IMG/VR virus record: IMGVR_UViG_3300017746_003294
Coordinates: 1 to 31,521 of that record
DNA: 31,521 nt
From: a virus
Strand: one strand, 5' to 3'
Shown: positions 1 to 31,521 of the stretch, piece by piece
Layout of the letters: each line of letters begins with the position of its first letter
Position numbering within the stretch: the stretch's first letter is position 1
Notes under the pieces: generated by a model
Seen by the model: only the letters and a program-made list of their open reading frames with translations
Told to the model about the DNA's origin: nothing
Database searches by the model: none
Made by a program: the position numbers and the translations under genes

Positions 1-1
1 G

Positions 2-133
2 GTACATGAGTATAAACTTCTAACTGATATCACAGGTCATAAGAAGGCGGCGAATAGAGAGGCATTGGAAGCAGGCCTTCGAGCGGCGTATGGTTATTGG
101 CCCAAAGGAGTGCGTTTCTCACATGAGAGGTGA
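2..133 (+). CDS. C-terminal fragment of an unknown protein (5' end outside window)
   Basis: This is the only open + strand frame at the left edge. It gives 43 residues ending at TGA 131-133, with no start inside the window, so only the C-terminus is seen. The peptide is mixed charged and hydrophobic (it contains TDITGHKKAANREALEAG and ends FSHER). I recognise no family. Its base composition is less AT-rich than the phage core further right and resembles the two genes that follow. It is followed by about 380 nt without a convincing gene, so it probably ends the preceding transcription unit. Confidence 0.45.
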   Translation, partial: VHEYKLLTDITGHKKAANREALEAGLRAAYGYWPKGVRFSHER

Positions 134-184
134 CAGGGTGTAGTCTACAGGTGTATGTAGTATTGCAGGGGAGATAATATACGT

Positions 185-198
185 ATATATGCATATAT
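185..198. repeat. 14-bp AT-rich palindrome
   Basis: ATATATGCATATAT is its own reverse complement. It lies in the control region about 175 nt upstream of the first early-type promoter. It could be a protein-binding site, but AT-rich palindromes of this kind also arise by chance. Confidence 0.35.
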
Positions 199-220
199 GT
201 ACTGTGTTGTGTCTGAAGGA

Positions 221-352
221 ATGAAGAAGGTAATGGTCATGTGTGTGGAGCCCCTGAAATTTGCTATATATCCCTTAGTCTCTCCTATAGATTTTCACTC
301 CGACGCATATATTCCACCGATATACACTACGAAAAAGGTTGTGTTTTTCTAG
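221..352 (+). CDS. Possible 43-aa small protein
   Basis: ATG 221 follows a purine-rich stretch (GAAGGA) and opens a 43-codon frame to TAG 350-352. The product starts MKKVMVMCVEPLKFAIYPLV and contains a PIDFHSDAYIPPIYTTKK segment. It overlaps no other gene. No domain or homologue is recognised. The length is within what chance allows, so this is a weak call. No promoter of the TTG-N20 class precedes it. Confidence 0.25.
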   Translation: MKKVMVMCVEPLKFAIYPLVSPIDFHSDAYIPPIYTTKKVVFF

Positions 353-371
353 GAAATAGTTGGGGAAATAG

Positions 372-403
372 TTGCTAGAACGATAAAAAGTTCTTATATT
401 TAA
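372..403 (+). promoter_or_regulatory. Early-type promoter P1 (TTG-N20-TATATTTAA)
   Basis: TTG at 372-374, a 20-nt spacer and TATATTTAA at 395-403. It shares GTTGCTnnAACGATA and AGTTCnTATATTTAAGTATAA with the modules at 457, 2631 and 2899. The layout fits the Bacteroidota TTG...TAnnTTTG promoter. It is the first of two tandem copies upstream of the AAA+ ATPase. Confidence 0.7.
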
Positions 404-456
404 GTATAAGATGAGACGAAAAAGAGAAAATAAAGGGAAAATAACTGCAGGAACAG

Positions 457-488
457 TTGCTTTATTGGATTAAAGTTCGTATATTTAA
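457..488 (+). promoter_or_regulatory. Early-type promoter P2 (TTG-N20-TATATTTAA)
   Basis: TTG at 457-459, a 20-nt spacer and TATATTTAA at 480-488, with AAAGTTCG directly before the downstream box. The ATPase ATG lies 28 nt past the box, giving a short AT-rich leader (TTAATTAATTAAACACACAC) with no Shine-Dalgarno sequence, as is common in Bacteroidota. Confidence 0.75.
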
Positions 489-516
489 GTATATTAATTA
501 ATTAAACACACACAAT

Positions 517-1665
517 ATGTTAGTTAGAATTTTACAGGTTGAAGGCTCCTTAAAAGCTCAAGATTCAAAAGGAAATAATATCCCGTTCAATGTAGCAGGT
601 AAGGATTATCCTACGTTATGGAAGAATACTGCTCAGAAAGCATTCGATGATGGTATGAGCTTTGTACTAGTAGATGGTAAGTGGACTAAAATAAATGAGC
701 CTACTTTCAATCGCTTGGTTGAGAAAGAGAACGTACCGGAGGATGTTCCATCGGAGCAAGCTGAACTAATGTCATTCATTCAGAAGTCTCCTGAGTTGAG
801 ACCTGAGGTTATGAAGATGGCTGATATCAAGTGGAAGTACTTGATGCGTTGTACCATGCGAGGCAAAAATATTATGATGACTGGTCCTGCTGGTTGCGGA
901 AAAACAATGGCTGCTAAGAGCGTTGTTAACGCATTAGATAGACCGGACTTCTATTTCAATTTAGGAGCTACTCAAGATCCGAGAGCTACCCTTATAGGTA
1001 ATACTCATTTCAATAAAGAAGATGGAACAGTGTTCTCAGAAGCGCTGTTTGTTAAGGCTATCCAGACTGAGGATGCCGTGATCTTATTAGATGAACTATC
1101 AAGAGCCCATCCTGAGGCACACAACATACTAATGACTGTGTTAGACGAAGGGCAAAGGTACTTACGCTTAGATGAAGCAGAAGGTGCTCCTACGATAAAA
1201 GTTGCAAAAGGGGTGACCTTCATTGCTACTGCGAATATAGGAAACGAGTATACGGCCACTAGAGTGATGGATAGAGCGCTGGTAGATAGATTCATAATAG
1301 TAGAGATGGATGTATTAGATAAGACCGAGGAAGCTGAGCTTTTGCGATACCTTTATCCTAATCTAGATACAGAGTCAATAGATGCCATCGCTGGTATAGT
1401 TGCCGATACACGTACGGAGATGGGAACAGAAGCACCTCGTATTAGTACACATATAAGCACACGTGCATCAGTTGAGATGGCAGGACTTATATATGATGGA
1501 TTCACATTAGAGGAGTCAGCAATGGTACTTATATATCCACAGTATGACAACGCCGGAGGTCTAGATAGTGAAAGAACGTTTGTCAAGCAATTAGTTCAGA
1601 AGTATATCCCTACGGATGCCGATACAGATGATCTATTCAATGTAGAAGATACAGATAACAATTAA
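517..1665 (+). CDS. MoxR-like AAA+ ATPase
   Basis: A 382-aa AAA+ ATPase of the MoxR/CbbQ type, a group that usually remodels or activates partner proteins by ATP hydrolysis. Visible motifs are Walker A GPAGCGKT (about 123-130), Walker B VILLDE (188-193), sensor 1 FIATAN (235-240) and arginine residues in MDRALVDRF (251-259). The first 85 residues are not recognisable and may bind substrate. MoxR proteins normally sit beside a VWA-domain partner; none is in this window, so the client is unknown. Expression is probably early, from the tandem promoters just upstream. The gene is less AT-rich than the phage core. It differs from the CobS-like ATPase of cyanophages in its flanking sequence, so no symbol is given. 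Start at 517: the first ATG after promoter P2. Confidence 0.88.
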   Translation: MLVRILQVEGSLKAQDSKGNNIPFNVAGKDYPTLWKNTAQKAFDDGMSFVLVDGKWTKINEPTFNRLVEKENVPEDVPSEQAELMSFIQKSPELRPEVMKMADIKWKYLMRCTMRGKNIMMTGPAGCGKTMAAKSVVNALDRPDFYFNLGATQDPRATLIGNTHFNKEDGTVFSEALFVKAIQTEDAVILLDELSRAHPEAHNILMTVLDEGQRYLRLDEAEGAPTIKVAKGVTFIATANIGNEYTATRVMDRALVDRFIIVEMDVLDKTEEAELLRYLYPNLDTESIDAIAGIVADTRTEMGTEAPRISTHISTRASVEMAGLIYDGFTLEESAMVLIYPQYDNAGGLDSERTFVKQLVQKYIPTDADTDDLFNVEDTDNN

Positions 1666-1692
1666 AAACATAGCATAGTGTGTGTGCTAGAG

Positions 1693-1714
1693 GGCCTCGC
1701 AGAGATGTGAGGTC
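1693..1714 (+). terminator. Hairpin with GAGA tetraloop downstream of the AAA+ gene
   Basis: The nine-bp stem GGCCTCGCA / TGTGAGGTC (two G-T pairs) encloses a GAGA (GNRA) tetraloop. It begins 28 nt after the ATPase stop. No T-tract follows, so it is either a weak terminator or a transcript-stabilising 3' hairpin. A small TAGCA/TGCTA inverted repeat lies just before it. Confidence 0.45.
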
Positions 1715-1747
1715 TTCGCGTATACGGAACATTTACGGTAAATCATA

Positions 1748-1773
1748 GGGGGTTGGGGTTGTTGGGTGGGGGG
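1748..1773 (+). other. Guanine-quadruplex-like tract upstream of the GNAT gene
   Basis: Four guanine runs, G5 (1748-1752), G4 (1755-1758), G3 (1764-1766) and G6 (1768-1773), are separated by loops of 2, 5 and 1 nt, which meets the usual G3+N1-7 rule. It lies on the coding strand, ending 3 nt before the GTG start chosen for the acetyltransferase. It is an extreme outlier in an AT-rich genome. Confidence 0.7.
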
Positions 1774-1776
1774 TAA

Positions 1777-2292
1777 GTGACGTGTCTATTGAGGCAACTT
1801 TTTTATGCTATAGCCCCATTGTTTAATGAGACACATGATATGTATATACATGAGAGCTACACGAGCTCTCTTAACTCACTCAGGAGACGTTTAATGCACA
1901 CAATAACACCTTTCCGTACCCATGCACAGGGCCTAGAAGGTTGGTTGGCTATCGTAGATGGCCAGACCGTAGGTCACATTTTCATGCAACAAGAACCGAA
2001 CAAACGGATAAAATTCTTAGATGCATGGGTTCATCCAGATCATCGCAGGGAAGGTGTATTCAGATCGTTATGGGAAACACGCTGGGGATATGTAGTAACT
2101 ACGTATCCAGACCATACAGTGTATGCCTGGTGTTTAGAGGCCACATTACCTCTACTCCAAGAGAAAGGTTTTAAAGCAGGTGAGACATGCACATACGTAG
2201 AACGTGCAGTAACATCAGATAGGTCAGTGCAATGGCCAGATAAGAAATCTAGTAGAGGATTTCAGGAGATAGGCGTCCCCGTAACATGCTAG
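1777..2292 (+). CDS. GNAT-family N-acetyltransferase
   Basis: A 171-aa protein with a GNAT (acetyl-CoA-dependent N-acetyltransferase) core. GWLAIVDGQTVGHIFM (about 55-70) is the first strand pair. WVHPDHRREGVFRSLWE (84-100) is motif A, where RREGVF corresponds to the acetyl-CoA-binding R/QxxGxG/A loop with the last position degenerate. ATLPLLQEKGFKAGE (122-136) is the usual C-terminal 'LYEKxGF' segment. The substrate cannot be told. The longest frame starts at GTG 1777, 3 nt after the G-rich tract. An in-frame ATG at 1840 (residue 22) is an equally credible start and would keep the whole GNAT core. Composition is less AT-rich than the downstream genes. Confidence 0.75.
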   Translation: MTCLLRQLFYAIAPLFNETHDMYIHESYTSSLNSLRRRLMHTITPFRTHAQGLEGWLAIVDGQTVGHIFMQQEPNKRIKFLDAWVHPDHRREGVFRSLWETRWGYVVTTYPDHTVYAWCLEATLPLLQEKGFKAGETCTYVERAVTSDRSVQWPDKKSSRGFQEIGVPVTC

Positions 2293-2304
2293 AGAGATCA
2301 AGTA

Positions 2305-2517
2305 ATGTCAAGAGCAGACGATATACAAACACAACGCAAACAATTGAAAGCAGAACTAACCAATATACAAAGCAAATGCAGCCATACACAGCAACACATT
2401 CGAAGATGTCCACAAGATAAAGATTATCGCTGGGAGTGTGATACGTGTAAAGCTAGGTTAGCTTATCCCTCACAGACAGAGCTAAGCACATATATAGGCG
2501 ACCACTTAACACCATAG
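2305..2517 (+). CDS. Small zinc-ribbon-like protein
   Basis: A 70-aa product. Residues 1-22 are predicted helical and charged. They are followed by C25-x-H27 ... C45-x2-C48 within the segment KCSH ... YRWECDTCKARLAYP, a layout typical of one-zinc ribbons in small phage proteins. It starts 12 nt after the GNAT stop, behind an AGAGAG purine run, so the two are probably cotranscribed. Function is unknown. Zinc binding is inferred from cysteine spacing. Confidence 0.6.
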   Translation: MSRADDIQTQRKQLKAELTNIQSKCSHTQQHIRRCPQDKDYRWECDTCKARLAYPSQTELSTYIGDHLTP

Positions 2518-2630
2518 ACCAACCAATAGACGGTAGGATTTTTTCTCGTGGCATTCTCGGGGCATCGTTCGCTGCGCTCACTTCATCACCTGCCCTCTGC
2601 AAACTTTTTTGAAAATAACCGGGTAAAAAG
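2518..2630. other. GC-rich intergenic island
   Basis: Between the zinc-ribbon gene and the next promoter is a locally GC-rich stretch. It contains GGGGCA (2559-2564) and TGCCC (2591-2595) that could pair around a long loop, and a CGTTCGCTGCGCTCACTTC segment (2566-2584) resembling bacterial chromosomal intergenic repeats. It coincides with the switch from less to more AT-rich sequence. No ORF or RNA gene is recognised. Confidence 0.4.
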
Positions 2631-2662
2631 TTGCTTTAACGAAGTATTGTTCGTATCTTTAT
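2631..2662 (+). promoter_or_regulatory. Early-type promoter P3 (TTG-N20-TATCTTTAT)
   Basis: TTG 2631-2633, a 20-nt spacer, TATCTTTAT 2654-2662. It shares GTTGCTTTAACGA and TTGTTCGTAT with the other early-type modules. The next gene starts 30 nt past the box. Confidence 0.7.
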
Positions 2663-2692
2663 TATATAAAGAGAGATAATTAAAACCTAAAT

Positions 2693-2881
2693 ATGAACAA
2701 CGACAGAAAACTTTACAGACGATTACTAGACACAGAATGGAATATGGCTTGTGCAAATATGGATGACCTCATAACATGGGATGAGTATAGCGAATTTAAT
2801 AATATGGCTTCAGCTATTGAAATAATCTTTGATAATAAGTATGGTGAACGTGAGGTCAAAAAATGGAGACATAACGATTAA
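2693..2881 (+). CDS. Small hypothetical protein (62 aa)
   Basis: A 62-aa, mixed-charge, probably all-helical product containing DDLITWDEYSEFNNMASAIE. No family is recognised. It is flanked by promoter modules P3 upstream and P4 downstream, so it is probably a monocistronic early gene. Such short early products often modify host functions, but nothing in the sequence shows which. The start is the first ATG after the promoter, with an A-rich leader and no Shine-Dalgarno sequence. Confidence 0.65.
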   Translation: MNNDRKLYRRLLDTEWNMACANMDDLITWDEYSEFNNMASAIEIIFDNKYGEREVKKWRHND

Positions 2882-2898
2882 AATAATAGTAAAAAAAG

Positions 2899-2930
2899 TT
2901 GCTTTTACGATATATAGTTCGTATATTTAA
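2899..2930 (+). promoter_or_regulatory. Early-type promoter P4 (TTG-N20-TATATTTAA)
   Basis: TTG 2899-2901, a 20-nt spacer, TATATTTAA 2922-2930. It has GTTGCTTTTACGATATATAG and AGTTCGTATATTTAAGTATA in common with P1 and P2. It lies 42 nt upstream of the next ATG. Confidence 0.78.
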
Positions 2931-2972
2931 GTATAATAAGAAATAAGAAATAATAATTAAAAAATAAACAAA

Positions 2973-3434
2973 ATGACAAAAGCTAAAAAAACTCCTCAAT
3001 TTAAGTACGGAATCGAAATTACTAAACCTCATTCAAAAGAAATGTATGATCATAATGATGTAGTCGCAGAAGTATTAAAATTAAATATTCAATCTGCTTG
3101 GGATAATGCATTCAAATTAGCAGAGGTGGATTTCATTAGTTATCTAGAAGAAGATCAAGAAGGGATGCTCTTTACTGATTCAGATTGGCCTAATGCTAAT
3201 CAAGTAATGCAAGATCTTTCTAAAGGTATTACTGTTACCGGTTACGGTGATGGGTTTACTATTCAAGATGTGCAAGATGATTTCGATAGAGATCTAGAGT
3301 GTATGGAGAACTGGCAACTGCATGAGACATATGCAGAGTTATTTGACGATGGTCTTGTACCTGCCGTTGATGCTGAGATGGTAGGTTTTACTAATAATTA
3401 TAATAAAGATAATACTAGCTATGCAAAAGTGTAG
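2973..3434 (+). CDS. Acidic hypothetical protein (153 aa)
   Basis: A 153-aa acidic protein with a short basic N-terminus (MTKAKK). It has an aromatic/acidic middle (DFISYLEEDQEGMLFTDSDW) and a DVQDDFDRDLECMENW segment. No domain is recognised. It is the first gene behind promoter P4 and overlaps the next gene by 14 nt (ATG 3421 lies inside it), so the two are translationally linked. Its acidity and early position would suit a nucleic-acid mimic or host-protein binder, but that is speculation. Confidence 0.75.
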   Translation: MTKAKKTPQFKYGIEITKPHSKEMYDHNDVVAEVLKLNIQSAWDNAFKLAEVDFISYLEEDQEGMLFTDSDWPNANQVMQDLSKGITVTGYGDGFTIQDVQDDFDRDLECMENWQLHETYAELFDDGLVPAVDAEMVGFTNNYNKDNTSYAKV

Positions 3435-3900
3435 AAGATGTTTAGAAGCTATACCTGAGGCGAGGCTTAAGGCCTTGCCGGGTACTAAAGAGTGCGTTGA
3501 ATGTTCTTCTGTTGAGATGAATGTTGTACGTACTGTTATAACTGGTAAGACTACTTACTCAGAGGTAGAGGTAATAAAGAATGATGATACTAAAAAGTAT
3601 TTAAAGCGTCTCGAGGGTAAAGGTCGTACCGGGTTCGGTTCTATGTTGTATAGAGGTAGTAGTAAAGAGCCAGCTAGAAAAGTTAAACTAGGTACTCGAG
3701 CTGCTAGACCGGGTATACTTTTTACTAGAGAGGCGTTTGATCAAGCTTTGCAGGAAGCTATGAGTTGGGTAGATTATGATATAGATAGAGCTTTGCGTAC
3801 GGTTGATAATAGATTTAATGAAGAGATGATTGACGGAGCTCAGCGTAGGCAGATACGAGATATTATTGAGGTGTTTAAATTACAAGGAGAAAGTGTATAG
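3421..3900 (+). CDS. Protein with DksA/TraR-type C4 zinc finger
   Basis: A 159-aa protein that begins with a compact C4-x2-C7 ... C25-x2-C28 zinc finger. The intervening IPEARLKALPGTKECVEC is close to the DksA/TraR zinc-finger consensus. In DksA that finger sits in an RNA-polymerase secondary-channel factor and follows a coiled coil. Here the finger is N-terminal, and residues 30-159 carry an unrecognised, basic then helical region (GKGRTGFGSMLYRG; REAFDQALQEAMSWVDYDIDRAL). An RNA-polymerase-related role is possible but not shown. It overlaps both neighbours (14 nt upstream, 1 nt downstream), indicating one operon. Confidence 0.75.
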   Translation: MQKCRRCLEAIPEARLKALPGTKECVECSSVEMNVVRTVITGKTTYSEVEVIKNDDTKKYLKRLEGKGRTGFGSMLYRGSSKEPARKVKLGTRAARPGILFTREAFDQALQEAMSWVDYDIDRALRTVDNRFNEEMIDGAQRRQIRDIIEVFKLQGESV

Positions 3901-4103
3901 TGGGGTTTCATAAACGTTGGATAAATTTAGATCTGGTAAAGATAAGATTTAAGGAAGGTGGTATTGATGCGGTACGTTCATATCTAGACTCACCAGATGC
4001 TATTATTACAACTGATAACGAGTCAGAAGAGATTGTAGTATTATTTCAGAGTGGTGTTACAGATGAAGAGTTAATTAAAAAAATAAATAAATATGTACAT
4101 TAA
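3900..4103 (+). CDS. Conserved-looking small phage protein (67 aa)
   Basis: A 67-aa product from a GTG start that shares one base with the upstream TAG stop (TAGTG), with AAGGAGA about 10 nt upstream as Shine-Dalgarno. The pattern KRWINLDLVKIRFKEGGIDAV ... SPDAIITTDNESEEIV reminds me of small uncharacterised proteins in marine T4-like phages. No function can be assigned. It overlaps the next gene by 11 nt. Confidence 0.65.
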   Translation: MGFHKRWINLDLVKIRFKEGGIDAVRSYLDSPDAIITTDNESEEIVVLFQSGVTDEELIKKINKYVH

Positions 4104-4326
4104 TGGTCGTAGAGTGACTCTAGAAGAGTTAGAGAAATTAACTGATAATCTTATTGGTTCATTAATTGATGATCTATATGATTTAATTCATGATGAAGGT
4201 ATAGAGGTAGCAGTACCTGGCGTGTTAAAGAAGCAGCGTAGCGTACTTAATAAAATGATAGAGCATTATATTGAGCGAGAGGAATATGAGAAGTGTGCTG
4301 TACTTCGTGATATGATACAGTTTTAA
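4093..4326 (+). CDS. UVR-motif small protein
   Basis: A 77-aa protein whose C-terminal 30 residues (LNKMIEHYIEREEYEKCAVLRDMI) match the UVR motif found at the C-terminus of UvrB, in UvrC and in ClpC/McsA-type proteins. It is a helical hairpin used for protein contact. The N-terminal half is helical and acidic and is not recognised. The ATG lies inside the preceding gene (11-nt overlap). It may be an adaptor binding a host UvrB/ClpC-type protein; this is inferred from the motif alone. Confidence 0.65.
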   Translation: MYINGRRVTLEELEKLTDNLIGSLIDDLYDLIHDEGIEVAVPGVLKKQRSVLNKMIEHYIEREEYEKCAVLRDMIQF

Positions 4327-4330
4327 TTAT

Positions 4331-4453
4331 ATGAAAAAGGTTAAGGTAACAATAAAGGATATTTATGATGCGATGCGTCCTAACGTATACCGTAACAAGA
4401 AGAAGTACACTAGGAAAGATAAACATAAAGGACAGGGGAAGTCGAAAACCTAA
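4331..4453 (+). CDS. Small basic protein (40 aa)
   Basis: ATG 4331 opens a 40-codon frame ending at TAA 4451-4453, 4 nt after the UVR-gene stop. The product is strongly basic, beginning MKKVKVTIKDIYDAM and ending in RNKKKYTRKDKHKGQGKSKT, which suggests nucleic-acid binding. Tight spacing and non-random composition support a real gene. No homologue is recognised. Confidence 0.55.
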   Translation: MKKVKVTIKDIYDAMRPNVYRNKKKYTRKDKHKGQGKSKT

Positions 4454-4465
4454 TAGAGTAGACAA

Positions 4466-4473
4466 TATAAATA
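4466..4473 (+). promoter_or_regulatory. TATAAATA, T4 late-promoter-like octamer
   Basis: An exact match to the T4 late promoter core TATAAATA, located 27 nt upstream of ATG 4501 and just after a gene end. A gp55-type sigma is encoded at 8470-9237. A single octamer in AT-rich DNA is weak evidence. Confidence 0.35.
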
Positions 4474-4500
4474 GCTTGCAGCTTAACTGCTAAATTCAAA

Positions 4501-4803
4501 ATGGCTTACGATAGAAAGCAAAAACACAAAACAAGTTTTAATTCAAAAAGAAAGTTTAATCCACAACGCTATGGTAAAGTATGGGGCTCTATAACATTTG
4601 AGCATGACTGGGATAAAGAACCTGTAGGGGAGGCTAATGGACCGGTTATTGGTAATTTATGGATTGGTAATTCTAACCATCAGTTAACCTTTTCAGAGAC
4701 AAATAAACTTATTGAGACTCTTAAAGAAGCACAGCACGCTTACAATGTAGGTGTACGTATGGGTAGAACTAATATGCATGCATCTCAACCTTTTGTCAGA
4801 TAA
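4501..4803 (+). CDS. Hypothetical protein (100 aa)
   Basis: A 100-aa product with a basic N-terminus (DRKQKHKTSFNSKRKFNPQRYGKVWG). A beta-rich middle (GSITFEHDWDKEPVG ... PVIGNLWIGNSNHQLTFS) leads into a C-terminal helix (ETNKLIETLKEAQHAYNVGVRMGR). No family is recognised. It starts after a TATAAATA octamer and is followed by another promoter-like module, so it is probably its own transcription unit. Confidence 0.7.
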   Translation: MAYDRKQKHKTSFNSKRKFNPQRYGKVWGSITFEHDWDKEPVGEANGPVIGNLWIGNSNHQLTFSETNKLIETLKEAQHAYNVGVRMGRTNMHASQPFVR

Positions 4804-4804
4804 G

Positions 4805-4836
4805 TTGCCTTTCTGGTAAATTTTTATTATATTAAA
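4805..4836 (+). promoter_or_regulatory. TTG-N20-TATATTAAA promoter P5
   Basis: TTG 4805-4807, a 20-nt spacer, TATATTAAA 4828-4836. The T-rich spacer end and the TTATATTAA box resemble the modules at 6540 and 26445 more than the early P1-P4 set. It precedes the two-gene unit 4932-6027 with a leader of about 95 nt that is almost entirely A/T. Confidence 0.6.
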
Positions 4837-4931
4837 TATATTATATAATAATAGTAATTAAAAAATAGTATTAATAAAAATATACTTAGTTAATTATTGA
4901 TATATAATATAAAAGATTATTAGGGGATACT

Positions 4932-5327
4932 ATGGACAAGAAGAAGAGGTTGACATATTTAGCTGATGAGTTGTTAAAGAAGCAGGAGCATGCAGATGCT
5001 TTACGTGATCTTGGAGAGCGTAATCCTGAAGCAGCTAGTTCTATAGAGAATATTCTAGCAGCATTCTCACCTGTAGAAGATCTAATTAAAGTGCGCGACC
5101 ATATTCATAAATTCGAGTCCGTAGTATCTCTGATAAAGGATAACATAAAGAACAGTAAAGGTTATAATAACTTTTCAGAGTCTGAATATGTTCGAGATAA
5201 GAAGAGAGTGTTTGATATTAAGCATAAGGTGTTATCTAGTAATCAAATTGATAAAGAAGACTTAAAAGAAGTAAATAAAATTTATAAGAATCATCTAAAT
5301 ATTCAGAGTATTTTAAAAGGTAAATAG
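4932..5327 (+). CDS. Helical hypothetical protein (131 aa)
   Basis: A 131-aa, lysine/aspartate-rich, predicted all-helical protein with an N-terminal MDKKKRLTYLADELLKKQ. No domain is recognised. The start has a reasonable Shine-Dalgarno sequence (AGGGGA about 5 nt before ATG). It is followed within 16 nt by the next gene, with a late-type element in the gap. Confidence 0.75.
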   Translation: MDKKKRLTYLADELLKKQEHADALRDLGERNPEAASSIENILAAFSPVEDLIKVRDHIHKFESVVSLIKDNIKNSKGYNNFSESEYVRDKKRVFDIKHKVLSSNQIDKEDLKEVNKIYKNHLNIQSILKGK

Positions 5328-5339
5328 ATATTTATAATA
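5328..5339 (+). promoter_or_regulatory. Late-type element L1 (ATATTTATAATA)
   Basis: ATATTTATAATA at 5328-5339, directly after the upstream TAG stop and 4 nt before ATG 5344. The same string precedes 21456 and 25040. No TTG lies 20 nt upstream, which fits a gp55-type promoter that needs only the proximal box. If active it would give an essentially leaderless mRNA. Confidence 0.5.
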
Positions 5340-5343
5340 AGAT

Positions 5344-6027
5344 ATGGGATACAACAAGAAAGAAAATATTGATGATAATTTTAGATTAGATATTGATGAT
5401 ATCTTAGCTGGTAACTCTAAACTAAATCTTTTTGATTACTCTCAAGAAGACTATGATATGTTTGTCAATGGATTTGATACCAAGGCTATTAGAGGTATGA
5501 TGGAAAAGGTTTCTGATATATTAAACGGAAATATATCTTTAGATGATGAAGAGTTGAATGATACAAAAGATGTTAACCGTGTAGAGTATCTAATTAACTA
5601 TATACAATCTCTATCGTCAAGTGATTTAGATCGTTTTGAAACAATGGTCAATAAATTTGATACTAACCCTCACGTGCTTTGGAACATGCTCAATAATGCT
5701 GATAAGGCACTATATAAAAAGCCTGAAATATTTTATAAGTGGTTAGCATCTATTACAGATGAAAAACTCGATCAGTATGTTTATAAAGCAATAGGCGGTA
5801 GCAAACTACATCCAGATGATATGTATCGAAATGAACCTGAAACAAAAGTTGAAATGCTTGATGGGTTTATTGCAATAAGCTCTTCTAATTTAAAAGCACT
5901 CGATATGTTTAGAGATAGAATAATTAAAACACATAATAATAACTGCTCATATGAGCATCGAATAAAAACTCACGATGGTGTCAAGGTACATAGCTATGTG
6001 TTTGATATGAACAACATGAGTGATTAA
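5344..6027 (+). CDS. Hypothetical protein (227 aa)
   Basis: A 227-aa acidic, predicted helical protein with no recognised domain. It contains two aspartate-rich segments near the N-terminus (DDNFRLDIDDILAGN) and repeated short helices (NRVEYLINYIQSLSSSDLDRFETMVNKF; KPEIFYKWLASITDEKLDQYVYKA). There is no Shine-Dalgarno sequence; the ATG sits right after a late-type element. Position alone does not reveal a role. Confidence 0.75.
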   Translation: MGYNKKENIDDNFRLDIDDILAGNSKLNLFDYSQEDYDMFVNGFDTKAIRGMMEKVSDILNGNISLDDEELNDTKDVNRVEYLINYIQSLSSSDLDRFETMVNKFDTNPHVLWNMLNNADKALYKKPEIFYKWLASITDEKLDQYVYKAIGGSKLHPDDMYRNEPETKVEMLDGFIAISSSNLKALDMFRDRIIKTHNNNCSYEHRIKTHDGVKVHSYVFDMNNMSD

Positions 6028-6062
6028 TACAGGTTTTTATTTTTACTATATATATATAATAT

Positions 6063-6539
6063 ATGAAAGCAAAGAAAGAGAAAGTAGATTACTATACTGA
6101 GGTTATAAATGGTATACGATACATGGAATGCAAAGTGTGTGGTCAGATGACCCAGGTTAGTGAAACAGCTACAGCAGTAACTTGTCATTTATGTGTTAGA
6201 GAGTCTTATAATAAGCAATTTCCATTTGAAATGAAAACAGGTTATAAACCTACCGGTAAGCCTAGAGGTTGGGCTTTTATGAAAGAGTTTGTTGATAAAG
6301 ATGGTAATGTATATCATAGAGGTAAGGAGCAGCCTACATTGAAAGGTACCATAAAGCCTACACGTATAAAAACTAAACCACCTAAACCAAGAGTGACAAA
6401 ATTAGAGAAGCAGCGAATAAGAGCTAATGCACTTGCTTCAATCCATAAGCTAAAAAAGCAATTAAAGTCAGCTAAGTACAAAAAAGATATTAAGCGAATT
6501 ACCTCAGAAATAAAAAAGCAGCAAAAACTTGTAAAATAG
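6063..6539 (+). CDS. Zinc-ribbon, lysine-rich protein
   Basis: A 158-aa protein. Residues 21-45 hold C23-x2-C26 ... C41-x2-C44, a zinc ribbon. Then comes a GYKPTGKPRGWAFMKEFVDKDGNVYHRGKEQP segment, whose RGW..MK.FVD..GNVYH.G.EQP pattern I associate with small conserved proteins of marine T4-like phages. The last 60 residues are very lysine-rich and helical. A nucleic-acid-binding role is plausible, but function is unassigned. The ATG follows an all-A/T run with no Shine-Dalgarno sequence. Confidence 0.72.
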   Translation: MKAKKEKVDYYTEVINGIRYMECKVCGQMTQVSETATAVTCHLCVRESYNKQFPFEMKTGYKPTGKPRGWAFMKEFVDKDGNVYHRGKEQPTLKGTIKPTRIKTKPPKPRVTKLEKQRIRANALASIHKLKKQLKSAKYKKDIKRITSEIKKQQKLVK

Positions 6540-6571
6540 TTGTAGTATTGAAATATTTTTCTTATATTGTA
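6540..6571 (+). promoter_or_regulatory. TTG-N20-TATATTGTA promoter P6
   Basis: TTG 6540-6542, a 20-nt spacer, TATATTGTA 6563-6571. This is the copy closest to the Bacteroidota TAnnTTTG box, and its spacer end TTTTTCT resembles P7. It begins at the end of the zinc-ribbon gene and precedes the 6596-9237 operon that includes the late sigma factor. Confidence 0.62.
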
Positions 6572-6595
6572 ATAAATAATAAAATAGGAGAAGAT

Positions 6596-6844
6596 ATGAC
6601 TCATAAAGAACGATTATACAAAGCACTTAAGAGTGAGTGTGAAGCTGAAATTAATGAAGGTCTACTAACTTTAGATATGTGTTTTACTAAAGCGACAGCA
6701 ATTGGTGAACATACATCTAAGCATTTTCTAGAAGAAGCAATGAAAGCTTTAGATAATGTAACGGCAGGTAGAGATAAACTTGATACATTAGAAACATACT
6801 ATAATGATTCAACGCTATTAAATAAAGAACTTTTAAACGATTAA
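6596..6844 (+). CDS. Hypothetical protein (82 aa)
   Basis: An 82-aa product starting MTHKERLYKALKSECEAEIN. The frame is open from 6548, but ATG 6596 has a strong AGGAG Shine-Dalgarno at ideal spacing, and the 16 upstream codons overlap promoter P6, so 6596 is chosen. It is helical and acidic with no recognised domain. It is the first gene of the operon carrying lysis-like, HD-hydrolase and sigma genes. It does not resemble the late co-activator gp33. Confidence 0.7.
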   Translation: MTHKERLYKALKSECEAEINEGLLTLDMCFTKATAIGEHTSKHFLEEAMKALDNVTAGRDKLDTLETYYNDSTLLNKELLND

Positions 6845-6845
6845 C

Positions 6846-7442
6846 ATGCATACATACAATACAGACAGAGGTAAGTTATTATTTTATATTGTAGTATTTA
6901 CTATTGCCAGTGTAATATTAATATATACAACACGAACTAATGAAGCTATACAAGAGTTGGAAGCTGAGAACCAAGCATTAATTACTCATATTAAATGCTT
7001 GCAGCAGTTAGATAGTTTACATCATGAAAAAATTATATTAGAAAAAAGAATATCTGATACTATTGAAAAGCGTTCAAAGATTGTAGAAGAAGATTTAATT
7101 AATGCTATGATACAAGTTGAAAGCGAAGGTGATAGTTCAGCATATTGTGCTTCAGAGCAAGCTGTAGGTTGTTTACAGATACGTCCTATTATGTTGAGAG
7201 AGGTAAATCGTATATTAAAGATACGCGAACAGGATAAGAGATTTACATTACAAGATCGCTGGAGTCGTGGTAAGTCAGTTGAAATGTTTTATGTTTGGAA
7301 AAACTTTCACCATAAAGATTCAAGTCCTGAAAAGATCGCGCGGAATTGGAATGGTGGTCCTAGAGGTATTAATAATCCACGTACAGTAAGATATTGGAAT
7401 AAAGTAGAAAACGAAATAGAGGAAACATATGCACTTAGATGA
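6846..7442 (+). CDS. Membrane-anchored lytic transglycosylase (SLT/lysozyme-like)
   Basis: A 198-aa peptidoglycan-cleaving enzyme. Residues 11-28 (LLFYIVVFTIASVILIYT) form one N-terminal membrane segment, followed by a charged coiled-coil-like linker (about 33-82). The SLT-like domain then runs 83-195. It has AMIQVESEG with likely catalytic E92 followed by S93, VGCLQIRP (105-113, the G-L-M-Q position of the fold) and ARNWNGGPRG (165-174, the YNxG segment). The anchor suggests a signal-anchor endolysin or a membrane-tethered muralytic enzyme acting in the periplasm. A virion role cannot be excluded. It overlaps the HD gene by 14 nt. Confidence 0.82.
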   Translation: MHTYNTDRGKLLFYIVVFTIASVILIYTTRTNEAIQELEAENQALITHIKCLQQLDSLHHEKIILEKRISDTIEKRSKIVEEDLINAMIQVESEGDSSAYCASEQAVGCLQIRPIMLREVNRILKIREQDKRFTLQDRWSRGKSVEMFYVWKNFHHKDSSPEKIARNWNGGPRGINNPRTVRYWNKVENEIEETYALR

Positions 7443-8193
7443 AACACAGATAGCTAGTAACTGGCAAGAGTTAATGGTAGTAATAGATACAGAGTTTACA
7501 GGTGAACGTAAAGATAAGTTAATAGAGATGTACACATACTTTGAAGAGAGGATGATGTTAATGCCTGCATCAAGTTTTGAGCATTACCATAATTGCTTTG
7601 CAGGTGGATATGTAGATCACGTACTCAGGGTTATTAAAATCGCAGATGCTAATCACACTATGTGGACTTCATTAGGGTCAGAGTGTAGTGGATATACACG
7701 TGAAGAATTAATATTTGCTGCTCTTAATCATGATTTAGGTAAAGTAGGTACAAAAGAACTAGAAATGTATAGACCTAATCCTTCAGACTGGCATAGAAAA
7801 AATCAAGGTAAGATATATGAAATAAATCCCGATATACCATTTATGTCTATACCAGATAGATCTCTATTATTATTACAACAGTTTGATATTAAATTTACTC
7901 AAAATGAGATGATGGGAATTAAATTACATGATGGATTATATGACGATTCTAATAAACCATACTTTATAGCGTTTAGACCTGAATCTAGAATGAGAGTTAA
8001 TCTACCTATTGTTCTCCACCATGCTGATCATATGGCATCTCAGATAGAATACGAGACGTGGAAGGGTAGTAATACTACATCGGTTAAAGAATCTAAAAAG
8101 GTAGCGCGTAAAGCTTATAACAGCAAAACGGTTAGTGGTGCTAATGATTCAGCTCAAGACTTGTTTAAAAATCTGTTTGGAGATACAAAGTAA
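7429..8193 (+). CDS. HD-domain metal-dependent phosphohydrolase
   Basis: A 254-aa HD-superfamily protein. Visible metal-ligand candidates are D63/H64 in YVDHVLRV, the H101-D102 doublet in ALNHDLGK, H167-D168 in KLHDG, and H197-H198 plus D200-H201 in VLHHADHMA. The family hydrolyses phosphomonoester or phosphodiester bonds, often of nucleotides or cyclic/alarmone nucleotides. The substrate is not evident here. Related HD proteins occur near gene 55 in marine T4-like phages as far as I recall. The C-terminal 45 residues are low complexity. It begins within the transglycosylase gene and ends TAATG into the next, so it is firmly within the operon. Confidence 0.8.
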   Translation: MHLDETQIASNWQELMVVIDTEFTGERKDKLIEMYTYFEERMMLMPASSFEHYHNCFAGGYVDHVLRVIKIADANHTMWTSLGSECSGYTREELIFAALNHDLGKVGTKELEMYRPNPSDWHRKNQGKIYEINPDIPFMSIPDRSLLLLQQFDIKFTQNEMMGIKLHDGLYDDSNKPYFIAFRPESRMRVNLPIVLHHADHMASQIEYETWKGSNTTSVKESKKVARKAYNSKTVSGANDSAQDLFKNLFGDTK

Positions 8194-8480
8194 TGATCTG
8201 GTTTATAATTATATTAAGTTTACTTTTCATATGCGCGTGCTTTGCTTGTGCAAACTTACTTGTTAAAGTTGAAAAGTTAGATACTGAGTTAACAGATGTA
8301 TCACTAACTTTAGCAGATGTGTTAACTGCTATCGAGCAAACATACAATGATATAAAAGTTATTGATAGTAAAGGATCTTTCCAATCTGATGATGAGGTAG
8401 GTCATGTATTTAAATCATTAAAACAAGAGATAGATATGCTTCGTAATAAGTATATTGGAGAAGAAGTAGATGGAAAGTAG
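8193..8480 (+). CDS. Small single-span membrane protein next to gp55
   Basis: A 95-aa protein with one N-terminal membrane segment (MIWFIIILSLLFICACFACANLL, 1-23). A coiled coil (VKVEKLDTELTDVSLTL...) and a conserved-looking DSKGSFQSDDEVGHVFKSLKQEI tail follow. The KGxFxSDDEVGxxFxxxK pattern matches, from memory, an uncharacterised protein found beside gene 55 in T4-like cyanophages. Its ATG overlaps the HD stop (TAATG), and the gp55 start lies inside it. Confidence 0.75.
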   Translation: MIWFIIILSLLFICACFACANLLVKVEKLDTELTDVSLTLADVLTAIEQTYNDIKVIDSKGSFQSDDEVGHVFKSLKQEIDMLRNKYIGEEVDGK

Positions 8481-9237
8481 CCCTGTAGTATTATTTTATG
8501 AAGGTATAGAAGTAAAAAAAGTAGAAGCTGCGCACAGTGCTAGTATGGAGTCTAAACCAAAGCGAGGTAGACCTAGAAAAAATAAGCTTTACTTTACCCA
8601 AGATACTGAAGATGCAATTATTGCTTACAATAGTGAAGGTAGTCATTCTCTACGTAATAAGGTATTTAATGAGTATATACACAGACCATTATTTAAAATG
8701 GCAGAAAATTTAATACATAGATATAAGTTCTATCATTTTGATTCAGCTACTAAAGATGTGCAGCATGAAGTAATAGCATTTTTATTAGAAAAATTACCAA
8801 AATATACGCAAGATAAAGGTAAAGCATTTTCCTACTTCAGTATAGTAGCAAAAAATTATCTGATACAGAATAATTATAAACACTATAATCGTAAGAAAGG
8901 TAAAGCACCTGTAATGGATATTGATAATCAGCGTAATGTAGTAAATGAGCTAGTACGAAATGATCATCAGACTGCAGTTCAAGATTTTTATCGCTTATTT
9001 ATAGAGCATGTAGAAGAAAATATTGATACAGTTATAAAGTATAAACGAGATATACCTATTGCATATGCAGTATTAGAAATATTTAAAAAGTGTGAGAATA
9101 TAGAAACTTATAATAAGAAAGCACTTTATATAATGGTACGTGAGATGGTAAATGTAAAAACTCAATACATAACCCGGGTAGTAAATATATTGAAACAAGA
9201 ATATAAAAGGTTATGGATCATATATAAAGATATATAA
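8470..9237 (+). CDS. 55: Late-transcription sigma factor, T4 gp55-like
   Basis: A 255-aa gp55 homologue. In T4 this sigma directs host RNA polymerase to late promoters with the sliding clamp and gp33. Diagnostic region 44-136: QDTEDAIIAYNSEGS, LRNKVFNEYIHRPLFKMAENLIHRYKFYHF, then DVQHEVIAFLLEKLPKYTQDKGKAFSYFSIVAKNYLI, which is the conserved sigma-2-like core. It is longer than T4 gp55 (185 aa), with about 100 extra C-terminal residues and an N-terminal extension. The extension carries KRGRPRKNK (31-39), an AT-hook-like motif that could hold the factor on AT-rich DNA. The start overlaps the upstream gene by 11 nt. A terminator follows directly. Confidence 0.88.
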   Translation: MESSPVVLFYEGIEVKKVEAAHSASMESKPKRGRPRKNKLYFTQDTEDAIIAYNSEGSHSLRNKVFNEYIHRPLFKMAENLIHRYKFYHFDSATKDVQHEVIAFLLEKLPKYTQDKGKAFSYFSIVAKNYLIQNNYKHYNRKKGKAPVMDIDNQRNVVNELVRNDHQTAVQDFYRLFIEHVEENIDTVIKYKRDIPIAYAVLEIFKKCENIETYNKKALYIMVREMVNVKTQYITRVVNILKQEYKRLWIIYKDI

Positions 9238-9262
9238 ATATCGGAATAAGTCATATTAGACG

Positions 9263-9289
9263 GGGCTGAGAAATCAGTCCTTTTTTTTT
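9263..9289 (+). terminator. Intrinsic terminator after the gp55 operon
   Basis: GGGCTGA (9263-9269), a GAAA tetraloop (9270-9273) and TCAGTCC (9274-9280) form a 7-bp stem with one G-T pair, followed by nine T residues (9281-9289). It separates the 6596-9237 operon from the tail module, whose own late-type element starts only a few nucleotides later. Confidence 0.88.
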
Positions 9290-9295
9290 GTTCTT

Positions 9296-9306
9296 TATAT
9301 TTATAA
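9296..9306 (+). promoter_or_regulatory. Late-type element L2 (TATATTTATAA)
   Basis: TATATTTATAA lies immediately after the terminator and 14 nt before ATG 9321, ahead of the tail/baseplate module. No TTG sits 20 nt upstream. Placement directly behind a strong terminator argues that a promoter is needed here. Confidence 0.6.
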
Positions 9307-9320
9307 GTACGGAGAGTAGT

Positions 9321-9662
9321 ATGAGTGAGGAAAATCAAGATGAAATATTTGAGGGTAAAACTTTTGAAAGCTTGTTGAAAGATATATACACTAATTCAAC
9401 GCGTAAAGAGACTCAAATACAAATACTTATAACAGAGTTAAAGCCTATGATTAAAAATATAGGTGATGCTGTTATAATAGTACCTTTAATTAAGGATTAT
9501 ATGGAAATAGCTGTTAAAAATGATGAAGCATTAATTAAAATGGCAGCTATAGTTCAAAAAGCTCATCTACGTACAGGTAATAGTGAGGGTGGTTTAATGT
9601 TAACAGATGCAGAAAAAGAACAACTAATTGCAGAGGTTGGTCGCGTTGGAGTTTCAAAATAA
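9321..9662 (+). CDS. Conserved T4-like phage protein at the head of the tail module
   Basis: A 113-aa helical protein. ATG 9321 is chosen over the upstream in-frame 9288 because GGAGAG lies just before it and the extra codons fall in the terminator T-tract and late-type element. The pattern FEGKTFESLLKDIYTNSTRKETQIQILITELKPMIKNIGDA ... PLIKDYMEIAVKNDEALIKMAAIVQ matches, from memory, an uncharacterised protein conserved in marine T4-like phages next to baseplate genes. It is probably structural or assembly-related. It joins the next gene by TAATG. Confidence 0.72.
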   Translation: MSEENQDEIFEGKTFESLLKDIYTNSTRKETQIQILITELKPMIKNIGDAVIIVPLIKDYMEIAVKNDEALIKMAAIVQKAHLRTGNSEGGLMLTDAEKEQLIAEVGRVGVSK

Positions 9663-10732
9663 TGTCAAAGTATACAGATTCAGAAGAGTTTCCAGAGATA
9701 AGTATTGGTAAAATGACATCTACTGACAGGCAGAAGAGTTACTCTAACACTGACACAGCAATGGGTACTGTTATTGAAGTGTTAGCTGGAAATGAAGAGG
9801 ATTATAGAGGTATTGGTGATATACTAGCTGATATTATGACTGATCAACATAAGCTAGAAACTACAACTGTACATCCTTTAAGTCCTCACCATTTTACAAT
9901 ACCACTACCTAACGAAAAAATACATTGTGTTAAAGATGGTGTAACAGGTGAATGGTATTATACCGGTATTGTTCCTAACCGAGGTATGTTAAATCATTTA
10001 CCTATTTCTACTAACAGAGTATTTTCAAAAGCTGGTGGTGAAGATGATCCGATACTTTATGGAGGTGAGTATTTTAAATCATTCGCTTACGAGATACGGT
10101 CGTTAGATCTGTATGAAGGTGATGTGGTAATACAGGGTAGATTTGGTCAGAGTTTAAGATTTACAGGATCAAATTCTGCACTTAATACACCATGGTCAAA
10201 TAGCCCTGATGATGTATCGTCTCCAATAACTATTTTACGTAATGGTTACTTACCTGTTGAACATTTTGAATCTGATTATTCTGGCATATGGTTAACATCA
10301 GATCAACATATACAGATACCACTACCAGTAGATCTACCACCTGAATTGCAGCAAAGTCGAGATACATTTGATAATGGTCAAGTAATAATTTTTGGTGATA
10401 GAATTGTTTTAGGGAGCAAGACTTCAGATATTATTTTAGCTTCTAAAGAGACAATTGCATTATGTACACCAAATTGGCAACATGATGTAGATACTGTTTT
10501 AGATACTCTAACTGATTTAATAGGTCAAGTCAGTAGTTTGGCTACTGAAGTTAAAAATATGGCTCAAACTAATATGATTCAAACGTTCCCTGTAACAGTA
10601 TTAGGGTTACCTGGAATGTCAACTGTTAGTAATAATATTGCTGAATATGCGACCGGGTTTAGTAATACATCTTCTATAGTAACACAAATACAACAACTTA
10701 AAACAAATATAGATGCTTTAAAGCAAAAATAG
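9662..10732 (+). CDS. Baseplate hub-like / OB-fold structural protein
   Basis: A 356-aa protein with features of the phage hub/spike OB-fold family. A beta-rich N-terminal half holds FTIPLPNEKIHCVKDGVTGEWYYTGIVPNR. A LYEGDVVIQGRFGQSLRFTGS block (about 153-172) is followed by SSPITILRNG, then GDRIVLGSKTSDIILASKETIALCTPN (about 245-272). The last resembles the strand repeats after gp5-type OB domains. The C-terminus is a helical segment. I see no lysozyme domain, so unlike T4 gp5 it carries no visible tail lysozyme. Assignment rests on motif pattern and position before gp25 and gp6. Confidence 0.62.
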   Translation: MSKYTDSEEFPEISIGKMTSTDRQKSYSNTDTAMGTVIEVLAGNEEDYRGIGDILADIMTDQHKLETTTVHPLSPHHFTIPLPNEKIHCVKDGVTGEWYYTGIVPNRGMLNHLPISTNRVFSKAGGEDDPILYGGEYFKSFAYEIRSLDLYEGDVVIQGRFGQSLRFTGSNSALNTPWSNSPDDVSSPITILRNGYLPVEHFESDYSGIWLTSDQHIQIPLPVDLPPELQQSRDTFDNGQVIIFGDRIVLGSKTSDIILASKETIALCTPNWQHDVDTVLDTLTDLIGQVSSLATEVKNMAQTNMIQTFPVTVLGLPGMSTVSNNIAEYATGFSNTSSIVTQIQQLKTNIDALKQK

Positions 10733-10740
10733 CATAACTG

Positions 10741-10752
10741 TATATTTATTAT
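10741..10752 (+). promoter_or_regulatory. Late-type element L3 (TATATTTATTAT)
   Basis: TATATTTATTATATATAC begins at 10741, 8 nt after the upstream stop, and differs at one base from the element at 21423. A TTTA rather than TTG stands at the -33-like distance. The next ATG is 28 nt downstream with a CGGAG Shine-Dalgarno. Confidence 0.55.
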
Positions 10753-10780
10753 ATATACCAGAAATACGGAGAATAAAAAT

Positions 10781-11158
10781 ATGAACACAACTAAGCTGGC
10801 AAAGGTGATTAGAAAAATTGTACGTGAAGAAGTGCAAAAAGAAGTGCGCAGTATATTAACAGAACAAAATTCTAAAAATATACAAAGAGAGTCACAATCA
10901 GCTAAACCAAAATCTAACAAACCAATGTCATTAACAGAAGCATTATCTGAAACCGAAACAGAAAATTATAGAACTGTACAGTCGTTTGATGCATCTGACG
11001 CAAGAGCAGGTTTTGCATCAATGCAAGCTGGAATACACAAGCCTAACGCGTTTGAAGGACATAGTGGGAGGGTTGTAGATGCTTCTAAAGTAGATCCTTC
11101 AGTAACAAAAGCATTAACACGAGATTACAGTGATTTAGTAAAACGATTTAAGAAATAA
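10781..11158 (+). CDS. Hypothetical virion-associated protein (125 aa)
   Basis: A 125-aa protein with an N-terminal amphipathic, charged helix (KLAKVIRKIVREEVQKEVRSIL). A low-complexity Ser/Lys/Pro middle follows, and the C-terminus is SKVDPSVTKALTRDYSDLVKRFKK. I have seen similar IRKxxREE and ALTRDYSxLVKR segments in small proteins next to gp25 in marine myophages, but no function is known to me. The start is supported by CGGAGAATAAAAAT ahead of ATG. Confidence 0.68.
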   Translation: MNTTKLAKVIRKIVREEVQKEVRSILTEQNSKNIQRESQSAKPKSNKPMSLTEALSETETENYRTVQSFDASDARAGFASMQAGIHKPNAFEGHSGRVVDASKVDPSVTKALTRDYSDLVKRFKK

Positions 11159-11160
11159 AA

Positions 11161-11571
11161 ATGGCAAAACTTGTACCTAAAATATACCCTAATGACTACA
11201 ATGAAAACGTACCTGTAGGTATTGGGTTTCCTTTAGTGATAGGTTCGCCTAATGAAAATTTTACTACAGCTACACAAATACATGATAACTTACGTAATTT
11301 AATATTAACTATGAAAGGTGAGCGTCCAATGCACCCTACATACGGGAGTGATTTATTCTTTCTTTTATTTGAACCAATAAATGAAGATGACTTGACACAA
11401 GCTGCTAAACAGACTATAGAAGCAGCAGTTCAGCAATGGATGCCATTTGTAAATATACAGGTAGTAACTGTAACTGAAGATCAAGATAATAGTAAGATAA
11501 CCGTAGAGGTAGATTATGATGTAGATGGATGGCCTTCACCTGCAATTTTAAATTTAACAGTGGAAAAATAA
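11161..11571 (+). CDS. 25: Baseplate wedge protein gp25
   Basis: A 136-aa member of the GPW/gp25 family. In T4, gp25 sits in the inner baseplate wedge beside the tail tube and sheath and starts sheath assembly. The hallmark block MKGERPMHPTYGSDLFFLLFEPI (about 51-73) includes the conserved R-x-M-x-P-x-Y-G-S. It is followed by an alpha/beta region (TIEAAVQQWMPFVNIQVV) and a beta C-terminus. The length matches T4 gp25 (132 aa). The stop overlaps the gp6 start (TAATG), as expected for stoichiometric wedge partners. Confidence 0.93.
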   Translation: MAKLVPKIYPNDYNENVPVGIGFPLVIGSPNENFTTATQIHDNLRNLILTMKGERPMHPTYGSDLFFLLFEPINEDDLTQAAKQTIEAAVQQWMPFVNIQVVTVTEDQDNSKITVEVDYDVDGWPSPAILNLTVEK

Positions 11572-13448
11572 TGGCATATAAGACAACAAATAACGTACGA
11601 GATATAAGATACACTCACAAAGATTTTTCTGGTTTTAAGAACAACTTGGTAGAATTTGCTAAAACTTATTTTCCTTCAACTGTAAAGGATTTTTCTGAAT
11701 CATCTCCTTCAACAATGTTTATAGAGATGGCAGCATATGTTGGTGATGTATTATCATACTATACAGATTATGCTATGAAAGAAACAATGCTGTTGAAAGC
11801 ATCGGAAAAGAAAAACATATACTCAATAGCTCAAGCGTTTGGATATAAACCTAAGGTAGCATCTCCAGCAACAGTTAAATTGGATGTTCAATGTCTTGTA
11901 CCTGCTATAGGTACGGGAGATAATATAAAGCCAGATTTTGATTATACACCTGTAATAAGTAAGGGTATGACAGTTTCATCTGCAAATGGTACAAAGTATC
12001 ATACCAATGAGGTTGTTAATTTTGGTTTTTCTAGTTCAGCTGATCCTACTAATATTGCAGTGTACTCGTCAAACACATCTACAGGAAGACCTGAGTTTTA
12101 TGTATTTACTAAACACGTAAATGCTTTGAGTGGTGATAGAAGGATAACTACTATATCTGTTGGAGCCGCTCAAGAGTATCCATCATTTATTATAAATGCG
12201 GATAGAGTACAAAGTATAGAGTCTATTACTGATTCTGATGGAAATTCATGGACTGAAGTTCCATTTTTAGCTCAATCAACAGTATTTGATGAATCAGTTA
12301 ATGACATAGCTAATGATCCAACACGTGCTGCTGGTGTAAAAGATTCGCCATATATACTGCGATTAAAAACAGTTAAAAGACGTTTTATAACAAGAGTTAC
12401 ACCTGATGATAGAATACAATTAAGATTCGGTTCAGGTGTCTCTGCTAATCAAGATGAAACCATAGTTCCGAATCCAGAAAATGTAGGTTCTAATTTACCT
12501 GGAGGTGTAAATAATTTAGATCAATCGTTTGATCCATCTAACTTTTTATACACAGGTACATATGGTCAAGCTCCAGCTAATACAACATTAACAGTAACAT
12601 ATGTTGGAGGGTATGGATTAACAGCTAATGTGCCTACCAATGCTATAAACACAGTAGTAAGTAAAGATGTAGTATTTGATCGTACAAAGACATTAATTAG
12701 TGGTACTCGTACAACAGTATTAAATTCTATTGCGGTTACAAATCCAGAGCCTGCAACAGGAGGTGGTACTGCAGAAGATTTAGAGAGTGTACGACAGAAT
12801 GCACTCGGATTTTATTCTACTCAAAATAGAATGGTAACTCGTGAAGATTATGTGATAAGAGCTCTAAGTATGCCATCACGATTTGGTACTATTCAAAAAG
12901 CTTTTGTAGCATCTGATGAACAAATGTCATCGGCTGAAGTCTCTGTATCTAATCCTCTTGCTGTTAATATGTATATACTTGGGTATAATAGCAACAGACA
13001 GTTAACAACATTACCAACTGCTGCAAAAGAAAATTTAAGAACATATTTATCACAGTATAGGATGATAACAGATGCAATAAATATTAAAGATGGATACATT
13101 GTTAATATAGGTATTGATTTTGAGATTACAGTCCTTCCAGGGCATAATTCGAACGCGGTATTATTACGATGTATAGATTCACTATCTGAAAAATATAATA
13201 TAGATAATTTAAGTTTCTCTAGTGCTTTATATATGAAAGATATATATTTATGTATAGCAAATATTGAAGGAGTACAATCGGTAACTGACGTAAGTATAAC
13301 TAATTTAGTTGGAGGAGATTACTCTGAGCATAGATATAATATTGAAGATGCAACATATAAAGATGTTATATATCCATCTTTAGACCCTTCAGTATTTGAA
13401 ATTAAATTCCCTACCAGAGATATTAAAGGTAAAGTAACAACGTACTAG
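11571..13448 (+). CDS. 6: Baseplate wedge protein gp6 (baseplate J-like)
   Basis: A 625-aa homologue of T4 gp6 (660 aa), the wedge protein forming the inner baseplate ring. Typical features: N-terminal YTHKDFSGFKNNLVEFAKTYFPSTVKDFSESSPSTMFIEMAAYVGDVLSYYTDYAMKET, a beta-rich middle, then the J-like block EDLESVRQNALGFYSTQNRMVTREDYVIRALSM, and a C-terminal region ending FPTRDIKGKV. The frame is open from 11529, but ATG 11571 overlapping the gp25 TAA is the expected start and gives the family N-terminus. Confidence 0.92.
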   Translation: MAYKTTNNVRDIRYTHKDFSGFKNNLVEFAKTYFPSTVKDFSESSPSTMFIEMAAYVGDVLSYYTDYAMKETMLLKASEKKNIYSIAQAFGYKPKVASPATVKLDVQCLVPAIGTGDNIKPDFDYTPVISKGMTVSSANGTKYHTNEVVNFGFSSSADPTNIAVYSSNTSTGRPEFYVFTKHVNALSGDRRITTISVGAAQEYPSFIINADRVQSIESITDSDGNSWTEVPFLAQSTVFDESVNDIANDPTRAAGVKDSPYILRLKTVKRRFITRVTPDDRIQLRFGSGVSANQDETIVPNPENVGSNLPGGVNNLDQSFDPSNFLYTGTYGQAPANTTLTVTYVGGYGLTANVPTNAINTVVSKDVVFDRTKTLISGTRTTVLNSIAVTNPEPATGGGTAEDLESVRQNALGFYSTQNRMVTREDYVIRALSMPSRFGTIQKAFVASDEQMSSAEVSVSNPLAVNMYILGYNSNRQLTTLPTAAKENLRTYLSQYRMITDAINIKDGYIVNIGIDFEITVLPGHNSNAVLLRCIDSLSEKYNIDNLSFSSALYMKDIYLCIANIEGVQSVTDVSITNLVGGDYSEHRYNIEDATYKDVIYPSLDPSVFEIKFPTRDIKGKVTTY

Positions 13449-13456
13449 GAGTAATT

Positions 13457-14545
13457 ATGATAAAGACAACATACGCAACTAAAGATGCAACACTTTATGA
13501 AGCTACAGCTAGTATGAATACAGGTAATGATGAGATATTAGAACTATCTAAAGATGTATCTGGATCGTATGGCGCATTAGCAAGATCAAGAGTAATTGTA
13601 CAGTTTGATACTGAAACATTATCTGCATCTATGGCAGATCAGGGCTTTACAGCAGAAGAAAATAATATAAAATATTTTGTTAAACTATTTATTTCTGAAG
13701 AACAAGATGCAGCCGCAGAATACGATATTGCACTGAGAGCTGTACGTACATCATTCACAAGAGGTACAGGTAGAAAAACTAACTTACCAATAACTACCAA
13801 TGGTGTATCATGGACATATAGAAATGGAGAGAGCGATCTTGCAACAGCTTGGAGCACACCAGGTGGAGACTTTTATGATACAGCAGGTGCAGCTTCCGCA
13901 TCCTTTAAATATGTTCAAGGTGATATTGAAGTGGATGTAACTGATATAGTAGAATTTTGGAATACCACTGCAATAACTACCTTACCTAAGGGCGCGCTTT
14001 GGGTCATGAGAAGTGGTTCACAGGAAACAGATATTACAGATTATGGAACACAATTTTATTATTCAAGTAATACCAATACAATTTATCCTCCTAGATTAGA
14101 GGTAAGATATGACAATGCTAGTCATGCTTTCCAAGCAACTTCTGGTAGTGTTGTATCAGTAGGTGATGAGATAGAGGTTCAGCCTAGACTGCGACCAGAG
14201 TACAGACAAAATTCAGTAGAAAGAATATTTGTTGATACCTCAATTAAAGGAGGTGCAAGATCTCAAGTAGGTGGGGTAGGAGATGCATACAATCGATTCT
14301 TACCGCAATCATCATCATATGCTATTATAGATAATGCAACAGGTGAATATGTTCATAACCATGATCCAATATATACATATATAGGGCGAACAGGTAATGC
14401 ACAGAATTATTTTGATATAGATATGAATGGGCTATTTCCGGAAAGATATTATACTGTAGAGTTAAAAGTAAATCACTATACAGGTACAGCAGTTGTTGCA
14501 ACAAGATATTATAAATCTAAAACAATATTTAAAGTGGTGAAGTAG
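13457..14545 (+). CDS. Baseplate/tail structural protein with DNRLRE-like beta domain
   Basis: A 362-aa beta-rich protein. The N-terminal 230 residues (TYATKDATLYEATASMNTGNDEILELSKD ... SRVIVQFDTE ... VDVTDIVEFWNT) follow the layout of DNRLRE/CBM96-type beta-sandwich domains: 'kDatiye...tG.de.l.v...r.lv.Fd' with 'vTd.V..w'. The rest is a second, unrecognised beta region. It takes the position of gene 7 or 8 after gp6 in T4, but I cannot match it to either by sequence. Start: AGGAG lies 7 nt before ATG 13457. Confidence 0.68.
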   Translation: MIKTTYATKDATLYEATASMNTGNDEILELSKDVSGSYGALARSRVIVQFDTETLSASMADQGFTAEENNIKYFVKLFISEEQDAAAEYDIALRAVRTSFTRGTGRKTNLPITTNGVSWTYRNGESDLATAWSTPGGDFYDTAGAASASFKYVQGDIEVDVTDIVEFWNTTAITTLPKGALWVMRSGSQETDITDYGTQFYYSSNTNTIYPPRLEVRYDNASHAFQATSGSVVSVGDEIEVQPRLRPEYRQNSVERIFVDTSIKGGARSQVGGVGDAYNRFLPQSSSYAIIDNATGEYVHNHDPIYTYIGRTGNAQNYFDIDMNGLFPERYYTVELKVNHYTGTAVVATRYYKSKTIFKVVK

Positions 14546-14546
14546 T

Positions 14547-16151
14547 ATGGCAGTATACGGTGCAGGTAATACAAATAATTCAGCCGGTCAAGCAGGTGAT
14601 CCAACAAGTAGTGGTTCATATCAAGCACCATTTGAAGTTCCAGAAATCCCAGAGATTAATTATGGTGAAGTTGCAGGTGCTGCTTCTTTATTTGTACTAG
14701 GTCAAACAGGTCAAGTAATGGAAGGTGGTCAAGATATTAACTATGTAAGTGAAGGTGGTTTTGATATAGATCATGAAAATCCTGAAAATAATATTATTGG
14801 CCGTACTATTGACTTAGCTCTATATGATGAGCAAAATGTTAGGGAATTAGGTAGTTATGATATATATGAACTTTTACCTAATCCTGTACAGTTACCATCT
14901 GGACCACCAGTTAGTTTAGATATGTTTGTTGTAAACTGGTCTCGCTTATATAAATGGGGCGGTATAGTAGATATCAACAAAGATCCAAATCCTAACTTGA
15001 TAACAGATTGGGCAGTAAGTAGGACAGATGTTAATACTGGGAACCAAGCTTTATTTCCTGATTTTTATGACTCAATACATAGATGGCCAGAAGAAACAGC
15101 ACTTGATCCTACATATATGTTTTACTCAGGTGACCCTGCTATATTTTACACACAAAAGGTAATAAGTCATTATGAACCTGACATTTATGGTGAACCTAAA
15201 GCTGTAATGGTACCGGATAAAGATATTGTATGGAAGCTAGATGGTAAAGAAGTCCACAGAGGATGGTTTCTAAACCTTGATTTGGTAGATAGAACAGTTG
15301 ATATAATACAACCTGTAAATTCAGGTGAATTAGAGAGAGTAATATTAGTACCTAGAAGAATAACTGTAGAAGCACATAATTCAGCAGGTGTAACTACTAA
15401 AGAAGTCAAATATGGTGCTATAGATAATCAAGATGGTGATTTAATAGGAGGTCAATCTGACCCTAATAATTTTTCATCAACATACCAAGGTAGATATCAT
15501 GCTTATGAAACTGAAACTAATGAGCGAATAGTTCAGTTTGAAAAAGATCCTAGATATGGTGCAAGACAGTGCTTTATAAGATTTAAATTTGACGGGTATG
15601 GTGATAAATATGTTCCTAAAAGTAAGTTTAGAGGTGCAGAATTTCACATGACATTAGAACACAATCCAAATGATAAACATGAAGGTGCATTTCAATATGA
15701 TTGGGGAGAGAAAGTTTATGACCCATGGAATAATGGATTTTTTGGAATAGGTGGAGATGCAGATAAACTTAAGCATCAAGATGCGATGAATGATTTTCCA
15801 GATATGTTTGGTGAAGATGGTACAATTCATGAACGCCTAAAAAATGGTGGTGGAAGTATGTTGTCAGAATTTAATGTAACTGATTTTACAGATGGTAATC
15901 CATCTGCATTATTAGTCGATGAAAAAGAAATAGGATATCAATCTAAGTTATATAGCTTCTGGAGAAAGCCTGGACCATTTTTAATTGCATGTCATATTCA
16001 ATTTAAAAGGAAGAAAAAACAAACAGTTTATAAAGGGATTTACTCATTCGGTCGTTCAGATGCTGATGCTAATACGATAGAATTTGAGACACCTGTTCAG
16101 CCAATTGATTTAGGTGTTCGTACTGTAAAGTATACTAGAGAGGATGACTAG
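14547..16151 (+). CDS. Tail/baseplate structural protein (534 aa)
   Basis: A 534-aa protein between gp6-type and giant tail genes, 1 nt after the upstream stop and directly abutting the next ATG. The N-terminus is Gly/Ser/Pro-rich (NTNNSAGQAGDPTSSGSYQAPFEVPEIPEINYG). The middle carries an Ig-like segment (KDIVWKLDGKEVHRGWFLNLDLVDRTVDIIQPVNSGELERVILVPRRITVEAHNS), and the C-terminus is compact. I recognise no named family. A baseplate wedge or peripheral role is inferred from position. Confidence 0.65.
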   Translation: MAVYGAGNTNNSAGQAGDPTSSGSYQAPFEVPEIPEINYGEVAGAASLFVLGQTGQVMEGGQDINYVSEGGFDIDHENPENNIIGRTIDLALYDEQNVRELGSYDIYELLPNPVQLPSGPPVSLDMFVVNWSRLYKWGGIVDINKDPNPNLITDWAVSRTDVNTGNQALFPDFYDSIHRWPEETALDPTYMFYSGDPAIFYTQKVISHYEPDIYGEPKAVMVPDKDIVWKLDGKEVHRGWFLNLDLVDRTVDIIQPVNSGELERVILVPRRITVEAHNSAGVTTKEVKYGAIDNQDGDLIGGQSDPNNFSSTYQGRYHAYETETNERIVQFEKDPRYGARQCFIRFKFDGYGDKYVPKSKFRGAEFHMTLEHNPNDKHEGAFQYDWGEKVYDPWNNGFFGIGGDADKLKHQDAMNDFPDMFGEDGTIHERLKNGGGSMLSEFNVTDFTDGNPSALLVDEKEIGYQSKLYSFWRKPGPFLIACHIQFKRKKKQTVYKGIYSFGRSDADANTIEFETPVQPIDLGVRTVKYTREDD

Positions 16152-19100
16152 ATGGCAGGATTTGAAAAAATAAATATAGATGTCTTCTCAAGAGCACCAT
16201 TTAGTGATAGGTTGCAAAGTAGTGTAGAAATAACTCAAGTAGCTGGTATGGCTGCTAATTTAATTCACAAACCTCAGCCCTGGGATAGAATACAGATTGA
16301 TTTACTTGATGACAACAATAATGAAATACGTTCTGTAATTCAACATATAGAATTTATACCGGGTATTATTTATAAGAATGGATATCTAAACGTAGACACC
16401 TTTTCCATATTAACACAAACGTTTAATATAACTACCGGTAACTACTCTATTAGAATAAGTGGTTTCCGAAATTTTATATATACATTTAACACTGATATAG
16501 CAGATGATAATGATATAGATGATATTGTTATCGAAGGACCTGATGGTTCAGCTCCTATTATTATAAGCAAAGATACTGACGTAGACATATCCCCTCCTGC
16601 AGCACCTGTAGTTGATCCTAATAATGTATTTATTAGAGGTCTTGAAATTATAGAAATATCAAGAGAGCGAAATGAAATTAGAGTAAAAGCTAAACCAGAA
16701 ATTGAAGATGCTTTTAATAAGTTTATTGATACTCAAACACCAAGAACTATACCGTTACAAGGTAAGTATTGGATGTTTGAATATAATGATAATGTTACTC
16801 TAGCTGAAATAAGTTTAACAGGTGGTATGTTGCCCGGTGGTGAAAATGCCTCAGGAAATACAATTAGTACTGGTGTACCACAAATTTATTTTTCTATAGA
16901 TGGAACTTGTAAAGTTGAAACAAGTCATAAGTTTGAATCAGTATATACATACGATAAACATAGAAAGAATAGAGGATTAAATCACGGTTCTGATAACCCT
17001 AAGCGTTACCAAGGTATCCATGTTATAAGACCTGCTTTCTCAACTACTCCAGGAGCTCCATCTAGCCTTCCAGGCTCTACACCACCTGACATTCAAACTT
17101 TACTTGATGTTGGATTAGCGTCAGATAATTTTGCCGGTTACTATTTAAACACTCCTAATGGTGGTCGTATTGAAGCACAAGATAGAATCTGGCCTCTACA
17201 TTTACGTGTAAACAGACCTGGTGGAGGTGGGTTTCTTGATTTAATAGGTACCAATTGGATGGAGAATATGTTTACTCCAACACCTGGTGCAGACAAACGT
17301 AACCCTTTAAATCAACAAATACAAGAACCTTTTAATTCTATTATATTTAAATTAGCAGTACCTGCACCTTCTACTCTTGCAGTAGGTCAAATAGTACAGT
17401 TAATGAGACCATTATTTATACCGTTTGAAATTCCTGTAACTATAGATATACCTTACGAGATAGATATAATATATGAACAACTCAGGGGCCCTAATTTAAG
17501 AATAGGTAAAGATAACTCTAAACTACAAGGTAGATCTACAACAATAAAAAGTTCAGATACTATATTAGGCTCAACTGATAGTATAAAAGCAAGGTTAGAA
17601 AATAATATAATAAGTGGCTCTGGATTAATTACAACTAATGTAGATTTTAGAAAATTTAATAATTTTGTACACTTTAGTTCTGCAGAAGAAAGATTAAAAA
17701 ACTTTAAGTATAAGTTAACACGCTTGGAGCATTATGCATCTAAATCATATGGGTTAGGTTTAGGATTTGCAGGTAGTGATGGTTCGGTTACTGGTTCTAG
17801 TACAGCTATACAAAATAAATCTAATTTCGATAAATTACATAATAGTGTATTAAGTAGTTTTAATCCATATGAAAATTATCTCTACTATACCTCTCACTCT
17901 ACTGAAACTGTTTATGAATCAGAAGGTGAAGTAACTATACTGCCAGCATCATGGCCAAAATCAACGAGTACTAAAACTGGTGCAGGGTATACTCTATTAT
18001 CTGTAAGTTCATCTGAAGCAACTACTTGGTATAATAGTCAAATAGTTTCTGCATCTTTATATGATCAAACAAACCCAGCATCATTACGTAATATAATACC
18101 TACGCATATAAGAGTAGAAAGTTCTAATGATAGTTATCAATTATTCTTCGATATGATAGGTGAACATTTTGATGAATTATATTTACATATCAAACGATTA
18201 GAAGAATCGTATGGTAGAGATGAATCAGTCAATGTAGGGGTATCAAAAGATCTATTATTTGATGTTGCTAAATCATTTGGATGGGATTTGCATCCAGGCT
18301 TTAGTTCAGCTGATCTATGGGATTACGCTCTAGGTACTGATGATCAAGGTACATATCAAGCTTCCGGATCAGGTGATACTTTAACCTTTGTTGTTAAAGA
18401 ATCTCATTCCTCTGAAGATATAGAAAAGCAAACATGGAAACGTATATTAAATAATTTACCTCTTTTAATGAAAACAAAAGGTACTGCTAGGGGTATAAAA
18501 GCATTATTAAACTCTTATGGTGTACCATTAACAATATTAAATATTAATGAGTATGGAGGTGCACCTGTAACTCGCACAGAAGATAAACGCAGTATACAAA
18601 AATTTGCATATGGAGTTGATTTTAGTGGTAGTAGCTATGTTGAGACAGTGCACGGACATTTTTCTGGTTCTATAATTCATGCATCAAGCTCAACAGGAAC
18701 TATAAACTCATTAACTACTCAAGGTTCAGATCTTAGAACGCCATCAATGTATGAAGTACGTATTGATACTAGCAAACAACAAGATATGTATATTGCTCGC
18801 TCATCTGAATCAGCAGGTGTACTAAATGATGTATCATATGGTCCTAAATGGCAAGTAATCTTAGAGCACTCTCATTCAGCTGCAGGGTGGGATTCGACAG
18901 ATGCTATCAGTGCAGGGTCTGCATCTGCATATGCTCAGTATGGGAGATTAGTATTTGAGATTTCAGCATCAGAAGGGCAAGCAGCAATATCTGCATCAAC
19001 TGAATATTTACCTATATTTGATAATGATTGGTGGAATGTATCATTTGGAGTTGAAGAGTACCCATACGGTAATACAGCAATTGCTAAATTTCCAACTAGA

Positions 19101-21383
19101 GATCCATCTGCACCTGAATCACAGAGTTTTACAATTAGGTGTTCAAAAGCTGCTGAGTGGTCTGAAGGTCGCATAACACACTCATCATCCGCTACTGTAG
19201 TTGGTAACAGTTCTTCCTATTCAATGGTATGGAGTAATCCTGATACTATTATATGGGGTAATCAAGGACCACAACCTAAAACGGGATCATCTGGGGTAGT
19301 TGAATCTTATTCAGGTTCAATGCAAGAAATACGAGGCTGGGCAGAATATCTAGATGATGATACATTCCATACTCATACATTATCACCAATATCAGTTGTA
19401 GGTACAAGTGTCGAAATGGCATACAATGATTTACTTATTAGATTACCATTAGGTACAGATAATAGAACTCCTGATATTACATCTTCAAATGCAACTGTAA
19501 CAAGCTCTTTACCTAACACAAATAATTTAAAGCATACTAGTGCATCAGATGGTGAGGGTGGTTTATTTAACGGGTTTACTGGTGATCCTTATGCAGTTAA
19601 ATCAGAAACATATTTTGTTAAGGTCCCACATACTGCAGGTCCTTCTAGACATGCAAATAAAATTAGAATAGAAGATAATACATTACGTAACAATCAACTT
19701 GCAAGAGATAAATCATATGAACAATCATCATTTGATTCTAATCCTTTAGATTCAGAAGATGTAGATGTAGTATTATCACCTGCCGATCAAATTGATACAG
19801 ATATAGCTATGCAATTCGGTGCATTCGATTTAGATGATTATATTGGTGATCCACGTGATACATATAAATTAGAATACACTTCACTACGTCATACTAATAA
19901 TTTATATTTTAAAAAATATACTGGTGGTACAAATGTTGCAGCGTTTATAAAATATTTACGTTCATTTAATAAAGGATTATTTAAGCAGATAGAAGATATG
20001 ATACCTGCAAGAGCAGATGCAGTTGTCGGAGTAGATATCCGTCCTAACATACTTGAAAGACATAAAATAGCTGTTCCAGTATCTGCTTCACGTGAAATAG
20101 TATTTTACACGGGTAGTATAGCTGTTGCTACAAGTAGTGCAATAAACGGTTCTTTACCTAGCTCACAAACATATTTTAATTCTGAACTTGGAACTTTAAG
20201 TGCTTTAATAGGTATAGGAGCTCCACCATCAAGACAACGAAGCGGTTCAAATGATTATTTTAATTTATATGAAGGTAGTAATTATATAAATAATGTATTT
20301 GGTGAGGCAACTGAATCAGCAACTCAAATAACAGTATCACAGTCATCATTTATTAATAAACAAATTCAAGGAGCAAATTTACAGATACCAACATTTAATA
20401 AGTTTAATAAACCTCATGACCCAAGTACTAATCAAACAGGTTCAGGGTGGATAACTGTTTATGAAGAAACTTTTGGAACATTTACAGCATCTATATCTGG
20501 TACTCCTACTCATTTTGATTATCCTACAAATGTGCGTACTGATACTTGGAGAATTATGGATGATACAGCTGTAGGTGATATTTCTATTGTTGGAGGAGCT
20601 CTCCAAGTTGGAAATAACTCAGGTAATGATGAAGCTCATTTTCAATGGAATAACCCACTACCTTACCAACCAAATACTTTATACAGGATGACAGTAAAAG
20701 TAATTACATCAGCTGATACTAATAATGATAATAGTGTTTCAGCTGGATTTGCTTTATTTACTGATGCTGGGCAGTTAACAGGCTCTTTAAAACAAATAAT
20801 TGCTGAAACTGGTGAACCTGGTACAACAGCGGTTAATTTTGTTGCATCAGCTAAAAATTTAGCAACCGGTCCTGGACTTAGTGTACCTTATACTGCTTCA
20901 GGTTATGCATCCAATATTACTAACTTAAGGACGTCAGATAATGGTTCTAATGATTCTGGTTTCGCTATAATTAGTAATTACACGACACCAGCAGCAGGTA
21001 CGTTTGCAAGTGCAAGCTTTACTCACTTTGCACCTAGTTTTATTTTGAATGCTTCTGATGATGATGGTACTACTCAAATATCAAGTTTAAAGGTAGAAGC
21101 ACTTCCAGGAGCGTTTGTAGATGTTACACCAAACTATGAATCAAGTAATGCATTGAGAAGATTATTAATAAATGGAACAAGGATGCAATCAGGAGATTGG
21201 AATGTTAGTAGTACAGATACTATTGATGGCGGTCCTGTAGCAGCTTATGATTTAGTAAATCCGAATATTATTAATGTTAATGTTGCACCTACTATAGGTA
21301 GTAAAGGTGGCGGATACGGAAGTTCTACAACGAGTGGTACAGGTAACATAACATCACCAGCGACTAACTTAAAAGTGAATTAA
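16152..21383 (+). CDS. Giant tail/baseplate protein with adhesin-like domains (1743 aa)
   Basis: The largest gene here. Residues about 1-690 are beta-rich and unrecognised. Residues about 690-805 hold a tail-protein block: DLLFDVAKSFGWDLHPGFSSADLW, then RILNNLPLLMKTKGTARGIKALLNSYGVPLTILNINEYGG. That is the pattern of P2 gpI-like and gp7-like baseplate proteins. Residues about 860-1085 look like a concanavalin A/LamG-type jelly roll (DWWNVSFGVEEYP; SGSMQEIRGWAEYLDDDTFHTH). About 1430-1680 resembles a galactose-binding-like carbohydrate module (WITVYEETFG ... DTWRIMDDTAVGDISIVGGALQVGN). The C-terminus is Gly/Ser-rich. It probably belongs to the outer baseplate and may also contact host glycans. 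It is followed by a 72-nt gap with a promoter. Confidence 0.75.
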   Translation: MAGFEKINIDVFSRAPFSDRLQSSVEITQVAGMAANLIHKPQPWDRIQIDLLDDNNNEIRSVIQHIEFIPGIIYKNGYLNVDTFSILTQTFNITTGNYSIRISGFRNFIYTFNTDIADDNDIDDIVIEGPDGSAPIIISKDTDVDISPPAAPVVDPNNVFIRGLEIIEISRERNEIRVKAKPEIEDAFNKFIDTQTPRTIPLQGKYWMFEYNDNVTLAEISLTGGMLPGGENASGNTISTGVPQIYFSIDGTCKVETSHKFESVYTYDKHRKNRGLNHGSDNPKRYQGIHVIRPAFSTTPGAPSSLPGSTPPDIQTLLDVGLASDNFAGYYLNTPNGGRIEAQDRIWPLHLRVNRPGGGGFLDLIGTNWMENMFTPTPGADKRNPLNQQIQEPFNSIIFKLAVPAPSTLAVGQIVQLMRPLFIPFEIPVTIDIPYEIDIIYEQLRGPNLRIGKDNSKLQGRSTTIKSSDTILGSTDSIKARLENNIISGSGLITTNVDFRKFNNFVHFSSAEERLKNFKYKLTRLEHYASKSYGLGLGFAGSDGSVTGSSTAIQNKSNFDKLHNSVLSSFNPYENYLYYTSHSTETVYESEGEVTILPASWPKSTSTKTGAGYTLLSVSSSEATTWYNSQIVSASLYDQTNPASLRNIIPTHIRVESSNDSYQLFFDMIGEHFDELYLHIKRLEESYGRDESVNVGVSKDLLFDVAKSFGWDLHPGFSSADLWDYALGTDDQGTYQASGSGDTLTFVVKESHSSEDIEKQTWKRILNNLPLLMKTKGTARGIKALLNSYGVPLTILNINEYGGAPVTRTEDKRSIQKFAYGVDFSGSSYVETVHGHFSGSIIHASSSTGTINSLTTQGSDLRTPSMYEVRIDTSKQQDMYIARSSESAGVLNDVSYGPKWQVILEHSHSAAGWDSTDAISAGSASAYAQYGRLVFEISASEGQAAISASTEYLPIFDNDWWNVSFGVEEYPYGNTAIAKFPTRDPSAPESQSFTIRCSKAAEWSEGRITHSSSATVVGNSSSYSMVWSNPDTIIWGNQGPQPKTGSSGVVESYSGSMQEIRGWAEYLDDDTFHTHTLSPISVVGTSVEMAYNDLLIRLPLGTDNRTPDITSSNATVTSSLPNTNNLKHTSASDGEGGLFNGFTGDPYAVKSETYFVKVPHTAGPSRHANKIRIEDNTLRNNQLARDKSYEQSSFDSNPLDSEDVDVVLSPADQIDTDIAMQFGAFDLDDYIGDPRDTYKLEYTSLRHTNNLYFKKYTGGTNVAAFIKYLRSFNKGLFKQIEDMIPARADAVVGVDIRPNILERHKIAVPVSASREIVFYTGSIAVATSSAINGSLPSSQTYFNSELGTLSALIGIGAPPSRQRSGSNDYFNLYEGSNYINNVFGEATESATQITVSQSSFINKQIQGANLQIPTFNKFNKPHDPSTNQTGSGWITVYEETFGTFTASISGTPTHFDYPTNVRTDTWRIMDDTAVGDISIVGGALQVGNNSGNDEAHFQWNNPLPYQPNTLYRMTVKVITSADTNNDNSVSAGFALFTDAGQLTGSLKQIIAETGEPGTTAVNFVASAKNLATGPGLSVPYTASGYASNITNLRTSDNGSNDSGFAIISNYTTPAAGTFASASFTHFAPSFILNASDDDGTTQISSLKVEALPGAFVDVTPNYESSNALRRLLINGTRMQSGDWNVSSTDTIDGGPVAAYDLVNPNIINVNVAPTIGSKGGGYGSSTTSGTGNITSPATNLKVN

Positions 21384-21399
21384 TGAAAAACATAAAATT

Positions 21400-21435
21400 T
21401 TGGTGTTAAAATAAAATAACTGTATATTTATAATA
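21400..21435 (+). promoter_or_regulatory. Composite promoter P8/L4 (TTG-N20-TATATTTATAATA)
   Basis: TTG 21400-21402, a 20-nt spacer and TATATTTATAATA from 21423. It carries both the host-type TTG spacing and the late-type box. The upstream stop is at 21383 and ATG 21456 follows with AGGAGA. It starts the appendage-gene unit. Confidence 0.65.
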
Positions 21436-21455
21436 TATACAATAGGAGAATAAAC

Positions 21456-22091
21456 ATGGGATATTTAGATAATTCATCTGTAACAGTTGATGCAGTGTTA
21501 ACAAAGCTTGGAAGACAGCGGTTAGCAGAAGGAAACTTAAACATAACAAAATTTGCATTAGGTGATGATGAAATTAATTATGCAATGTATGATACATCAC
21601 ATACGCTTGGAACTGCTTTTTATGGTGAAGCAATAGAAAGATTACCATTACTTGAAGCATTTACAAATGATACGCAAGCACTTACAAACAAATTAGTAAC
21701 TTTACCAAAAAATACACAAATACTACCAGTAGTAACTATAGCTCAATCATCAATTAGCTTAACTACTCCTGGTCAGACAGTTGTACTTTCTCCACAAACA
21801 TTAAATATTACTGGAGCTAACTCAACAGGATATACATTTATTCTTGGTAATTCTGATATTGTACAAATGTCAGTCGATCAGGCTGGTTCAGGTACAGGTG
21901 CTAGTGCTACTGGGTATCAGACAATGCAAACAGGTGATCAACTTGCAGGTACAGCTAATGCTATGTCAGTTACATTAACTGCAATTGCATTAACACAAAC
22001 ACAAACAACAACACTAACAATAACAGGTATAGATACAGGAGGAACAGTAACTGTACCTATTACAGTAGCAAAAGATCCATCATTAGATTAG
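21456..22091 (+). CDS. Conserved phage structural protein with C-terminal Ig-like region
   Basis: A 211-aa protein. Residues 1-85 (GYLDNSSVTVDAVLTKLGRQRLAEGNLNITKFALGDDEINYAMYD ... GEAIERLPLLEAF) match, from memory, a widespread virion protein of large marine and Bacteroidota phages. Its LDN.t.tvDAvLTk.Gr..La.g...it.FalgDDEi pattern is distinctive. Residues about 90-211 form a Thr/Ser-rich beta region of Ig-like or cadherin-like type. It starts a unit of surface proteins, so it is probably an adaptor or fibre base. Strong Shine-Dalgarno AGGAGA. Confidence 0.72.
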   Translation: MGYLDNSSVTVDAVLTKLGRQRLAEGNLNITKFALGDDEINYAMYDTSHTLGTAFYGEAIERLPLLEAFTNDTQALTNKLVTLPKNTQILPVVTIAQSSISLTTPGQTVVLSPQTLNITGANSTGYTFILGNSDIVQMSVDQAGSGTGASATGYQTMQTGDQLAGTANAMSVTLTAIALTQTQTTTLTITGIDTGGTVTVPITVAKDPSLD

Positions 22092-22102
22092 GAGAATAAA
22101 AA

Positions 22103-23215
22103 ATGGCATATACAATTCTAGATGCAGAGGATATAATATTAGGCAATGTAGTTCAAGGTGTTACATCAACAGCATTTTCAGGCAACAGTGGTAGCTTAGT
22201 AGCATTTTTCTCATCATCTACCCAAACAGCATCAAACGCAGGCCCTTATCATTATGAAGTATATAATGCTGATCCTGCTGCCAACTCAGCAGCTGAAGTA
22301 CAATTTTCGGTAGCTGCTGGTAATGCAAAAGGATCTGGTTCAGCTAGACAAACAGGAGCGTCTGTGGGTAACTCACCTACTAAAGCTATTTACTCTCAAT
22401 TTAGAAATTTATTGCTTGATAATCCAACTGATACTGCTCAATTTACAACTGCTGATGGAGTATCACACGAAAATATGTTTTTTATATCAATGAATCGTGC
22501 AAGATATAAACAAGGTGTAAATCCAGGAAGCTGGTATTTAGAACTTTCTTCATCATATCATACATACGCTTCAGGTACTTTAAAATTAAGAGATGACAGT
22601 ACTGTATCTGATGGTAATGTTGAGAATGGACATTTAGTTTATAATATTGTTAGTGGTTCTGAAGCAAGTGGTATATTTGCTGATGGTTCAAGTAATACAC
22701 ATTACTGGGGTAAATTTTATCCTGATTTAGGTATTCTTGCACTCGGTGGTAACTATATGACAGGTTCAGTAAATGCTGGCCCTCAAGGTTCACCTGGGTT
22801 CTCATTAAAAGAAAATGGTCCAGCAACTGGTCTGCCAGCTAGCTTTGATCATTCATTTTTAGCAGCTGCAAATACTGATGATGGATTTAATGATGAATTA
22901 TTTTGGTCTATTAAGAGAGGTAAATATTTTGCTCTTAGAGCAGAAGAAGATGTATCATCTACTCACTACTTCATACGAGCTAAAAATCAACATTATAATT
23001 ATTCAATGAATCATACTTACCAGCGAACAGGATCAAATGGTGAAATAAATGGACAGCTATTACACAGCACATTTATACAAAATCCGCAAACGTTTATTAC
23101 AACTGTAGGAATGTATAATGATTCAAACGAATTACTTGCTATTGCTAAATTAAGTAAACCGTTATTGAAAAATTTCGAAAGGGAAACTACTATACGTGTG
23201 AAGCTTGACCATTAG
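22103..23215 (+). CDS. Virion appendage protein with shared C-terminal module
   Basis: A 370-aa beta-rich, Ser/Gly/Asn-rich protein. The first 280 residues are unrecognised but fibre-like (MAYTILDAEDIILGNVVQGVTSTAFSGNSGSLVAFF...). The last ~80 residues, ending FITTVGMYNDSNELLAIAKLSKPLLKNFERETTIRVKLDH, are clearly related to the C-terminus of the next gene. An AGGAGAATAAAAA leader precedes the ATG. It is probably a structural component located next to the adhesin; the shared module may bind the same virion site. Confidence 0.68.
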   Translation: MAYTILDAEDIILGNVVQGVTSTAFSGNSGSLVAFFSSSTQTASNAGPYHYEVYNADPAANSAAEVQFSVAAGNAKGSGSARQTGASVGNSPTKAIYSQFRNLLLDNPTDTAQFTTADGVSHENMFFISMNRARYKQGVNPGSWYLELSSSYHTYASGTLKLRDDSTVSDGNVENGHLVYNIVSGSEASGIFADGSSNTHYWGKFYPDLGILALGGNYMTGSVNAGPQGSPGFSLKENGPATGLPASFDHSFLAAANTDDGFNDELFWSIKRGKYFALRAEEDVSSTHYFIRAKNQHYNYSMNHTYQRTGSNGEINGQLLHSTFIQNPQTFITTVGMYNDSNELLAIAKLSKPLLKNFERETTIRVKLDH

Positions 23216-23226
23216 GAGATGTATAA

Positions 23227-25026
23227 ATGTTTACATACAAGTCGGTCAAAACTAAAGTACTAAAAAAAATACATACTGCACATAAGTCATGGACTGTTAC
23301 AGATTCAACTGCCGGGACTTACGGTATAGTAAGCTATAGTGGGTACTACTCAGACGGCGATTGGGATATAAGTGATCCTAGTTGTACTAATATAGCTCTC
23401 GAAACTACTAGTTCAAATGGTTATTATAAGCGTGAAATATTTGATTCAATTCATCACCTATATTATACCGACCCTGAGAATGCTTACAAATCATACGATT
23501 CAGAATATTTACTGCAACAAACTAGAAACTTAAATAGTAATTTAATGGTACTATCTATACCGTCTAAAATTTTTGGTAATCGTATAAAAGAAAATTCTTT
23601 TACTATGAGTAGTGATTATGCAAATATATATGATGATAGTATTGGTAATTTAAGGGATAGTAATATAGCTGATTTATCCGGATTCAAAAAATTTAACAAG
23701 AGTGATTATATTATTAAATGTGATTTTAATGATGGGTTTAAATTTCAAACAACTAATCCAAACTCTGGTCATTCATACAAAACAGGTAATGGTAGATTTG
23801 TAGATATATCAGACGGTCCGTTTACACCAGTTGGTAAAAACGTTACATTTGGAATATTTACAGCATCTATGGCTTCGGGAAGTGATGATCCGGCTATAGA
23901 TTATGGAGCATCTGGCTCAACGTTTATTACATTCCACGGGTCACAGAGTATAGAGACCGGTTCAAATAGCTTCGTACAAATTGAAAATTCTGTTGTATTA
24001 GGTACAAATGAAAAAAGGTGGGATGAAGATTTTAGTTTATCACTATGGGTATATGCTCCATCTGCACAAGCTGTAACAGGAAGTTTTACAGGAGGATGGG
24101 TACCTCTTAATACCACTATAGGTGAGCATTCTAATAGACAGCACGAAGATAATACTTATAATGTTATTACAACATCAAGAATGTTCGATGAAAAGGTACC
24201 TTGGGAACTTCAAATATATAATGCTTCTGAAACAAATGAAGAAGGTAAAATACGATTTATTCGAGGTAATGCAGGTATAGAAACTTCTATAACATCTACT
24301 GCAGCTATAAACGATGAAATATGGCACCATGTTGTTATACAGGTAGCTACTGGCTCAATGCAATTATGGTTAGATGGAAATATACAAGGTGAAAAAGTAG
24401 ACCCGGTTGTATCAGAGTCAATGTTCGATGCTAGTACAGATTTATTTATAGGAGTGAGACCATGGGGATTCAAGACACGTGAGCACACTAGTAATACTGT
24501 TGCGTTACCTGGTAGTAATACACTTCCAATATTTACTGAAACAGGTAGAAATTATATACACCCTTTCAAAGGTAGTGTAAATAACTATAGATTATATAAT
24601 AAAGCTCTAACAACAGCGGAGATTACATCTCTCAACTTGTACGTGCGTGATTCTGATATAGTAGGTAATCTTTTTTATAACCATGGGTTTGCAGTATTAA
24701 CTGACCAATCTGGTTCCTATAGAAATATGGTAGAAGATTATACTATGAATTTTAAAGCAACTACAGAACATAAAATACATAATTATAAATGTGTTGTTGA
24801 AGATGAAGAATTTAATGTAACATTTAATCCTTCTGCACGCGAGTATGAAGATAAAGATAGCAACAAGTTGAAAGGGTTTGTTACATCTTCAGATTTTACA
24901 CCATATATTACAACGATTGGTTTATATAATGATCAACATGAATTATTAGCAATTAGTAAATTAGCTAATCCTGTACAGAGCCCTAAAGACTTAGATATTG
25001 TTTTTAACGTTCAATTTGATACGTAG
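23227..25026 (+). CDS. LamG-like adhesin / tail-fibre-type protein
   Basis: A 599-aa protein. Residues about 260-472 form a concanavalin A-like (LamG/Laminin_G_3) jelly roll: DEDFSLSLWVYAPSAQA, IWHHVVIQVATGSMQLWLDGNIQGEKV, DLFIGVRPWG, HPFKGSVNNYRLYNKALTTAEITSL. Such domains bind carbohydrate or protein and are common in phage receptor-binding proteins. The N-terminal 250 residues are unrecognised. The C-terminal module (YITTIGLYNDQHELLAISKLANP...) is shared with the preceding gene. Start: AGGAGAT lies about 7 nt before ATG. A receptor-binding role is inferred. Confidence 0.75.
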   Translation: MFTYKSVKTKVLKKIHTAHKSWTVTDSTAGTYGIVSYSGYYSDGDWDISDPSCTNIALETTSSNGYYKREIFDSIHHLYYTDPENAYKSYDSEYLLQQTRNLNSNLMVLSIPSKIFGNRIKENSFTMSSDYANIYDDSIGNLRDSNIADLSGFKKFNKSDYIIKCDFNDGFKFQTTNPNSGHSYKTGNGRFVDISDGPFTPVGKNVTFGIFTASMASGSDDPAIDYGASGSTFITFHGSQSIETGSNSFVQIENSVVLGTNEKRWDEDFSLSLWVYAPSAQAVTGSFTGGWVPLNTTIGEHSNRQHEDNTYNVITTSRMFDEKVPWELQIYNASETNEEGKIRFIRGNAGIETSITSTAAINDEIWHHVVIQVATGSMQLWLDGNIQGEKVDPVVSESMFDASTDLFIGVRPWGFKTREHTSNTVALPGSNTLPIFTETGRNYIHPFKGSVNNYRLYNKALTTAEITSLNLYVRDSDIVGNLFYNHGFAVLTDQSGSYRNMVEDYTMNFKATTEHKIHNYKCVVEDEEFNVTFNPSAREYEDKDSNKLKGFVTSSDFTPYITTIGLYNDQHELLAISKLANPVQSPKDLDIVFNVQFDT

Positions 25027-25038
25027 ATATTTATAATA
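25027..25038 (+). promoter_or_regulatory. Late-type element L5 (ATATTTATAATA)
   Basis: ATATTTATAATA directly follows the upstream TAG and ends 1 nt before ATG 25040. It is identical to L1 including the preceding TAG. There is no TTG at 20 nt; the nearest is farther away. Start-adjacent placement implies a leaderless mRNA if it is used. Confidence 0.5.
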
Positions 25039-25039
25039 G

Positions 25040-26008
25040 ATGATAAAACTAAAGAACATATTAAACGAATCTATCAAGCTACCAGCAGACAAGGTGATTG
25101 TATTGCAGGCAGATACTGATGAGCATAAACGCGGCCTTGTTGTTAAATGGAGAAGTGATGGCGGGTATGATGTAGCGTATTGGTATGGTACACCTGATAA
25201 TATAGTCCCAGCAGAAGTTAGAACAGCAGAAGAATTGCCCGATGGTAAGTGGGGAGAGCATGGTGAAGGTTTAGGTGATTATAAATATGTATGGTTAGGA
25301 TACCATCCAACATTAGATGAATATATAGGTGTGACACCACCTGGAACTGTTCCTGGAGGTCCTAGGAAAGATGATGATGAGTGGAATAAAGGTATAATTG
25401 ATAAATTAAAAGAAGGCTGTGGTTGTGGATGTAATTCTTGCATAGATGAAAATTTTATTGATGGTAAGAAACCTGGTAGGAAAGGTATTTCAAAACGAGT
25501 TGGTATACCAAAAGGTGCATCAATATCACAATTACAAAAATTAGCTAAATCCAAAGGCGAAAAAGGACGTATGGCTAGATGGCAATTAAATATGAAACGT
25601 GGTAAGAAAAAAGCTAACGAAGGTAAAAAGAAAGGTATCGATGGTAAAGCATGTTGGAAGGGATATAGATATGCAGGTACTGAAGATGGAAAAGATAAAT
25701 GTGTAAAGATTAGTGAGTATAAAGCTTTAAACAAGTTAACAGATTATCTTAAAAAGCAGAAAGTAGAAGAAGGTGAGTATCAAGGTCGCGATGTTAAATT
25801 AAACAAGCCTATGCAAGGTGATGTTAAAAAATTTAAAGTCTATGTTAAGAATTCAAAAGGAAATGTAGTAAAAGTTAATTTTGGCCAAAAAGGTATGAGC
25901 ATAAAAAAAGATAATCCAGGAGCTAGAAAGTCATTTAGAGCTCGTCATAAATGTGATCAAAAGAAAGATAAAACTACAGCAGGTTATTGGTCTTGCAAGA
26001 AATGGTAA
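25040..26008 (+). CDS. Modular basic phage protein with four cysteine/basic blocks
   Basis: A 322-aa protein built of separable blocks. (1) 1-105 starts MIKLKNILNE and has a beta-rich WRSDGGYDVAYWYG domain. (2) 127-134 is the cysteine cluster CGCGCNSC. (3) 150-190 is SKRVGIPKGASISQLQKLAKSKGEKGRMARWQLNMKRGKK. (4) 204-221 is ACWKGYRYAGTEDGKDKC. (5) 262-322 is KKFKVYVKNSKGNVVKVNFG ... RKSFRARHKCDQKKDKTTAGYWSCKKW. Blocks 3 and 5 occur, from memory, in proteins of marine phages, sometimes joined to structural proteins, without known function. No Shine-Dalgarno sequence is seen; ATG abuts element L5. Confidence 0.7.
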   Translation: MIKLKNILNESIKLPADKVIVLQADTDEHKRGLVVKWRSDGGYDVAYWYGTPDNIVPAEVRTAEELPDGKWGEHGEGLGDYKYVWLGYHPTLDEYIGVTPPGTVPGGPRKDDDEWNKGIIDKLKEGCGCGCNSCIDENFIDGKKPGRKGISKRVGIPKGASISQLQKLAKSKGEKGRMARWQLNMKRGKKKANEGKKKGIDGKACWKGYRYAGTEDGKDKCVKISEYKALNKLTDYLKKQKVEEGEYQGRDVKLNKPMQGDVKKFKVYVKNSKGNVVKVNFGQKGMSIKKDNPGARKSFRARHKCDQKKDKTTAGYWSCKKW

Positions 26009-26011
26009 TGT

Positions 26012-26452
26012 ATGAGTCATTGGTTATATGAAGGTAAAAAACTTTTAGAAGCACCGGAAGGTTATTTTGGATTTATTTACTTAATTACAAATTTAAAATC
26101 AGATAAAAAATATATTGGTCGAAAATATTTTGGATCAACTCGTCGTGTTAAAGTTAAAGGTAAAACTAGACGTAAAGTAATACGTAAAGATTCTAACTGG
26201 AAAGATTATACTGGCTCATCTAAAGAGTTAAACAATGATATAAATACTTTAGGTAAGTTGCATTTCCAATTTAAAATTCTTATCTTAGGTAAGACAAAAG
26301 GACAAGTTAATTATTTAGAAGAAAATTTACACCATAGGTTTCATGTCCCATCAAATGACTCATTTTATAATGATTGTATAGGCCCAAGGAGATTTGGGAA
26401 TGTTATAGTTGATGCTGAAGTTAAAAAAATAATAACTGAAATTGTTGGATAG
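26012..26452 (+). CDS. GIY-YIG-like endonuclease (Seg-type)
   Basis: A 146-aa small nuclease-like protein. GFIYLITNLKSDKKYIGRKYF (20-40) is the GIY-YIG signature in the degenerate form found in T4-like phage proteins. A basic block (RRVKVKGKTRRKVIRKDSNWKDYTGSS) and the candidate metal-binding glutamate region NYLEENLHHRFHV (about 99-111) follow, then a final FYNDCIG. Homing (Seg) or repair/resolvase roles are possible. Its position at the border of structural and replication genes would fit an intruding homing nuclease, though nothing shows an interrupted target. It starts 3 nt after the upstream stop. Confidence 0.68.
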   Translation: MSHWLYEGKKLLEAPEGYFGFIYLITNLKSDKKYIGRKYFGSTRRVKVKGKTRRKVIRKDSNWKDYTGSSKELNNDINTLGKLHFQFKILILGKTKGQVNYLEENLHHRFHVPSNDSFYNDCIGPRRFGNVIVDAEVKKIITEIVG

Positions 26453-26475
26453 CTGCTAATATTTTCTTATATTAA
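26445..26475 (+). promoter_or_regulatory. TTG-N20-TATATTAA promoter P7 before the primase
   Basis: TTG 26445-26447, a 20-nt spacer, TATATTAA 26468-26475. ATG 26479 follows only 3 nt later. It shares TTTTCTTATATT with P6. It gives the replication/recombination pair its own host-type promoter inside a region of late genes. Confidence 0.6.
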
Positions 26476-26478
26476 TAT

Positions 26479-27390
26479 ATGAGTTTAATAAGTTTACTTG
26501 AAACTGTATTAGGTAGGTCTAAGAAGACATCCGGCAATAATATGTCGTTTAAATGTCCTCTATGTAATCATCATAAGCATAAATTAGAAGTTGATCTAAA
26601 TACACAATACTGGCATTGCTGGGTATGTAATGCTAAAGGTAGAAAATTATATATTCTATTTAAAAAAATCGGTGCATCTATAACTCAATTAAAAGATTTA
26701 GCTACACAAACCGATTCATATGTACCTGTAAAGGACATATCACAAACACACGTTTCCCTTCCACAAGAATTTCAGTTAATATTAAACGGTAATAAAACAA
26801 ATCCAGAATTTAGAAATGCTCTTATGTATTTGAAAAATAGAGGTATAACTAGAGAGGATATAGTTAGATATGGTATAGGATATTGCGAATCAGGTCCATA
26901 TGATAAAATGGTTATAATACCTAGTTATGATAAAGATGGTAAATTAAATTTCTTTACTGGTAGGAGTTATTATAAAGATTCAACATTTAAGCACAAAAAT
27001 CCAAAAGTATCAAAAGATATTATTGGGTTTGAATTATTTATAAATTGGAACGAACCTATTACTATAGTTGAAGGAGCTTTTGATGCTATGGCTGTTAAGC
27101 GTAATGCTATACCTTTATTTGGTAAAATAATATTAGATAATCTTAAAAAGAAAATTATTGAGCATAATGTAAAAAATATTTATATTGCATTAGATACGGA
27201 TGCGAGAAAAAAAGCATTGGATATATGTCAGTACTTTATTGATAATGGTGTTAATGTATATTTAATAGAGTTAGGAGATAAAGATCCATCTGATTTAGGT
27301 TACCGTGATATGTTAGATAAAAAGCAAATAACAAATTATATTACAGGCAGTGGGTTAATGTTAAAAAAGTTGGGGAGTATGTTTGAATGA
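26479..27390 (+). CDS. 61: DNA primase, T4 gp61-like
   Basis: A 303-aa DnaG-type primase that makes RNA primers for lagging-strand synthesis, in T4 as part of the gp41/gp61 primosome. An N-terminal zinc-binding domain has C26-x2-C29 and C47-x2-C50 (CPLCNHHKHKLEVDLNTQYWHCWVC). The Toprim-type core shows ITIVEGAFDAMAVKR (about 193-207, catalytic Glu) and IYIALDTDARKKAL (about 234-247, DxD). The length is close to T4 gp61 (342 aa). The helicase gp41 is not in this window. It shares ATGA with the downstream nuclease gene, so both are cotranslated. The start lies directly at promoter P7, implying a leaderless mRNA. Confidence 0.88.
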   Translation: MSLISLLETVLGRSKKTSGNNMSFKCPLCNHHKHKLEVDLNTQYWHCWVCNAKGRKLYILFKKIGASITQLKDLATQTDSYVPVKDISQTHVSLPQEFQLILNGNKTNPEFRNALMYLKNRGITREDIVRYGIGYCESGPYDKMVIIPSYDKDGKLNFFTGRSYYKDSTFKHKNPKVSKDIIGFELFINWNEPITIVEGAFDAMAVKRNAIPLFGKIILDNLKKKIIEHNVKNIYIALDTDARKKALDICQYFIDNGVNVYLIELGDKDPSDLGYRDMLDKKQITNYITGSGLMLKKLGSMFE

Positions 27391-30300
27391 TACAAACAGT
27401 TGATGTAGGGATAAGCCAAGTAGATAAAATACTGCATGTTGCAGATATACATATAAGAAATTATCAGAGGCATAGAGAGTATAGAGAGGTATTTAAGCAT
27501 TTATATAAAGCAGCTAAAGAACTGCCTGAAAATAGTTTAATTTATGTTGCTGGTGATATAGTACATAATAAAACCGATATATCACCTGAGTTAATAGCTA
27601 TAACTTCTGAGTTTTTTAAGAACTTAGCTGATATTAGACCTACTATTGTTATTACAGGTAATCACGATACTAACTTAAATAACACTAGTAGACTAGATGC
27701 ACTAACACCTATAATTAATAATATTAATCACAGTAACTTATTTTATCTAAAAGATTCTGGTGTTTATAAATTTGCAAATATTCACTTTACAGTATTTAGT
27801 ATTTTTGATCACCCATCTACTTTTATTAAAGCAAGCACGTTTCAAGCAGATACAAAAATAGCATTATTTCACGGTCCTGTCAAATCATCTAAAACCGACA
27901 TAGGGTATGAAGTTACAGGAGATGAATATACAGCTGATTTATTTAATGGTTATGACTTATCGCTGCTAGGCGACATTCATAAACGTCAATATGTAGATAA
28001 AGAAAAAACTATATGTTATCCTGGGTCGCTTATCCAACAAAACTTTGGTGAAGCTTTTAAACATCATGGGTACGCTATTTGGGATGTTAACACCCGTAAG
28101 CCTAAATATACTGATATACCTAATAATTATGGATTTTATACAATAGATATTAAAGATGGTGTGTTACCTAATATTGACGATATACCAAAGTATCCAAGAC
28201 TACGATTGCGCACAAAAAACACAACTGAAGCAGAAGTTAAAACTTTATTAAAAGATATAAAGAAAAAGTGTAGAGCTAACGATGTAGTAATTATAAAGCA
28301 AGATAAGATAAAAGGTCAAGCTTCTACATCTAGAACTTTAACGAGAGATGTTCGCGATATTAATTATCAAAATAAATTATTAAAAGAATATATAGACAAG
28401 AATCATGATATTGATAATACCATGATGAGTCAAATTAGAAATATAAATAAAACTTTAAATAGTCAATTACAAAACGAAGATATAACTAGATCAGTAACAT
28501 GGAAATTAAAAACATTTGAATTTTCTAATATGTTTAGTTATGGGGATGGTAACTCTATAAACTTTTCAAAAGCTAAAGATGTAGTTGGGCTTTTTGCTCC
28601 TAACCATGCAGGTAAATCTGCTATACTTGATTCTGTATGTTTTTGTATATTTGATAGATGTAGTAGAGGTAAGTTAGCTACAGATATTATGAATAATAAG
28701 AAACATAATTTTCATTGTAAATTAAATTTTGAAATTGATGGTACTGATTACTATATTGAAAGGAAAGCTAAGCGAATAAGTAAAGGCTGGATGAAAGGTA
28801 AAGTTAGAGTAGATGTTGATTTTTGGTATGTAGATGAAGATGGTAATAACATATCTCTAAATGGTGAGCAACGTAGAGAAACAGATAAAAACATTCAGGG
28901 CTACCTAGGCCAGTATGATGATTTTGTTTTAACTGCTCTATCAGTTCAAAATAATAATACAGGTTTTATAGATAAATCACAATTTGAAAAAAAAGACTTA
29001 TTATCACAATTTTTAGATATAACAGTATTTGAAGAGTTGTATAGTTTAGCAAATGAAGAGATAAGAGATGTACAAGCTTTACTAAAAGATTTTGGTAGTA
29101 CCGATTACTCACAACAATTAGCTGATGCTGAAGAACAGTTAGATGGAGATCAAGAACACTATAAAGAATATCAAGAACAGAAAACTTTAATTGAAAAGCA
29201 AATAAAATCTATACAAAAACAGGTACTAGCTAAAACTAAATCTTTACATAAGCGTATACCTTTAGATAATATTAGTTCACTAGAACTAGAACTGATAGGG
29301 TTAAATAATCAAATAAAAATAATAAATACAAGACTGCAATCAGATGAAAAGATAGCTAATAGCAATAAAGAAAAAATTAAAAAAGCTAATAAAGTTTTAT
29401 CTAGTTATGATTGTGATAGTGTAAATAAACAATATAATAAATTTAATGAAACTAAAACTAAGATATTTCAATTAGAAGAATCTAGAGAGCGGTTAAAAAT
29501 GGAAGTAACACATAAGCTAGATAAATTAAAAGCTATTGGTCAATTTGATCCAAAATGTGACTTTTGTAAAAATACCCCTTTTATTCAAAATGCATTTAAA
29601 TTAGAAAAGGAATTAGAAGAAGATAAAATAAAGTCTAATAATCTTCTTGAAGAATTAGGAGTACATAATTTATTTATTGAAACTAACTCTACTACTATTG
29701 ATGATTATAATAATATAGAAAAATTAAATTCTTTATTATTACAAATTGAAAGAGAGCGGAATACAGGAAGAATAGCCTATTATCAAGCTAAAGAAAAACG
29801 AGACGGGTTTCAGAGTAAAGTTAACGAAATAAATAAAAAAGTAAAAGATTATCATAATAATATACAATCTATAAAAGAAAATAAAATTATAAATTCTAAG
29901 ATTATTGAACTTAGTAATTCTGAGAGTGGCTTACAGTTAGAGTTAAACGACATTTTATCAAAATGTCAATTATGTTATAGTAATATTAAAGTGCATAAAT
30001 CTCAAATTAAAAATATAAATGCTCAAATTAAAAAAGCGCATACCCTTGAAACAAAATTAAAAGCATATGAATATTATCTTGATGCTATTCAAAGAGATGG
30101 AATACCATATGAAATAATATCAGACACTCTACCATATATAGAAGAAGAAATAAATAATATATTATCACAAATAGTAGATTTCAAATTATTATTTGATGTA
30201 GATGGTAAAAACATATTGACATATATTAAGTATGGTGATGATAATCAATGGCCTTTAGAAATGACATCCGGTATGGAGAAATTTATTAGTTCACTTGCAA

Positions 30301-30536
30301 TTAGAGTAGCATTAATTAATATATCAAGTCTACCCCGTCCTACTTTTCTAGCTATTGATGAAGGGTTTGGTAATCTTGATACAAATAATATAAATTCAAT
30401 AGCTATGTTATTTGACTACCTAAAACTACAATTTGATTTTATATTAATAATATCGCATATCGATATAATGCGTGATATGGTTGATGGTACAATTGAGATC
30501 AACAGAACAAATAACATAAGTAACGTTATTTATTAA
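27387..30536 (+). CDS. Fused SbcD-SbcC (gp47-gp46) recombination nuclease
   Basis: A single 1049-aa ORF holds both subunits of the Mre11-Rad50-type nuclease that T4 encodes as separate genes 47 and 46. Residues 1-~345 are the calcineurin-like phosphoesterase: D20-x-H22, GD 56-57, GNHD 91-94, FHG 161-163, GDIH 195-198. Residues ~370-1049 are the SbcC/Rad50-like ATPase. The P-loop region is APNHAGKS (404-411, Ala instead of the first Gly), and the coiled coil carries the zinc-hook CDFC (724-727). The signature is MTSGMEKFISSLAIR (from about 959), and Walker B is FLAIDEG (987-993). It would resect DNA ends for recombination-dependent replication. No stop or ribosome-binding site separates the halves. 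Confidence 0.92.
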   Translation: MIQTVDVGISQVDKILHVADIHIRNYQRHREYREVFKHLYKAAKELPENSLIYVAGDIVHNKTDISPELIAITSEFFKNLADIRPTIVITGNHDTNLNNTSRLDALTPIINNINHSNLFYLKDSGVYKFANIHFTVFSIFDHPSTFIKASTFQADTKIALFHGPVKSSKTDIGYEVTGDEYTADLFNGYDLSLLGDIHKRQYVDKEKTICYPGSLIQQNFGEAFKHHGYAIWDVNTRKPKYTDIPNNYGFYTIDIKDGVLPNIDDIPKYPRLRLRTKNTTEAEVKTLLKDIKKKCRANDVVIIKQDKIKGQASTSRTLTRDVRDINYQNKLLKEYIDKNHDIDNTMMSQIRNINKTLNSQLQNEDITRSVTWKLKTFEFSNMFSYGDGNSINFSKAKDVVGLFAPNHAGKSAILDSVCFCIFDRCSRGKLATDIMNNKKHNFHCKLNFEIDGTDYYIERKAKRISKGWMKGKVRVDVDFWYVDEDGNNISLNGEQRRETDKNIQGYLGQYDDFVLTALSVQNNNTGFIDKSQFEKKDLLSQFLDITVFEELYSLANEEIRDVQALLKDFGSTDYSQQLADAEEQLDGDQEHYKEYQEQKTLIEKQIKSIQKQVLAKTKSLHKRIPLDNISSLELELIGLNNQIKIINTRLQSDEKIANSNKEKIKKANKVLSSYDCDSVNKQYNKFNETKTKIFQLEESRERLKMEVTHKLDKLKAIGQFDPKCDFCKNTPFIQNAFKLEKELEEDKIKSNNLLEELGVHNLFIETNSTTIDDYNNIEKLNSLLLQIERERNTGRIAYYQAKEKRDGFQSKVNEINKKVKDYHNNIQSIKENKIINSKIIELSNSESGLQLELNDILSKCQLCYSNIKVHKSQIKNINAQIKKAHTLETKLKAYEYYLDAIQRDGIPYEIISDTLPYIEEEINNILSQIVDFKLLFDVDGKNILTYIKYGDDNQWPLEMTSGMEKFISSLAIRVALINISSLPRPTFLAIDEGFGNLDTNNINSIAMLFDYLKLQFDFILIISHIDIMRDMVDGTIEINRTNNISNVIY

Positions 30537-30543
30537 TTTGTTG

Positions 30544-30555
30544 ATATTTATATTA
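30544..30555 (+). promoter_or_regulatory. Late-type element L6 (ATATTTATATTA)
   Basis: ATATTTATATTA lies 7 nt after the nuclease stop and 40 nt before ATG 30596 of a structural gene. It differs at one base from L1 and L5. No TTG is at the 20-nt position. Confidence 0.5.
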
Positions 30556-30595
30556 GATACTTGCGTAGAGTAAGTAGATATATTGGAGATAGCAA

Positions 30596-31521
30596 ATGCA
30601 AAAACGCCGAGTTGGTAAACTTAACCCATTATTTAATGAGACAGTATTAATTAATGAGAAGCAGTTTGAATCAGAATATTTTAGAGTCAGTGATGTACCT
30701 TCTGAATTAACATCTGGTAAAAATATGTTTAAGTTGTATGGTAATTCTGAGCTTCTTAAAATGAACACACCACTACTTATACAGGTTACTGATATTAATA
30801 AAAATCCAGTTTATCACCATGTAAATAAATTTGTAGATGAAACGGGTCGTATTGTAATTGGTGTATGGCTATACCCTGACACACCACCAGGGCTAGGTAA
30901 GATTGAGCTCTTAGGTGTTGCAACGCGTAGACAAGATGGGCGAGAGGTTCCAACAAACTGGAAAGATAGTTACAATGTTAAGTGGCAACGTGAATTAATG
31001 CTAAACCCTTTTGTAGATAACACAACACCAATAGTATTTCAAACAATACCTAATATACAAGTAAAAGAGAAAGTAAGAACATATTTAGCAGGTACTTATG
31101 AAAATACATCAACAAGTGTGGTTACACAGACAGGGACTGGAACTTACTCTTATGGTGGAGGTGCTGCATCTACATTTACTTTAACTGATACCATTTTTTC
31201 ATCTTCAGCAGTTGTTAACTCAACTATTATAATAACTCCTCCAGCTAATACTAATTTGTGGCTTCCTGGAGAGATATCTTTAGATCCTAATGCATCAGAT
31301 GATGGTATACCGTTAGTATCTTTTTTACTTGAAAATGGGCTTCAAAATAACACTACTGCAGAAATAGCGGATATATGGACAGTACCTATTGTAACTAATC
31401 AACAGTCTGCAGGAACCACCGTTGGTAAAACTTATGTACCAGGTGTATGGACTTCTGTACCATCTAACTTTACACCTTTTGTTATTAACAACTGTACATA
31501 CAGTTTAGAATTTCAACAAGA
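30596..31521 (+). CDS. Virion structural protein, cut by window end
   Basis: ATG 30596 follows GGAGA at good spacing and opens a frame of at least 308 codons that runs off the right edge. The N-terminus MQKRRVGKLNPLFNETVLIN leads to FRVSDVPSELTSGKNMFKLYGN, a VTDINKNPVYHHVNKFVDETGRIVIGVWLYPDTPPGLGKIELLGVA block, and IPNIQVKEKVRTYLAGTYENTSTS. A Ser/Thr/Asn-rich region follows. The Ig-like layout and composition fit a tail or baseplate structural protein of large Bacteroidota or marine phages, but I cannot name it. It begins a new late unit after the replication genes. Confidence 0.72.
   Translation, partial: MQKRRVGKLNPLFNETVLINEKQFESEYFRVSDVPSELTSGKNMFKLYGNSELLKMNTPLLIQVTDINKNPVYHHVNKFVDETGRIVIGVWLYPDTPPGLGKIELLGVATRRQDGREVPTNWKDSYNVKWQRELMLNPFVDNTTPIVFQTIPNIQVKEKVRTYLAGTYENTSTSVVTQTGTGTYSYGGGAASTFTLTDTIFSSSAVVNSTIIITPPANTNLWLPGEISLDPNASDDGIPLVSFLLENGLQNNTTAEIADIWTVPIVTNQQSAGTTVGKTYVPGVWTSVPSNFTPFVINNCTYSLEFQQ

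Follow-up and report, generated by a model that had tools for sequence, protein, structure and literature searches.

Mre11-Rad50 is the universal enzyme for processing DNA breaks. In E. coli SbcCD and in the Mre11-Rad50 complexes of archaea and T. maritima, the nuclease and the ATPase are two chains, and the phages of the T4 type (gp47/gp46), the T5 type (D12/D13) and the SPO1/Twort type (exonuclease A/B) likewise encode the same enzyme, with the same motifs, in two genes. For T4 gp46/gp47, a role in DNA-end resection for recombination-dependent replication has been established (PMC3175470). Single-chain forms are also on record: in 2011 Yoshida, Claverie and Ogata described the Mimivirus protein R555 together with twelve other Mre11/Rad50 (SbcDC) fusions, including those of a Bacillus phage, bacteria and eukaryotes (PMC3175470). 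R555 has His in place of the last Asp of the motif GDxxD and Asp in place of His206, and a tether of 9-12 residues was estimated from a gap of 28 A in the T. maritima complex (PMC3175470). The same work reported abundant R555-like reads in aquatic viral metagenomes, which may partly be of phage origin, and some scaffolds carrying phage primases (PMC3175470). An earlier note on the DNA analysed here was unsure whether such fusions had been catalogued; they had been, both in that paper and as phage genes in GenBank. The fusion is thus not new in kind, and the present gene fits the 2011 prediction of phage relatives.

The DNA analysed, called here the window, comprises 31,521 bases of an IMG/VR virus record and is probably a fragment of a genome. 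The features of the fusion gene and of the primase gene before it are listed in Table 1. The TGA of the primase gene and the ATG of the fusion gene overlap as ATGA, and a ribosome-binding-like stretch, GGGGAG, lies ahead of the fusion start codon. A primase gene is found upstream in nearly all relatives of the fusion gene in the family scans, and translation of the fusion gene is probably coupled to that of the primase gene. A scan for promoters and terminators around the fusion gene yielded nothing in excess of shuffled sequence.

Table 1. Features of the fusion gene and the adjacent primase gene in the window
Feature	Residues	Position in window	Strand	Evidence or remarks
DNA primase gene, directly upstream of fusion		26479..27390	+	phrog_47, 4.8e-43
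SbcD-SbcC (Mre11-Rad50) fusion gene	1049 aa	27387..30536	+	ATG start, no internal stop; Pfam, PHROG, motif invariance
Mre11/SbcD calcineurin-like phosphoesterase domain	~1-245	27387..28121	+	PF00149 14-199; motif invariance
Phosphoesterase motifs	DxH 20-22, GDxxH 56-60, GNHD 91-94, H162, GDIH 195-198			
Mre11 capping domain	~246-306	28122..28304	+	3qg5_C profile match; predicted strand-helix-strand 269-304
Flexible cap-to-HLH loop	307-318	28305..28340	+	sole segment with pLDDT <50
Mre11 helix-loop-helix (HLH), Rad50-binding domain	325-360	28359..28466	+	predicted helices 325-339 and 344-360; 3qg5_C match reaches 360
Fusion tether, ~10 residues	361-370	28467..28496	+	predicted coil from HLH to first Rad50 strand (371); junction conservation
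Rad50/SbcC N-lobe		28497..29021	+	AAA_23 380-607; AlphaFold2; motif invariance
Walker A, APNHAGKS	404-411	28596-28619	+	in N-lobe, as is Q521
Rad50 coiled coil	546-901	29022..30089	+	predicted long helices
Zinc hook, CDFC	724-727	29556-29567	+	C724/C727 invariant in 116/116
Rad50/SbcC C-lobe		30090..30533	+	motif invariance; Rad50 profile match 839-1049
C-lobe motifs	signature SGMEKF 961-966, Walker B and D-loop 987-998, H-switch H1024			

The earlier note had read the ORF as a natural fusion of an SbcD-like and an SbcC/Rad50-like subunit in one protein of 1049 aa, and profile searches placed both parts in this one uninterrupted ORF. The Pfam matches were Metallophos (PF00149) over residues 14-199 (E 5.9e-13), AAA_23 over 380-607 (E 6.3e-12) and, below the cut-off, SbcC_Walker_B over 959-1009 (E 0.0023). 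Among the PHROG families, the SbcD-like phrog_100 matched across residues 12-350 (2.4e-31) and the SbcC-like phrog_77 across 284-1049 (1.6e-48). The NCBIfam models TIGR00619 (sbcd, 14-96) and TIGR00618 (sbcc, 950-1047) both scored below their curated cut-offs, as is expected of a divergent phage form. The family profile matched solved SbcC, Rad50 and Mre11 structures, the Rad50 structures across residues 839-1049, and its positions 189-360 aligned to residues 203-376 of T. maritima Mre11 (3qg5_C), extending into the Rad50-binding HLH. An AlphaFold2 model computed on a 60-sequence alignment had a mean pLDDT of 82.9 and gave the order phosphoesterase, cap, HLH, tether, ATPase lobe, coil and ATPase lobe; its pTM was only 0.45, owing to the long coiled coil, so that the model does not fix the placement of the head relative to the nuclease. 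The earlier note had taken residues of roughly 340-370 for a charged linker of about 25-30 residues. This part of its account has to be revised, since the region is mostly the second helix of the HLH; the HLH spans about 325-360 in the AlphaFold2 model, and the 3qg5_C profile match runs into it up to residue 360. The model places the true tether at about 10 residues, 361-370, in line with the 9-12 estimated for such fusions (PMC3175470).

All the motifs claimed for the protein were found (D20xH22, GD56-57, GNHD 91-94, GDIH 195-198, hook C724/C727, signature 961-966 and Walker B 987-992). In an alignment of 116 full-length family members, the nuclease residues D20, G56/D57, N92/H93, H162 and D196/H198 are invariant, as are G409/K410, C724/C727, S961-E964, D991/E992 and H1024 of the ATPase and hook, and a chance origin of the motif set is excluded. 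The split ABC ATPase set is complete (Walker A, Q-loop, signature, Walker B, D-loop and H-switch), and the protein has the features of the Mre11-Rad50/SbcCD family, namely the phosphoesterase metal motifs, the cap and an HLH that would bind the root of the Rad50 coil, and the CxxC hook. A second CxxC (CQLC, 860-863) was rejected as the zinc hook, as it occurs only in close relatives such as L005 and is missing from L011. The fold, the motifs, the HLH and the zinc hook are held in common with E. coli SbcCD and the archaeal and T. maritima Mre11-Rad50 complexes, which have GHxH and SGGE, whereas the window protein has GDIH and a variant signature, SGME. The last metal motif is GDIH in all 116 sequences, although GHxH is the canonical spelling, which is a common and not a defining form; GHxH together with SGGE is present in locus L130. 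Asp thus stands where Mre11 of P. furiosus has the metal ligand His206, and H22 is replaced by Gln in 20 of the 116 sequences; in view of these two substitutions, the exo- and endonuclease activities may differ. They could also be taken as signs of a fused protein that is no longer a nuclease and instead bridges DNA in the manner of an SMC protein. This is improbable, because D20, D57, N92, H93, H162 and H198 are invariant, the same Asp is found in Mimivirus R555 (PMC3175470), and a separate SbcD-like protein of the Providencia phage PSTCR5 has GDLH. With the Asp shared by R555, GDIH counts as a variant inside the family.

We consider it very probable that the gene encodes a phage Mre11-Rad50 DNA-end nuclease (of the SbcCD, T4 gp47/gp46 type) as a single polypeptide, which would form an M2R2 assembly and serve in replication. 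Since SbcD and SbcC are parts of one chain, their stoichiometry is fixed at 1:1, as the earlier note had pointed out. In the most likely arrangement, two chains would make up the usual M2R2 complex: the nuclease domains would dimerise, each HLH would rest against the root of one Rad50 coil, and the coiled coils would join at the CxxC zinc hooks. ATP binding would shut the Rad50 heads and hold the nuclease back, and ATP hydrolysis would open them and let the nuclease cut DNA ends. The resulting 3' single strands could then enter strand invasion and recombination-dependent phage replication. That the protein serves phage defence or anti-defence as an SMC-nuclease, and not replication and recombination, is likewise very improbable. 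Mre11-Rad50 complexes and E. coli SbcCD are among the best fold matches of known structure, as are other SMC proteins, and the SMC-nuclease systems JetABCD and Lamassu do occur among the lower fold matches; but the sequence, the HLH, the zinc hook and the best sequence matches are specifically those of Mre11-Rad50, and the gene is linked to a primase gene and conserved across the clade, like a core gene. The best viral fold matches carried DNA repair annotations and came from giant viruses (Tupanvirus, 26% identity over 1316 columns; Harvfovirus; Catovirus) and from the jumbo phages pT24 and PTm1.

Searching with the protein by itself recovered five contigs that carry the same ORF at 79-82% identity. 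From IMG/VR, the alignments A1 and A2 retrieved 572 and 466 relatives, of which the best 80 from each scan were kept. At each of the 125 loci from these first scans the nuclease and ATPase signals lie in one ORF, and at 116 of them, the window counted, the ORF is full-length and uninterrupted, so that both domains align in one polypeptide in the relatives, as the earlier note had asked. Most of the remaining loci run off the contig end; in L122 a stop or frameshift falls in the late part of the ATPase half, and another ORF interrupts L003. None of the 125 loci has SbcD and SbcC as separate genes meeting at the same boundary; these loci were selected by whole-protein score, which favours full-length matches, and the frequency of two-gene relatives is not measurable from them. 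Cellular or plasmid relatives were confined to one weak plasmid match and two genome (MAG) contigs. Across a large group of environmental phages, the fused gene is the norm. That of the 484-kb phage LR756508 is broken up by a 305-aa ORF; a self-splicing intron was considered there and rejected, no Rfam match rising above noise.

At the junction, residues 361-371 are 91-100% identical to those of the close relatives L005 and L008, with 55-64% of the third codon positions different; conservation of the residues despite this divergence indicates that the junction is translated and that selection acts on its protein sequence. A separate SbcC made from an internal start was also rejected, as no ribosome-binding site precedes any ATG near the junction (codons 346, 347 and 382). 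The frame of this metagenomic virus fragment (31.5 kb) was judged without raw reads, yet there is next to no chance that a lost stop or a frameshift merged two neighbouring genes in assembly or sequencing, given the above and given that the same continuous ORF, of 1035-1202 aa, occurs in 116 full-length sequences including that of the cultured Microcystis phage Mel-JY01. Neither of the two findings that the earlier note had named as fatal to the fusion was made: a stop or start lost at about residues 340-370 is not seen, the ORF being continuous in many other contigs, and no relative in the scans has two genes at the same boundary, the separate ORFs of distant relatives breaking elsewhere, inside the cap domain.

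Compared by its published description, R555 resembles the window protein in having Mre11 first and Rad50 second in one ORF, both active-site variants, a retained HLH and a short tether; R555, however, is a giant-virus protein of 1351 aa and the window protein a tailed-phage protein of 1049 aa. The Mel-JY01 protein (WWT39521.1), annotated merely as 'AAA domain containing protein', is a single-ORF fusion with 41% identity over 99% of the protein. As in the window, GIY-YIG and primase genes lie upstream of it; unlike in the window, a 57-aa ORF separates the primase from the fusion and a DNA methylase gene follows downstream. One-ORF fusions are also encoded by the jumbo phages Tenacibaculum PTm1 and pT24, Sphingomonas PAU (gp288) and Chryseobacterium MA9V-1 and by the uncultured 735-kb phage LR756501; these are 1202-1326 aa long, with longer coils and low identity to the window protein (25-29% for LR756501). 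In GenBank, the fusions of Mel-JY01, PTm1, PTm5, pT24, PAU and MA9V-1 stand under uninformative names, and a homologous gene is present in MA9V-2.

The most unusual material is found among the distant relatives, in a clade with separate ORFs and in phages with putative split inteins in the P-loop. A scan with the nuclease half gave 76 scored loci (75 viral loci and L127), part of them on contigs from the earlier scans. In 52 of these, one ORF holds the phosphoesterase together with the ATPase or some part of it; in the other 24, the phosphoesterase has an ORF of its own, about 260-277 aa long. L160, in which a 190-aa fragment matches both halves, was counted as separate. Where these separate-ORF loci are intact, the phosphoesterase ORF is followed after about 0.3-2.2 kb by a second one of about 780-799 aa. 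In hhalign, the first 120 residues of this second ORF match the later half of the Mre11 cap and the HLH found in the fused proteins (probability 97%, E 1.1e-10), and the Rad50 part follows; the two-gene SbcC proteins used for comparison start differently, without the cap and HLH stretch. In a tree of the nuclease domain, the separate-ORF loci form one clade (98/88) that is nested within the fused proteins and has the LR756501/PTm1/PAU group as its sister (98/96); in no bootstrap tree do the fused proteins come together. Monophyly of the strictly fused proteins is not the best tree, but the AU test does not reject it (p = 0.133). The T4-type, T5-type and SPO1/Twort two-gene proteins appear to branch outside the fused group, and the fused and putatively re-split sequences are set apart from five two-gene sequences (95/91) in a tree with few outgroups and long branches. 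Since the break lies inside the cap domain and not at the fusion boundary, the sequences point to re-splitting of a fused ancestor, and the separate-ORF clade appears to have arisen in this way within the Mre11 cap domain.

In L144-L146, the fused ORF ends in ...GENQVGK/CVHP.TKINI... (the slash marking the intein-like border). In L145 and L146, a second ORF lies about 4-5 kb off, with genes on both strands between the two, and its opening intein-like stretch ends in ...EYYANNIAVHN/SNILNSITYGLYG; joining the two halves at these borders would restore the P-loop. In L153, L160, L165 and L175 the break in the Rad50 part falls at this P-loop lysine too, and the intein halves there measure about 27-30 aa (N-terminal) and about 120 aa (C-terminal); in L153, L160 and L175 an ORF of 339-352 aa, possibly a homing endonuclease, lies between them. 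The half in L160 is matched by TIGR01443 (intein C-terminal splicing region) at 25.0 bits against a cut-off of 15.6 (E 1.6e-5), and Pfam Intein_splicing remained below its cut-off. These sequence features suggest a putative split intein in the Rad50 P-loop, for which trans-splicing is predicted. No report joining split inteins, phages and SbcC was found in a partial literature collection, in which the Rad50, intein and phage papers were judged by title.

On balance, we favour the reading that the SbcDC fusion is old and stable and that its genes were later broken elsewhere: in one clade within the Mre11 cap, leaving the HLH on the Rad50 chain, and, independently, by split inteins in the P-loop. 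If this is true, an active ATPase in the split-intein phages would need protein trans-splicing, and the covalent link between nuclease and ATPase would be dispensable once the HLH-Rad50 contact had become intramolecular. For the phage relatives that in 2011 had to be deduced mostly from short marine reads, the present family supplies full-length examples. With its stoichiometry and its Mre11-Rad50 contact already set within one chain, an enzyme of about 1050 aa also makes a handy structural target, and the re-split and intein-broken relatives would make it possible to test directly which covalent links are required.

As listed in the table below, the SbcD-SbcC (Mre11-Rad50) fusion gene of the window is flanked by further genes. 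The gene for the GIY-YIG endonuclease is retained by close relatives but is missing from many distant ones. The ORF that follows the fusion resembles, in position and start, the 677-683 aa downstream gene of four related loci (L005, L006, L008 and L009). An extra CxxC (CQLC) was observed at residues 860-863 (window 29964-29975) in the descending coil, in close relatives only. The Bacteroidales MAG contig L127 carries an SbcD-like ORF (5004-5837, 277 aa, motif GHIH) with a primase gene upstream, and SbcC was absent from the 5 kb downstream of this ORF.

In the related locus L003 (LR756508, a 484-kb phage; 5980-10205), the fused gene is broken near residue 205 by a 305-aa ORF, in which a TnsA-like nuclease domain (PF08722, 5.8e-6) accompanies repeats that resemble zinc fingers. 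An Rfam search of this region gave no intron match.

In the Rad50 half of L144-L146, the Walker A motif is apparently interrupted by a split intein. In L145 and L146 the two ORFs with the apparent intein halves are separated by 4-5 kb, and the intervening genes occupy both strands. Another, putative set of P-loop split inteins was found in L153, L160, L165 and L175, where the host gene is cap/HLH-SbcC (cap, Mre11 capping domain; HLH, Rad50-binding helix-loop-helix). Here the N-half is about 27-30 aa and the C-half about 120 aa; the 339-352 aa ORF sitting between the halves in L153, L160 and L175 is possibly a homing endonuclease.

Features of the window and of related loci
Feature	Location	Remarks
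GIY-YIG endonuclease	window 26012-26452	upstream of primase; Pfam SegE_GIY-YIG, 2.2e-30
ORF running off contig end	window 30596-31519	308 aa
First ORF of fused gene, apparent intein N-side	L144, L145 and L146, each 6001-7338	ends GENQVGK|C...
Second ORF, apparent intein C-side	L145 12245-13102; L146 11314-13104	carries ...YYANNIAVHN|SNILNS
Putative P-loop split-intein loci, cap/HLH-SbcC gene	L153 8371-12268; L160 7475-11784; L165 7006-9906; L175 8489-12427	
Separate-ORF loci	L147-L150, L152, L154, L161, L162, L166, L170, L171, L177-L179, L203, L208, L209, L211	

In the separate-ORF loci, a 260-275 aa nuclease ORF is followed by small genes and then by a 780-799 aa ORF, the N-terminus of which, in those read, consists of the latter half of the Mre11 cap plus the HLH. 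These loci thus appear, by their sequences, to derive from a fused ancestor that was split again.
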